Part shown: positions 1 through 64,000 of the stretch, piece by piece
Layout: each line of letters begins with the position of its first letter
Position numbering within the stretch: the first letter of the stretch is position 1
Assembly: GCA_011523505.1 (NCBI GenBank)
Contig: WTGP01000019.1
Location: 14,523-78,522, forward strand
Direction: 5' to 3'
DNA length: 64,000 nucleotides
From: Gammaproteobacteria bacterium
Lineage (GTDB): Bacteria > Pseudomonadota > Gammaproteobacteria > Steroidobacterales > Foliamicaceae
The notes under the pieces: model-generated
What the model saw: only the letters and a program-made list of their open reading frames with translations
What the model was told of the DNA's origin: nothing
Database searches by the model: none
Translations under genes and position numbers: made by a program

Positions 1-211
1 GCAGGCGGTTGAACGCGAGGCGCCTCCTCGCCACGCCGTCTTCGCCGGCCAGCGTGATCAGGGGTTCCACCACGCGCCTCAGCTCCTTGGCCTTGGGGAC
101 GGTGGTGGTGATGCTCTCGTGCTCGATCAGCGAGGCGGCCATGTTGCGGAACATTGCGCGGCGGTGGTCGCTGGTGCGGCCCAGGGTGCGGCCGGATTTG
201 CGATGTCGCAT
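1..211 (-). CDS. rplQ: 50S ribosomal protein L17 (partial, C-terminus outside window)
   Basis: Large-subunit ribosomal protein L17, which sits near the peptide exit tunnel. Only the first 70 residues are inside the window. The start [12 protein letters not shown] is the invariant L17 N-terminus, followed by the SLIEHE and [11 protein letters not shown] segments typical of the family. The ATG at 211 is preceded by AGAGGT. It follows rpoA and is the last gene of the alpha operon, as in Escherichia coli. Nothing is visibly unusual in the part seen; the 3' end and any operon terminator lie beyond position 1. Confidence 0.97.
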
Positions 212-230
212 GACGGAACCTCTCGCTCGA

Positions 231-276
231 TCAGGGGTCAGGGGTCAGTGGTCAGCGGTCAGGCGCGGTCAGGCGG
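231..276. repeat. Short degenerate tandem repeat between rpoA and rplQ
   Basis: Five to six head-to-tail copies of TCAGNGG (units start at 231, 238, 245, 252, 259 and 269) fill most of the rpoA-rplQ spacer. The last unit supplies the TGA stop codon of rpoA on the minus strand. The transcript would carry repeated CCNCTGA units just ahead of the rplQ ribosome binding site. No function is known; replication slippage is the simplest origin. Confidence 0.7.
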
Positions 277-1264
277 CAGTCTTCAGGCCGGCCGGCGGCC
301 ACTCGGGCAGCTCGGAGCCCAGCTCCAGGCCCCGCTCGCCGAGCTTCTCCTGGATTTCCGTCAGGGAGCGCTTGCCGAGGTTGGGCGTGCGCAGCAGTTC
401 GGCGTCGGTCTTTTGCACGAGGTCGCCCACGAAGTGGATGTTCTCGGCCTTCAGGCAGTTCACCGAGCGGGCGTTGAGCTGCAGGTCCTCGATCGGCGAC
501 ATGTAGAGCTGGCGCAGTTGCGGGTCGATGCCCATCAGGCCGACGTTCTCGCTCGGCGCCAGGTCCACGAACACGGTGAGCTGGTCGCGCAGGATTTCGC
601 CGGCGCGGCGCACGGCGTCGCCCGGATCGATGGCGCCGTTGGTCTCCAGCTCCACGATCAGGCGGTCGAGGTCGGTGCGACGCTCCACGCGGGCGGCCTC
701 GACGTCGTAGCTGACGCGCCGGACCGGGCTGAACGAAGCGTCGAGCTGCAGCCGGCCCATCGTGACGCTGCCCTCGGTGACCTCGGCCATGCGCGTGGCG
801 GGGCGGTAGCCGCGGCCCGTGGCCACGGTCAGGCGCATGCTCAGCTCCACGCCGGAAGTCAAAGTGGCGATGTGCTGGTCCGGGTTGACCACCTCGACGT
901 CATGGTCGGTGGCGATGTCGCCGGCCGTGACCTGGCCCGGCCCCTTCTTCACCAGCATCAGCTCGGCGCTGGCGCGCGCGTGCATGCGCACGGCCACGTC
1001 CTTGAGGTTCAGCAGGATCTCCACCACGTCTTCCTTGACCCCCTCGATGGAGCTGTATTCATGCAGCACCTCGTTCTGGATCTCGGCCTCGATGATGGCG
1101 GCGCCCGGCATGCTCGACAGCAGCAGGCGGCGCAGCGCGTTGCCCAGCGTGTGGCCGAAGCCGCGCTCCAGCGGCTCTATCGTGATGCGGGCGCGGTTCG
1201 GGTGGCCGCGCTCCTCAACGCGAACGATGCGGGGCTTCAGGAAGGTATGTACTGATTGGTCCAT
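269..1264 (-). CDS. rpoA: DNA-directed RNA polymerase subunit alpha
   Basis: Alpha subunit of RNA polymerase; the dimer nucleates core assembly and the C-terminal domain contacts UP elements and activators. It is 331 residues (E. coli 329). The N-terminal domain (about 1-235) carries the conserved [17 protein letters not shown] assembly region. The C-terminal domain (about 250-320) keeps the DNA-contacting arginine in [14 protein letters not shown] and the [14 protein letters not shown] helix-hairpin-helix. It lies between rpsD and rplQ in the alpha operon, with a 16-nt gap after rpsD. No anomalies seen. Confidence 0.99.
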
Positions 1265-1280
1265 GGCGCTTGCACTCCTG

Positions 1281-1904
1281 CTACTTGGAATAAAGCTCTA
1301 CAACCAGGCTTTCGTTGATGTCGGGCAGGATCTCCTCGCGCTCCGGCAGGCTCTTGACCGTGCCTGAAAGCGCTTTCTGGTCCACCTCCAGCCACTCGGG
1401 CAAGCCGAGCTGGCGGGCGATCTCCAGGGCGTTCTGAATCCTGAGCTGCTCCTTCGCGCGCGGATGCACGGCAACGACGTCGCCCGCCTTGACCTGGTAG
1501 GACGGGATGTTGACCGCGCGGCCGTTGACCTGGATTCCGCGGTGCGTGACGAGCTGCCGGGCCTCGGGCCGGGTGGCGCCGAATCCCAGGCGATAGACGA
1601 TGTTGTCCAGGCGGCCTTCCAGCAGCCTCAGGAGGTTATCGCCGGTGGAGCCCTTCTGGCGCGCGGCGCGCTTGTAGTAGTTGCGGAACTGCCGCTCGAG
1701 CACGCCGTACATGCGCCTCAGCTTCTGCTTCTCGCGAAGCTGCAGGCCGTAATCGGAGATGCGCCCGGGGCGCTGGGTGCTGCGCGCGCCGGGCACGCGG
1801 TCGTGGCGGCACTTCTCCTCGAGCGAGCGCACCCGGCTCTTGAGCAGCAGGTCGGTGCCCTCGCGCCGCGAGAGCTTGCATACGGGTCCGGTGTAACGGG
1901 CCAT
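1281..1904 (-). CDS. rpsD: 30S ribosomal protein S4
   Basis: Primary 16S rRNA-binding protein and, in enterobacteria, translational repressor of the alpha operon. The product is 207 residues (E. coli 206). I chose the ATG at 1904, giving [16 protein letters not shown], the family N-terminus. A longer in-frame reading would run into the rpsK coding region. The S4 RNA-binding domain (about 95-160) contains [20 protein letters not shown] and the [13 protein letters not shown] loop. It sits 13 nt after rpsK and upstream of rpoA. Confidence 0.98.
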
Positions 1905-1917
1905 GCCTGGCGCCTCC

Positions 1918-2304
1918 CTAAACGCGGCGCCGCTTGGGCGCGCGGCAGCCGTTGTGCGGGATGGGGGTGACATCCTCGATGTGGGTGATGCGGAATCCGG
2001 CGGCGTTGAGCGCCCGGACCGCGGACTCGCGCCCGGGGCCGGGGCCGCGCACCCGGACCTGCAGATTGGCCATGCCCATTTCGCGGGCGCGGTTGGCGGC
2101 GCGCTCGGCCGCCACCTGGGCGGCGAACGGCGTGGACTTGCGCGAACCGCGGAAGCCCGAGCCGCCGGAAGTGGCCCAGGACAGCGCGTTGCCCTGCGGG
2201 TCGGTGATCGTGATGATTGTGTTGTTGAACGACGCGTGGATGTGCGCGATGCCGTCCACGACATGGCGCCTGGCCGCTTTCTTGCGGGGTTTGGGTTTTG
2301 CCAT
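1918..2304 (-). CDS. rpsK: 30S ribosomal protein S11
   Basis: Platform protein of the small subunit that lines the mRNA exit/Shine-Dalgarno cleft. It is 128 residues (E. coli 129). Recognisable blocks are [40 protein letters not shown] and the basic C-terminus [14 protein letters not shown]. It lies between rpsM and rpsD in the alpha operon with spacers of about a dozen bases. No anomalies. Confidence 0.98.
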
Positions 2305-2316
2305 CTCGATAACCCC

Positions 2317-2673
2317 CTACTTGCGGATGGGCCGGCGCGGACCCTTGCGGGTGCGCGCGTTGGTGCGGCTGCGCTGGCCGCGCACCGGCAGCCCGCGCCG
2401 GTGGCGCAGTCCGCGGTAGCAGCCCAGGTCCATCAGCCGCTTGACGTTCATGGAGTTCTCGCGCCTGAGGTCGCCTTCGAGCTGGTAGCGGGCCACGCTG
2501 GAGCGGATGCGTTCGATCGCGGGCTCGTCCAGGTCCTTGACCTGCACGTCGGGCTGCACGTTCGAGAGCTGGCAGATCTCCAGGGCGCGGGCGGGGCCGA
2601 TCCCGAAGATGTGCGTGAGCGCCACCCGCACGTGCTTGTAGACGGGCACATTGATGCCGGATATGCGTGCCAT
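2317..2673 (-). CDS. rpsM: 30S ribosomal protein S13
   Basis: Head protein of the 30S subunit that contacts the P-site tRNA and bridges to L5. It is 118 residues, the same length as in E. coli. The ATG at 2673 gives [14 protein letters not shown], the family N-terminus; an upstream in-frame extension would run into rpmJ and is rejected. The C-terminal tail [17 protein letters not shown] is the tRNA-contacting extension. It opens the alpha operon directly after rpmJ, with only two bases between the rpmJ stop and this start. Confidence 0.98.
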
Positions 2674-2675
2674 GC

Positions 2676-2789
2676 TCAGCCCTGCCTTTGCTTGTGCCGC
2701 GGGTCCGTGCACAGGACCCGGAGCACGCCCTTGCGCCGCACGATCTTGCAGTTGCGGCAGATCTTCTTTACCGATGCGCGTACTTTCAT
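2676..2789 (-). CDS. rpmJ: 50S ribosomal protein L36
   Basis: Smallest large-subunit protein, a zinc ribbon that stabilises 23S rRNA helices. The reading frame encodes 37 residues beginning [15 protein letters not shown] and ending HKQRQG. Cys11, Cys14, Cys27 and His32 form the complete zinc site, so this is the zinc-binding form rather than the zinc-independent paralogue induced by zinc starvation. It is the last gene of the spc operon, between secY and rpsM. Confidence 0.97.
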
Positions 2790-2822
2790 GCTTGCATCTC
2801 CTTCAAACCGTCAGCCCGGCCC

Positions 2823-4172
2823 TCAGCGCGGGCCCCTGCGCCCGTACGAGCCGAGATTGGCTTTCTTCATCAGGCCCTCGTACTGGTGCGACATCATGTG
2901 CGCCTGCAACTGGGCCAGGAAATCCATCGTGACCACCACCATGATGAGCAGCGAGGTGCCGCCGAAATAGAACGGCACCTGCCACTGCATGATCAGTAAC
3001 TCGGGCATCAGGCACACGCCGGTGATGTAGATGCCGCCCCACAGCGTGATCCGGGTCAGCACCCGGTCGATGTAGTTGGCGGTCTGCTGGCCGGGGCGGA
3101 TGCCGGGAATGAATGCCCCCGAGCGCTGCAGGTTCTCGGCGGTGTCGCGCGCATTGAACACCAGCGCGGTGTAGAAGAACGCGAAGAACATGATCAGCGC
3201 GCCGTACATCATCACGTAGATGGGCTGGCCCGGCGCCAGCCGCGCGCCCAGCGTCTGCAGCCAGCTGAAGCCCTCGGCCTGGCCGAACCAGGAGGCCAGC
3301 GTGGCCGGGAACAGGATGATGCTGCTCGCGAAAATCGGCGGGATCACGCCCGACATGTTGAGCTTGAACGGCAGGTGGCTGGACTGGCCGGCATACATGC
3401 GCCGGCCCTGCATGCGCTTGGCGTAGTTGACCGGGATGCGCCGCTGGGCGCGCTCCACGAACACCACGAAGGCGATCACGGCCAGGATCAGCAGCATCAG
3501 GATCAGTGCGAAGGCGCCGTTCAGCTCGCCGGTGCTGACCAGTTGCAGCGTGCCGCCGAAGGCCGACGGCAGCCCGGCCAGGATGCTGGCCAGGATGATT
3601 ATGGAAATGCCGTTGCCGATGCCGCGCTCGGTGATCTGCTCGCCCAGCCACATCAGGAACACGGTGCCGGTCGTGAGCGTGATGGCCGCAGTCATCACGA
3701 AGCTGGGGCCCGGGTTGATGACCACGCCCTGGCCCTGCAGCGCCACCGACATGGCCATCGACTGGAAGGCGGCCAGGATCACGGTGAAATAGCGGGTGTA
3801 CTTGACGATCTGGCGGCGGCCGGACTCGCCTTCCTTGCGGAGCTGGGCCAGCGTGGGCACGACCACTCCGGCAAGCTGCATGATGATCGACGCGGAAATG
3901 TAGGGCATGATGCCGAGCGCGAAGATCGACATCCGCTCCAGCGCGCCGCCGGAGAACATGTTCATCATGCTCAGGATCGTGCCTTCCTGCTGCTGGAAGA
4001 ACTGGGCGAGCGCGTTCGGGTCGATGCCGGGCAGCGGGATGAACGCGCCGATGCGATACACGACCAGCGCGCCGGCCAGGAACAGCAGGCGCTTGCGCAG
4101 GTCGCCGAAGCGCGTGGCCTCGCCGAGCGCCGCGGCGGGATTGAACGTCCCGGCCTGTCCGCGTCTGGCCAT
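2823..4172 (-). CDS. secY: Preprotein translocase subunit SecY
   Basis: Channel-forming subunit of the SecYEG translocon in the inner membrane. It has 449 residues (E. coli 443) and the expected ten hydrophobic segments. Signature stretches are [12 protein letters not shown] near residues 45-60, [31 protein letters not shown] in the plug/TM2 region and the [14 protein letters not shown] loop. The C-terminus carries the [12 protein letters not shown] motif needed for SecA function. The start codon shares its A with the last base of the rplO stop (TGATG), suggesting translational coupling. Confidence 0.99.
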
Positions 4173-4606
4173 CAGGTGAGCTCCTCGATGGAACCGCCGG
4201 CGTCCTCGATGGCTTTCCGAGCCCCGGCCGTCGCGGCGATGCCCACGAGCTTCACCGGCTTCTTGACCTCTCCGCTCAGGAACACTTTCGCGGCGCGCGC
4301 GTCGAAGCGCGCCAGGCCGCGGTCCTTGAGCAGCGCCAGGTCAACGGTCTTCTCGCCCAGACCGGCGATCTCGCTGGTGCGCACGCGGGCCGTGTAGCGC
4401 GCGGTGCGCGAAGCGAAGCCCACCTTGGGCAGGCGCCGCTGCAGCGGCATCTGGCCGCCCTCGAACCCGCGCATGACGCCGGAGCCCGAGCGCGAGCCCT
4501 GGCCCTTGTGGCCGCGGCCGCAGGTCTTGCCGCCGCCTGCGGATGCGCCGCGGCCCACGCGCTTGCGGTGCTTGCGACCGCCGGGTTGCCCGAGCGAATT
4601 GAGCAT
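4172..4606 (-). CDS. rplO: 50S ribosomal protein L15
   Basis: Large-subunit assembly protein with a long unstructured basic N-terminus. It is 144 residues, identical in length to E. coli. The glycine/arginine-rich first 50 residues ([21 protein letters not shown]) and the [13 protein letters not shown] segment are diagnostic. Its start overlaps the rpmD stop by one base and its stop overlaps the secY start by one base. No anomalies. Confidence 0.98.
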
Positions 4607-4800
4607 CAGTCGAGCTCCTCGACGTCGAGCATGTACCCGACCTTGCGCGCCATGCCGAGGTTCTCGGGCGTGGCGGGCACGGTCACGGTCTGGCGGATGC
4701 GCCTCAAACCCAGGCCGCGCACGCAGGCCTGGTGCTTGCGCAGGCGCCCGTGCAGGCTGCGCTTGAGCGTGATCCGCACTTGCTTTTCAGCCTTGGCCAT
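4606..4800 (-). CDS. rpmD: 50S ribosomal protein L30
   Basis: Small large-subunit protein of 64 residues (E. coli 59). The sequence starts [15 protein letters not shown] and contains [19 protein letters not shown] followed by [15 protein letters not shown], the canonical L30 fold. The ATG at 4800 overlaps the rpsE stop by one base, so a longer reading into rpsE is rejected. Encoded in the spc operon between rpsE and rplO. Confidence 0.97.
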
Positions 4801-5300
4801 CACGCAACGATCTCCTTGACGGACTTGCCGCGGGTCCGCGCGACCTGGCCCGGCGAGCGGGCCTCGTGCAGCGCCCGCACGGTGGCGCGCACCACGTTGA
4901 TCGGGTTGCGCGAGCCGTACGACTTGGCCAGCACGTTGCGCACGCCGCAACATTCGAACACGGCGCGCATCGCGCCGCCGGCGATGATGCCGGTGCCTTC
5001 GGCGGCCGGCTGCATGTACACCTTGGTGGCGCCGTGGCGCCCGGTCATCGCGTAGTGCAGCGTGCCGCGCTTCAGCTTCACGGACTTCATCTCGACGCGC
5101 GCCTGGGCCAGCGACTTCTGGATCGCCAGCGGCACTTCGCGGGCCTTGCTGTGGCCGAAGCCGACCTGCCCGGCGCCGTCGCCGACCACGGTCAGCGCGG
5201 TGAAGCCGAACTGCCGGCCACCCTTGACCACCTTGGCCACGCGGTTGACGTGCACCAGCTTCTCGAGCAGGTCTTCGCGGGATTCGTTGTTGTTCGCCAT
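4800..5300 (-). CDS. rpsE: 30S ribosomal protein S5
   Basis: Small-subunit protein involved in decoding accuracy and mRNA entry. It is 166 residues (E. coli 167). The double-stranded RNA-binding-like N-terminal domain contains [27 protein letters not shown], the loop where spectinomycin-resistance changes occur in other species. The C-terminal domain contains [15 protein letters not shown] and [16 protein letters not shown]. It lies 15 nt after rplR. Confidence 0.98.
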
Positions 5301-5315
5301 AACTCGCGTTTCTCG

Positions 5316-5669
5316 CTAAAACTTGAGCCCGGCCTTGCGCGCGGCGTCGGCCAGGGCCTTGATCCGCCCGTGATACCGGAAGCCCGAGCGGTCGAAGGCG
5401 ACGCTCTTGAAGCCGGCCTCGACGGCCTGCTCGGCAAGCTGCTTGCCCACGGCCTTGGCGGCTTCCACGTTGCCGGTGTTCTTCACGTCCCCGCGCAGCT
5501 TGAGCGTCGAAGCCGAGGCCAGCACCTTGCCGCCGCCGGGCTCGATGAGCTGGGCGTAGATGTGCCGGGGCGTGCGATGCACGCTGAGCCTCGGCGCTCC
5601 CAGCCGCGCGATCCGCGCGCGCGTCTTGCGGGCGCGCCGGGCGCGGGCGGTCCTCTTGTCGATGGCCAT
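5316..5669 (-). CDS. rplR: 50S ribosomal protein L18
   Basis: 5S rRNA-binding protein of the central protuberance. It is 117 residues, the same as E. coli. The basic N-terminus ([15 protein letters not shown]) is followed by [16 protein letters not shown] and the C-terminal [26 protein letters not shown] block typical of the family. It lies between rplF and rpsE in the spc operon with short spacers and no visible anomalies. Confidence 0.98.
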
Positions 5670-5684
5670 GACGCTACACCCCGC

Positions 5685-6218
5685 CTACTTCTTCTTGGCT
5701 TCCTTGAGCCTCAGTTGCTCGCCCCGGTAGCGCACGCCCTTGCCCTTGTAGGGTTCGGGCGGACGCAGGGCGCGGATTTCGGCGGCCGTCTGGCCGACGA
5801 GCTGGCGATTGATCGATTCGAGCACGATCTCGGTCTGCGAGGGCGTCTTTACCGACACCTTGTCCGACACCTTGTATTCGATGGGGTGCGAGAAGCCCAG
5901 TTGCAGGGCCAGCGTGCTGCCTTTGGCCTCGGCGCGGTAGCCGGTGCCGACGAGCTGCAGGCGGCGCTCGAACCCCTGGCTGACGCCGGTGAACAGGTTG
6001 CGCACGAGGGCGCAGGTGGTGCCGGTCATGCTGCGCGCCAGGCGCGAACCGGAACGCGGGGCCACGACCACCGCGCCGTCGTCGAGCTTCATTTTGATCT
6101 CGCTGTGCACGGTCATCGAATCCTCGCCCCTGGAACCCTTCGCGGTCAGCGTGCCGTTGGCCAGACTGGCGGTGACGCCGTCGGGGACGGGAATCGGTCG
6201 TTTGGCCAGACGGGACAT
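5685..6218 (-). CDS. rplF: 50S ribosomal protein L6
   Basis: Large-subunit protein near the factor-binding site, made of two duplicated alpha/beta domains. It is 177 residues, equal to E. coli. The start MSRLAKRPIPVPDGV and the C-terminal segment around residues 148-168 (PPEPYKGKGVRYRGE) are diagnostic. It follows rpsH after 27 nt with a clear purine-rich ribosome binding site (GGAAGGAGCG). Confidence 0.98.
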   Translation of the reverse strand: MSRLAKRPIPVPDGVTASLANGTLTAKGSRGEDSMTVHSEIKMKLDDGAVVVAPRSGSRLARSMTGTTCALVRNLFTGVSQGFERRLQLVGTGYRAEAKGSTLALQLGFSHPIEYKVSDKVSVKTPSQTEIVLESINRQLVGQTAAEIRALRPPEPYKGKGVRYRGEQLRLKEAKKK

Positions 6219-6245
6219 GACGTCGCTCCTTCCTTCGCTCCCCGG

Positions 6246-6644
6246 TCAGCTCACGACGCAGAGCACTTCGCCGCCCTGCCTCGCCGCGCGCGACTCGCGG
6301 TCGCTCATCACGCCCTTGGAAGTGGAGATCACGGCCACGCCAAGGCCGCCCATTACGCGCGGCAGATCGTCGGCGCCGCGATAGACCCTCAAGCCCGGCC
6401 GCGAGGCGCGCTCGAGCCGGCGGATGACGGGCTCGCCCTGCTCGTACTTGAGCTCGATGCGCAGCGTGCGCTCGGGCCCCGGTTCGCCGGTGGCCTCGTA
6501 GCCCTCGATATAGCCCTCCGACTGAAGCACGCGCGCGATGGATTCCTTGATCGTCGAGCCGGGCATGGACACGTTGTCGTGCAGCGCCGCCTGCGCGTTG
6601 CGGATGCGCGTCAGCATGTCGGAGATCGGGTCTTGCATGCTCAT
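6246..6644 (-). CDS. rpsH: 30S ribosomal protein S8
   Basis: Primary 16S rRNA-binding protein and, in E. coli, translational repressor of the spc operon via a site near rplE. It is 132 residues (E. coli 130). The first ATG at 6644 ([18 protein letters not shown]) is preceded by TAGGAG at good spacing and matches the E. coli N-terminus, so I prefer it to the ATG two codons later. The C-terminal [23 protein letters not shown] block is conserved. Confidence 0.98.
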
Positions 6645-6654
6645 GCCGACACTC

Positions 6655-6960
6655 CTACCAGGACGCCTTGCTCACGCCGGGGATGTTGCCGAACATCGTT
6701 TCCTCGCGCAGCTTGTTGCGGCTCAGGCCGAACTTCTTGAAATAGCCGCGCGGCCGGCCGGTAATCGCGCAGCGGTTGCGCAGGCGCACCGGGCTGGAGT
6801 CGCGCGGCAGGCGCTGCAGCGCCTCGAGCGCTTTGGCCAGGTCGTCCGGGCTCGTGGAGCGGTCGGCGATGATGCGCTTGAGCTCGGTCCTGCGCTCGCG
6901 GTAGCGCTCCACCATGCGCCGGCGCTTCTTCTCGCGTTCCACCATGCTCTTCTTGGCCAT
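6655..6960 (-). CDS. rpsN: 30S ribosomal protein S14
   Basis: Small-subunit head protein of 101 residues, the same as E. coli. It starts [20 protein letters not shown] at 6960; an upstream in-frame extension would overlap rplE and is rejected. It lacks the CxxC zinc site of the short form, so it is the long zinc-independent S14. The C-terminal [26 protein letters not shown] region is highly conserved. Confidence 0.98.
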
Positions 6961-6964
6961 GCGC

Positions 6965-7504
6965 TTACCTCTTGAAGGGAAACTTGAACTCATCGAGCAG
7001 GGCGCGGCCCTGTTCGTCGTTCACCGCCGTCGTGGTGATGGCGATGTCGAGGCCGCGGATGACGTCGATGTTGTCGTAGTTGATTTCGGGGAAGATGATC
7101 TGCTCGGTCACGCCGATGCTGTAGTTGCCGCGACCGTCGAAGGACCTGGGGTTCAGCCCCCGGAAGTCCCGGATCCTTGGAATGGCCACGTTCACCAGGC
7201 GCTCGACGAAGTCGTACATCCGCGAGCGGCGCAGCGTGACCTTGCAGCCCAGGGGATAGCCCTCGCGCACCTTGAACGCGGCGACCGAACGGCGCGCGTA
7301 GGTGATCACGGCGCGCTGGCCCGCGATCAGGGTCAGGTCCTCGGCGGCCTTCTTGACCGCGCCGCGATCGGAAGTCCCCTCGCCCACGCCCATGTTGAGC
7401 GTGATCTTGGAGAGCTTCGGCGCCTGCATGGGATTGCCCAGGCTCAGCCGCTCCACCAGGCGCGGCGCCATCTCGGTGCGGTAGGACTGTTCGAGCGCGT
7501 TCAT
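6965..7504 (-). CDS. rplE: 50S ribosomal protein L5
   Basis: 5S rRNA-binding protein of the central protuberance that contacts S13 and P-site tRNA. It is 179 residues, exactly the E. coli length. [31 protein letters not shown] and the C-terminal [23 protein letters not shown] are diagnostic. The start ATG overlaps the rplX stop by four bases (ATGA), the usual sign of coupled translation. Confidence 0.98.
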
Positions 7505-7821
7505 ACGGTGTCGATGACCTCGCCGTCGCTCTTGAAGTAGCGCACCCGCTGACCGTCGGCCAGCGTCTTGATGCCGGTTCGTCCGCCTTTCTCGGTGACG
7601 GAGTTGTAGAGCGCGACGTTGGAGACGTGCAGCGGACGCTCTTCCTCGACGATGCCGCCGGGCAGGTTCTGCTGCGGGTTGGGCTTGCGGTGCTTGCGCA
7701 CCAGGTTCACGTTCTCGATCAGCACGCGGTCCTCGCCGACCAGGCGCGTGACGACGCCCCGCGCGCCGCGGTTGCGGCCCGTGGTGACGATCACTTCGTC
7801 GCCTGTCTTCAAGCGCTTCAT
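7501..7821 (-). CDS. rplX: 50S ribosomal protein L24
   Basis: Assembly-initiator protein of the large subunit with an N-terminal KOW motif ([22 protein letters not shown], about residues 5-27). It is 106 residues (E. coli 104). [28 protein letters not shown] is the family core. It lies four bases after rplN and overlaps rplE by four bases. Confidence 0.97.
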
Positions 7822-7825
7822 GACG

Positions 7826-8194
7826 CTACAGCACCTCCGGGGCCAGCGAGACGATCTTCATGAACCGGGCGGAGCGCAGCTCGCGGGTGACGGGGCCGAA
7901 GATGCGCGTGCCCACCGGTTCCAGGCGCGGGTTCAGCAGCACCGCGGCGTTGCCGTCGAAGCGGATCAGCGATCCGTCGGGGCGCCGCACTCCGCTGCGG
8001 GTGCGCACCACCACGGCGTGATACAGCTCGCCCTTGCGCACGCGCCCGCGCGGCACGGAGTCCTTGACAGTCACGCGGATCACGTCGCCGATGCGCGCAT
8101 AGCGCCGGCGCGATCCGCCCAGCACCTTGATGCACTGCAACTTTCTCGCGCCGGAGTTGTCGGCCGCGCTCAATACGGTTTGGGCTTGAATCAT
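7826..8194 (-). CDS. rplN: 50S ribosomal protein L14
   Basis: Large-subunit protein forming intersubunit bridges and the docking site of the silencing factor RsfS. It is 122 residues (E. coli 123). [28 protein letters not shown] is the invariant N-terminus, and [13 protein letters not shown] lies near the C-terminus. It heads the spc operon block, but only 16 nt separate it from rpsQ and I see no promoter between them. Confidence 0.98.
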
Positions 8195-8210
8195 GACCGC
8201 GGACCCTCAC

Positions 8211-8468
8211 TCAGTCGCTGCTCCCGTCCGCGCGCCGAAGCACGCGCACCAGCCTCCAGGACTTGCGGCGCGACACGGGGCGTCCCTCGGCGATCGCGAC
8301 GAGGTCGCCTTCGCGCGAAGTGTTGTCCTCGTCGTGGATCAGCATGCGCGTGGTGCGCCGCACGTATTTGCCGTACATGGGGTGCTTCACGAGCCGCTCC
8401 ACGGCCACCCGCCGGGTCTTGTCGGACCCGCCGGGCAGGACCCGCGCCATGCGTTCCGAGGCGCTCAT
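8211..8468 (-). CDS. rpsQ: 30S ribosomal protein S17
   Basis: Primary 16S rRNA-binding OB-fold protein needed for early 30S assembly. It is 85 residues (E. coli 84). The conserved core VERLVKHPMYGKYVRRTTRMLIHDEDN and the RPVSRRKSWRLVRVL tail identify it. The ATG overlaps the rpmC stop by four bases. It is the last gene of the S10 operon. Confidence 0.97.
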   Translation of the reverse strand: MSASERMARVLPGGSDKTRRVAVERLVKHPMYGKYVRRTTRMLIHDEDNTSREGDLVAIAEGRPVSRRKSWRLVRVLRRADGSSD

Positions 8469-8653
8469 GACGCGGCCTCGCGCATTACGGTCTTCACCCG
8501 GGCGATGTCACGGCGCAGCTGGCGGTGGCGATGCACGCGCGCCTCCTGCCCCGTGGCCTGGCTCAGGCGCATCTGCAACTGCTCGCGCCGCAGTTCGAGA
8601 AGACGCTGCCGGAGCCCGGCGGCGTCAAGTTCCCTGATTTCGGAAGCCTTCAT
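8465..8653 (-). CDS. rpmC: 50S ribosomal protein L29
   Basis: Small two-helix protein at the peptide exit tunnel, near the docking site of trigger factor and SRP. It is 62 residues (E. coli 63). [29 protein letters not shown] and the [13 protein letters not shown] helix are typical. It overlaps both neighbours, rplP and rpsQ, by four bases each. Confidence 0.96.
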
Positions 8654-9063
8654 TGCAGTTGCCTGTGTACGAACGCGGTATTGACCGGCAGCTTCGACGA
8701 AGCCAGCCGGAAGGCCTCGCGCGCCAGCGGCTCGGGCACGCCCTCGATCTCGTAGAGCATGCGGCCGGGCTGGACCAGCGAAACCCAGTATTCGACGTTG
8801 CCCTTGCCCTTGCCCTGGCGCACTTCCAGCGGCTTCTGGGTGATGGGCTTGTCCGGAAAGATGCGGATCCAGACCTTGCCGCCACGGCGCACGTGGCGGG
8901 TCAGCGCGCGCCGCGCCGCCTCGATCTGGCGGGCGGTGATGCGGCCGCGGGTGGTGGCCTTGAGGCCGTACTCGCCGAAGGCCACGAAATTGCCGCGCTG
9001 GGCCAGGCCGCGGTTGCGGCCCTTGTGCATCTTGCGGTACTTGGTGCGCTTGGGCTGCATCAT
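8650..9063 (-). CDS. rplP: 50S ribosomal protein L16
   Basis: Large-subunit protein at the A-site tRNA elbow, required for peptidyl transfer geometry. It is 137 residues (E. coli 136). Two consecutive ATG codons occur; the first (9063) gives [19 protein letters not shown], which aligns in length with the E. coli start and forms an ATGA overlap with the rpsC stop. [36 protein letters not shown] is strongly conserved. Confidence 0.98.
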
Positions 9064-9917
9064 GACGGCGTTACCGGGGTTTCGGGCGTCTCAGGGGCAG
9101 CCGGGGTTGCCGGCGTGGCAGCGGTTGCGGGCGTCGCGGGAGTCGCTGGCGTGGCCGGAGTCACGGGAGCCGCGGGGGTTGCCGGTGTCGCGGGCGTGGC
9201 CGGGGTAGCAGGCGTTGCCGGCGGCGCGGGCCTGGGCTCGGCGCCGGTCGGCGTCTCGGCGGCGCCCGCCGTATCGGTGGGCGAGGACTTCTCGCCGCGG
9301 TAGATCCACACCTTCACGCCCACCACGCCGTAGGTGGTGAAGGCTTCCGCCAGGCCGTAATCGATGTCGGCGCGGAACGTGTGCAGCGGCACGCGGCCCT
9401 CGCGGTACCACTCCGAGCGCGCGATTTCGGCGCCGTTCAGCCGCCCGGCCACCTTGACCTTGATGCCCAGCGCGCCGAGCCGCATCGTGGTGCTGACCGC
9501 GCGGCGCATGGCGCGGCGGAACATCACGCGGCGTTCGAGCTGCGAGGCGATGTTCTCGGCCACCAGCCGGGCGTAGAGCTCGGGCTTCTTGATCTCCTTG
9601 ATGTTCACCCGCACCTGGTGCAGCTGCGTGTCGATCAGCTTGGCGAGGTCGCGCCTGAGCCGCTCGATGTCCTCGCCCTTCTTGCCGATGACGGTGCCGG
9701 GGCGGGCCGTGTGGATCTGGATCTGGGTGCTCTCGCGGTGGCGCTCGATGTCGATATGGCTGACCGCGGCGTCCTTGAGACGCTTGCGCAGCATCTCGCG
9801 GATCCGGTAGTCGGACTCGACCAGCGCCGGGAAATTCTTCGAATCGGCGTACCAGGTGGACGACCACGGCCGGGAGATGCCCAGCCGGATGCCGATGGGA
9901 TTGACTTTCTGGCCCAT
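9060..9917 (-). CDS. rpsC: 30S ribosomal protein S3 with Pro-Ala-Thr repeat tail
   Basis: S3 lines the mRNA entry channel and contributes helicase activity. The first 212 residues are a standard S3: [18 protein letters not shown], the KH domain ([16 protein letters not shown], about 74-89) and the C-terminal domain ending [15 protein letters not shown]. They are followed by a 73-residue tail, about residues 213-285, first acidic/polar and then dominated by repeats of Ala-Thr-Pro. E. coli S3 has 233 residues and a short basic tail, so this protein is about 50 residues longer. The ATG at 9917 is chosen because it gives the family N-terminus three bases after the rplV stop. Confidence 0.97.
9063..9221. 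repeat. Imperfect 9-bp tandem repeats encoding (Ala-Thr-Pro)n in rpsC
   Basis: A run of imperfect 9-bp units of the type GGCGTGGCC / GGGGTTGCC on the plus strand encodes the alternating Pro-Ala-Thr tail of S3. Synonymous third positions vary from unit to unit, so the amino-acid repeat is better preserved than the DNA repeat. This suggests that slippage created it and later mutations stayed mostly synonymous. Confidence 0.85.
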
Positions 9918-9919
9918 GG

Positions 9920-10288
9920 CTAGCTCTCGTCTTCCTCGCTGTCCCACCCCGACCCGCGCTGATCGGACAGGGTCAGGCTGACGTGAGTCTGCGGCTTGAG
10001 GATGCGCGCGCCGCGGCCGCGGGCCCGGGCCCGGTAGCGGCGGAAGGGCTTGGCCTCGTCCACCAGGACCTTGCTGACATACATTTCGTCGATGTCGGCG
10101 CCGAAATTGGTCTGCGCGTTGGCGATGGCCGAGTTGAGCACCTTGCCCAGGAGCTGCGCCGCGCGCCGGGGCGTGAACGCCAGGGCGTTGGCGGCTTCCT
10201 CGACGTGGCGGCCGCGGATCATGTCGGCGGCCAGCCGCGTCTTGCGGGTCGAGATGCGGGCGTAGCGCAGGCGGGCGGAAACTTCCAT
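9920..10288 (-). CDS. rplV: 50S ribosomal protein L22
   Basis: Protein lining the nascent-peptide exit tunnel through its beta-hairpin loop. With the ATG at 10288 it is 122 residues (E. coli 110). That start has GGAG at better spacing than the ATG two codons upstream. [25 protein letters not shown] and [30 protein letters not shown] are diagnostic, as is the [20 protein letters not shown] hairpin region. The last dozen residues ([11 protein letters not shown]) form a short acidic tail not found in E. coli L22. Confidence 0.96.
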
Positions 10289-10322
10289 CGTCATTCTCCG
10301 GGGGACTTTGGGCCTGTCAGCC

Positions 10323-10598
10323 CTATTCCTTGGCCTTGCGGTCGCCCGAGTGGGCGCGGAAAATGCGGGTGGGCGCGAACTCGCCCAGCTTGTGGCCCAC
10401 CATGTTCTCGGAAATCAGGATCGGGATATGGTCGCGCCCGTTGTGCACGGCGATGGTGAGCCCCACCATGTCGGGCACGATCATCGAACGGCGCGACCAG
10501 GTCCTGATCGGGCGCGGGCTGCGGTTGGCCGCGGCCACCTGCACCTTCTTCATCAGGTGCAGGTCCACGAACGGGCCCTTGCGAAGCGAGCGGGGCAT
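10323..10598 (-). CDS. rpsS: 30S ribosomal protein S19
   Basis: Head protein of the 30S subunit that contacts the A-site finger and tRNA. It is 91 residues (E. coli 92). [41 protein letters not shown] and [18 protein letters not shown] are the canonical blocks. The ATG at 10598 shares one base with the rplB stop (TGATG); an in-frame GTG one codon earlier is less likely. Confidence 0.98.
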
Positions 10599-11425
10599 CA
10601 CTTGCCCTTCCTGCGCCGCACGATCATGCGCTCGACGCCCTTGCGGCGGCGGGTGCGGTAGCCCTTGGTGGGCACGCCCCAGGGACTGACCGGGTGGCGC
10701 CCGCCCGATGAGCGGCCCTCGCCGCCGCCGTGCGGATGGTCCACCGGGTTCATGGCCACGCCGCGCACCGTGGGACGGATGCCCCGCCAGCGCTTGACGC
10801 CGGCCTTGCCGTCCTTGCGCAGGCCGTGCTGGTCGTTGCCCACCTCGCCGATGGTGGCGCGGCAGACGACCGGCACCTTGCGCATTTCGCCGGAGCGCAT
10901 CCGCAGCGTGGCGTGCGGCCCTTCGCGGGCCAGAAGCTGCGCGGAAGCGCCGGCGGCGCGGGCCAGTTGGCCGCCCTTGCCGGGCTTCATCTCGATGTTG
11001 TGGATCTGCGTGCCCAGCGGAATCCGGCTCAACGGCAGGCAGTTGCCCACCCGGATCGGCGCCTCCAGGCCGGACATGAGCTGCTGGCCGGCCTTGACGC
11101 CGTTCGGCGCCAGGATGTAGCGGCGCTCGCCGTCGGCATAGACCAGCAGCGCCAGGTGGGCGCTGCGGTTGGGGTCGTACTCGAGCCGCTCGACCCGCGC
11201 GGCGATGCCGTCCTTGTCGCGGCGGAAATCGACCACGCGGTAATGGCGCTTGTGCCCGCCGCCGCGGTGCCGGGTGGTAATGCGCCCGGCGTTGTTGCGT
11301 CCGCCGCGGCCGGGCAGCGGCTTGGTGAGCGGCCGGTACGGCGCGCCCTTGTGCAGTTCGGGCGTGACCACGCGCACCGCGAAGCGCTGTCCGGGCGACG
11401 TGGGATTGAGTGGTTTCAGCGCCAT
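10598..11425 (-). CDS. rplB: 50S ribosomal protein L2
   Basis: Highly conserved protein near the peptidyl-transferase centre, needed for subunit association. It is 275 residues (E. coli 273). The oligonucleotide-binding domain includes [29 protein letters not shown]. The C-terminal domain has the [19 protein letters not shown] loop containing the histidine implicated in peptidyl transfer. It lies one base downstream of rplW in the S10 operon. Confidence 0.99.
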
Positions 11426-11426
11426 G

Positions 11427-11747
11427 CTACTGCCCCGTTCCGCCCACGAAGTCGAGGTCCTGTCCGGCCGCCAGAGTCACGTAGGCCTTCTTCCAGTTCG
11501 GCCGCCGGCCCATGGTGGTGCCGCGGCGCTTGGCCTTGCCCTTGTAGTTGATGACCGTGACCGAGTCCACTTCCACGTCGAAGATTTCCTTGACGGCCTG
11601 AGCGATCTCCGGCTTGGTGGCGTCGACGGCCACCCGGAAGGCGAGCTGCTTGCGCCCCTCGCTCTCGGCCAGGTTGAGGGCCTTCTCCGAGAGGTGCGGC
11701 GCGCGGATCGTGTTGAGCAGGCGCTCGGAAAGGTTCTCGGCGCTCAT
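11427..11747 (-). CDS. rplW: 50S ribosomal protein L23
   Basis: Exit-tunnel protein that is the main docking site for trigger factor and SRP. It is 106 residues (E. coli 100). [46 protein letters not shown] and the [23 protein letters not shown] loop are diagnostic. The ATG overlaps the rplD stop by four bases. Confidence 0.97.
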
Positions 11748-12403
11748 TGCAGGCGCTCCTTGAGTTCCTTGAAGGCGCCTTCGGTGATCAGGATGGGGCC
11801 GGAGCCCGCCAGTGCCACGGGGTTGATCTCGCGCAGATCGATGATGTCCACGCCGGGCAGGTTGCGGATGCCCAGGCAGAACTCGCGGTAGTCGTCGTAC
11901 GACTCGACCACGATCAGTCCGCCGGAAAACTCGAGTGCCTCAAGCAGCGCGAGCGCCGTCTTCGTGCGGTGATCGGCCGGTTCGATCTCGCGGGCGATGG
12001 TCAGGCGCTTGCTGCGCGCCACTTCCGCGAGCAGGCAGCGCATGGCGCCGCGGTACATCTTGCGGTTGATCTTCTTTGCGTGCGAACGCGGGGTCGCGGC
12101 GAAAGTGCGGCCGCCGCCGCGCCAGATCGGGCTGGAGCGGGTGCCGGCGCGGGCCCGTCCGGTGCCCTTCTGCCGCCACGGCTTGGCGCCGCCGCCGCGC
12201 ACGGCGGCGCGGTTCTTCTGCGCCTTGGTGCCGCTGCGGGCGCCCGCCAGCCAGGCCACGACGGCCTGGTGGACCAGCGACTCGTTGAATGGAACGTCGT
12301 CGGAGAAAGGCTTGTAGACCTTTCGGGTCGGCTTGGCCTTCTTTGGCTTCGCAACGGCTGGTTTCTTTTCCTGCCGGTCGGTTTTTTCTGCCGTTGCGTT
12401 CAT
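11744..12403 (-). CDS. rplD: 50S ribosomal protein L4 with atypical N-terminus
   Basis: Exit-tunnel constriction protein and, in E. coli, repressor of the S10 operon. It is 219 residues (E. coli 201). From about residue 37 the sequence is ordinary: [25 protein letters not shown], then the extended loop [25 protein letters not shown]. The usual N-terminal beta strand is replaced by about 35 Lys/Pro/Ala-rich residues ([20 protein letters not shown]). The start lies four bases after the rplC stop, so neither a missed start nor a frameshift explains it. Confidence 0.96.
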
Positions 12404-12406
12404 GGT

Positions 12407-13063
12407 CTATGCCTGTTGGGTCTTTTGGGCCGGCATTTTCACGGCGGGGCGTACCAGTACGCGGCCCATCGTGTGGCCCGGAATGGCGCCCTTGATCATG
12501 ATGAGGTTTCTCTCCTCGTCGACCCGCACCACTTCGAGGTTCTGGACCGTTCGGCGCACGTTGCCCATGTGGCCGGACATCTTCTTGCCCTTGAACACGC
12601 GTCCGGGGGTCTGGTTCTGGCCGATGGAGCCGGGCACGCGGTGGGCCTTGGAGTTGCCGTGGGTGGCGTCCTGGCCGCGGAAGTGGTGGCGCTTGATGGT
12701 GCCCGCATAGCCCTTGCCGATGGTGGTGCCGGTGACGTCCACATGCTGGCCGGGTGCGAACACGCTCACGGTGATTTCGGCGCCGGGCTGATAGTCCTCA
12801 AGCTGGGCGGGGTCGTCGAGGCGGTGCTCGAACAGGCCTTCGCCCGGGGTGTGATCGGCATACTGGCCGGCAAGCGCCTTGCCCGGGGCCTTGCGCGCCT
12901 CGCCCACGGTGACCTGCACGGCTGCGTAGCCGTCCTTGTCGGGCGTGCGCTGGCGGGTCACGCGATTCGGGCGCGCCTCGATCACGGTGATGGGCACACT
13001 GGCCCCTTCCTCCGTGAACAGGCGCGTCATTCCTCGCTTTTGGCCGATCAAACCGATGCTCAT
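12407..13063 (-). CDS. rplC: 50S ribosomal protein L3
   Basis: Early-assembly protein whose extension reaches the peptidyl-transferase centre. It is 218 residues (E. coli 209). The ATG at 13063 gives [16 protein letters not shown], the family N-terminus. A longer in-frame reading would translate through the hairpin repeat upstream and is rejected. The [38 protein letters not shown] segment contains the glutamine methylated by PrmB in E. coli. It is separated from rpsJ by 170 bases that hold a hairpin repeat. Confidence 0.98.
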
Positions 13064-13088
13064 GGCAGTCTCGTAGGCGTGCAAAATC

Positions 13089-13194
13089 GCCCTTACCAGC
13101 CCCTTTCCTCCGGGGGACGCATGAATCCATCCGTGGAGCTCTGTTCCGCCATCCATGGCTCACAAGCCCCCGGAGGAAAGGGGCTGGTAAGGGC
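13089..13194. repeat. Hairpin repeat, copy 1 (variable stem, conserved core), inside S10 operon
   Basis: A 28-bp left arm (13089-13116) is perfectly complementary to the right arm (13167-13194), enclosing 50 nt. The core ACGCATGAATCCATCC (13117-13132) and TGGAGCT (13134-13140) start directly after the left arm and recur in the copies at 31247 and 44288, while the arm sequences differ. The element fills most of the rpsJ-rplC spacer, so it must be transcribed within the ribosomal operon. It contains no ORF of its own and is not followed by a T-tract, so it is not a standard intrinsic terminator. Confidence 0.93.
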
Positions 13195-13233
13195 TAGCGG
13201 GCAAAGACTATCAATTTTAGCGATCATGGGGGG

Positions 13234-13548
13234 TTAGTTCAAGCGGATTTGGGCGTCCACGCCGGCGGGGAGTTCGAGCTTCATGAGTGCGTCGACGGTC
13301 TTGTCGCTGGGCTCGATGATGTCCAGCAGGCGCTTGTGCGTCCTGAGTTCGTACTGGTCGCGGGCGTCCTTGTTCACGTGCGGCGAAATCAGCACGGTGA
13401 AGCGCTCCTTGCGGGTGGGCAGCGGCACGGGGCCGTGCACCCTGGCGCCGGTGCGGCGCGCGGTTTCGACGATCTCTCGGGCCGACGAATCGATCAGCCG
13501 GTGATCGAAAGCCTTCAGCCGGATTCGAATATTTTGCGGTTCAGCCAT
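13234..13548 (-). CDS. rpsJ: 30S ribosomal protein S10 / NusE
   Basis: Head protein of the 30S subunit that also acts as the NusE antitermination factor with NusB. It is 104 residues (E. coli 103). The start [20 protein letters not shown], the [21 protein letters not shown] loop and the [28 protein letters not shown] segment are diagnostic. It lies six bases after a tuf stop codon, so no E. coli-type S10 leader exists upstream. Confidence 0.98.
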
Positions 13549-13554
13549 ATCTAT

Positions 13555-14745
<1,191 letters not shown>

Positions 14746-14773
14746 AGGTGATTCTCTCCTTGCAGTTCGGCTC

Positions 14774-16861
14774 TCAGCCGGTATGAGTAAGGTCCGCCGC
14801 CACCTTGGCGGGAACCGGAGTGTAACGGGAAAATTCCATCGAATAGGTCGCGCGGCCCTGCGACATCGAGCGCAGCGTGGTGGCGTATCCGAACATCTCC
14901 GCCAGCGGCGCCTCGCCGCGCACCACCTTACCCGCGGGCGACTCCTCCATGCTGTGCAGTTCGCCGCGGCGGCGGGTCAGGTCGGCGCTCACGTCGCCCA
15001 TGTAGTCGTCGGGCGTGACCACCTCGAGCTTCATCGTGGGCTCCAGCAGGATCGGCTTGGCCCGCCTCATGCCCTCGCGGAAAGCCTGGGCCGCGGCCAC
15101 GCGGAACGCGACCTCGCTGGAATCGACTTCGTGGAACGAGCCGTCGTAGAGCGTCGCCTTGATGTCCACGACCGGGTAGCCGCCCAGCACGCCTTCGCCC
15201 ATCTGCTGCTGCACGCCCTTGTTCACGGCCGGGATGTATTCCCTGGGCACGGAGCCGCCGACGATCTTGTCCTCGAACTCGTAGCCGCCTCCCGACGGCA
15301 GCGGCTCAAGCCGCAGGAACACGTGGCCGTACTGGCCGCGGCCGCCGGTCTGACGCACGAAACGGCCCTCCTGCTCCACGGCCTGTCGGATCGTCTCGCG
15401 GTAGGACACGCGCGGGCGCCCCACGTTGGCCTCGACCTGGAACTCGCGGCGCATGCGGTCCACGAGGATCTCCAGGTGCAGCTCGCCCATGCCGGCGATG
15501 ATGGTCTGGCCGGACTCCTTGTCGGTGGACACCTTGAACGACGGGTCCTCCTTGGCCAGCTTCTGAAGCGCCGTTGACATCTTCTCCTGGTCGGCGCGGG
15601 TGCGGGCCTCCACGGCCACGTGGATGACCGGGTCGGGGATCGTGATGCGCTCGAGGGCGATGGGCTTGCCGACCTCGGTAAGGCTGTCGCCCGTGGTCAC
15701 GTCCTTCAGGCCCACCGCGGCCACGATGTCGCCGGCTCTGATTTCCGAGACTTCGGCGCGGTCGTTGGCGTGCATCTGCAGCAGGCGTCCGATGCGCTCC
15801 TTCTTGCCACGGGTGACGTTGAGCACCCGGTCGCCGGACTTGATGCGGCCGGAATACACGCGGATGAACGACAGGTTGCCCACGTACGGGTCGTTGGCGA
15901 TCTTGAAGGCGAGCGCCGAGAACGGCGCCTCGTTGTTCGGCGCGCGCTCGGCCGTTTGTCCGGAACCGTTGATGCCGGTGATCGGCGGTTTTTCGGCCGG
16001 GGAAGGCAGGTAATGCACGACGCCGTCCAGCACCGCCTGCACGCCCTTGTTGCGGAACGCGCTGCCGCACATGGCGGGCACGATCTCGTTGCGCAGCGTG
16101 CGCTCGCGCAGGCCCCGGCGGATCTCGTCGGTCGTGAGCGGTTCGCCGCCCACGTACTTCTCCATCAGCTCGTCGTCGCTCTCGGCGGCGGCCTCCACCA
16201 TGCGCTCGCGCCATTCGGCGCAGACTTCGGCGAGCTCTTCGGGAATGTCGTCCTCGCGGTAGGTGGTGCCGAGGTCCGTTTCGCTCCAGTAGATGGCGCG
16301 CTCCTCGACCAGGTCCACGACGCCGGCGAAATCGGCTTCGCTGCCGATGGGGACCTGGATGGGCACGGCCTTGGCGCCGAGGCGGGACTCGATCTGGCGA
16401 ACGACGCGGAAATAGTCCGCGCCGACGCGGTCCATCTTGTTGATGAACGCCAGCCGCGGTACGCCGTAGCGGTTGGCCTGGCGCCACACGGTCTCGGACT
16501 GGGGCTCGACGCCGCCCACCGCGCAGAACAGCGCCACCGCGCTGTCCAGCACCCTCAGCGAGCGCTCGACCTCGATGGTGAAATCCACATGCCCCGGCGT
16601 GTCCAGGATGTTGATGCGGTGCTCGGGGAACTGGCGGCGCATCCCGCTCCAGAAGCAGGTGGTGGCCGCCGAAGTGATCGTTATGCCGCGTTCCTGCTCC
16701 TGCTCCATCCAGTCCATGATGGCCGCGCCGTCATGGACCTCGCCCAGCTTGTGCGATACGCCGGTGTAGAACAGGACCCGCTCGGTGGTCGTGGTCTTGC
16801 CGGCGTCGATGTGGGCCATGATGCCGATGTTGCGGTAATGGGCGATGGGCGTAGCGCGCAT
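14774..16861 (-). CDS. fusA: Elongation factor G
   Basis: Translocase GTPase that moves tRNA-mRNA through the ribosome and helps recycling. It is 695 residues (E. coli 704). G1 AHIDAGKTT (about 16-24), switch [10 protein letters not shown]3 DTPGHVDF and G4 NKMDRVG are all canonical. Domain IV contains the [15 protein letters not shown] segment. It is followed downstream by tuf and preceded by rpsG. A divergent EF-G-like paralogue is encoded at 61044-63077. Confidence 0.99.
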
Positions 16862-16930
16862 GGTTCTATACCCGTACCGTGAAGGCCGAAGGACACTTGG
16901 GCGAACAAGGATCTGGCGCCGGCGGCCGGC

Positions 16931-17410
16931 CTACCAGCGGTAATGCGCGAAAGCCTTGTTGGCCTCCGCCATTCGATGGGTTTCCTCGCGGCGGCGGGCG
17001 GCGGCCCCGGAGTTCTCCGAGGCTTCCATGAGTTCGCGCGCGAGGCGTTCGGCCATGGTCTTTTCGGTGCGCTTGCGGGCCGCGTCGATCATCCAGCGCA
17101 TCGCCAGCGTCTCGCGGCGGGCGGTGCGCACTTCCACCGGCACCTGGTAGGTGGCGCCGCCGACCCGGCGGGAGCGGACCTCGACCGTGGGTTTGACGTT
17201 CTCCAGGCCCTCTTCCAGCAGCTGCAGCGCCTCTTCGGGCGTCTGCTTGCGGATCCTGGAGATCACGTCGATGGCGCCGTACACGATGTTCTCCGCCACC
17301 GACTTCTTGCCGCTCTTCATGATCATGTTGATGAAGCGCGACAAAAGCTCGCTGCCGTACAGCGGGTCGGCCAGAACGGGCCGGCGCGGGGCGCGGGAGC
17401 GGCGGGACAT
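16931..17410 (-). CDS. rpsG: 30S ribosomal protein S7
   Basis: Primary 16S rRNA 3'-domain binder and, in E. coli, str-operon repressor. It is 159 residues (E. coli 156 or 179 by strain). [31 protein letters not shown], the [28 protein letters not shown] hairpin and the [14 protein letters not shown]-terminus identify it. Only four bases separate it from rpsL, so the longer rpsL-rpsG intercistronic S7 target known from E. coli is absent. Confidence 0.98.
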
Positions 17411-17414
17411 GGCG

Positions 17415-17786
17415 TCAGCGCGGCCGCTTGGCGCCGTACTTGGAGCGGCCCTGGCGGCGGTCGGTTACGCCGGCGCAATCGAGAGTGCCGCGGATGGTGT
17501 GGTAGCGCACGCCGGGAAGGTCCTTTACACGGCCGCCCCGGATCAGCACAACCGAGTGCTCCTGCAGGTTGTGGCCTTCGCCGCCGATGTAGCTGGTGAC
17601 CTCGAAGCCGTTGGTAAGACGCACCCGGGCCACCTTGCGCATCGCCGAGTTCGGCTTCTTGGGCGTGGTGGTATAGACGCGCGTGCACACGCCGCGCTTC
17701 TGCGGACTGTTCTCCAGCGCCGGAACGCTGGTCTTGGCCCGCCGCGGAGCGCGCGCCTTGCGCACAAGCTGATTCACCGTGGACAT
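17415..17786 (-). CDS. rpsL: 30S ribosomal protein S12
   Basis: Decoding-centre protein. It is 123 residues (E. coli 124). The ATG at 17786 gives [16 protein letters not shown]; an upstream in-frame extension lacks family similarity and would cover the untranslated leader. The [22 protein letters not shown] loop keeps the lysine at residue 43, and the second loop reads [13 protein letters not shown], so no classical streptomycin-resistance substitution is present. It begins the str block about 110 bases downstream of a sigma70-like promoter. Confidence 0.98.
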
Positions 17787-17897
17787 TGCTTTACGGCCTG
17801 CCCCTTGCCCTTGTATTGCGGTTGGAAAAACCCGGCTTGCAGCGTTCCTTGAGGACGCCCATAGAGGCAGCCTCAGCCGCAAGCACGGAATCCGCGA

Positions 17898-17925
17898 ATT
17901 ATGCGGAATTCGCCCGCAAAGTCAA
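17898..17925 (-). promoter_or_regulatory. Probable sigma70 promoter of the rpsL-rpsG-fusA-tuf operon
   Basis: On the minus strand TTGACT (17925-17920) is separated by 16 bases from CATAAT (17903-17898); each matches the consensus at five of six positions. The site lies in the 150-base spacer between the rpoC stop and rpsL, giving a leader of about 105 bases. An inverted repeat GCGAATT/AATTCGC overlaps the -10 region. I see no intrinsic terminator between rpoC and this promoter, so read-through from rpoBC is also possible. Confidence 0.65.
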
Positions 17926-17936
17926 TATTGTGAAGG

Positions 17937-22175
<4,239 letters not shown>

Positions 22176-22209
22176 GCATCGCTCCTTCGTGTGTCTGTAT
22201 TGATAAACA

Positions 22210-26343
<4,134 letters not shown>

Positions 26344-26393
26344 ACGTGGTTAATCCTTAGATTGGCGGGCGCGAAAGTCGTACATAGCGGCGG

Positions 26394-26410
26394 GAGGGCG
26401 GGACGCCCTC
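26394..26410. other. Hairpin in the rplL-rpoB spacer
   Basis: GAGGGCG (26394-26400) and CGCCCTC (26404-26410) form a perfect 7-bp stem with a 3-base loop in the 93-base spacer between rplL and rpoB. In E. coli the same spacer contains an attenuator and an RNase III site that lower rpoBC expression relative to rplJL. The position suggests a similar role. No T-tract follows, so any termination would be inefficient or factor-dependent. Confidence 0.5.
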
Positions 26411-26436
26411 GCTCCAGTGGGCCGGCGAATGCCCAA

Positions 26437-26817
26437 CTACTTGACTTCTACCGTGGCGCCGGCTTCTTCGAGCGTGGTCTTGAATTTCTCGGCGTCTTCC
26501 TTCGACACGCCTTCGGATACGGGAGCGGGAGCGCTCTCGACCAGGTCCTTGGCCTCCTTGAGACCGAGGGTGGTCAGCGAACGCAGGGCCTTGATGACCT
26601 TGACCTTGGACTCGCCGAAGCCTTGCAGCACGACCGTGAACTCGGTCTGCTCCTCCTCGGCGGCGGCCTCCTCGGCCGGGCCCGCGGCGGGACCGGCAAC
26701 GACGGCCGCGGCCGCGCTGACGCCCCACTCTTCCTCGAGTTCCTTGATCAGTTCTACCAGTTCAAGCACCGGCATCTTGCCCAGCGCTTCGCGGATTTCT
26801 GCTCTTCCTGCGGTCAT
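26437..26817 (-). CDS. rplL: 50S ribosomal protein L7/L12
   Basis: Stalk protein that recruits and activates translational GTPases, present in multiple copies per ribosome. It is 126 residues (E. coli 121). The N-terminal dimerisation domain (about 1-35) is followed by an Ala/Gly/Glu-rich hinge (about 37-62) and the C-terminal domain [21 protein letters not shown] with [14 protein letters not shown]. The ATG at 26817 is preceded by AAGGAGC; a longer in-frame reading would extend into rplJ and is rejected. Confidence 0.98.
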
Positions 26818-26866
26818 GGCTTGCTCCTTGGGGGAATGAATCGATAGTGGATATGCAAAAGCCGGT

Positions 26867-27394
26867 TCATTCGGCTTCCGCTTGTTCCTGCCGCGCGGCC
26901 AGCAGCCGCGCCAGGCGCGCCTGCGGCTCGGCGATGGTGGCGACCAGTTTCTGCATCGGCGCCTTGAGCGCGCCCAGAAACTTCGCGCGCGTCTCGTCCA
27001 GCGTCGGCAAAGTGGCGATCCGGTCGGTTTGATCGCCGGAATACAGCACGCCGTCGAGCACGAAGCCGCGCGGTTGAAGCGCCTCGTGCTGTTTGGCGAA
27101 GTCCTTGAAAAGTCTGGCGATCGAACCGGGGTCGTCATCCGAGAACGCCAGCAGCGTGGGGCCGTTCAGCGCCTCGGTGAGGCTCTCGCAGGGCGTGTCC
27201 TTTACCGCGCGCCGCGACAGCGTGTTCTTGACCACGCGCAGCGTCACGCCGGCGCCGCGTGCCCGCCGCCTCAGATCGGTCATTTCCTTGACGTTCAGGC
27301 CGCGGTAGTCGGCCGCCGCCGAAACCACCGCGCCCTCGGCGGCGGAACGCAGGTCTTCGACCAGCTCTTTCTTCTGTTGAAGGTTAAGGGGCAT
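26867..27394 (-). CDS. rplJ: 50S ribosomal protein L10
   Basis: Base of the L7/L12 stalk and, in E. coli, translational repressor of its own operon. It is 175 residues (E. coli 165). The N-terminal rRNA-binding domain has [34 protein letters not shown], and the C-terminal helix that binds L12 dimers is Ala/Arg-rich. Only 20 bases separate it from rplA, so any L10-L12 binding leader must lie within the rplA coding sequence. Confidence 0.98.
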
Positions 27395-27414
27395 GACTTC
27401 GCTTTCCGTGATCG

Positions 27415-28113
27415 CTATTGCAGCTTTATGCTCGACTGGTCGATGCGCACGCCCGGTCCCATCGTGGAGGACAGGGTGATGCGCTGCATGTAAACGCCCT
27501 TGGCCGCAGGCGGCTTGGCCTTTACCAGTTCGTTCAAAAGCGCCGTAAGGTTTTCGAGGATGGCTTCCTGGCTGAAATTCTTCTTGCCGATCGAGCAGTG
27601 GATGATCCCGGACTTGTCGGTGCGGTAGCGCACCTGGCCGGCCTTGGCGTTGCGGACCGCCTCGCCCACGTTGGGCGTCACGGTGCCGGACTTGGGGTTG
27701 GGCATCAGCCCGCGCGGGCCCAGCACCTTGCCGAGCGCACCCACGACCCGCATGGCGCTGGGCGCGGCGATATACACGTCGTGTTCGATCTTGCCGCCCT
27801 TGATTTCGTCGGCCAGGTCGCTGAGGCCCACGGCGTCGGCGCCCGCTTCCACGGCGGCCTCGGCGGCTTCGCCATCGGCGAACACGGCCACCCGGATTTC
27901 CTTGCCCAGTCCGTGCGGCAGCACGGTGGAACCGCGCACGATCTGGTCGGCCTTGCGCGGATCGACGTTGAGGTTCACGGCCACGTCCACCGATTCGCCG
28001 AACTTCGCCGGCACGCTCTCTCGCACGACGCGGATGGCCTCGTCGATGGGCAGCGGGTCCCGGCGTCCCGACGTCTCGCGCATGGCCTTCTGTCTCTTGC
28101 TCAAGCGGCCCAT
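27415..28113 (-). CDS. rplA: 50S ribosomal protein L1
   Basis: Mobile L1-stalk protein involved in E-site tRNA release; it represses rplKA translation in E. coli. It is 232 residues (E. coli 234). The central domain includes [21 protein letters not shown], and both halves of domain I are present, ending [18 protein letters not shown]. It lies two bases downstream of rplK. Confidence 0.99.
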
Positions 28114-28115
28114 GG

Positions 28116-28553
28116 CTAAACCTCCCCTCCGGCCACGGTCAGCCCCATGCTGCGCGCGGTGCCGGCGATGGTGCGCACGGCGGCGTCCATGTCGGCGGCG
28201 GTGAGGTCCGGATCCTTGGTGCGCACGATTTCCTCGAGCTGGGCGCGGGTCACCTCGCCCACCTTTTCCAGGTTGGGCACGCCGCTGCCCTTGTCCACGC
28301 CGGCGGCGCGGCGCAGGAGCACGGCGGCCGGCGGGGTCTTGGTGATGAAGGTGAAGCTGCGGTCGTTGTAGATCGTGACCACGACGGGCGTGGTCATGCC
28401 GGGCTCCTGGTTGGCGGTCTGGGCGTTGAAGGCCTTGCAGAACTCCATCAGGTTCACGCCGTGCTGGCCCAGCGCCGGGCCGACCGGCGGACTGGGGCTG
28501 GCCTGCCCGGCCCCGACCTGCATCTTGACCACTGTCATTACGTTCTTCGCCAT
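28116..28553 (-). CDS. rplK: 50S ribosomal protein L11
   Basis: Protein of the GTPase-associated centre, required for RelA activation and the thiostrepton site. It is 145 residues (E. coli 142). The proline-rich N-terminal domain contains [28 protein letters not shown], and the C-terminal rRNA-binding domain contains [16 protein letters not shown]-like sequence ([15 protein letters not shown]). It lies 15 bases after nusG. Confidence 0.98.
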
Positions 28554-28568
28554 AACCTACCGCCCTCC

Positions 28569-29096
28569 CTATGCCTTGCGCACCTGACCGAAACTGAGAT
28601 CGACCGGCGTGGAGCGGCCGAGTATCTGCACCGCCACCCGAAGCCGGTTCTTTTCGTAGTTGACCTGCTCGACCACGCCGTTGAAGTCGTTGAACGGCCC
28701 ATCGACGACCCGCACCACTTCGCCGGGCTCGTACAACACCTTGGGACGCGGCTTCTCGGAGCCTTCCTCGACCTGCTGCAGGATGCGGTCGGCCTCCTCG
28801 TCGGTGATCGGCTCGGGATGCTCGCTGGTGCCGCCCACGAAGCCGAGCACCCGAGGAACGCTGTTGACCAGGTACCAGGAGCTCTCGTCAAGGTCCATTT
28901 CCACCAGCACGTAGCCCGGGAAGAACCGTCGCGAGGACCGGCGCTTCTGACCGTCGCGCATTTCCACGACTTCCTCGGTGGGCACCATCACGCGGCCGAA
29001 CTTGTCCTGCATGTTTTCGCGCTCGATGCGCTCCTGGAGGGCGGCTTTCACCTTCTCCTCGTAGTTGGAGTACGACTGGACGATGTACCAGTGCAT
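28569..29096 (-). CDS. nusG: Transcription termination/antitermination protein NusG
   Basis: Elongation factor that binds RNA polymerase through its NGN domain and couples to Rho or ribosomal S10 through its KOW domain. It is 175 residues (E. coli 181). The start [23 protein letters not shown], the [22 protein letters not shown] core and the C-terminal KOW motif ([29 protein letters not shown]) are complete. It forms the usual secE-nusG pair with 17 bases between them. Confidence 0.99.
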
Positions 29097-29113
29097 GGCG
29101 CCCTATCCCTCTC

Positions 29114-29488
29114 TCAGCCGCCGGTCAGCCGGCGGGTGATGGCGGCCAGGCCCATGTCCAGCAGCCAGAAGAACACGCACAGAATCAGCACGATGACCAG
29201 CACGGTGGCGGTGGTCTGCATGGTTTCCTGGCGGTTGGGCCAGACCACCTTGCGCAGTTCGGCGCGGGAGCTCTGGACGAACTGCCAGGCGTTCTGGCCG
29301 CGGGAGGTCCGCAGCATCACCACTGCGGCCAGCGCCAGGCTCACCAGCACGCCGGCCAAACGCACGAAGACCGGCAGTTCCTCGAAGGCGTAGTAGGAGT
29401 AGACCCCGGCCACCAGCAACAGCGCGGCGATCAGCGTCCACGCCATGTCGGAGGATCTGCCGGTCTTGATGGGGTTGTTGTCTTTCAT
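29114..29488 (-). CDS. secE: Preprotein translocase subunit SecE
   Basis: Clamp subunit of the SecYEG translocon. It is 124 residues (E. coli 127) with three predicted membrane helices, the gammaproteobacterial form; most bacteria have only the last. The conserved amphipathic segment SRAELRKVVWPNRQETMQTT (about 75-94) precedes the essential third helix. It lies between tRNA-Trp and nusG. Confidence 0.97.
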   Translation of the reverse strand: MKDNNPIKTGRSSDMAWTLIAALLLVAGVYSYYAFEELPVFVRLAGVLVSLALAAVVMLRTSRGQNAWQFVQSSRAELRKVVWPNRQETMQTTATVLVIVLILCVFFWLLDMGLAAITRRLTGG

Positions 29489-29510
29489 CGCCTGTCATGC
29501 GTTGGTTTGC

Positions 29511-29587
<77 letters not shown>

Positions 29588-29616
29588 GTTGTGTTTCAAT
29601 GTTTTCGAAGCGCCGC

Positions 29617-30807
<1,191 letters not shown>

Positions 30808-30867
30808 GACTTCTCCTTTCCGGATCGCGCGCGCCCGCGCGTAGCGTGTTGATCAGGTTGCAAAAAA

Positions 30868-30940
<73 letters not shown>

Positions 30941-30960
30941 GACGTATACCCCCTTCCGAT

Positions 30961-31034
<74 letters not shown>

Positions 31035-31109
31035 AATGCTCCGCAAGCCCTGTTGTGTCCATTCCCGGCCGGGTACTCAAGAGATCCAGGGGAGCCACCA
31101 CCTCGCAAA

Positions 31110-31191
31110 TGGAGGGGGTAGGATTCGAACCTACGAAGGCTGAGCCAGCAGATTTACAGTCTGCCCCCGTTGACCGCTTGGGTACCCCTCC
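31110..31191 (-). tRNA. tRNA-Tyr(GTA)
   Basis: An 82-base class II tRNA with a long variable arm. Acceptor GGAGGGG/CCCCTCC, anticodon stem GCAGA/TCTGC with loop CTGTAAA (anticodon GTA), and T-loop TTCGAAT. Discriminator A; no CCA is encoded (TTT follows). It is the first tRNA of the cluster, 17 bases below the -10 element of the promoter described at 31208-31236. Confidence 0.96.
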
Positions 31192-31207
31192 GTGGACGTA
31201 ACGGCCC

Positions 31208-31236
31208 ATCATGTCACAACAGTATTACTGAGTCAA
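31208..31236 (-). promoter_or_regulatory. Probable sigma70 promoter of the tRNA-tuf-secE operon
   Basis: On the minus strand TTGACT (31236-31231), a 17-base spacer and CATGAT (31213-31208) precede tRNA-Tyr. Predicted initiation near 31201 would leave a precursor leader of about ten bases. The GC-rich run CGCGGGGCGGG lies just upstream of the -35 element. Confidence 0.65.
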
Positions 31237-31246
31237 CCCGCCCCGC

Positions 31247-31355
31247 GCGTCCAGCCTTGCCCCCGCCTGCCGGGAGACGCATGAATCCATCCATGGAGCT
31301 TGCTCCGGCATCCCTGCCTCCAATACTCCCTGCAGGCGGGGGCAAGGCTGGACGC
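31247..31355. repeat. Hairpin repeat, copy 2 (variable stem, conserved core)
   Basis: Left arm 31247-31270 (24 bp) is perfectly complementary to right arm 31332-31355, with five further pairs after one mismatch on the loop side. The loop has the family core ACGCATGAATCCATCC (31277-31292) and TGGAGCT, followed by a small inner hairpin GGAGC-TT-GCTCC. Downstream loop sequence (GCTCCGGCATCC) resembles copy 1, while the arms do not. It lies in the divergent spacer between the tRNA promoter and the RND efflux genes. The remaining 106 bases up to 31461 show no confident promoter. Confidence 0.93.
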
Positions 31356-31461
31356 TCCCGCTGGTGCGCTCCTGCCACGGCACGCGTGCGCTTCGGGGCG
31401 AATCCGGGGGAGGGGCTGGGGCGAATTGGTTTATTGGAATTATGGTGGAAAATAAGGCCCC

Positions 31462-32580
31462 ATGCGACGCATAACCCTTCCGCTGCTGATCGCGATGATC
31501 ACTGCCGGACTCATCGCCCTGCTGGTAATCACGCGCCCCAGCATGGCGCCGGTGGAGCAGGCGGAAATCCGGTGGCCGGTGCGGGTCGCCGTCGCCCGCT
31601 TCCAGGACCTGCGCCCGGTGCTCGAACTCTACGGCGAAATCGTCGCCGGGCGCGAGAGCGAACTCCGGGCCCTCACGCCGGGGCCGATCGCTGTGGTCGG
31701 GGAGAACTTCCGGGAAGGCGCCCGGGTGGAAGAGGGCGAACTGCTGGTGCGCGTCGATCCGTTCGACTACGAGATCGCGCTGGCGGAGCAGAGCGCCGCC
31801 GCGGCCGAGGCCGAAGCGCAGTTGCGCCTGAAGGAGCAGGACATGGAGCGCATCCAGGCGCTCTACGCCGAGGGCAACGTCTCGGCCCAGCAGCGGGACA
31901 CCGCGGAGCTGGAACTGGAAATGGCGCGCGCCGGCCTGGAGCGCAGCAGGGCGGCCGCCCGGCGGGCCGAGCGGGACTTGCGCGACACCCGGCTGGTCGC
32001 GCCCTATGACGGCGTGCTGGTGGACGTGAACGCCAACCTGGGCAAACAGCTGTCCACTTCGGACCGCGTGGCGCGCATCGTCGATCCGGCTTCGCTGGAG
32101 GTGGGATTCCCGCTTTCCAACGAGCAGTACGGGCGGCTGATGTCCGAGGGCAGCCTGATGGGCCGGGCGGCGCGGATCTTCTGGAAGGTCGGCGAAGTCG
32201 AACTGGAATTCGGCGCGCGCATCGAACGGCTGGGCGGCGAGATCGCCGCGGCCAGCGGCGGCGTGCGGGTTTTCGCGGAATTGCTCGACACCTCGATCGA
32301 CACCCCGCTTCGGCCCGGCGCCTTCGTGCGCATCGAACTCGACGACCGGCTCTATCCCGCGGTCGCGGCGATACCGGAGACCGCGCTGTACGGCGAGGAC
32401 CGGGTTTTCGTGGTCGAGAACGGCCTGCTGAAGTCCCGGCGCGTCGAACTGCACGGCTACGACGGCGAATTGATGCTGCTGGGCAAGGCGCCGGAGAACG
32501 CGCTCTCCGACGGCGAGCAGGTCGTGGTCACGCAGCTCCGCGAAGCCGGCGAGAACGCCCGCGCGGTCGTCGTCGAGTAA
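31462..32580 (+). CDS. RND efflux periplasmic adaptor subunit (HlyD/MFP family)
   Basis: Membrane-fusion protein that would link the inner-membrane transporter encoded next to it with an outer-membrane channel. It is 372 residues. An N-terminal membrane anchor (about 4-25, no lipobox cysteine) is followed by a lipoyl half-motif (about 65-95), an Ala/Glu-rich coiled-coil hairpin (about 100-160), the second lipoyl half (RLVAPYDGVLVDVNANLGKQLS) and beta-barrel/membrane-proximal domains. The stop is 15 bases before the transporter ATG, so the two form an operon. No outer-membrane factor gene is adjacent. Substrate cannot be inferred. Confidence 0.92.
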   Translation: MRRITLPLLIAMITAGLIALLVITRPSMAPVEQAEIRWPVRVAVARFQDLRPVLELYGEIVAGRESELRALTPGPIAVVGENFREGARVEEGELLVRVDPFDYEIALAEQSAAAAEAEAQLRLKEQDMERIQALYAEGNVSAQQRDTAELELEMARAGLERSRAAARRAERDLRDTRLVAPYDGVLVDVNANLGKQLSTSDRVARIVDPASLEVGFPLSNEQYGRLMSEGSLMGRAARIFWKVGEVELEFGARIERLGGEIAAASGGVRVFAELLDTSIDTPLRPGAFVRIELDDRLYPAVAAIPETALYGEDRVFVVENGLLKSRRVELHGYDGELMLLGKAPENALSDGEQVVVTQLREAGENARAVVVE

Positions 32581-32595
32581 TCGGGCCGAGCCGGC

Positions 32596-35500
32596 ATGGC
32601 CGCCAACCGCATGCTCGTTTTCTTCGCCCGCCACAAGGTGGCCGGCAACTTGCTGATGGCGCTGATGATCCTGTTCGGGCTGCTGGGCCTGACCCAGCTC
32701 AACCGCCAGCTCATGCCCGATTTCACGCTGGAACAGATCCAGATCGACATCACCTGGCCCGGCTCCAGCACCCAGGACATCGAGTCGAACGTTATCGAGC
32801 CCATGGAACGCGAGTTCATGCTTCTGGACAACCTCGACCGGGTCTACGCCACCTCCTTCGAGGGACGCGCCGTGGTCCAGCTGGATTTCGATTACGGCAG
32901 CAACATGGCCAAGGCCCTCACCGACGTGCAGTCGGCGGTGGCGCGGGTGGCGACCTTCCCGCAGGAAATGGAACGGCCCATAGTCCGGCTGCTGACGCCC
33001 ACCGAGGTCATCTGCAATATCGAGATTTCCGGCCCGTTCACGGAGAGCGCGCTGAAGGCGTACGCCTGGGAAATCCGCAACGCCCTGCTGCAGCGGGGCG
33101 TCAGTTCGATCCGCATGAGCGGCCTGCGCAAGAGCGAACTCAGGGTGGAAGTGCCCGCGGAGACCCTGCGGCGGCTTGACCTGACGCTGGACGAAATTGC
33201 CCAGCGCATCGCGCGCTCCAGCCTCGACCTGCCCGGCGGGACGCTGGATACCGACCGCATCTCGCGCCAGATCCGCAGCGAGCGGCGGGCCCGCACGGCA
33301 GGCGAACTCGGCGAACTGGAGGTCCTTTCCAACGAGTCCGGCGAACGGCTGCAACTGAAGGATATCGCGCGGATCCACGAAACCGCGGCCGACGGCGAAG
33401 TGGAGCGGCGGGTCGGAGAGCATGCCTCGATCAACATGAACGTCAGGCGCAGCCGCGGCGTGGATTCGATGCTGGCGCAGCAGGGGGTGGAGTCGTACCT
33501 GGACGAATTCCGCGCCACCGCTCCCGCCAGCCTCAAGGTGGAACTGTTCGACGTCTTCGCCGACCAGGTGACCCAGCGCGTGAACATGCTGCTGGTCAAC
33601 GGCGCCGGCGGGCTGCTGCTGGTGCTGGCGGTGCTCTACGTGTTCCTGGGCGGCCGGCCGGCGTTCTGGGTCGCCATCGGCATCCCGATCTCCTTCCTCG
33701 CGGCGATGGCCGGCATGGCGGCCATCGGACTGAGCCTCAACATGATCAGCATGTTCGCGCTGATCATGGGCATCGGCATCATAGTGGACGACGCGATCGT
33801 CGTGTCCGAACACGCCGGCACCCTCTACAACTCCGGCGTGCCCGGAGGCGAGGCGGCCGAGCGGGCGGCGCGCGTCATGTTCCCGCCGGTCCTGGCCGCA
33901 TCGCTCACCACGCTGGCGGCATTCCTGCCGATACTGCTGGTCCAGGAGGAAGTCGGCAGCGTCGTCAAGGAACTGCCGCTCACGCTGGGCTTCGTGATTG
34001 CGGCCAGCCTGGTGGAGTGCTTCCTGGTCCTGCCCATGCACCTGCGCACCGCCTTGACCAAGCAGGGCAAGCCGGCGCCCTGGCGCATCCGCTTCGACGA
34101 GGGCTTCGCACGTTTCCGCCAGGGCGCGTTCACGCGAATGCTCCAGACTGCCCTGCGGCAACGCTACGCCAGCGTCACTACTGCCGTGTGCCTGTTCCTT
34201 CTGTCGATCACCATGATGGCCACCGGAAGACTGGGCTTCGACTTCTTCCCGGCGCCGGAGTCCGACCTGGTGTTCGCCAATTTCTCCTTCACCCCCGGCG
34301 CTCCGCGGCGGGAGTCCGAATTCATGGTGGCCGAACTCGGCAGATCCTCGCGCGCCGCCGAGCGCAGCCTCGGCTATGCGCCCGGCGAATTGATCTACTT
34401 CGGCGTGGGCTCGGTGGCCACGCGCGACCCCGGCGTGGGCAACGCGCCGCTGGAGGTCAGCGCCGACCACCTGGGCGTCTACACGATCGAACTGGCGCCC
34501 GGCGATACGCGCGAGGTGCGCAACGAGGCGTTCATCGAGGCATGGAAGCGCGAGATCACGCGTTCTCCGGGAGTCGAGAAACTGATTTTCTTTTCCCGGC
34601 AGGTGGCGGGGCCGCCGGGCAATGACGTGGAACTGAGCCTTTCCGGCGCCAGCCTGGAGGAGATGAAGGCGGCCGCCGTCTATGCGGCCGGATGGCTGTC
34701 GGCGGTGCCGGGCGTGGACTCCGTGGACGACGACCTGCCGCGCGGCAAGCAGGAAGTCCTGCTGGAGATCACGCCGGCCGGAGAAGCCATGGGATTCAGC
34801 GCGGCCGAGGTCGCGCGCCAGGTGCGCAACGCCTACGAAGGGGCGCTGGCCGACCGGGTCCCGCGCGACGAGGAAGAATTGCGGGTGCTGGTGAAGCTGC
34901 CGGAAGCGGGGCCGGGCGAGGCCGGCCTGCGCAGTCTCTACCTCAGGTCCCGCTCGGGCGTGGAGGCGCCGCTGACCGAAGTCGTCGATCTGCGCCAGCG
35001 GGTGGGCTTCTCCCAGATCCGGCGCACCGACGGTGTGCGCCAGGTCACGGTGTCGGCCGACATCAATCCCACCATGACGACCAGCGGGCAGGTGATTCGC
35101 GCCATGCAGGAACAGGGCGTCATGCGCACGATACGGGAACAATACGGCGTCGCGATCAATTTCCTCGGGCGCGCCGAGCAGCAGCAGATGGCGCTGGAGG
35201 ACTTCCAGATGGCGGCGATGGTGGCCCTGGGCAGCATCTACATCGTGCTGGCCTGGGTGTTCGCCCGCTATGCAATGCCGCTGGTCGTGATGAGCGTGAT
35301 CCCCTTCGGCCTGGTGGGGGCGATCCTGGGCCACCTGGCGTTCGGCTTCAACCTGAGCATGTTCAGCCTGGTCGCGCTGCTGGGGCTGGCCGGCGTGCTG
35401 GTGAACGACTCGATCATCCTGGTGTCGGCGGTGCAGCGCCATCGCGACGAAGGCGAACCGCTGATGGATGCGCTGCTGCACGGCGCGCAGGAGCGCTTGC

Positions 35501-35748
35501 GGCCGGTGCTGATGACCAGCATGACGACGATCGTGGGCGTTACGCCCATCCTGTTCGAAGGCAGCCTTCAGGCGCAGCTTGTGCAGCCGCTGGCGATCAC
35601 GCTGGTGTTCGGTCTGGCGCTGGCGCCGCCGCTGGTGCTGGTTTACGTGCCCTGCGTCATGGCGATCGGCGGTGACCTGAGTCGGTGGTCCCGCGTCCGC
35701 CGCGCGCGCCGGCAACCGGACGCGCGTCCCGCTTCCTTGACGGGCTAG
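32596..35748 (+). CDS. RND efflux transporter, AcrB/HAE-like permease
   Basis: Proton-driven inner-membrane pump of 1050 residues with the duplicated RND architecture: TM1 at about 15-35, a large periplasmic loop, TM2-6 (about 335-490), TM7 (about 530-550), a second periplasmic loop, and TM8-12 (about 865-1030). TM4 keeps the acidic proton-relay pair in GIGIIVDDAIVVSEHA. The second half has the matching GLAGVLVNDSIIL segment, as usual without the acidic pair. It lies directly behind its adaptor gene. The class is closer to broad RND permeases of environmental proteobacteria than to AcrB itself; the substrate is unknown. Confidence 0.94.
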   Translation: MAANRMLVFFARHKVAGNLLMALMILFGLLGLTQLNRQLMPDFTLEQIQIDITWPGSSTQDIESNVIEPMEREFMLLDNLDRVYATSFEGRAVVQLDFDYGSNMAKALTDVQSAVARVATFPQEMERPIVRLLTPTEVICNIEISGPFTESALKAYAWEIRNALLQRGVSSIRMSGLRKSELRVEVPAETLRRLDLTLDEIAQRIARSSLDLPGGTLDTDRISRQIRSERRARTAGELGELEVLSNESGERLQLKDIARIHETAADGEVERRVGEHASINMNVRRSRGVDSMLAQQGVESYLDEFRATAPASLKVELFDVFADQVTQRVNMLLVNGAGGLLLVLAVLYVFLGGRPAFWVAIGIPISFLAAMAGMAAIGLSLNMISMFALIMGIGIIVDDAIVVSEHAGTLYNSGVPGGEAAERAARVMFPPVLAASLTTLAAFLPILLVQEEVGSVVKELPLTLGFVIAASLVECFLVLPMHLRTALTKQGKPAPWRIRFDEGFARFRQGAFTRMLQTALRQRYASVTTAVCLFLLSITMMATGRLGFDFFPAPESDLVFANFSFTPGAPRRESEFMVAELGRSSRAAERSLGYAPGELIYFGVGSVATRDPGVGNAPLEVSADHLGVYTIELAPGDTREVRNEAFIEAWKREITRSPGVEKLIFFSRQVAGPPGNDVELSLSGASLEEMKAAAVYAAGWLSAVPGVDSVDDDLPRGKQEVLLEITPAGEAMGFSAAEVARQVRNAYEGALADRVPRDEEELRVLVKLPEAGPGEAGLRSLYLRSRSGVEAPLTEVVDLRQRVGFSQIRRTDGVRQVTVSADINPTMTTSGQVIRAMQEQGVMRTIREQYGVAINFLGRAEQQQMALEDFQMAAMVALGSIYIVLAWVFARYAMPLVVMSVIPFGLVGAILGHLAFGFNLSMFSLVALLGLAGVLVNDSIILVSAVQRHRDEGEPLMDALLHGAQERLRPVLMTSMTTIVGVTPILFEGSLQAQLVQPLAITLVFGLALAPPLVLVYVPCVMAIGGDLSRWSRVRRARRQPDARPASLTG

Positions 35749-35874
35749 TTCGCGCTTCGATCCCGCCGTTCAATCACCCCTCCCTTCCGGGAGTGTTGGG
35801 GCAGTATGATTAGCATGTAGTTGGAAAGCCTTAGTACGAAATGATGGTGTGGCGTAACGAGGAAATAGTGAGAG

Positions 35875-37023
35875 ATGAAAGCTGATACCGGAGTGATGAT
35901 CGAGGAGATGCGCGACGTTGTCGCGAGGTGGGTAGCGAAGCGGCTGGCGCCGCGGGCCGCGCAGATCGATTCCGAAAACGAATTTCCGCGCGATCTGTGG
36001 CCGGGACTGGGCGAGCTGGGGGTCCTGGGCATTACGGCGGAGGAGGAGTTCGGCGGCGCCGGGCTCGGCTATCTGGCCCACAGCGTGGTCATGGAGGAGA
36101 TTTCCCGCGGTTCGGGCTCGGTGGGGCTGTCCTACGGCGCGCATTCGAATCTCTGCGTCAATCAGCTCAGCCTGCACGGCACCCGCGCACAGAAAGCGAA
36201 ATACCTTCCCGGGCTGATATCCGGAGAGCATGTGGGCGCGCTGGCCATGTCCGAGGCGGGCGCGGGCTCCGACGTGGTGTCGATGAAGCTGCGGGCCGAA
36301 AGGAAGTCGGACCATTTTCTCCTCAACGGCAACAAGATGTGGATAACGAACGGCCCGGTGGCCGACACCCTGATCGTCTATGCCAGGACGGATCCCGAAG
36401 CGGGCTCGCACGGTATATCCGCATTCATTGTCGAGAGGGGCTTTACGGGGTTCTCGACCGCGCAGAAGCTGGACAAGCTCGGCATGCGCGGCTCCGACAC
36501 CTGCGAGCTCGTGTTCGAAGACTGCGTCGTGCCCGGGGAAAACCTTCTCGGTGAAATCAACCAGGGCGTGGGGATCCTGATGTCGGGCCTGGACTACGAA
36601 CGCGCGATCCTGGCCGCCGGGTCCGTAGGCATCATGCAGGCCTGCCTGGACGTGGCCGTGCCTTATACCCGCGAACGCAGGCAATTCGGCGAGCCCATAG
36701 GCTCGTTTCAGCTCGTGCAGGGCAAGCTGGCGGACATGTACGCGGCGACCGGCGCCTGCCGCGCCTATGCGTACGAAATCGCCAGGGCCTGCGATCGCGG
36801 CGACGCGGCGCGCAAGGACGCGGCGGCCTGCATTCTGTTCGTTTCCGAGCGGGCTACGCGCGTCGCGCTGGACGCGATCCAGCTATTGGGCGGCAACGGC
36901 TACGTCAACGAGTATCCGACCGGGCGCCTGCTGCGCGACGCCAAACTCTACGAGATCGGCGCCGGCACCTCCGAGATCCGCCGAATGCTCATCGGCCGCG
37001 AACTCTTCGAAGCCGACAGCTAA
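35875..37023 (+). CDS. ivd: Isovaleryl-CoA dehydrogenase (acyl-CoA dehydrogenase family)
   Basis: FAD enzyme that oxidises isovaleryl-CoA to 3-methylcrotonyl-CoA in leucine breakdown, passing electrons to ETF. It is 382 residues. The [15 protein letters not shown] segment (about 85-98) is characteristic of the isovaleryl-CoA branch. The FAD-contact segments [10 protein letters not shown] and KMWITNG are present, and the catalytic glutamate is expected at Glu242 in GLDYER, the position typical of this branch. [23 protein letters not shown] closes the active site. No other leucine-degradation gene (methylcrotonyl-CoA carboxylase, hydratase) lies nearby. A related short-chain acyl-CoA dehydrogenase is the alternative. 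Confidence 0.88.
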
Positions 37024-37028
37024 AGCTC

Positions 37029-38204
37029 TTACGCGCCGACGGCTCTCAACGGCTGCGCCGTAGGTCTGGGTTCGACCAAAGGCACCGGATCCAGCACCCA
37101 AGCCTGCGACTCGCGCCGCGCCGGCGACGGAATCGCATAGACCACGTTGCGTTTCGCCCGCATGCGCTTGAGCTCGTCGGCGTCGATACGCCAGCCCATG
37201 TCGTCCCACTGCTGCAGCCGCTCCCGGTAAAGCCAGATCACCTTGTCGGCCGGCATCAGCAACTCGCGGGTGCTGCGCTCGGCCGGCGTGCACACCGGGT
37301 CGAGCTTCTCGATCACGGTGCGGTCCTGCTCGGCGATCGCGAAGTTGCGCTTGTCCATGTTGTCGTCGGCGATCTTCAGGAACCACTTGTTCTTCGGGAT
37401 CATGCAGTTGCGCATGGACACGAGGAAAGTGTGCAGGTAGTGCTCGTCCACCGGGGTCTCCCAGACGTACTGGTGGAACCACTTGGTGGGCGTGAGGTGG
37501 ATGTAGGTGTAGAGGCCGTTCGGTCCATGGTGGCCCGAGCCTGCGTCCAGCGGACCGTCGTAGTTGCGGATCCTCTTCATCAGCCAGTTCTTGAGCGGCG
37601 GCGACTGGAAGGTGTGCATGAACTCGAATCCATGATCATGGTGATCGATCCGCAACTCGTTGACCTTGTACTCCGCACGCTCGCCGGAGTAGCCGTGGGT
37701 GGGATGCACGAATTCGTTGTGAGCCGGGTCCAAGCCGTTCTCGACCGCGCGCTCGTAGTTGGCGTTCCAGTGATAATCCATTGTGTTGGCCCGCCAGCCG
37801 TCCTTGTCCCACTCGGGAATCGGCATGATGGGCGGGCGTTCCTCTTTCGGGAGGTCGCCCAGGAACACGAAGATCAGGCCGTAGCGTTCCTCGGTGGGAT
37901 AGCCGTCCACCTGGCCACGCGGCGGCACCTTCTTGCGACCCTTGGGACCGAGCGAGGGGATGCTTACGCAGCGTCCGCTGCCGTCGTACTGCCAGCCGTG
38001 ATACGGGCACTGCACGCAGTCGCCCATGACCTTGCCGCCGGACAGCGCCGCCCCGCGGTGGATACAGGTGTCGCTCAGGCAGTGGGCTTTGCCCTTGGAG
38101 TCGCGGAACAGCACGAACTCGTGGCTGAGCATGCGAACGCGAATCGGCTTCTCGGCAGTGAGCTTTTCGGAACGCTCCGCGGCGTACCAGAAATTGATAT
38201 ACAT
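37029..38204 (-). CDS. Rieske [2Fe-2S] non-heme iron oxygenase, alpha-subunit type
   Basis: Oxygenase of 391 residues. The Rieske ligands are Cys47-x-His49 and Cys66-x2-His69 (CIH and CPYH). The catalytic domain has the canonical iron motif N156-x2-D159-x2-H162-x4-H167 in NGLDPAHNEFVH. The ATG at 38204 is chosen because AAGGAGG precedes it; an in-frame extension upstream is rejected. No ferredoxin, reductase or small-subunit gene is adjacent, so electron partners must be encoded elsewhere. The family acts on aromatic rings, O- or N-demethylation targets or sterol/chlorin-like substrates; the substrate cannot be told here. It converges on ivd with a five-base gap. Confidence 0.88.
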   Translation of the reverse strand: MYINFWYAAERSEKLTAEKPIRVRMLSHEFVLFRDSKGKAHCLSDTCIHRGAALSGGKVMGDCVQCPYHGWQYDGSGRCVSIPSLGPKGRKKVPPRGQVDGYPTEERYGLIFVFLGDLPKEERPPIMPIPEWDKDGWRANTMDYHWNANYERAVENGLDPAHNEFVHPTHGYSGERAEYKVNELRIDHHDHGFEFMHTFQSPPLKNWLMKRIRNYDGPLDAGSGHHGPNGLYTYIHLTPTKWFHQYVWETPVDEHYLHTFLVSMRNCMIPKNKWFLKIADDNMDKRNFAIAEQDRTVIEKLDPVCTPAERSTRELLMPADKVIWLYRERLQQWDDMGWRIDADELKRMRAKRNVVYAIPSPARRESQAWVLDPVPLVEPRPTAQPLRAVGA

Positions 38205-38351
38205 GATCTGCCTCCTTGAAGAAGGTCGGGTATCTGATTGTAGCGCAGCCCGCGCAAGGTGAAATTCGCCCGATTCGCGGATTTCGGATTCACCGGGCCA
38301 TTGCCGCCAATGGCCTGGCATGCCGCCATGAAAATTCCAGTATCAGCGGCG

Positions 38352-38957
38352 TTATATCTTCTCGAAGATCACAACAACGCGAAAACGGTGATTCGTGCTC
38401 TTGACCATCCCGATCAGGCCGACAATGCGCCATTGGTCTTTCCGATACATCGGCAGCACCTGGTCAAGCCACACGACATGCGTTCCTGGCGATGCCTTCC
38501 GCCCGAGCGCGCGCATCACCAGATTGCGCTTCACCATCGTGGGCTGATAGTGGTCCGCATCCTCTATGGAGTAGGGTGGATCGGCCAGAATCAGATCGTA
38601 TTTTTCAACGGGGACGCCCGCCAGCTTTTGAGCGTCGTCAAGATAGGTCGGGTCGAGTTCCGGATTCAGGTCCACGGTATCGCCCGGGAGAACGGACAGA
38701 TCCACCCGCCCCGAGAACAGGTGAAGAACTTTTTGCTTTTCCGGGAAAAGGGCCTTGATCCGCCTCAGATACCCGGCGGGATAACCGCCGTAGTAGCCAC
38801 TGCGAACCTGGTAGTTGTTGCCCATGATCCACATACCAAGCAAGCGCCCGTCTTCCCCTATATACAGACTTTGGGGAAAGGGCAGCGCCGCGTAATGATG
38901 GATACGATCTTCGACCGTTATCGTCAGGTCCTCATCACGGGAAGGCGGGGTCTGCAC
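38352..38957 (-). CDS. DNA-methyltransferase-like SAM-dependent enzyme (orphan)
   Basis: A 201-residue protein with a SAM-binding motif I-like segment LHLFSG (about 78-83) and the catalytic DPPY tetrapeptide (126-129, in ILADPPYS), the signature of N6-adenine or N4-cytosine amino-methyltransferases. It is short, and I recognise no separate target-recognition domain. No restriction endonuclease gene is beside it. The gene and its upstream spacer look AT-richer than the flanking genes, suggesting horizontal acquisition. It could methylate DNA, or it may be an RNA or phage-type methyltransferase. Confidence 0.7.
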   Translation of the reverse strand: MQTPPSRDEDLTITVEDRIHHYAALPFPQSLYIGEDGRLLGMWIMGNNYQVRSGYYGGYPAGYLRRIKALFPEKQKVLHLFSGRVDLSVLPGDTVDLNPELDPTYLDDAQKLAGVPVEKYDLILADPPYSIEDADHYQPTMVKRNLVMRALGRKASPGTHVVWLDQVLPMYRKDQWRIVGLIGMVKSTNHRFRVVVIFEKI

Positions 38958-38966
38958 AGGCCGCGC

Positions 38967-39680
38967 TCAGAAGTGGCCGGCGAGCAGCAGGACCAGTTGC
39001 CGGATCGATCGGGTGACGGGAATGATGACGGTCTGGAAAATGCTCCAGTTCCTGCCCATCTGGGCGCCCAGCCATGGAAGAACGAACAACAGCAGCAGCA
39101 GAATCGCGAAGCCGTGCCGCTCCAGGCGCGCCAGGGAAGCCGCCAGCGAGTTCGGCAGCAGGCCCACGGCCACCCGGCCGCCGTCCAGCGGCGGCAGGGG
39201 CAGCATGTTGAAGACGGCCAGCAGCACGTTGAAGTAGATGGCCATCTGCAGCACTTCCACCAGCCAGGCGTCGAGCGCGGAGGTCAGCGGCCCGCCGGCG
39301 GCGTGCAGCAGCAGGGCCGCGACCCAGGCCTGCAGCAGGTTGCACGCGGGGCCCGCCGCGGCGACCTTGACCATGTCGATGCGCGGATTGCGCAAGCGGT
39401 GGAAGGCCACCGGGACCGGCTTGGCGTAGCCGAACATGAAGCTGCCGCCGGAAAGGGCCAGCAGGATCAGGGGCATGGCCACGGTGCCGACCGGGTCGAT
39501 GTGACGCAGCGGATTGATGGAAATGCGGCCCATTCGCTGGGCCGTGTCGTCGCCGAGCCTGAGCGCCGCATAGCCGTGCGCGGCCTCGTGCAGCGTGATG
39601 GCGAGCAGCAGCGGGACGATCCAGATGGACAGTCCGTAGATCAGGTTTCCGAGTGAGTCCATTATTCCGGGCGATTCCAT
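38967..39680 (-). CDS. Site-2 protease family (M50) zinc metalloprotease
   Basis: Polytopic intramembrane protease of 237 residues. The zinc motif HEAAH (31-35) lies in the first membrane segment, and the second ligand motif NMLPLPPLDGG (Asn158 to Asp166) lies in a later one. There is no PDZ domain, so it belongs to the compact YwhC/Rip2-like M50 group rather than RseP. The ATG at 39680 has GGGA at suitable spacing; an ATG six codons later is possible. It follows the DUF4340 gene by 31 bases. Substrate unknown. Confidence 0.9.
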   Translation of the reverse strand: MESPGIMDSLGNLIYGLSIWIVPLLLAITLHEAAHGYAALRLGDDTAQRMGRISINPLRHIDPVGTVAMPLILLALSGGSFMFGYAKPVPVAFHRLRNPRIDMVKVAAAGPACNLLQAWVAALLLHAAGGPLTSALDAWLVEVLQMAIYFNVLLAVFNMLPLPPLDGGRVAVGLLPNSLAASLARLERHGFAILLLLLFVLPWLGAQMGRNWSIFQTVIIPVTRSIRQLVLLLAGHF

Positions 39681-39711
39681 CTGCGCTTCCCTGCCCGAAG
39701 TCTAAACGCGC

Positions 39712-40794
39712 CTACTCTTCCTTGAGCAGATCGTCCATTTTCTTGAACCACTGATCGCTCTTGTAGCCGGGAAGCTCGTAGGCCCATCCCGCGAGGGCGG
39801 CGTTCAGTTCGCCGGCCCGCTCTTCGGCCGTATCGGGCGGCGTCTCCGGCCCCGCGTCCTCGGCGCCGACGGCCGGCTCTTCCTGAGCGGCGGCTTCGGC
39901 GGCCCGGGCGGCAAACAGCGCCCAGTAACGTGGGTCGGCGTCGTCACCGGCCGGCGGTTCCTCGCGAACGTCCAGCTCCAGCTCCAGCCCTTCGAAGGTC
40001 TCGTAGCGTGCCAGAACCGCGCGCGGCAGGGCGGCCACTTCGGCGGCGGTACGCACGTCGTTCGCCTCGACGTTGGCCAGCGCGCCGGCGATGCTGTTCG
40101 CCACGCTACCGTAGCTCAACTCCCTTCCCTCGGGAATGTACCGGGGCGTGAAGTTGATGTCGTCGCGGTCGTCCTTTGCGATCTCGAGCCTATCGCCTTC
40201 GCCGCGGTCCAGCGCGACCCGGCGCACTTCTCCGGAACCCAGATCGATGATGTCCCGGTCCACCCAGTCGCGCGTCTCGTCGGAAAGGCTCAGCTCGGCG
40301 CTTACCATCCAGCTCTGCTCCTCGCCGGCGGTGCGGATGTAGATCATTCCCGTGCCGGCCCGGTGGCCCAGGATGAAACGATCCTCCGGGCGCCCGCCGC
40401 CGTAGCCGAGTTCCAACAGGTAGCCGCCGGCGTCCGGAGCGCCGACGTCCTCGACGCCGATCCGCGGGTAGAACTCGGCCAGCGCGGTCTTCCTCTCCAC
40501 CCGGCGGGCCTCGGACAGCGCGAGCAGGCTGCCCCGGAAGCGGTCGAAGTCCACCGGGTGCCCGCCCCTCTCGGCCACTCCCCAGCCCCGATCGGTGCGT
40601 TCGATCGTGGCTACGACCTCGTTGCCGGCGCGCGTCACCCGCAGCGATTCCAGCTCGCCCAGCCGGTCGGCCAGGCCCGGCGCGTGCAGCACTCCGAGCG
40701 AGTCGTCCCCCGAAAAGTCCAGCCGCGTCAGGAGCAGGACCGCCACCAGCGCCACGCCGACGACGCCCAGAACGATGAGCGAGCGCCGGGTCAC
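39712..40794 (-). CDS. DUF4340 domain-containing protein of a Gld-type ABC system
   Basis: Membrane-anchored protein of 360 residues: one N-terminal helix (about 5-22) and then a mostly extracytoplasmic region with the DUF4340 repeats (LRVTRAGNEVVATIERTDRGWGVAERGG is typical). The C-terminal part (about 280-325) is rich in Ala, Glu and Pro. Its start overlaps the preceding GldG-like gene by four bases. Genes of this family regularly accompany ATPase-permease-GldG loci, but their biochemical role is not established. Confidence 0.85.
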   Translation of the reverse strand: MTRRSLIVLGVVGVALVAVLLLTRLDFSGDDSLGVLHAPGLADRLGELESLRVTRAGNEVVATIERTDRGWGVAERGGHPVDFDRFRGSLLALSEARRVERKTALAEFYPRIGVEDVGAPDAGGYLLELGYGGGRPEDRFILGHRAGTGMIYIRTAGEEQSWMVSAELSLSDETRDWVDRDIIDLGSGEVRRVALDRGEGDRLEIAKDDRDDINFTPRYIPEGRELSYGSVANSIAGALANVEANDVRTAAEVAALPRAVLARYETFEGLELELDVREEPPAGDDADPRYWALFAARAAEAAAQEEPAVGAEDAGPETPPDTAEERAGELNAALAGWAYELPGYKSDQWFKKMDDLLKEE

Positions 40795-42767
40795 GATCCG
40801 CGCCCTTTCCGGTTGCGGCGGCGCAGCAGCGCCACGGCCAGTCCACCGATACCGATCAGCAGCGGAATCAGCCCGATATTGATGACCTTCAGAAAGGCGC
40901 CCAGGCGCTGGATGCTGGCGTCGAGGTTGCGGCGGACTTCGCGCAGCTCGCGGCGTATGCGCAGGCGCTCGTCGGTGAATTTCTCCAGTTCCGCTTCCTG
41001 TTCCGGCGTGGGGCTTAAAGCGAACTGGTCATCGCGCGCTTCCTGCAGCTCGGCCAGGCGATTCTCCGTACTGACCAGTTCCTCCTGCAAGCGGTCCTCG
41101 GTGAGCCGGAACTGCGCTTCCGCCTCCAGGCGCAACTCGTCGACGCGGTCGAAGGGCCGGGAAAAGGCGGCCCGCCCGCGCAGGCTCATGAGGTCGGAGC
41201 TTCCGGCCAACTGGTCCAGGGCGTTGAGGACAAAGTTGCCGTTGCTGGCGAACTCGGTCACCAGGAGCTGGCCGAAAACTCGTTGCGCCTGCGCCCACAT
41301 CCGGTCGGACAACAGGTCGGTGTCGGCCACCACGATGAGCTGCACTTCGCCCTCGGCAATATGCTCCGGCAGCTCCGACAGTTCCGGCTCCTCCTCTTCC
41401 CCCGGGAGAGAGGAGGTCCCGCCCTGCCCCATCGCTTCCGCAAACGGGTTCGCATCGTCCGCTTCGCCGTCCGCCTGATCCTCAGGCGCCTCGGGCCGCC
41501 CGTCCGGAAAGGCGCTGGCCACCGTGCCGCTCAGCCGGGCCGCCAGGGTCACGGCCTCGCCCTGCGGGTTGAATCCGGACCAAAGACTGTTGATGTCGGG
41601 CGTGAAGGCCAGCAGGTTGGGATCCAGGAACCCGGCGTCGTTGCTCGTGCGCACCAGTGGCGTTACCTCGAGCGCGGCGTCCTCGTTCACCTTCAGGTAG
41701 CCGGCGAAACCCAGGTTCAGCACGTCCAGTTCGGCGGTCACGACTTCGGTGGAGTCGGTCTCCGCCAGGTCCACCCCGATATAGGCGGGGTGGCGGGCCA
41801 GGGTGCCGTCCACCTCGCTGACACGCAGGGCGTAGCGGCCGTCACCGACCACGGTCTCCGCGGGCATTTCAATGCCCCAGTGGCCGAGCAGGAATTCCAG
41901 ATTGGACGAGCGGTCGGCGGGCATGCCGGCCATCGGGCCGCCGGGCGGGGCCGCGGGATCGGCCTCGGCCAGGGGATCGATGAAGACCAGCGCCCGGCCG
42001 CCGCGGAACAGGTACTGCTCGAATGCGTACGACTGCCGGGGCGTGGCGCCCTTGGGATGCACGAGCATCAGCACGTCGACTTCGTCGTCGATCTCGTCCT
42101 CGATGATGTCGAGGTCCCTGAGATCGAACAGGTCGCTGATCGGGGACGTGATGATCCAGGGCTCCGTCACGGCCGTCTGCATCGGATCGAAGCCGCCGGT
42201 CAGGGGCAGGCTGCTCACCAGGCCCACGACCGGCTCGTCGGTGCGCGACAGCGAATGGACGAGCTTGGCGAGGTCGTACTCGAGGAACTGCTCGCGCTGC
42301 GGATTCATGAAGGCGATGAACTCCTCGTCGCCGACGGCGTTCGAGCCGGCCACGCCGAAATACAGCGGATCGTCGCTGACCTGCAGGCGCACGGCCTGCA
42401 GGCCGAAGGCCGCGGCGCGGTCCTCGTCTTCGGAAAACGGCGCGGGATCGATGATGCTCACGTCCAGCCGGCCGTCGGAATGGGCTTCGAATTCGTTGAG
42501 CATGTCCTCCACGCGGTCGGCCCAGGCGCGCAGGCCGGGGCTGTCGGACAGCCCGCCGCGGGAAATGAAGAAGTACAGCCGCACCGGCTCGGGAATGCCT
42601 TCCAGCACCCTTTGAGTGCCCTCCGAGAGGGTGTAGAGGCCGGCCTCCGTGAGGTCAAGGCGCGCGCCGCGGAACACGACGTTGACCAGCGCCACGGCGG
42701 CCAGGAACACCAGCAGCAGGACGCCGAGTCCGAGCTGCCCGTAGCGCGGTCTGATACTGCGGGTCAT
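40791..42767 (-). CDS. GldG-like ABC transport auxiliary protein
   Basis: Protein of 658 residues with an N-terminal helix (about 10-30), a large extracytoplasmic region and a C-terminal helix (about 627-650) followed by basic residues. The segment LDLTEAGLYTLSEGTQRVLEGIPEPVRLYFFIS is characteristic of GldG/ABC-auxiliary proteins. A coiled coil precedes the last helix (LRLEAEAQFRLTEDRLQEELVSTENRLAELQ). The ATG at 42767 is preferred because it begins 13 bases after the permease stop; an upstream in-frame ATG would overlap the permease gene. A low-complexity acidic stretch lies near 455-500. Confidence 0.85.
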   Translation of the reverse strand: MTRSIRPRYGQLGLGVLLLVFLAAVALVNVVFRGARLDLTEAGLYTLSEGTQRVLEGIPEPVRLYFFISRGGLSDSPGLRAWADRVEDMLNEFEAHSDGRLDVSIIDPAPFSEDEDRAAAFGLQAVRLQVSDDPLYFGVAGSNAVGDEEFIAFMNPQREQFLEYDLAKLVHSLSRTDEPVVGLVSSLPLTGGFDPMQTAVTEPWIITSPISDLFDLRDLDIIEDEIDDEVDVLMLVHPKGATPRQSYAFEQYLFRGGRALVFIDPLAEADPAAPPGGPMAGMPADRSSNLEFLLGHWGIEMPAETVVGDGRYALRVSEVDGTLARHPAYIGVDLAETDSTEVVTAELDVLNLGFAGYLKVNEDAALEVTPLVRTSNDAGFLDPNLLAFTPDINSLWSGFNPQGEAVTLAARLSGTVASAFPDGRPEAPEDQADGEADDANPFAEAMGQGGTSSLPGEEEEPELSELPEHIAEGEVQLIVVADTDLLSDRMWAQAQRVFGQLLVTEFASNGNFVLNALDQLAGSSDLMSLRGRAAFSRPFDRVDELRLEAEAQFRLTEDRLQEELVSTENRLAELQEARDDQFALSPTPEQEAELEKFTDERLRIRRELREVRRNLDASIQRLGAFLKVINIGLIPLLIGIGGLAVALLRRRNRKGRGS

Positions 42768-42780
42768 TCGTCTGCCGTCC

Positions 42781-43515
42781 CTAGTTGCCCCTGCCAAGGT
42801 CGAGGACGATGGCGTTGGCGTAGAGGAAGGCGGCGATCACGAGCAGGAAATACAGGATGTCGCGGGCATCCAGGACGCCCTTGCTGATCGCGTTGAAATG
42901 CGTGAGGAAGCCCAGCGAGGCGATCGTGTCCACCAGCACGTCGGGGGCCCAGCCGGCGAACGCGTCCAGGACCAGAGGGAAGCCGGCCAGAAGGAACCCG
43001 AAGCAGACGACCACCGTGGTCACGAACGCCACGACCTGGCTGCGGCAGGCGGCCGAGATGCAGGCGCCGATCGCCAGGTAGGCGCCGGCCATCAGGACGC
43101 TGCCGCAATAGGCGGCGAGGATCACGCCGTTGTCCGGATCGCCGAGGTAGTTGACCGTGATCCAGGTGGGGAAGGTCAGCGCCAGCGCCACGGCGATGAA
43201 GCACCAGGCCGCCAGGAACTTGCCCAGCACCGCCTGCCAGGGCGCGATCGGCAGCGTCATCAGGAGTTCCACGCTGCCCGACTGTCGCTCCTCGGCCCAC
43301 AGGCGCATGGACACGGCCGGCGCCAGCACCAGGTGCAGCCAGGGATGAAAGCCGAAGAACGGCGTGAGGTCGGCCTGTTCGCGCTCGAAGAAATTGCCGA
43401 GATAGAACGTGAACACACCGCTCAGCGCCACGAAGATCACGATGAAGACATAGGCGACCGGCGTCGCGAAGTAGGCGCGCAGCTCGCGGCGGGCAATGGT
43501 CCACACGTGGTTCAT
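42781..43515 (-). CDS. ABC-2 type transporter permease (GldF-like)
   Basis: Integral membrane permease of 244 residues with six hydrophobic segments. It starts MNHVWTIARRELRAYFATPVAYVF, characteristic of this permease group, and carries the SVELLMTLPIAPWQAVLGKFLAAW segment. The ATG at 43515 overlaps the ATPase stop by four bases, so a longer in-frame reading into the ATPase gene is rejected. Together with the ATPase, the GldG-like and the DUF4340 genes it forms a four-gene operon. Confidence 0.92.
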   Translation of the reverse strand: MNHVWTIARRELRAYFATPVAYVFIVIFVALSGVFTFYLGNFFEREQADLTPFFGFHPWLHLVLAPAVSMRLWAEERQSGSVELLMTLPIAPWQAVLGKFLAAWCFIAVALALTFPTWITVNYLGDPDNGVILAAYCGSVLMAGAYLAIGACISAACRSQVVAFVTTVVVCFGFLLAGFPLVLDAFAGWAPDVLVDTIASLGFLTHFNAISKGVLDARDILYFLLVIAAFLYANAIVLDLGRGN

Positions 43516-44258
43516 GGTTGATCCCGATCCGCGCCGGCGCGCGACTGGCCGGTGGTGATCCGGCGGAAAACGCGATCGAGGCGGTTGGTCTCGGACTGCG
43601 CGGCCAGCGCCGCAGGGCTGTCGTCGGCGACGATGCGCCCGGCCGCGATGATGATGGCGCGGCTGCACACCGCCTCCACTTCCTCGAGTATGTGGGTGGA
43701 GATCACGACGATCTTGTCGCTGGACATGCCGCGAATGAGTTCGCGCACTTCGTGTTTCTGGTTCGGATCCAGGCCGTCGGTCGGTTCGTCGAGCAGCAGC
43801 ACCGGCGGGTCGTGCAGGATGGCCTGGGCCAGGCCGACGCGGCGGCGGAATCCCTTCGACAGGGTCTCGATCCGCTGATCGAGCACCGATTCCAGTTGCA
43901 GCAGGCCCGTCACCTCGCCGATGCGTTGAGCGCGCCGCTCGCCTTTCAGTTCGCGCACGTCTGCGATGAAGTCGAGGAACGCGCGCGGTGTCATTTCACC
44001 CCACAGCGGCGCTCCCTCGGGCAGGTAGCCGAAGGTCTTGCGGGCGGCGATGGTGTCGGTCAGCAGGTCGAAGCCGTGCACCTGCACGCTGCCGGACGTG
44101 GGCGCCAGGTAGCCGGCGCACATGCGCATGGTGGTGGTCTTGCCGGCGCCGTTGGGACCGAGCAGTCCGACGATCTCCCCCGGCTCTATCGCGAAGGAGA
44201 TTCCGTCAACCGCTCTGATCGCGCCGTAGTGTTTGCTCAGCGACTCCGCACGAATCAT
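43512..44258 (-). CDS. ABC transporter ATP-binding protein (GldA-like)
   Basis: Nucleotide-binding subunit of 248 residues. Walker A GPNGAGKTT (34-42), a divergent signature LSKGFRRRVGLAQ, Walker B VLLLDEPTDGLDP and the H-loop histidine in VISTHILEEVE are all present. It heads the four-gene operon. In gliding Bacteroidetes the corresponding GldAFG system is needed for motility; in proteobacteria the substrate is unknown. Confidence 0.93.
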   Translation of the reverse strand: MIRAESLSKHYGAIRAVDGISFAIEPGEIVGLLGPNGAGKTTTMRMCAGYLAPTSGSVQVHGFDLLTDTIAARKTFGYLPEGAPLWGEMTPRAFLDFIADVRELKGERRAQRIGEVTGLLQLESVLDQRIETLSKGFRRRVGLAQAILHDPPVLLLDEPTDGLDPNQKHEVRELIRGMSSDKIVVISTHILEEVEAVCSRAIIIAAGRIVADDSPAALAAQSETNRLDRVFRRITTGQSRAGADRDQP

Positions 44259-44287
44259 GGCCGCGGTATTTTACGGCGATTGCCGTA

Positions 44288-44397
44288 GCGGCCTGGACTG
44301 CCCCCTGTCTGGGAGGAGCGTCGGCGGCAGGAGCCGCCGCCGAGCCCCATGGATGGGTTCATGCGTCTCCGCCCAGACAGGGGGCAGTCCAGGCCGC
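44288..44397. repeat. Hairpin repeat, copy 3 (variable stem, conserved core, inverted orientation)
   Basis: Left arm 44288-44313 (26 bp) is perfectly complementary to right arm 44372-44397, with four more pairs after one mismatch. The family core is on the minus strand at 44366-44351 (ACGCATGAACCCATCC) followed by ATGGGGCT. An inner hairpin CGGCGGC-AGGA-GCCGCCG occupies the rest of the loop. It lies between the Gld-type ATPase start and the 3' end of the next upstream-facing gene region; both neighbours are on the minus strand. Confidence 0.92.
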
Positions 44398-44440
44398 GGC
44401 GCCTGCGCCCCGGAGAAAGCCGCGGCAAACGGGAGTGAAT

Positions 44441-45283
44441 CTAGGCGTCGGGTTTGCGGAAGCGCAGCGTGTAGCGGTCGCTCTCGCCGATCTCCACGTA
44501 TTTCTCGCGGTCCTCGTCGCCCAGGCGCAGCGTGGGCGGAAGCGTCCAGACGCCTTCGGGATGATCGCGCGTGTCCCTGGGGTTCGCATTGATCTCGGAC
44601 TGCCCGTCCAGCACGAAGCCGGCCTTCTCGGCCAGCGCGATCGTGTATTCCTCGGTCACGTATCCGGATTCGGCCTTCGGATCCTGTTCGCTGCCGGGAG
44701 CAGCGCGGTGCTCGACGATTCCCAGAACGCCGCCGGGCTTGAGGACGTCGTAGAAAGCCTGCATGACCTCGTCTTGAAAGTCGCGGGACATCCAGTTGTG
44801 CACGTTGCGGAACGTCAGCACCATGTCCACGGGTTCCGGCGCCAGGTCCATCATGTCCGTGTACATCGCCGTGATCTGAGCGTTGCCGTAAACCTCGGGA
44901 TTGGCTTCCAGCTTGGCCTTGTAGGCGTCACGAGCCCGATTGAAGAACTCCATATCGGTGCCGCCCGGGAAATGCGCTCCATAGAACTGCCCATTTTCGG
45001 CGACGAAGGGCGCAATGATCTCGGTGTACCAACCGCCGGAAGGCCAGATCTCCACAACGCTGGAATCGGGCTGAAGCCCGAAGAACTTGAGGGTCTCGGC
45101 AGGATTGCGCGCGCCGTCGCGTGACGAATTCGGCACGCCGCTGCGGCTGGCCCCGCGATGATCGCCCGCCAGCACGGCGGCCATGGCGTCGTCCCAGGAA
45201 GCGCCCGCATCCTCGGCCGGCGCCGAAGCGGGAGCGGTAACGAATACAAGGGCCGCTGCAGCGGCAATAACGGATCGGTTCAT
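44441..45283 (-). CDS. Exported class I SAM-dependent methyltransferase-like protein (COG4798 type)
   Basis: Protein of 280 residues with a clear N-terminal signal peptide (MNRSVIAAAAALVFVTAPAS) and an otherwise Rossmann-like methyltransferase body. VVEIWPSGGWYTEIIAPF (about 76-93) is the motif I region, and FYDVLKPGGVLGIVEHRAAPGS (about 183-204) is the post-I segment. The ATG at 45283 has GGAG upstream. The family occurs widely in proteobacteria, but its activity is unproven, and SAM is not known to be available outside the cytoplasm. Confidence 0.85.
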   Translation of the reverse strand: MNRSVIAAAAALVFVTAPASAPAEDAGASWDDAMAAVLAGDHRGASRSGVPNSSRDGARNPAETLKFFGLQPDSSVVEIWPSGGWYTEIIAPFVAENGQFYGAHFPGGTDMEFFNRARDAYKAKLEANPEVYGNAQITAMYTDMMDLAPEPVDMVLTFRNVHNWMSRDFQDEVMQAFYDVLKPGGVLGIVEHRAAPGSEQDPKAESGYVTEEYTIALAEKAGFVLDGQSEINANPRDTRDHPEGVWTLPPTLRLGDEDREKYVEIGESDRYTLRFRKPDA

Positions 45284-45430
45284 CTTCGGATCTCCAATGT
45301 CAGGGAGTATTTCTCGTTCGGCGCCCGGGCGCCCTTCGCCCGGTTGCAACGCCATTGCATTCACGGAAGCCGGGCATGACAGTCGCGCCACAGTCCAGCC
45401 ATTGAACCGGGCTGTGACGCATACGTGTCA

Positions 45431-45477
45431 GCCCACTCCCTGTGGGCAAGGCCGCATGGGCGTATCGCCGCCCACGC
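45431..45477. other. Two adjacent hairpins downstream of the acidic lipoprotein gene
   Basis: GCCCAC (45431-45436) pairs with GTGGGC (45442-45447), and GCATGGGCG (45454-45462) pairs with CGCCCACGC (45469-45477, one G-T pair). They lie 14 bases beyond the lipoprotein stop codon in a 207-base spacer that otherwise shows nothing recognisable. They could protect the mRNA 3' end or assist termination, but no T-tract follows. Confidence 0.5.
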
Positions 45478-45490
45478 AGCACAAAATCAA

Positions 45491-45790
45491 CTAGCCGGCG
45501 TCGCCGTCGCCGCCGCCTTCATCGCCGCCGGCATCTTCGCCGCCGCCGTCATCGGCCGGAGCAAGGTCTTCCATAGGCATCTCGTCCGCGGCAGCGTCAT
45601 CTGCCGGAGCAAGGTCTTCCATAGGCATTTCGTCCGCAGCGGCGTCCTCCGCGGGAGCCACCTCCTCCATCGGCACGCTCTCCTCCGCAGCGCCGTCATC
45701 GGCCGCGGCGCCGTCGTCCGACGGAGCGCCCCCTCCACAAGCCGCCAGCGCCAGGGCTGCCGACACAAGTACCAGGTTCAATCGGACCAT
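45491..45790 (-). CDS. Small acidic repeat lipoprotein
   Basis: Predicted lipoprotein of 99 residues with signal peptide and lipobox LAAC (Cys18). After the cysteine the chain contains no Lys, Arg or His and is made of Asp, Glu, Ala, Gly, Pro and Met. Two copies of a 16-residue unit DEMPMEDLAPADDAAA are encoded by nearly identical 48-bp repeats (45561-45608 and 45609-45656), with a third degenerate unit upstream (VPMEEVAPAEDAA). GGAGG precedes the ATG. No family is recognised; a disordered, strongly anionic surface lipoprotein is the likely product. Confidence 0.75.
   Translation of the reverse strand: MVRLNLVLVSAALALAACGGGAPSDDGAAADDGAAEESVPMEEVAPAEDAAADEMPMEDLAPADDAAADEMPMEDLAPADDGGGEDAGGDEGGGDGDAG
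45561..45656. repeat. 48-bp tandem repeat within the acidic lipoprotein gene
   Basis: Two head-to-tail 48-bp units (45561-45608, 45609-45656) differ at only a few positions and both begin GCAAGGTCTTCCATAGGCAT on the plus strand. A third, more diverged unit follows. The unit length is a multiple of three, so copy-number change would keep the reading frame. Confidence 0.88.
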
Positions 45791-45820
45791 GGTGTTCCTC
45801 CAGAGTTGTTACCCAAGAAA

Positions 45821-46489
45821 TCAAAGCCGCGCTTTGCGACGCGGCATCAACAAGCCTACCAGAATCAGCCCGGAAAGAAAGCCGCCGATGTGGGCGAAGA
45901 ACGCGACCCCGCCCTGTCCCGGCTGAATCATGGCGCTGGAAGCCAGTTGAAACAGGAACCAGAGCCCCAGCACCACCCATGCGGGCACGCGAATCGTATA
46001 GAACACGATGAACAGCGGAACCAGCACCCGGACCTGGGCGTGCGGAAAAAGCCGCAGGTAGGCGCCAAGCACTCCGGATATGGCGCCGCTGGCGCCGATC
46101 ATCGGAACGATGGACGTCGTCTCGGAAACCGTCTGCACCAGCGCCGCCGCCACCCCGCAGAGAAGGTAGAAGGCGACGAAGCGCCCCCGGCCCAGCGCGT
46201 CCTCCACGTTGTCGCCGAAGATCCACAGGTACAGGAGGTTGCCGCCAAGGTGCATCCAGCCGCCGTGCAGGAACATCGAGGTGAAGACGGTGGCCCAGGC
46301 CGGCGCCCAGTCGAGCTGCGGCGGCAGAAGGGCGCCGTGAACGAGGCGCGCCGGAATCAGTCCGAATGCGTAGACCGCTGCGTTGCCGGCCTGCAACTGC
46401 CACAGAAAGGCGAGGACGATGGCGCCGAGCAGCGCGTAACTTACGACCGGCGTGCGGCGGGTCCTGTTTTCATCGCTCAGCGGAATCAT
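45821..46489 (-). CDS. Rhomboid family intramembrane serine protease
   Basis: Six-helix intramembrane protease of 222 residues. The HGGWMHLGGN motif supplies His80 and Asn84, the catalytic serine is Ser134 in GASGAISG, and the catalytic histidine is His200 in AHIGGF. It is therefore predicted to be active. It belongs to the bacterial group lacking extra domains. It lies between an M48 peptidase and the acidic lipoprotein gene, so substrates in the envelope are likely. Confidence 0.94.
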   Translation of the reverse strand: MIPLSDENRTRRTPVVSYALLGAIVLAFLWQLQAGNAAVYAFGLIPARLVHGALLPPQLDWAPAWATVFTSMFLHGGWMHLGGNLLYLWIFGDNVEDALGRGRFVAFYLLCGVAAALVQTVSETTSIVPMIGASGAISGVLGAYLRLFPHAQVRVLVPLFIVFYTIRVPAWVVLGLWFLFQLASSAMIQPGQGGVAFFAHIGGFLSGLILVGLLMPRRKARL

Positions 46490-46526
46490 TCCGCGGGTTT
46501 TTCGGTTTTTTCAGCGCCGGCGCCGT

Positions 46527-47261
46527 TTACTCGCAAACGGGACGCATGCCGCGCCCCAGGGCCGCGTTATACCGCTCCAGCGCCGCGCTCATGTGGGAAA
46601 TCAGGTTGCCCATGCGGTCCTCGGGGGCCGGATGCGTGGACAGGAACTGCGGCGGGCGCACGCTGCCCGACTTCGCCTCCATGTTCTTCCAGAGGGTGAC
46701 GCTGGCGCGCGGATCGAATCCCGCATCGGCCATGTACAAGAGTCCCTGGTCGTCGGCTTCCCGCTCGTGCTTGCGGCTGAACGGCAGGGTCAGGCCGATT
46801 TGCGCGATCTGCTGTATTTCATGCTGCGGCAAGCGCGCCGCAGCCCCGGCCATAGCCGCCGCCCCGGTGGTCATCATCCCCCGGTTGACCTGCGCCACCT
46901 GGTGCTCGCGCGTCACGTGGGCTATTTCGTGCCCGATCACGGCGGCAAGCTGATCCTGGTCCTGGGCCACGTCAAGGATGCCGTTGAACACGCCGATCTT
47001 GCCGCCCGGCATGGCGAAGGCATTGGCGTCGGGCATGTCGAACACCTCGATTTCCCAGGCGCGGCTGGCGTAGGGCTCCTCGACCACGCGCAACACGGAC
47101 TGCGCCACGCAGAATATGTAGGCGCGCTCGGCCGGATCCGCCGAGATCGGCATCTGCCGGCGCATCTGCTGGAACTGCGTGTTGGCTTCCACGCGCAGCG
47201 ACGACTCGCTGACGCAGCCTACCGCGGCCAGCGCCAGAACAATTACTGCCAGTTTTTTCAT
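46527..47261 (-). CDS. M48 family metallopeptidase, predicted lipoprotein
   Basis: Periplasmic zinc peptidase of 244 residues, related to the LoiP/BepA group. The ATG at 47261 gives MKKLAVIVLALAAVGC, a lipoprotein signal with lipidation at Cys16. The zinc motif is HEIAH (111-115) and the third ligand lies in HEREAD (about Glu166). The TPR extension of BepA is absent. The family acts in outer-membrane quality control. It follows lipA by 38 bases. Confidence 0.93.
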   Translation of the reverse strand: MKKLAVIVLALAAVGCVSESSLRVEANTQFQQMRRQMPISADPAERAYIFCVAQSVLRVVEEPYASRAWEIEVFDMPDANAFAMPGGKIGVFNGILDVAQDQDQLAAVIGHEIAHVTREHQVAQVNRGMMTTGAAAMAGAAARLPQHEIQQIAQIGLTLPFSRKHEREADDQGLLYMADAGFDPRASVTLWKNMEAKSGSVRPPQFLSTHPAPEDRMGNLISHMSAALERYNAALGRGMRPVCE

Positions 47262-47299
47262 TTGCTGCTCCTTCTCCGCGTCTCGGGACCAGTGCCGTG

Positions 47300-48346
47300 T
47301 CAGACAGGGCACCGGGAGAACGCAGGATTCATCGTATGCAATTCCACCCCTGCATTATTTCCCATCAGGGCGCGCTCGGCCCGGTAACTCGAGCGCACGA
47401 GCGGGCCCGCCACGACCTCGGTGAAGCCCGCGGCCAATCCGTACTCGCGCCAGTCGGCAAATTCCTCGGGCGGCACGTAACGCTCCACCGGCAGATGGTG
47501 CCGGGTGGGACGCAGGTACTGCCCCAGCGTCAGCAGCGACACGTCCTGCAGACGCAGGTCGCGCATCGTCCGACTGATTTCATCCGGGCGCTCGCCCAGC
47601 CCCAGCATGATGCCGGACTTGGTCAGGATCCCGTCGCCGTGGCGGGCGGCGGCGCCGAGCACCTCAAGCGACTGGTCGTAGCCTGCTCGCGGATCGCGCA
47701 CCCGCGGCGTCAGCCGGCGAACGGTTTCGACGTTATGGGCGAATACCGCGGGTTTCGATGCGAGCACCGTGCGCACGGCCTCCTCGCTGCCACGGAAGTC
47801 CGGGGTCAGCACTTCCACGGCCGTCTTCGGACTGCGGCGGCGGATCGCGCGAACGCAGCTTGCGAAATGCGATGCGCCGCCGTCGGGCAGGTCGTCGCGG
47901 TCAACCGAGGTCAGCACCACATAGCCCAGGTCCATGATGCGAACGGTCTTGGCGGCATTGTCCGGCTCCTCGGCGTCGAGCCAGCCGGAGGGATTGCCCG
48001 TGTCCACCGCGCAGAAGCGGCAGGCGCGCGTGCAGACGCCGCCCATCACCATCAGCGTGGCCGTGCCGGCGTTCCAGCATTCGCCGATGTTGGGGCAATG
48101 CGATTCCTCGCAGACGGTGGCCAGCCGATGCTCCCGCATCAGGCCCTTCAGACGCAGATACCGCGCCCCCGACGGCAATTTCGCCCGCAGCCAGCGCGGT
48201 TTGCGCCCGGCGCGGTCCGGTTCCGGGCTTGCGCGGCGCTTCATGCCGTTTCTGACGGCGCTGAATCCCTGCGGCGTGCGGTATTTCTCGCCGCTTACCA
48301 CCGGTATCGCGGCCAAGGCGTTGTGCGCCCCGCCGGGGAAGGTCAT
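47300..48346 (-). CDS. lipA: Lipoyl synthase
   Basis: Radical-SAM enzyme that inserts two sulfurs into octanoyl-protein to make lipoyl cofactor. It is 348 residues (E. coli 321). The auxiliary [4Fe-4S] cluster ligands are Cys79, Cys84 and Cys90 ([12 protein letters not shown]), the radical-SAM ligands Cys105, Cys109 and Cys112 (CTRACRFC), and the C-terminal serine ligand lies in RSSYRAE. The ATG at 48346 overlaps the upstream alkyltransferase stop by four bases; a later ATG (about residue 35) would be shorter than the family. No lipB or lplA gene is adjacent. Confidence 0.97.
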
Positions 48347-48909
48347 GCGGAAGCGATTCCTTCGGCGGCCAGCAGACGGCGCTTGCGGCGAAGGCCGCCG
48401 CCGTAGCCGCACAGACCGCCGTCGCCGGCCACGATGCGATGGCAGGGCACCAGCCAGGCAACCGGATTGGCGTTCATGGCCCCGCCCACGGCCCGCGAGG
48501 CGCCGGGCTTGCGAGCGCGCCGGGCCAGCTCCCCGTACGACTCGGTGCTGCCGGCGGGGACCCCCAGCAGCGCCTGCCAGACGGCGAGCTGGAACGCCGT
48601 TCCGCGCAACAGCACGTCCACCGAACCGCCGCCCGAGGAAAACAGGCCGTCCGCCCGGCCCTGCGCCCACTCGTCGTCGCGCTGAAGACGGGCGCCGGGC
48701 CAGCGCCTGGCCAGCCTTTGCCAATGCCGGTCCTCGTCCCCATCGACGTACCCCACGCGGCACAGGGCGCCGTCCACCTCCGCCAGCATCAGCCTGCCGA
48801 GCGGGCTTGAGGCGAACCCCGCGGTCAGCGAGCGGCCCCGGGCGGGCGTCCGGTCGCGGTCTTCAAGGCGGGCTCGAACAGTGGGAGGTACGAGATCGAT
48901 CTTGCGCAT
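48343..48909 (-). CDS. ogt: Methylated-DNA--protein-cysteine S-methyltransferase (Ogt/MGMT family)
   Basis: Suicide repair protein that transfers alkyl groups from O6-alkylguanine to its active-site cysteine. It is 188 residues. The catalytic motif is PCHRIV with Cys156. The arginine-finger helix segment YGELARRA and the C-terminal [21 protein letters not shown] are conserved. It has no Ada-type N-terminal zinc domain, so it is the constitutive single-domain form. It overlaps lipA by four bases. Confidence 0.95.
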
Positions 48910-48945
48910 GGCGATTACTCTTGGAAAACGAATGCTTGCTCAAGT

Positions 48946-50319
48946 TTATCCGCTTTCGGCGGCGCTCCCCGGCCATAGCGGCGGAAGCCTGCTTTCGCCC
49001 GGTTCCGTACGCTTGTCCGGGGACGACGGACGGCGCGCGGCACGCAGCAGCACTTCGGGATTCCAATCCGACCTGGCCGGCCCGTAGAGGGCCGCGGACA
49101 GGCGCCGGCATTCGGTTTCGGCGGGTTCGCCCAAGCGCCGGCCCAGTTCGTCCAGGTCGCGCGGCGCGTCGCCGGACCACCAGGCCCGCGCCCAGGCCAG
49201 AAGGGCCTTCTCGACCTGTCGGGCGTCATTGCCCCGGCATGCCGCGGCAAGCGCCGCCAGGGGGCCGGCCAGGGCATCCCGGCGGCGGGACTCGCGGTCC
49301 AGGGCCGACCGGAACCTCCTGCGGACAAGGCGTTCCGCACCCAGACGGCGCGTAGTCCACCAGGCGACTCCGGTCAGGAACCAGCCCAGCGCCAGCAGCG
49401 GCGCCAGCCAGCCGGCAGACCCGGCGGGTTCCGGCGGCGCTTCATCCGGCGGCGGGACGTACTGCCCGATCGGCGCCTGCGCCTGCAGGAGGCGCTGGGG
49501 CAATTCGGCGGTCTCCCAGCGCTCGCTTGTGGTGTTCCACCAATTCAGCCGGATTGGCGGCAGCACGACGTCGCCCGCGCGCAGGGCGAGCAGCGCCGCG
49601 CGCTGCCGGCGCACGCCCACCAGTCCGCCGGTGGTAACGGTGTCTTCGAAGCGGGCGCGTTCGACAAAGTGGCGAAAGTTCGGACCGTCGCCGGGCCTGA
49701 GTTCGGGTATCTGGCGAGCGGGCTGGCCCTCCACGCGCACTCCCAGCAGCCGGATCAGCGGCTCGCCCGCGACCAGCTCGCCGGGCTCGCGCTCGAATTC
49801 CTCCCAGATCGTCACGTCGGCCGCCGCCAGCCAGCGGCCGGCGGGAGGCGAGGGCACGGCCCGGACCACAATGCGTTCCGGCCCGGCGTCCGGAACGAAA
49901 CTGCGCGTCCGAAAGCCGAAATCCTCGCCGATCCACTGCAGGCTCGCGGGCTGAAGCAGCATTTCGCCCGTCGATTGGGGGTACAGCGCGTAGCGCCGCT
50001 CCAGCACCAGGGAATCGGCGTCTTCCGACCGGAAGTTGTACTGACGATCGTTTCCGAGCTGCTCGATCAGCGCCTCGCCCTGGAGCAGCACGGGGTCGTT
50101 CAGCCGCCGGATGCGTCCGAAGCGGCGCGCGCCGGCCGTGCGGAAAACGCGCACCGTGTAGAGAACCTGCGAGCGTTCCCAGGGGCTGCGGGAACTGATC
50201 TCGGCCCGCACCACGAACGGGTTTTCTTCCACTGGTGTCTGCGCCTGCGCGCCCAGCAGCGGCCATGCCGCCAGGGCCAGGAGCGGCAGTCCCGCGCGGA
50301 GCAGCCCGCGGCCTACCAT
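48946..50319 (-). CDS. batD: BatD family protein (oxygen-tolerance operon)
   Basis: Protein of 457 residues with a signal peptide (about 1-27), an extracytoplasmic beta-rich region (VEENPFVVRAEISSRSPWERSQVLYTVRV is typical of the BatD N-terminus), one membrane helix (about 310-330) and a cytoplasmic C-terminal part. The ATG at 50319 lies three bases after the batBC stop; a start eight codons upstream would overlap it. It is the last gene of the MoxR/Bat operon. BatD proteins are thought to act in the periplasm in a complex with BatA/B, but their biochemistry is unknown. Confidence 0.88.
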   Translation of the reverse strand: MVGRGLLRAGLPLLALAAWPLLGAQAQTPVEENPFVVRAEISSRSPWERSQVLYTVRVFRTAGARRFGRIRRLNDPVLLQGEALIEQLGNDRQYNFRSEDADSLVLERRYALYPQSTGEMLLQPASLQWIGEDFGFRTRSFVPDAGPERIVVRAVPSPPAGRWLAAADVTIWEEFEREPGELVAGEPLIRLLGVRVEGQPARQIPELRPGDGPNFRHFVERARFEDTVTTGGLVGVRRQRAALLALRAGDVVLPPIRLNWWNTTSERWETAELPQRLLQAQAPIGQYVPPPDEAPPEPAGSAGWLAPLLALGWFLTGVAWWTTRRLGAERLVRRRFRSALDRESRRRDALAGPLAALAAACRGNDARQVEKALLAWARAWWSGDAPRDLDELGRRLGEPAETECRRLSAALYGPARSDWNPEVLLRAARRPSSPDKRTEPGESRLPPLWPGSAAESG

Positions 50320-51923
50320 GGCTCGGCCTCGCCGCCCGGCCACAGCGGGTTGCCGTCCTGGTCCACGCCTTCGGCCCTGTACTGACGCAGGAACTTGCGC
50401 CTCAGCAGCCCGCCGGGGTCGTCCGGAACCTGCAGCAGCCAGCTTTGCGAGCTTTCGGGGAGCAACTCTCCTTCGGGAAGCTCCTCGTCTCCGGCCAGCG
50501 GCACGGCTACCTGCTCGCCCCCTTCCTGGTCGGCCGGGTCCTCCAGCGCCCCTGCCGGCGTCTGGGCCGATTGCTCGCTCACGCCCGCCGCCGGGTCCAC
50601 AAGCTGCTTGAGAACCTCCAGGTTATGGCGCGCGTCGGCGTGGTCGGGCTGGTCCAGCAGCAGTTCCTCGTAAAGGCCAATGGCGCTCTCGATATTTCCG
50701 GCCAGGGCCAGGGCCGTGGCCCGGTTGTAACGCGCCGAAACCGCGTTCCGTCCCCGCAGGACCTGCGCGCTTTCAAGAAAGCGGCCCTGCCGGTGCAGGG
50801 CGGCAGCCCGCCACTCGGGATCGTCGAACAGTTCGGCTGCCCGCGCATAGTCGCTGTTCGAAAAGGCGCGCATGCCCTGCTGGTCCGACGTCGTGAACCA
50901 GCCGTCCGCCGCATATGCGCCGAGCGGCATCGCAAACGCCAGCGCCAGGACCCAGCCGCGGCGGAAGGCCAGCGCTGCCAGCGGCAGCAGGAACAGCAGC
51001 AGCATCGGCCCCTCGTCGCGCCAGCGCGTGGCCCGCAGTCCGTCCTCGCGGCCGCCGGCGCCGTCGCTTCGAATGCGGCTCAGCAGGTCGCGCAAGTCGC
51101 CGTTGTCGGCCGTCATCCGGCGGTAGCCGCCCCCGCCCTCGCGCGCCAGGCGCAGCATTTCGTCTTCATCCGGCCGGCTCACGACCAGGTCCGCCCAGTC
51201 GTCGCGCAGAAACCCGCCGCGCATGTCGGGGACCGGGGCGCCTTCGGGAGTGGCGGCGCCCAGGACCAGCAGCATGTGGCCGTCGGCTCGCAGCGCGCGG
51301 GCCGCGGCCACGGCCCTGCGGCCGCCGGACCCGTCGGTAACCAGCAGCACCGTTCCTTCGCGGGCGTCCGCCTGGTTCAGCAGGCGGTGGCCCCTGATGA
51401 CGGCCGCGGCCACGTCGCTGCCGCGGCTGGGCATTACGTCGGGCTCCAGCACGTCCAGCAGATTGACCAGCGTGGCCGCATCGGTCGTGACCGGGGCGAC
51501 GGTAAAGGCGTGGCCGGAAAAGGCCACCAGCCCGTTCTGGCCGGCGGCGCGCATGCGCAGGCCTTCCTTGATCTTCAGCCGGGCGCGGTCAAGGCGGCTT
51601 GGCGTGAGGTCGGCCGCCAGCATGGAGCGCGACACGTCGAGCACCGCCACCAGCGCAGCGCCGCCGCGGTCGGCCGTCACCGGCACTTGCCGGTAGGCCG
51701 GCCCCGCAAGCGCCAGCAGGCAAAGAGCCAGCGCCAGGGAGCAGATCAGCCGCCAGTTCGATCCGGCCCGGGACCGGCGGCGGTCGATCAGAAACGGCGC
51801 CAGCGCGGGATCCAGGACCTTCGCCCACGGCCCCCGGACGCGCCTGCCCCCGAGCCAGGGCAACGCGGCCAGCGGCAGCGCCAGCAGCCACAGCGGGCGG
51901 ATCCAGTGCAGGTCGAGTTCCAC
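50313..51923 (-). CDS. BatB-BatC fusion: VWA domain plus TPR repeats
   Basis: Protein of 536 residues. Two N-terminal membrane helices (about 8-25 and 58-75) flank a linker, then a von Willebrand A domain whose metal site is Asp96-x-Ser98-x-Ser100 (DVSRS) with TDGSGG as the later MIDAS loop. A third helix (about 305-330) is followed by TPR-like helices (about 345-440: RAAELFDDPEWRAAALHRQGRFLESAQVL) and an acidic tail. In other bacteria BatB and BatC are often separate genes; here they are one chain. It lies 11 bases after batA. Confidence 0.9.
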   Translation of the reverse strand: MELDLHWIRPLWLLALPLAALPWLGGRRVRGPWAKVLDPALAPFLIDRRRSRAGSNWRLICSLALALCLLALAGPAYRQVPVTADRGGAALVAVLDVSRSMLAADLTPSRLDRARLKIKEGLRMRAAGQNGLVAFSGHAFTVAPVTTDAATLVNLLDVLEPDVMPSRGSDVAAAVIRGHRLLNQADAREGTVLLVTDGSGGRRAVAAARALRADGHMLLVLGAATPEGAPVPDMRGGFLRDDWADLVVSRPDEDEMLRLAREGGGGYRRMTADNGDLRDLLSRIRSDGAGGREDGLRATRWRDEGPMLLLFLLPLAALAFRRGWVLALAFAMPLGAYAADGWFTTSDQQGMRAFSNSDYARAAELFDDPEWRAAALHRQGRFLESAQVLRGRNAVSARYNRATALALAGNIESAIGLYEELLLDQPDHADARHNLEVLKQLVDPAAGVSEQSAQTPAGALEDPADQEGGEQVAVPLAGDEELPEGELLPESSQSWLLQVPDDPGGLLRRKFLRQYRAEGVDQDGNPLWPGGEAEPW

Positions 51924-51934
51924 TCTCGCCTTCC

Positions 51935-52900
51935 CTATGCTCGACGCGCCCGCCAGGCCAGCGCCAGACCCAGGAGCAGGGCAAGCATCAGCGCCGGCAA
52001 GTGCGCCGGGCGGCCCGAGCGCAGCGCCAGCTCGTCCAGTTCCGCCGGCTCCAGCAGATCCAGTTCCGCGTAAATCTGTTCCAGCCGGTCGGTTGCCGCG
52101 GCCCTGAAATAACGCCCGCCGGTGAGGTCGGCGATAGCCAGCAGGGTTGCCTCGTCGAGTTCCGAGGAAATGCCGGGCTGCGAGCCGCGGGATGAGCCGA
52201 TGCCGATCGTGTAAATCTTCAGCCCCGCCTCGCGCGCCAGTTGCGCCGCCTTCAACGGCGTGAGCACCCCGGCCGTGGCGGCGCCGTCGGTCAACAGCAC
52301 CAGCACTCGATGCTCGGGCGCGGGGCCCTCGTCCGACATGCGCTTGACGGCCAGACCGATCGCGTCGCCCAGCGCAGTCTGGCGCCCGGCCAGGCCCACG
52401 GAGGACTCGTCCAGGAACGCCCGCACCGTCGCCCGGTCAAAACTCAGCGGCGCCTGCAGATAGGCCTGTCCGCCGAACAATATGAGGCCCACCCGGTCGC
52501 CCACGCGCCGCTCTATGAAATCACCGGCCACGGACTTGATCGCGGTGAGCCTTGACCGGGGCCGTCCCGCCAGCCGCGCGTCGCGAACCTCCATGCTTCC
52601 CGACAGGTCCACCGCCAGCATCAGGTCGCGCCCGGTGGCCGGGGCCGTGAGCTCGGTATCCAGCAGCAGGGGACGGGCGGCGGCGAACAACAGGCACAGC
52701 CACATGAACGCGGCGAGGAGCCAGTCCGGACTGAAGCGCGGTCGGGTCCCGGGGGCCGTACCGGCGCGCGAAAAGCGGTCGCGCTCCGGCACCCTGAGGG
52801 CCCGGCCGGCGCCCCGCCTGAGCGGCGCCACAAAGCGATACGCGAGCAGCGGAAGGGGCAGCAGGAGCCACGCCCAGGCCCACTCGAAAGCCAGCCTCAC
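51935..52900 (-). CDS. batA: BatA family VWA-domain protein
   Basis: Membrane protein of 321 residues. Helices at about 8-25 and 58-78 precede a von Willebrand A domain with MIDAS Asp98-x-Ser100-x-Ser102 (DLSGS) and the later LTDGAAT loop, and a C-terminal helix (about 298-316) follows. The four-base overlap with the DUF4381 gene indicates coupled translation. BatA-type proteins interact with MoxR ATPases in aerotolerance or envelope stress loci of several bacteria. Confidence 0.92.
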   Translation of the reverse strand: MRLAFEWAWAWLLLPLPLLAYRFVAPLRRGAGRALRVPERDRFSRAGTAPGTRPRFSPDWLLAAFMWLCLLFAAARPLLLDTELTAPATGRDLMLAVDLSGSMEVRDARLAGRPRSRLTAIKSVAGDFIERRVGDRVGLILFGGQAYLQAPLSFDRATVRAFLDESSVGLAGRQTALGDAIGLAVKRMSDEGPAPEHRVLVLLTDGAATAGVLTPLKAAQLAREAGLKIYTIGIGSSRGSQPGISSELDEATLLAIADLTGGRYFRAAATDRLEQIYAELDLLEPAELDELALRSGRPAHLPALMLALLLGLALAWRARRA

Positions 52901-53370
52901 CTCGATCCGTCCTTAGTGCTGCGCGCGCGCCGGATCCAGGCCGCGGCGCTGCGGGCGAAGGCGGCCGCATCCAGCTCGGCACGCTTCCGGTAGGCGCCTT
53001 CAATCAGGGCTTCCTCAGGCCCGGGGCAGGCGCCCCGGCCGAGTTCCCGCAGGCATTCAATCCAAGCCCGTCCGGTCAGGCCGGCGACCTCCGCGCGATC
53101 CCGCAGCTTGAGCGCGCAGGCCCGCAGCAGCATCGAGACGTCCGCCAGCAGGCGGGCCGCGTCGCCATGCCGGGCGTAGTCCGCCTCAGCCGACTTGAGC
53201 CGCGCCAGCGCCTCGCGTTTCCACGCCGGCATGCGCCGCAGCCACCAAAGGACCGCCGCGAGCAAAACCAGCGCGACCAGCCACCAGCCGGGCCGGGGTG
53301 GCCACCACGCCGGCGACTGAGGCAGGTGGATGTCGCGCAACAGGGACGCAAGATCGCCGCTGCCGTTCAC
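52897..53370 (-). CDS. DUF4381 domain-containing membrane protein
   Basis: Protein of 157 residues starting with LRDIHLPQSPAWWPPRPGWWLVAL, the DUF4381 signature, which leads into one membrane helix (about 28-44). The remainder is a cytoplasmic helical domain. It overlaps both the DUF58 gene and batA by four bases. Genes of this family lie regularly between DUF58 and BatA genes; no activity has been assigned. Confidence 0.9.
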   Translation of the reverse strand: MNGSGDLASLLRDIHLPQSPAWWPPRPGWWLVALVLLAAVLWWLRRMPAWKREALARLKSAEADYARHGDAARLLADVSMLLRACALKLRDRAEVAGLTGRAWIECLRELGRGACPGPEEALIEGAYRKRAELDAAAFARSAAAWIRRARSTKDGSR

Positions 53371-54341
53371 CGCGATGCTCTCCGGGCCGATGCGCGCGGG
53401 CGGCGTGTCCGAAGCGGTGGGGCGTGGCGGCGTTCGGCGGGATCCTCATCGGTGCGGAACTGCACGTACGCCCCGCCGTGCGTGCGGGCGATCTCCGCAA
53501 GCGACTGCGACCCGCGCTCGAAATCGTCATGCCAGCGCCAGCGGGCCGCGTCGTCGCCGGTGTGAAAAACCGCTTCCCCGCGCGCGTCGCGAACGGCGTA
53601 GCGTCCGGGCGGCGGCAGGTCGCGATCGAGCGGATCGTAAACGCGCACGATCAGCAACGGACGACGCGCCGCCAGTTGCCGGGCGGCGTCGATGCATCCC
53701 TCTCCCATGAAATCGCTTACCAGCACCAGGCGGCTTCCGGAGGGCGCGTGGCGCTGCAGCGCGGGGACCGCGTCGATCAGCTCCGCCCGGTCGCCGGCGC
53801 CGCCCGCGCTCCGGAAGGCGCCGGCCAGCGCGCGGGCCAGCCGCTGGGCTCCGCGGCGTCCGGGCAGCGGCGGCGTGATGTCGAAGCCCGCCGACGACAG
53901 CACCAGGCCCGACACGCGGTCGCGCGCGGCCACCGCCGCCCAGGCAATCATCATCGCGACCCGCGCCGCGAGCACCGACTTGAAAACGCCCACCGTCGCA
54001 AAATGCATGCGTGCGCCAAGGTCCGCGCAGACCAGCGTGGGGCGCTCGCTTTCCTCCTGGTAGAGCTTGGTGTAGGGACGGCCGGTGCGGGCCGTGGCCT
54101 TCCAGTGCATGTGGCGCGGATCGTCGCCCGGCTGCCAGGCGCGCACTTCGTCAAACTCCATTCCGCGGGCGCGCAGCGGCGCCAGCCCTGCCGGCCCCGA
54201 ACGAACGTCGCCGCCGAACTGGAACCAGGCCCCGAACGGCGTGTGCCGCAGGGCCAGCAGTTCCGGCAGTCCGATCCAGGTGCGCCCGCGACCGGGAATC
54301 GCTCCCGCTGCGGCGTCCTGCACTAGTGTGCTGTCCCCCAC
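53367..54341 (-). CDS. DUF58 domain-containing protein
   Basis: Protein of 324 residues. The DUF58 core GMEFDEVRAWQPGDDPRHMHWKATARTGRPYTKLYQEE (about 60-97) is followed by a VWA-like fold with LVCADLG and LVSDFMG segments. It lacks the N-terminal membrane helices found in some homologues, so it is probably cytosolic. It starts one base after the moxR stop codon. DUF58 proteins are thought to bridge MoxR ATPases and VWA proteins. Confidence 0.92.
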   Translation of the reverse strand: MGDSTLVQDAAAGAIPGRGRTWIGLPELLALRHTPFGAWFQFGGDVRSGPAGLAPLRARGMEFDEVRAWQPGDDPRHMHWKATARTGRPYTKLYQEESERPTLVCADLGARMHFATVGVFKSVLAARVAMMIAWAAVAARDRVSGLVLSSAGFDITPPLPGRRGAQRLARALAGAFRSAGGAGDRAELIDAVPALQRHAPSGSRLVLVSDFMGEGCIDAARQLAARRPLLIVRVYDPLDRDLPPPGRYAVRDARGEAVFHTGDDAARWRWHDDFERGSQSLAEIARTHGGAYVQFRTDEDPAERRHAPPLRTRRPRASARRASR

Positions 54342-54342
54342 A

Positions 54343-55338
54343 CTACGGCACCGCCACGCAGTCCAGCAGACGGCTGACGACCTCCTCGGAACTGCGGCCT
54401 TCGGCCTCGGCCTCGTAGGTGAGAATGATCCGGTGGCGCAGGACCGGCGGGGCCACCGCCTGGATGTCGCCGGGCGTGACGAAGTCCCGGCCGCGGAGGT
54501 AGGCGCGGGCCCGGCTGCAGCGGTCCAGCGCGATCGAGGCGCGCGGGCTGGCGCCGTAGCTCACCAGGCCGGCCAGCTCCTCGTCGTATTTCTGCGGTGC
54601 CCGCGTGGCACGGACCAGTTCGACAATATAGCGCTCGAGGCGCTCGGCCAGGTGCAGTTCGAGCACCCGCGCCCGGTCCTTCATGACTTCCTCGACCGAG
54701 TAGCCGTCATCGGCCTTGCTTCCGCCGGGCACGCCCGCCGACGCTTCCCGGCGCGTGAGTTCCAGTATCCGCTGCTCCTGCCCGGCGCTCGGATAGCTGA
54801 TCCGGGTCTTCATCAGGAAGCGGTCGAGCTGGGACTCAGGGAGCGGATAGGCGCCCTCCTGTTCGATGGGGTTTTGCGTGGCCATGACCAGGAACGGCTC
54901 CGGCAGCGGCCAGCTCTTCTCGGCCACCGTGACCTGCCGCTCCTCCATCGCCTCGAGCAGGGCGGACTGCACCTTGGCCGAGGCGCGGTTGATTTCGTCC
55001 GCCAGCACGAGGTTGTGGAAGATCGGCCCGGCGCGAAACTCGAACTCGCCGGTTTGCGGCCGGAAGATGTCGGTGCCGGTAAGGTCCGAAGGCAGCAGGT
55101 CGGGCGTGAACTGGACCCGGTGGAAGCTGGCCTTGAGGCAGCGGCCCAGCACCTTCACCGCCCGCGTCTTGGCCAGCCCCGGAACGCCCTCCACCAGCAG
55201 GTGGCCGCCGGCCAGCAGCGCGATGAGCATGTGCTCGATGAACTCCTCCTGGCCCAGCACGCGCGCTTCCATGCGCCGGCGCAGCGCGGCCAGCGGCAGT
55301 TGCGCGATTTCCCGCGGCGCGGGTTCGGCCGGTGTCAT
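54343..55338 (-). CDS. MoxR family AAA+ ATPase
   Basis: Chaperone-like ATPase of 331 residues with the MoxR core: Walker A GVPGLAKT, Walker B LADEINRA, sensor 1 ATQNPIEQEG and the TRISYP segment. I chose the ATG at 55338 because a TACAAT hexamer (55378-55373) would place transcription start about 28 bases upstream; a GTG five codons earlier (55353) is an alternative start. It is the first gene of the six-gene operon with DUF58, DUF4381, BatA, BatB-C and BatD. Confidence 0.94.
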   Translation of the reverse strand: MTPAEPAPREIAQLPLAALRRRMEARVLGQEEFIEHMLIALLAGGHLLVEGVPGLAKTRAVKVLGRCLKASFHRVQFTPDLLPSDLTGTDIFRPQTGEFEFRAGPIFHNLVLADEINRASAKVQSALLEAMEERQVTVAEKSWPLPEPFLVMATQNPIEQEGAYPLPESQLDRFLMKTRISYPSAGQEQRILELTRREASAGVPGGSKADDGYSVEEVMKDRARVLELHLAERLERYIVELVRATRAPQKYDEELAGLVSYGASPRASIALDRCSRARAYLRGRDFVTPGDIQAVAPPVLRHRIILTYEAEAEGRSSEEVVSRLLDCVAVP

Positions 55339-55397
55339 CTCAGTCTCGTCCACGAAAAGTCATGCGCGCCCGATTGTAGCGGGTACATACTTGCGCC

Positions 55398-55844
55398 GTG
55401 GGAATCAGGGCATTGGCATTGGCTGTGTTGCTGCTGGCCTGGCAAGCGGCCGGCGGGCAGAATCTCGACCGGCTGGCGCAGGCGAAGGGCGTGCTGGCGG
55501 CATCCGCGGGCCAGTGCGTGTTCCTGGATCTGTGGCTGGCGCGGACCCGCGAGCAGAAGCGCCAGGGCCTGATGCACGTGCGCGACCTGCCCGACGGCTG
55601 GGGGATGCTGTTCGTCTACGGACGCGAACAGGAACTGAGCATGTGGATGAAAAACACCTACGTTTCGCTGGACATGCTGTTCATCCGCGCCGACGGCAGC
55701 ATCGCCAGCATCGCGACCGACACGCAACCGCTGAGCCTCGAATCCATCCACTCCGGCGAGCCCGTGACCCGCGTCCTGGAACTCAAGGCCGGCTCGGTGA
55801 AGCGCTGGGGCGTAAAGCCCGGCGACCGCCTGCTCTCGCCTTGA
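55398..55844 (+). CDS. DUF192 domain-containing exported protein
   Basis: Protein of 148 residues with a signal peptide (about 1-20) and a DUF192 domain: LARTREQKRQGLMHVRDLPDGWGMLFVYG, then MWMKNTYVSLDMLFI and the C-terminal VLELKAGSVKRWGVKPGDRL. The frame starts with GTG at 55398; no upstream ATG exists. It diverges from moxR across a 44-59 base spacer. DUF192 function is unknown. Confidence 0.88.
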   Translation: MGIRALALAVLLLAWQAAGGQNLDRLAQAKGVLAASAGQCVFLDLWLARTREQKRQGLMHVRDLPDGWGMLFVYGREQELSMWMKNTYVSLDMLFIRADGSIASIATDTQPLSLESIHSGEPVTRVLELKAGSVKRWGVKPGDRLLSP

Positions 55845-55852
55845 GAGGGAAA

Positions 55853-55879
55853 TGGACGTATTAAGTGTCCACGTTTTTT
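55853..55879 (+). terminator. Possible weak intrinsic terminator after the DUF192 gene
   Basis: TGGAC (55853-55857) pairs with GTCCA (55867-55871), followed two bases later by six T (55874-55879). The stem is only five pairs with a nine-base loop, so termination would be weak. Confidence 0.35.
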
Positions 55880-55894
55880 CTTAGGGAGCACGTA

Positions 55895-56119
55895 ATGAAG
55901 ACCGTGGGCGCGGCGAAGTTCAAGCAACAATGTCTGTCCCTGCTTGATCACCTCGATCCCGAGGGCCTCGTAGTTACCAAGCACGGCAAGCCGGTGGCGC
56001 GGGTTGTGCCCTACGAACGCGGGTTCGCTCCGCTGATCGGAAGCCTCAAGAACAAAATCGTCATTCATGGCGACCTCTTGAGTACCGGGGCTTTATGGCA
56101 GACCATTGCTGATTCTTGA
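55895..56119 (+). CDS. Phd/YefM-type antitoxin
   Basis: Antitoxin of 74 residues. The N-terminal DNA-binding fold is MKTVGAAKFKQQCLSLLDHL followed by VVTKHGKPVARVVPY, the Phd/YefM signature. The C-terminus IGSLKNKIVIHGDLLSTGALW is the toxin-neutralising tail typical of partners of VapC/PIN toxins. The ATG at 55895 has GGGAG at good spacing. No complete toxin follows; a short PIN-like tail is read at 56112-56180, so the antitoxin appears orphaned. Confidence 0.85.
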   Translation: MKTVGAAKFKQQCLSLLDHLDPEGLVVTKHGKPVARVVPYERGFAPLIGSLKNKIVIHGDLLSTGALWQTIADS

Positions 56120-56180
56120 CACCCCAATCCTGACCCGCGACCGCTCGATCCTGCGATCCCGCCTCGTTCCACTGGCGTAA
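56112..56180 (+). pseudogene. Probable 3' remnant of a PIN-domain (VapC-type) toxin
   Basis: Overlapping the antitoxin 3' end in another frame, the 23 codons from 56112 read LDTPILTRDRSILRSRLVP and end at TAA (56178-56180). The pattern P-ILTRDR-x-I matches the last strand/helix of PIN toxins, where an Asp follows Thr-Arg. The rest of the toxin, including the N-terminal acidic residues, is missing. This is an inference from a short match; chance similarity cannot be excluded. Confidence 0.4.
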
Positions 56181-56247
56181 TCCTGCAACGGCAAGCCTCA
56201 AACTTCACCGAACATATACAGGATTCCGCCATCGAGTGTCGAGGGGT

Positions 56248-56994
56248 TCATTCCGCCAGTAGTTCGGCGTATCGATAGGCGCGAGATGATTGCGTCACCA
56301 GGGATCGAATGAGAATCCAGGCAACGAGAAAGCCTCCCGCTCCTATCTCCGGTCCGGCCTTCTGCAGGATTTCGGTGGTTGCGCCGTGACTAACCCAAAG
56401 GTCCGAGATGAAGATCCCCGGAAATACCCATAGTGCATAGTGCGCGCGCACGCCGAAACGCAGTATCAACGGCAAAGCGACAAGGCCCAAACCCGCTGCT
56501 CCAATGCACGCGTAGAACAGCTTTGCTGCCAGATCGATACCACTCGTAACAAGCAGCGCGAAAACCGGCACGAGAACCAGGATTGCAAGCATCCCGGACA
56601 CATGAACAAGAAACCGCGTGCAAAGAAGATTCGCGCTCAATGGAAGAGTGCGCCATTCCCTGAGGCTGGGCAAATGACGTGGAGCCTCAATGCAGCACCA
56701 GAAGACTGAGGCGGACATTATTGGAATCCAGGGATCTGCAATGACCCTCCTCAGCTTCTGGTCAACCAGAATATCAGCCACGAAAATGTCCGTTCGCACA
56801 TAACCCAGTGACTCGGCAAACGCAGAAAACGCGAAAAGAACGGGGATAAGCAGGAGTGTAAGCAGGAGGACGATGGCGTTCGACCTGAGCGTCAAGTACG
56901 TAAAGCCGGAACAGTCGGCCAGTAATCCGCCGTCGAAGAGTCGCTTCTCACTCTTGATGCGCATAAGGCTCCGCGTGAGTGCTGGAGATTTCAT
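56248..56994 (-). CDS. Predicted ABC transporter membrane protein, small subunit
   Basis: Integral membrane protein of 248 residues with about six hydrophobic segments (for example about 40-58, 91-101, 129-148, 153-177, 187-201 and 217-231). No ABC-2 signature is clear, but it overlaps the larger membrane protein upstream by four bases and belongs to the GntR-ATPase-membrane-protein operon. The first 35 residues are cytoplasmic and basic. Exact family not recognised. The gene is AT-richer than the housekeeping region. Confidence 0.72.
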   Translation of the reverse strand: MKSPALTRSLMRIKSEKRLFDGGLLADCSGFTYLTLRSNAIVLLLTLLLIPVLFAFSAFAESLGYVRTDIFVADILVDQKLRRVIADPWIPIMSASVFWCCIEAPRHLPSLREWRTLPLSANLLCTRFLVHVSGMLAILVLVPVFALLVTSGIDLAAKLFYACIGAAGLGLVALPLILRFGVRAHYALWVFPGIFISDLWVSHGATTEILQKAGPEIGAGGFLVAWILIRSLVTQSSRAYRYAELLAE

Positions 56995-58364
56995 GCGCCG
57001 CCTTGCGCGTGTAGCTGGTGAACAGGCAAGCTCTTATTGCCGATCCACAAGTTTCGAACGATGACCTGCTTCGAAAGAAAGATGGAAAGCAGGAGCCCGG
57101 CCACGAACACGATCAGAGCGATTTCCTGCAGTGCGGCAATTCCAGGCGCCGCAATAAACCAGACAAACAAACCTGCGATTGTCCCCAAACTTGCAATCAG
57201 CCTGGCGGCCAACCGATGCAAACCGGCAAGAAAACCGGGAATACTGAGACTACCCAAACCAATGCTTCCCAGGAGCGCAAACAGGAACGGAACCTCGGCA
57301 CTTAAGCCTGCGGCATAAAAGCCAATAGCCGTCAGGGCGAACTGAACAAGCGCCAGGACAACCACTACCAGCGTGATCCGCACGCTTATTTGCAGAGGGG
57401 ATAACGGCAAGGTGAGCAGTATCCGGGGCACGGAGAACTTTTGCGCGGTGAACATGAAGGCGTACAGAACGAAAAAGACCAGCAACAAGTAACCGGATGC
57501 GTTGGTCGGCAAAGTTAACCGCCCGCTTAATGTTTCATGCTCCATCAAGTAGACCAAGCCCTTGGCAATCAGGAGTACGGCGGTGAAGCAAGCGGCAAAC
57601 AGCACCGGCATCCCAACGGCAGTTGCTGCGATTGAAGGGAACCCACTAAGGCGCCGCAAGAACATCCAACGTCCGCCGGAATTCGAATTCAAGCCGGTCC
57701 GCCTCGGGCTCGCGATTGATCGTTCAGCGGTAATCACCGCGTGCATTCGCGCTAACCCTGTCAGGGAAGCTACAAAGGCCACCGACAAGACCCAGACCAC
57801 CGGGCGCCACCGACCGGAATCCACCCACTGAACCGCCAGGTAAACTCCGCCGAGCAGGCCAATCGCGACTATCGTCGTCGCGAGTGGCCCCGCTGTTCTC
57901 GCGACCTTTCGCCAAACTAAGCGGCGTAAATTCACGCCCAGCGCGGTCAGGCAGTAGTAAAAGGCAACGAGAGCAAGAGCAGCGCTGCAAGTCAGGATGA
58001 CCGACAACCAGGTGAAGTGACTTCCGGTTGCCGCAAGAGGGGAAGTCAATAGCGTCAAGCCGCAGACCCAGAGAGCCGGCACGGCCACGCCGACGAACCA
58101 ATGAGTTCGTGCGAAGAGGTATTTCGCGACCGGAAGCTGCACGAGACATCGCCCGGAATTTCCGCCGGGCGCGATAAAGCTGATCTCAGCTCCCAACATT
58201 GCCGAAAAACTGGCTAGGACCAGCATGATCAGGCCGGTTCCCGTAAAGCCCGGCGCGGTATAAATGAGAAAACAGATAATCAGATAGATCGCGCTGGCGC
58301 CTAGAAACACGGGCGACTTGCGCGCAATAAAGTCGGCAACGATTCGCCAATCCACGATGGTCAT
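56991..58364 (-). CDS. Predicted ABC-2 type transporter permease
   Basis: Membrane protein of 457 residues with about 10-12 hydrophobic segments, arranged as two halves separated by a cytoplasmic loop near 220-255. I prefer the ATG at 58364 (MTIVDWRIVADFIARKSPVFLG); an ATG 21 codons earlier would overlap the ATPase stop. It lies downstream of an ABC ATPase gene on the same strand and is its likely partner. The substrate is unknown; related operons respond to cell-envelope-active compounds. Confidence 0.75.
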   Translation of the reverse strand: MTIVDWRIVADFIARKSPVFLGASAIYLIICFLIYTAPGFTGTGLIMLVLASFSAMLGAEISFIAPGGNSGRCLVQLPVAKYLFARTHWFVGVAVPALWVCGLTLLTSPLAATGSHFTWLSVILTCSAALALVAFYYCLTALGVNLRRLVWRKVARTAGPLATTIVAIGLLGGVYLAVQWVDSGRWRPVVWVLSVAFVASLTGLARMHAVITAERSIASPRRTGLNSNSGGRWMFLRRLSGFPSIAATAVGMPVLFAACFTAVLLIAKGLVYLMEHETLSGRLTLPTNASGYLLLVFFVLYAFMFTAQKFSVPRILLTLPLSPLQISVRITLVVVVLALVQFALTAIGFYAAGLSAEVPFLFALLGSIGLGSLSIPGFLAGLHRLAARLIASLGTIAGLFVWFIAAPGIAALQEIALIVFVAGLLLSIFLSKQVIVRNLWIGNKSLPVHQLHAQGGA

Positions 58365-58407
58365 CCGAGCCCCGCGGATGAGGATCCAGGTATTGGATCG
58401 GGTCACT

Positions 58408-59262
58408 TCAGTCCACCAGGCCGACAAAGAGTTCTTCCAGGGTGACGGGCTGCACCGTTACGCCGATCGCGCCGCAGCCGGCAAGCGCCTCGACGTATTC
58501 GTCGGCGGAGTCGGTGAGGGCGCTCACCTCGTCGCCATCGCGTTTGACCAGACGGGCGCCGGCAGGCGGCTCACCGGCCAGCGTGAAGCTGACCTGCCTG
58601 TGCTTCTCAAGCAGGTGGTCCGTGGCGCCTTCCAGCAGCAATTTGCCGTTGTTGATGATTCCGATGTGGTCGGTGAAGCGTTCGAGGTCGGTGAGGTTGT
58701 GCGAGGAAATCAGGACTGTGTGTTCTTCGTCGCCCATCAGGGCCAGCAACTCCGCGAACAACTCCCTTTTTGAGATCGCGTCCAGTCCCATCGTGGGTTC
58801 GTCCATGATCAGCACCTTCGGCCGGCGCGCCAGCGCCAGTACCACGCCCAGCTTGATGGCGTTACCGAGGGAAAGCGTCGCGATCTTTTCCTCCTTGTCG
58901 ATCCTGAAGCGCCGGAGCAGGTCGTCGCAGTAGTCCTGGTCCCACTCGGGATAGAACCCGCGAATAAACTGGATTGCGCGGCCGACGTACTTCCAGGGCG
59001 CATAGCTTGTGTGCGGGCTCACATAGGCCGCAATGCGCTTCATCGCGACCTCGTCCTTCTTGTGGTCCAGTCCGAAGACGCGGATGTCGCCCGCTTCCCG
59101 CAGGCCCAGGCCGAAGATGAGGTCGAGCGTGGTGGTCTTGCCCGCGCCGTTGGGGCCCACCAAGCCGTACATGGCCCCGGCCGGCACGGTCAGGTCCAGC
59201 GGACCAAGCGTAAAGCGCGGGAAGCTCTTGCTCAGGCCGCGGATTTCGATGGCGTTTTGCAT
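58408..59262 (-). CDS. ABC transporter ATP-binding protein (YtrB-like)
   Basis: Nucleotide-binding subunit of 284 residues. Walker A GPNGAGKTT (36-44), Walker B VLIMDEPTMGLD and the H-loop in VLISSHNLTDLERF are intact. The signature is weak (LSLGNAIKLGVVLALA instead of LSGGQ), as in several YtrB/EcsA-like ATPases. Its start overlaps the 3' end of the GntR gene by 31 bases. Confidence 0.9.
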   Translation of the reverse strand: MQNAIEIRGLSKSFPRFTLGPLDLTVPAGAMYGLVGPNGAGKTTTLDLIFGLGLREAGDIRVFGLDHKKDEVAMKRIAAYVSPHTSYAPWKYVGRAIQFIRGFYPEWDQDYCDDLLRRFRIDKEEKIATLSLGNAIKLGVVLALARRPKVLIMDEPTMGLDAISKRELFAELLALMGDEEHTVLISSHNLTDLERFTDHIGIINNGKLLLEGATDHLLEKHRQVSFTLAGEPPAGARLVKRDGDEVSALTDSADEYVEALAGCGAIGVTVQPVTLEELFVGLVD

Positions 59263-59678
59263 GTTTCGTCCTCGGAAAGGGTTTCGCTTGTAATTCGATT
59301 GACGAAAGACCTGGCCTGTCGTGGATTCAGGCCTGATTCGGTCGCTTCCTGAACGGCCGAACGTATCAATGCCTCCGCACGTCGGCGCTTGGCTTCGCGG
59401 CTGCGCTTGCGTCCGTCGGTCGCGACAAAGGTGCCGAGGCCCTGGCGGCGATAGATGATTCCTTCGCGCTCCAACTCCTCATACGCGCGGCGGACCGTGA
59501 TGATGCTCACCAGGAGCTGTTCGGCCAGCAGTCGAAAGGACGGGAGCGGGGTGCCGCCGTGCAGGCGGCCTTCCCCGATCTCGCGCTTGAAACCGTTAAC
59601 GATCTGCTGGTAAAGCGCGCCCGATGCGGCCGGCGAGATCGGACCGATCCGGAGGGCGATGTCGTTCGGCACACTCAT
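59232..59678 (-). CDS. GntR family transcriptional regulator, YtrA subfamily
   Basis: Regulator of 148 residues. The winged helix-turn-helix (about 15-80) contains ALYQQIVNGFKREIGEGRL, LPSFRLLAEQLLVSIITVRRAYEELEREG and YRRQGLGTFVA. The C-terminal part is only about 60 residues, the length typical of the YtrA subfamily, which usually controls an adjacent ABC transporter. The ATG at 59678 follows a perfect palindrome by 7 bases. It is the first gene of the ATPase-permease operon and is likely autoregulated. Confidence 0.9.
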   Translation of the reverse strand: MSVPNDIALRIGPISPAASGALYQQIVNGFKREIGEGRLHGGTPLPSFRLLAEQLLVSIITVRRAYEELEREGIIYRRQGLGTFVATDGRKRSREAKRRRAEALIRSAVQEATESGLNPRQARSFVNRITSETLSEDETCKTPSKSAA

Positions 59679-59685
59679 TCTGGTG

Positions 59686-59704
59686 TGTATATTTAACATA
59701 TACA
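59686..59704. promoter_or_regulatory. Palindromic operator for the GntR/YtrA-type regulator
   Basis: TGTATAT (59686-59692) and ATATACA (59698-59704) are perfect inverted repeats around TTAAC. The site is immediately upstream of the GntR start and is AT-rich in a GC-rich context. TGTA...TACA half-sites fit the palindromic operators of GntR proteins. Binding here would block transcription of the regulator and transporter. Confidence 0.75.
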
Positions 59705-59767
59705 GTTGGACGAGGCAAGGCGACTGACGCCTCCCGCCTTCAAGAGAAACAGGCCCGCGACCGGCCC

Positions 59768-59796
59768 TTGATTTGTGGGCATGATGTGGCCACAAT
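59768..59796 (+). promoter_or_regulatory. Probable promoter and operator of the DinJ/YafQ-type module
   Basis: TTGATT (59768-59773), a 17-base spacer and CACAAT (59791-59796) form a sigma70-like promoter 25 bases before the antitoxin ATG. The perfect 10-bp palindrome TGTGGCCACA (59785-59794) overlaps the -10 element and is a good candidate for autorepression by the antitoxin-toxin complex. Confidence 0.55.
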
Positions 59797-59821
59797 AGGC
59801 ACACAGCATTGGAGGCCGCAC

Positions 59822-60079
59822 ATGAGCGCAGACACGGTGGTACGCGCGCGAATCGACAGCGACACAAAGCAGAGAGCCGCGCGAGCGCTCCAGGCCATGG
59901 GTTTGTCTGTCTCCGACGCAATTCGTTTGCTCCTGATACGCGTAGCCAACGAGGAAAGGTTGCCTTTCGTCCTTAAGGTGCCCAATTCAGCCACGCGCAA
60001 GGCCATGGACGAGTTGGAACAGGGCAAGGGCAAACGTTTCGATAGCGCCGAGGAGATGTTCGAGGACCTCGGCATATGA
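59822..60079 (+). CDS. RelB/DinJ family antitoxin
   Basis: Antitoxin of 85 residues. The N-terminal ribbon-helix-helix is VVRARIDSDTKQRAARALQAMGLSVSDAIRLLLIRVANEERLPF, the DinJ signature. The C-terminal part KAMDELEQGKGKRFDSAEEMFEDL is the toxin-binding tail. GGAGG precedes the ATG at 59822; the longer in-frame reading upstream would run through the operator. The toxin start follows after one base. Confidence 0.92.
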   Translation: MSADTVVRARIDSDTKQRAARALQAMGLSVSDAIRLLLIRVANEERLPFVLKVPNSATRKAMDELEQGKGKRFDSAEEMFEDLGI

Positions 60080-60080
60080 A

Positions 60081-60353
60081 ATGCTGACGCCGATTCGGTC
60101 CAGCAAATTCAAACGCGACGTAAGAAAAACCAGAAAACGCGGCAAGGACCTGTCAAAGCTGCGCCAACTGCTAGACATGTTGATCCAGCAGTCGTCTTTA
60201 GCTAACCGATACTCTGATCACCCGTTACGAGGGCCATGGAAAGGCTACAGGGAGGTTCACATCGAGCCAGATTGGCTGTTGATCTATCGGGTTTCAGGCG
60301 AAGAATTGCACCTGGTCCGAACGGGTTCCCACTCGGACTTGTTCAAGCAGTAG
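60081..60353 (+). CDS. YafQ-type mRNA interferase toxin (RelE superfamily)
   Basis: Ribosome-dependent endoribonuclease of 90 residues. Residues equivalent to the catalytic set known from E. coli YafQ are present at a constant offset of three: His47, His60, Asp64, Trp65, His84 and Phe88. The toxin is therefore predicted to be active. Its ATG lies one base after the antitoxin stop. Confidence 0.93.
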   Translation: MLTPIRSSKFKRDVRKTRKRGKDLSKLRQLLDMLIQQSSLANRYSDHPLRGPWKGYREVHIEPDWLLIYRVSGEELHLVRTGSHSDLFKQ

Positions 60354-60410
60354 GCTGCCGCCCCTTCGGGATCGGACTAACCCTCCGTTTCTATTGCCCC
60401 GTCCAACTGT

Positions 60411-60986
60411 TTAGCTTGACTGGATACGCACCAATTTGCTCTTCAGGGCTGGACGTGCGAGAAGTGTGCTGAGAACGATGGTGCCCAGCCCGATCGCCGG
60501 CCCAAGGAACAGTTCATCCGGCCACAGGTTCCGCACCACTTCCCACCAGACATAGAGGCCTGCGAATATCACAACTGCCACCACGGATGGAAGCCATGCC
60601 TTGGGCCGGGACCAGAAACAGACCGGAACAAGCAGACTGGTGGATCCCGCAATCCCAAGGAATCTGAAGAAAGCGCGTCCGGCAATGTCCTTGCCTTCCA
60701 CATAGGACACCTCGAGCGTGAGCAGGATTGCCTGCGCCACGAGCACACCCAGTGTCAGACCGACAAGTCTGAGGTGCAACTGATTGGTGCTGTATCGCCT
60801 TTCTCCCTTGTCGATCGCATTTCGAACGGATACCGCTGTCTCCCAGCAGACGAAGCCGAACACGAATACCCAGAACCCGCCAAGGAGCGTAAAACCACCC
60901 GCGGCTTTGGCCGGAAGCGCAATCAGCAACCAAACGATGGTCACGACTGACGCGATCCCTAGGTTGCGCAAGAACAGATTGGCCAT
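60411..60986 (-). CDS. Hypothetical integral membrane protein
   Basis: Protein of 191 residues with about five hydrophobic segments (about 8-28, 31-48, 75-92, 110-124, 131-148, and a final one at about 160-178). No motif or family is recognised. It converges with the YafQ toxin gene, leaving a 57-base spacer, and is AT-richer than the neighbouring fusA-like gene, so it may belong to the same acquired segment. Confidence 0.6.
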   Translation of the reverse strand: MANLFLRNLGIASVVTIVWLLIALPAKAAGGFTLLGGFWVFVFGFVCWETAVSVRNAIDKGERRYSTNQLHLRLVGLTLGVLVAQAILLTLEVSYVEGKDIAGRAFFRFLGIAGSTSLLVPVCFWSRPKAWLPSVVAVVIFAGLYVWWEVVRNLWPDELFLGPAIGLGTIVLSTLLARPALKSKLVRIQSS

Positions 60987-61043
60987 GCCGTGATCAATCT
61001 TGATGGCAGGACGCCGTCTTTCCCGGGTAATCGCTCTCCCGGG

Positions 61044-63077
61044 CTAGTCGTCGCTGGGTTTGAAGGCTTCTTCGAGGGCCTTTTGGATCGGTGGCGGGGC
61101 GGTAGCGTAGTGGTCGAATTCCATCGTGTAGGCGCCTTCGCCGCCGGTCATTGACTTGAGCCGGGTCTGGAAATCGCCGAGTTCGCCGATCGGCGCCTCG
61201 GCGGAGATGATCACTTGGTTGCCCGGGATGGAATTGTTGCCGCTGATGCGGCCGCGCGATCCGGACAGGTGGCCGGCAATGTCGCCCATGTGCTGGCCGG
61301 GCGTCGTGACCTCGATCTTCGCGATCGGCTCCAGCACGATGGGCCGGGCCTTGCCGATCGCGTTCAGGAAGGCCTTCTTGCCGGCGGCGACGAAGGCGAC
61401 TTCCTTGGAATCGACCGGATGGTGCTTGCCGTCATACACGGTCACGCGGATGTCCTGGAGCGGGTAGCCGGCCACCGCGCCTTCCAGCAGCACCTGGCGC
61501 ACGCCCTTCTCGACCGCCGGCATGAACTGCGACGGAATCACGCCGCCCACCACCTTGTCGACGAACTCGAAGCCGCCGCCGCGCGGCAGCGGTTCGATGT
61601 TGAGGAACACTTCGCCGAACTGCCCCGCCCCGCCGGTCTGCTTCTTGTGGCGGTGATGCCCTTCGGCCTTGCGCGTGACCGTCTCGCGGTAGGCGATGCG
61701 CGGTTGCCGGGTCTCGACCTCGAGGTTGAACTCCTCGCTCATGCGGTCGAGGATGACCCGAAGGTGCAGCTCGCCCATGCCGCGCAGGACGGTCTCGTTG
61801 GCCTGCGTATCGAACTCCAGCAGCAGGCTGGGGTCCTCGGCGGTCAGCTTGGCGAGCGCGTCGGACAGCTTCTTCTCGTCGCCGCGCCGGGTCAGTTCCA
61901 GAACGACGCCGTGCATCGGCGCCGGCAGCGGCGCGTCTGCGAATTCGAGCCGGTCGTGCGCGTGTTCGGCGTGCAGCACGCCGCCGTACGAGAGTTCGTT
62001 GATCTTGGAAAGCGCGGCGATGCCGCCGGGGCCGACCGACGGGACTTCATGCGACTCGGCGCCCTGCAGCGCGTACAGGTGCGCCGCCTTGATCGCCTTG
62101 CGCTGGTCGTCGAGATAGAGCGAATCGCCGACGTTCACCTGACCCTGAAAGACGCGGAACACGCCCATCTTGCCGACGTACGGATCGACGTTGATCTTGA
62201 ACAGCAGCGCGACCGCGTCCTCATCCTTGTCCGCCTTCAGCGCGACCGCCTCGCCGTTCAGCGAGCAGGCCGGCGGATTGCCCTCGCGGGGCGACGGCGC
62301 AAGCTGGTTCATCGCGTTGAGCAGCTGGTTGATGCCGGACCCGGTGGCGGCGGAGACGAAACACACGGGCACCAGGTGGCCGCGGCGCAGCGCGCGTTCG
62401 AACGCGCCGTGCAACTGCTCCGGGTTCATGTCCTCGCCCTCTTCCAGGTACAGCTCCATCAGGTCGTCGTCCAGTTCCACGACCTGGTCGACGATGGCGG
62501 TGTGCGCCCCGGCGACCGAATCGAAGTCGGTGTCCGCGTCTTCCGGATTGAAATAGCAGTCGGCCACCCGCGCGGCGTTGTCGGCCGGCAGGTTCAGCGG
62601 GATGCACTCGCGCCCGAAGGACTCGCGGATCTGCTCCATCAGGCCGGGCAGGTCGGCGGTCTCGCTGTCGATATGGCTGACCACGATGAACCGGGCCAGC
62701 TTCATTTCCCCGGCCGCGTCCATCGCCCGGCGGGTCATCAGTTCGATGCCGGCGGCGGCGTTGATGACCACCATGGCGGTCTCCACGGCCGGCAGCACGC
62801 TCAGCGCCCTCCCGGCGAAATCCGCCGAACCCGGCGTGTCGATCAGGTTGACGTTGGCGCCGTCGTGCTCGAAATGGCAAAGCGCGACATCGGCGGAATA
62901 CTGCAGGCGCTTCTCTTCGGGGCGGTAGTCGCACACCGTGGTGCCGCGTTCGATGCTGCCGGGCGTCTTGATCGCGCCGGAAGCCGCCAGCAGCTTCTCG
63001 GCCAGCACGGTCTTGCCGGCGCCGGAATGGCCGAGGAGAACGATGTTGCGGATGGAAGCGGTGGATGGATGGGTCAT
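61044..63077 (-). CDS. Elongation factor G-like GTPase (EF-G paralogue)
   Basis: Translational-GTPase paralogue of 677 residues with the EF-G domain order. G1 is GHSGAGKT (16-23) and G3 DTPGSADF. Switch I reads SIERGTTVCDYRPEEKRL, the form found in the EF-G-like subfamily rather than canonical EQERGITI. The G4 motif NKxD is replaced by SHID (134-137). Domain IV includes GGVIPSQFMPAVEKGVRQVLLEG. It is a single-gene unit, well separated from the ribosomal cluster that encodes true EF-G. Its role in translocation is not established for this subfamily. Confidence 0.92.
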   Translation of the reverse strand: MTHPSTASIRNIVLLGHSGAGKTVLAEKLLAASGAIKTPGSIERGTTVCDYRPEEKRLQYSADVALCHFEHDGANVNLIDTPGSADFAGRALSVLPAVETAMVVINAAAGIELMTRRAMDAAGEMKLARFIVVSHIDSETADLPGLMEQIRESFGRECIPLNLPADNAARVADCYFNPEDADTDFDSVAGAHTAIVDQVVELDDDLMELYLEEGEDMNPEQLHGAFERALRRGHLVPVCFVSAATGSGINQLLNAMNQLAPSPREGNPPACSLNGEAVALKADKDEDAVALLFKINVDPYVGKMGVFRVFQGQVNVGDSLYLDDQRKAIKAAHLYALQGAESHEVPSVGPGGIAALSKINELSYGGVLHAEHAHDRLEFADAPLPAPMHGVVLELTRRGDEKKLSDALAKLTAEDPSLLLEFDTQANETVLRGMGELHLRVILDRMSEEFNLEVETRQPRIAYRETVTRKAEGHHRHKKQTGGAGQFGEVFLNIEPLPRGGGFEFVDKVVGGVIPSQFMPAVEKGVRQVLLEGAVAGYPLQDIRVTVYDGKHHPVDSKEVAFVAAGKKAFLNAIGKARPIVLEPIAKIEVTTPGQHMGDIAGHLSGSRGRISGNNSIPGNQVIISAEAPIGELGDFQTRLKSMTGGEGAYTMEFDHYATAPPPIQKALEEAFKPSDD

Positions 63078-63112
63078 GCTTGGCAGTCCTCGGCTTTGCT
63101 CGAAGGGGCGGC

Positions 63113-63745
63113 CTATGTGGCCTGGCTTTCCGGTTGTGCTTCCCCGGAATCGTCCGGGTCGCCCGGGGCGTCCATGATCGCCGGTCCGGGCTCGAGTTCA
63201 GGTTCAGGTTCGGGCGGATTTTCCAGGATCTCCTTCAGGTTGGCCAGACCCTGCTCATACGCCGAACCGACCATACCGTCCATCATCAGCGCCACGTAGC
63301 CCATGAACGGGCTCCCGCCCATGTTGGTCTCGAGTGTCCAGGTCAGGACCGAGCCTCCGTCGGCCTCGTCGATCAGGTAGTCCGCAACGGCCAAGCCCTG
63401 CGCGCCGAAATCCAGGTTGGTGCGAACCAGCGAATAGGGCTTGCTCTCGATGATCTCCTGGATGCCGTCGCCCACTTCCGGGTGATCGCTGTACCACATC
63501 ATGCGCGACCCCGCGCCGGTCGCGGGCCCTTCGTAAACGTAGCGCGTTTCCGGATCGATCAGTGCCCACGGCTGCCAGCTGTTGAACTGCCGGAAGTCGT
63601 TGACCATCTCGAACACGGCCTGCGGCGGCGCGTCGATTTCCATCGAGCGTTCCACGCGAACGTCCTTCGGAAGCAGGAAACCGACGGCGAAGAACAAGAC
63701 CAGCAGCGCCACAATAGCGAGCAGTATCCATTTGATGATCTTCAT
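63113..63745 (-). CDS. SRPBCC (START-like) family protein with membrane anchor
   Basis: Protein of 210 residues. One N-terminal helix (about 5-24) is followed by a START/polyketide-cyclase-like fold: VERSMEIDAPPQAVFEMVNDFRQFNSWQPWALIDP (about 30-65) and MMWYSDHPEVGDGIQEIIESKPYSLVRTNLDF. The C-terminal about 35 residues are Pro/Glu/Asp-rich. The ATG at 63745 has GAGGGGTACCCC nearby; a longer in-frame reading upstream is not supported by similarity. Ligand and role unknown. Confidence 0.85.
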   Translation of the reverse strand: MKIIKWILLAIVALLVLFFAVGFLLPKDVRVERSMEIDAPPQAVFEMVNDFRQFNSWQPWALIDPETRYVYEGPATGAGSRMMWYSDHPEVGDGIQEIIESKPYSLVRTNLDFGAQGLAVADYLIDEADGGSVLTWTLETNMGGSPFMGYVALMMDGMVGSAYEQGLANLKEILENPPEPEPELEPGPAIMDAPGDPDDSGEAQPESQAT

Positions 63746-63891
63746 GGGGTACCCCTCTTTGAACTCTTCTCCCGCGCATTGCGCAAGGTGCGGGAATTTA
63801 CCACAGCCGGGACTTGAGGCGGTGGCGGCCCATCCGCGAATTGAGGCAATATGCGCATTTCCGAATCGCCTGCCGCCACCGGGAGAAGTCC

Positions 63892-64000
63892 ATGTCAAAC
63901 GCTCCACCGCTGCGCTTGAGCCGCGCCTTCGCCGACACGGCCAAGGGCCGCATTCACTATCGATATCACTTTCCGGGGTCGGCGAAGGGCACGCTGCTCA
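63892..64000 (+). CDS. Probable alpha/beta hydrolase (partial, N-terminus only)
   Basis: The first 36 residues of a gene running off the window: MSNAPPLRLSRAFADTAKGR, then IHYRYHFPGSAKGTLL. GGGAGAAG precedes the ATG at good spacing. The GRIHYR...G...LL pattern resembles the first strands of alpha/beta hydrolases (GxIHYxxxG before the HG motif), but too little is visible for a firm call. It diverges from the SRPBCC gene. Confidence 0.5.
   Translation, partial: MSNAPPLRLSRAFADTAKGRIHYRYHFPGSAKGTLL

What the first reader, a model, noticed from the sequence alone, without database searches (positions are those of the whole stretch)
13089..13194. Hairpin repeat copy 1 sits inside the S10 ribosomal operon
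The rpsJ-rplC spacer is normally short. Here it is 170 bases and almost filled by a 28-bp perfect stem. It must be transcribed in one of the most highly expressed operons of the cell. It would place a very stable structure about 25 bases upstream of the rplC start, and it occurs in an operon that lacks the usual leader upstream of rpsJ. It may separate rpsJ from rplC expression, serve as an RNase III site, or be a tolerated insertion.
Basis: partly seen in the sequence, partly recalled or inferred. Interest (0 to 1): 0.6.

Follow-up and report, generated by a model that had tools for sequence, protein, structure and literature searches.

The report
Dispersed CsrA-type hairpin in rplC leader
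The hairpin between two ribosomal-protein genes is one copy of a repeated RNA-like element (25 to more than 80 copies per genome in this group of marine bacteria) that carries two loops shaped like binding sites for the global regulator CsrA on a stem that keeps changing yet stays paired, so a regulator's binding site appears to have been scattered through the genome, once into a ribosomal operon.

Summary
In detail: 28 of 28 pairs, a 50-nt apical region, and a 170-nt rpsJ-rplC spacer. The local reading changes. The element lies in the leader of a predicted rplC promoter that overlaps the rpsJ stop codon. Spacers in other genera of the order are not short (158-502 nt). Within the genus, five closely related species have the element here (170-191 nt) and three others do not (68-80 nt), so it is a recent gain.

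It belongs to a dispersed family: 25 copies in this genome, at least 82 in some sister species, and a separate expansion in another family of the order. The apex carries two ANGGAX hairpins about 22 nt apart, as in Rfam TwoAYGGAY and high-affinity CsrA/RsmE sites. GGA persists in the unselected hairpin (67/71), a related genus has exact CsrA SELEX consensus matches (8/24 copies), G-U wobbles favour one strand (20:5; 20:1), and every genome of the genus encodes CsrA. Arms change in mirrored blocks and the apex flips between orthologues, as template switching predicts.

Against general cis-regulation: no orientation preference relative to genes (28:29). The S10 copy is most likely a tolerated insertion that may bring CsrA to the rplC leader. 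Binding, transcription and effect on rplC are untested.

The parts
13089..13116 (-). 3' arm of the stem (in rplC mRNA orientation)
   Evidence: 28/28 Watson-Crick pairs with 13167-13194
13167..13194 (-). 5' arm of the stem (in rplC mRNA orientation)
   Evidence: mirrored changes in orthologues
13117..13166 (-). apical region with two GGA hairpins, CTTGTGAGCCATGGATGGCGGAACAGAGCTCCACGGATGGATTCATGCGT
   Evidence: covariance model R1 hit 13103-13180 minus, 88.2 bits (this copy is among the 25 the model was built from)
13148..13159 (-). apical hairpin 1: GCC-AUGGAU-GGC, an ANGGAX hexaloop on a stem
   Evidence: sequence; GGA kept in 67/71 distinct 5' hairpins, in the predicted loop in 58/71 versus 18% of shuffles
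13126..13137 (-). apical hairpin 2: UCC-ACGGAU-GGA; same ACGGAU hexaloop as the RsmE-bound hcnA hairpin
   Evidence: sequence; hcnA loop in PMC4005645
13237..13242 (-). predicted -35 TTGAAC of the rplC promoter, overlapping the rpsJ 3' end
13214..13219 (-). predicted -10 TAAAAT (17-nt spacer)
   Evidence: same position in all 8 genus members examined
12407..13063 (-). rplC (L3)
   Evidence: ORF; start at ATG 13063
13234..13548 (-). rpsJ (S10)
   Evidence: ORF; search
31247..31355 (-). second copy of the element (GGA strand minus); apex inverted in sister species G001
44288..44397 (+). third copy of the element (GGA strand plus); deleted through one arm in sister species G003

Best explanation
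The hairpin is one copy of a dispersed TwoAYGGAY-like RNA-hairpin family. SHOWN: a basal stem of about 30 bp carries two small hairpins about 22 nt apart with GGA-containing loops. The family has 25 copies here and at least 82 in some sister genomes. Its stem pairs covary, its apex can be inverted at one locus between species, and the S10 copy was gained in the ancestor of five closely related species, in the direction that puts the GGA strand in the mRNA. INFERRED: when the GGA strand is transcribed, the two ANGGAX loops bind one CsrA dimer. The basal stem displays the loops and is rewritten and repaired at DNA level by template switching between its arms. At rplC the element sits in the leader right behind a predicted promoter. 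It is mostly tolerated, but could tether CsrA to, or trigger RNase III cleavage of, the rplC operon mRNA.
For: Family and structure: three window copies hit by the model. Genus copy counts are 25, 58, 28, 57, at least 82, 42, at least 82, 81 and 77. For 68 stem clusters 97.4% of pairs are Watson-Crick versus 51% when partners are dealt anew; 140 double-change cells versus 38 in shuffles. Strand: wobbles 20:5 for the GGA strand in the genus and 20:1, p=2e-5, in pairs outside the model in a related genus. CsrA: the high-affinity site is an ANGGAX hexaloop on a stem, and hcnA has ACGGAU (PMC4005645); the window copy has AUGGAU and ACGGAU. Of 71 distinct 5' hairpins, 32 are CANGGANG and 21 CAGGA, and GGA is in a hairpin loop in 58 versus 18% of shuffles. 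GGA spacing is 20-23 nt against 10-63 nt for CsrA bridging. The exact SELEX consensus RUACARGGAUGU is in 8/24 copies of another genus. csrA is present in all 9 genus genomes, with a normal CsrA sequence in this one. TwoAYGGAY was predicted by others to bind CsrA (PMC4333381). RF01731 matches the elements full length in 8 of 9 genus genomes, below its cut-off. Template switching: arm homogenisation and spacer inversion are its known products (PMC8604942, PMC8794818); apices are inverted at two loci.
Against: No orientation preference relative to flanking genes (28 sense, 29 antisense), so cis-regulation by CsrA cannot be general. In the genus the wobble bias is strongest where the GGA strand is antisense to its neighbours (8:0), not where it is the mRNA. 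Predicted folds of the S10 copies partly occlude the GGAs (unpaired probability 0.3-0.95). Four of 12 element-bearing genomes searched apart from the window's relatives show no csrA hit (MAGs of unknown completeness). The element is missing at this site in three genus members, and the G003 copy has lost one GGA hairpin to an inserted hairpin. No expression or binding data.
Confidence: 0.6

Rival explanations
1. A purely DNA-level mobile palindrome (REP- or MITE-like). Copies spread by an unknown enzyme and stay palindromic by template switching. RNA and CsrA play no part, and the S10 copy is a neutral insertion.
For: All 93 scored copies are intergenic, a median of about 30 nt from genes, enriched between convergent genes and without strand preference. 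Apices flip. Copy number varies from 25 to at least 82 within a genus. Near-identical core motifs occur in Gammaproteobacteria and Desulfuromonadales, with 111 copies in one genome.
Against: GGA loops persist while their stems vary; wobble bias on one strand; exact CsrA SELEX consensus in another genus; no Y1/RAYT transposase in the genus; no clean empty site or target duplication seen at three loci. A single-stranded-DNA transposase that reads the GGA strand would explain the wobble bias too.
Confidence: 0.25
2. A dedicated regulator of this operon: the hairpin sets rplC expression apart from rpsJ (attenuator, CsrA switch or autogenous leader).
For: It sits in the predicted rplC leader, in mRNA-sense orientation in all five species that have it, with pairing retained.
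Against: Absent at this site in three genus members; one of many copies of a dispersed family; no Rfam ribosomal-leader match; one of five orthologues lost a GGA hairpin and another has two mispairs in the stem.
Confidence: 0.08
3. An RNase III processing site or mRNA stabiliser, as proposed for NEMIS, independent of CsrA.
For: A 28-bp perfect helix in a transcribed leader; precedents in NEMIS (RNase III) and ERIC (RNase E) (PMC2229807).
Against: Does not explain the conserved GGA apex. Not exclusive with the best explanation. No RNA-end data.
Confidence: 0.2
4. An intrinsic transcription terminator between rpsJ and rplC.
For: Strong G+C-rich stem; four U follow shortly after it in the window copy (GAUUUUGC).
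Against: The stem is far longer than usual, with a 50-nt apex. A U-run after the stem is not general in other copies, and the S10 orthologues in G006 (GGGCUAGC) and G001 (GGUUUAGC) lack it. It would stop transcription of an essential operon.
Confidence: 0.03

Closest known systems
TwoAYGGAY RNA (Rfam RF01731, clan CL00106)
   Same: Long weakly conserved outer stem with two hairpins whose loops read AYGGAY; RF01731 matches genus copies full length at about 22-40 bits, on the same strand.
   Different: All scores are below the gathering cut-off of 43; the window copy is not matched at E<=10. Here the family is a repeat with tens of copies per genome, with a conserved UUCAUGCGU after the second hairpin.
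CsrA/RsmE-binding GGA hairpins (hcnA leader, RsmX/Y/Z, CsrB/C)
   Same: ANGGAX hexaloops on a stem (ACGGAU as in hcnA), N-less variants as in RsmZ SL3/SL4, two sites about 22 nt apart.
   Different: Those are single-locus leaders or sRNAs; here the pair of sites sits on a long variable stem dispersed between genes in both orientations. Binding not tested.
NEMIS/Correia, ERIC, RUP and other bacterial MITE-like repeats
   Same: About 107-bp intergenic hairpin repeats, some transcribed with neighbouring genes; RNase effects proposed for some.
   Different: No target duplication or related transposase seen here; stems differ between copies while the apex is conserved, the reverse of terminal-repeat elements.
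Template-switch-maintained inverted repeats
   Same: Arm homogenisation and spacer inversion between orthologues.
   Different: Cases in those papers are individual loci; here a whole repeat family shows both signatures.

Membership tests
TwoAYGGAY RF01731 | score at or above the gathering cut-off of 43 bits | tested here: not met
   Window copy unmatched at E<=10; G007 orthologue 22.8 bits; genus best 40.0
TwoAYGGAY RF01731 | two hairpins with AYGGAY loops on an outer stem | tested here: met
   AUGGAU and ACGGAU above a 28-bp stem; same architecture in the Rfam alignment
TwoAYGGAY RF01731 | tandem G-A pairs in one stem | not tested
   Feature reported in PMC4333381; not examined here
CsrA-binding RNA | ANGGAX loop directly on a stem | tested here: met
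   Both hairpins of the window copy by sequence; 32 CANGGANG plus 21 CAGGA of 71 in the unselected hairpin
CsrA-binding RNA | GGA unpaired in the predicted fold | tested here: inconclusive
   Both GGAs above 0.5 unpaired in 27 of 53 copies; S10 copies 0.3-0.95
CsrA-binding RNA | two sites 10-63 nt apart | tested here: met
   20-23 nt; range from PMC7652899
CsrA-binding RNA | CsrA present in the host | tested here: met
   All 9 genus genomes
CsrA-binding RNA | CsrA binds it | not testable with these tools
   Needs gel shift or CLIP-seq
REP/RAYT | RAYT (Y1 transposase) in the genome | tested here: not met
   0 of 9 genus genomes for PF01797; controls positive
REP/RAYT | GTAG 5' of the hairpin | tested here: not met
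   20 of 113 copies; window copy has GCTAG
MITE-like repeat (NEMIS/ERIC/RUP) | target-site duplication | tested here: inconclusive
   No clean empty site at three loci
MITE-like repeat (NEMIS/ERIC/RUP) | short intergenic hairpin in many copies | tested here: met
Intrinsic terminator | U-run right after the stem | tested here: not met
   Not general in other copies nor kept in all S10 orthologues
Ribosomal S10-operon leader | match to a described leader family | tested here: not met
   No Rfam leader match in the window or tested relatives

The most novel reading that the evidence does not exclude
A self-repairing, spreading palindrome has scattered paired CsrA-binding hairpins through whole genomes (25 to over 80 copies; 111 in one deltaproteobacterial MAG), including a ribosomal-protein leader. 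It would act as a mobile CsrA sponge or regulon builder whose sites can be switched on or off per locus by template-switch inversion of the apex.
Probability: 0.3. Interest if true: 0.82.

Novelty: new variant of a known kind. Interest (0 to 1): 0.6.

Why it matters
If true, a global regulator's binding site is itself a dispersed repeat, so CsrA regulons in these bacteria could be rebuilt quickly and CsrA could be titrated by tens of transcripts. The family also helps to separate two causes of covariation that are usually confused: DNA template switching (mirrored block changes, apex inversion) and selection on one strand (strand-specific wobbles, constant GGA). It is a warning that perfect covariation in long bacterial hairpins need not mean RNA-level selection on the stem. 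It gives the earlier prediction that TwoAYGGAY RNAs bind CsrA a large natural set of sequences on which it can be tested.

Tried and rejected
Rfam at default threshold finds only tRNAs in the window. Low-score microRNA matches (mir-3173 and others) merely reflect a long perfect stem. RAYT/REP: no Y1 transposase in the genus, GTAG in only 20 of 113 copies. Terminator: no consistent U-run. A first gene caller trained on the longest ORFs put a shadow ORF over rplC; it was retrained on the S10 operon, where all strands then came out right, and the counts were redone. The looser 'orthologous pairs' list contains many false pairs (short flanks); only the stricter list and the S10 set are used. At the S10 locus stem pairs changed on both sides (6 of 28 in several comparisons) look faster than the flanks (5-7 of 64), but the comparisons are not independent, so this is only suggestive. 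CsrA absence in four distant MAGs may be incompleteness and was not resolved. No paper linking CsrA to a dispersed repeat was found in the held library.

Full report
WHAT WAS CHECKED. The inverted repeat is real: arms 13089-13116 and 13167-13194 pair perfectly over 28 bp around 50 nt, with an RNA folding z-score of -10.5. The spacer from the rpsJ stop (13234) to the rplC start (13063) is 170 nt. tuf and rpsJ are only 6 nt apart, so there is no leader directly before rpsJ. All genes here are on the minus strand.

rpsJ-rplC spacers in other genera of the order are long, 158-502 nt, and most carry a consensus -10 (TATAAT or close) shortly after the rpsJ stop. In all eight genus members examined a promoter-like TTGAA(C/T)-N17-TAnnAT overlaps the stop at the same place. 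The window has TTGAAC-17-TAAAAT at 13237-13242 and 13214-13219. So the element most likely lies in the 5' leader of a separate rplC transcript, about a dozen nucleotides after the start, as well as in any read-through from rpsJ. This is a prediction without RNA data.

GAIN IN ONE BRANCH. Five genus members with 95-98.5% identity in rpsJ plus rplC have the element here (170-191 nt spacers). G005 (about 92-93%) and G004/G008 (about 84%) do not (68-80 nt), though they have a small hairpin at the same place. The tree is poorly resolved inside the five, but the pattern fits one gain. Between the five orthologues up to 7 of 28 stem pairs changed on both sides, some in runs of adjacent bases, with at most two non-Watson-Crick pairs in any copy. 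G003 lost one GGA hairpin to an inserted hairpin; the other four keep both GGA motifs.

A DISPERSED FAMILY. The window holds three copies. A separate expansion with unrelated stem sequence occurs in another family of the order (64 and 44 copies). The same core motif is found in Desulfuromonadales and other MAGs, 111 copies in one. Public genomes of the genus are uncultured Gammaproteobacteria MAGs; that they are sponge symbionts is my inference from isolate names.

STRUCTURE. 68 stem clusters are 97.4% Watson-Crick over 24 pairs versus 51% when partners are dealt anew. A named structure of basal stem plus two apical hairpins gives 90.4% paired cells, 140 double-change cells versus 38 in shuffles, and drops to 41-54% when slid. 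Copies were found through a motif that includes the 3' hairpin, so its conservation is selected; the 5' hairpin is not in the motif.

CSRA LOGIC. The high-affinity CsrA/RsmE site is an ANGGAX hexaloop on a stem; hcnA has ACGGAU (PMC4005645). The window copy shows AUGGAU on GCC/GGC and ACGGAU on UCC/GGA, 22 nt apart. In the unselected 5' hairpin GGA is kept in 67 of 71 distinct sequences and lies in a predicted loop in 58 (18% in shuffles); 32 read CANGGANG and 21 CAGGA, the N-less form known from RsmZ. In the other genus 8 of 24 copies carry the exact SELEX consensus RUACARGGAUGU (consensus from PMC7652899). CsrA bridges sites 10-63 nt apart; here 20-23. csrA is in every genus genome. CsrA binding had already been predicted for TwoAYGGAY (PMC4333381). 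The model RF01731 matches copies in 8 of 9 genus genomes over its full length, and besides the genus only one of ten other order genomes and none of 14 controls, but always below its cut-off, so I do not file the element as a member.

STRAND. G-U wobbles in the stems favour the GGA strand 20:5 in the genus and 20:1 in pairs outside the model in the other genus. That points to selection on one single-stranded form, RNA or ssDNA. Against simple cis-regulation, copies show no preference for the sense strand of flanking genes (28:29), with 30 between convergent and 6 between divergent genes, and in the genus the wobble bias is seen mostly where the GGA strand is antisense.

DNA-LEVEL DYNAMICS. At copy 2 the apex is inverted between G000/G007 and G001 with a closely similar stem and flanks, and at one more locus between SB0673_bin_2 and COS2_bin_9 (L060/L127). 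Copy 3 is deleted through one arm in G003. Arm homogenisation and spacer inversion are the two products of polymerase template switching in inverted repeats (PMC8604942; PMC8794818). I therefore attribute the mirrored stem changes to template switching, and the constancy of the GGA loops and the wobble bias to selection. How new copies arise is unknown.

VERDICT. Best supported: a TwoAYGGAY-like, probably CsrA-binding, dispersed hairpin, at S10 a recent and mostly tolerated insertion in the rplC leader. Shown: anatomy, family, gain, covariation, inversion, conservation of GGA. Inferred: promoter activity, CsrA binding, template switching as cause, lack of strong effect on rplC.

Noticed in passing
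L141-L150, L155, L156, L158 (rpsJ-rplC spacers of other genera in the order): Spacers of 158-315 nt with a consensus -10 right after rpsJ, a G+C-rich hairpin, and often a conserved GGCCAATCGAAGTCGG-like stem-loop just before rplC; no Rfam match in those tested. Possibly an undescribed ribosomal-protein leader.
   Followed up: partly
window 9060-9300 (-): The rpsC product carries a C-terminal extension of many TPA-type repeats (ATPATPATP...), unusual for ribosomal protein S3.
   Followed up: no
G008 C5, C25, C46, C63, C109; L103, L107: Pairs of elements about 180-220 bp apart, often head to head, in one intergenic region (BIME-like doublets).
   Followed up: no
L192 (G006), copy 2 site: A different element with another stem stands beside a remnant of the old arm, suggesting replacement of one element by another at the same site.
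   Followed up: partly
contig ends in G004, G008, G027, G040: Several copies lie within about 100 bases of contig ends, so assemblies seem to break at these palindromes and copy counts are probably underestimates.
   Followed up: no
G027/G040 (genus g18), L211-L240: Separate expansion with a different conserved stem (GGGGAG...CGCTTGAGAC) and the same double-GGA apex.
   Followed up: partly
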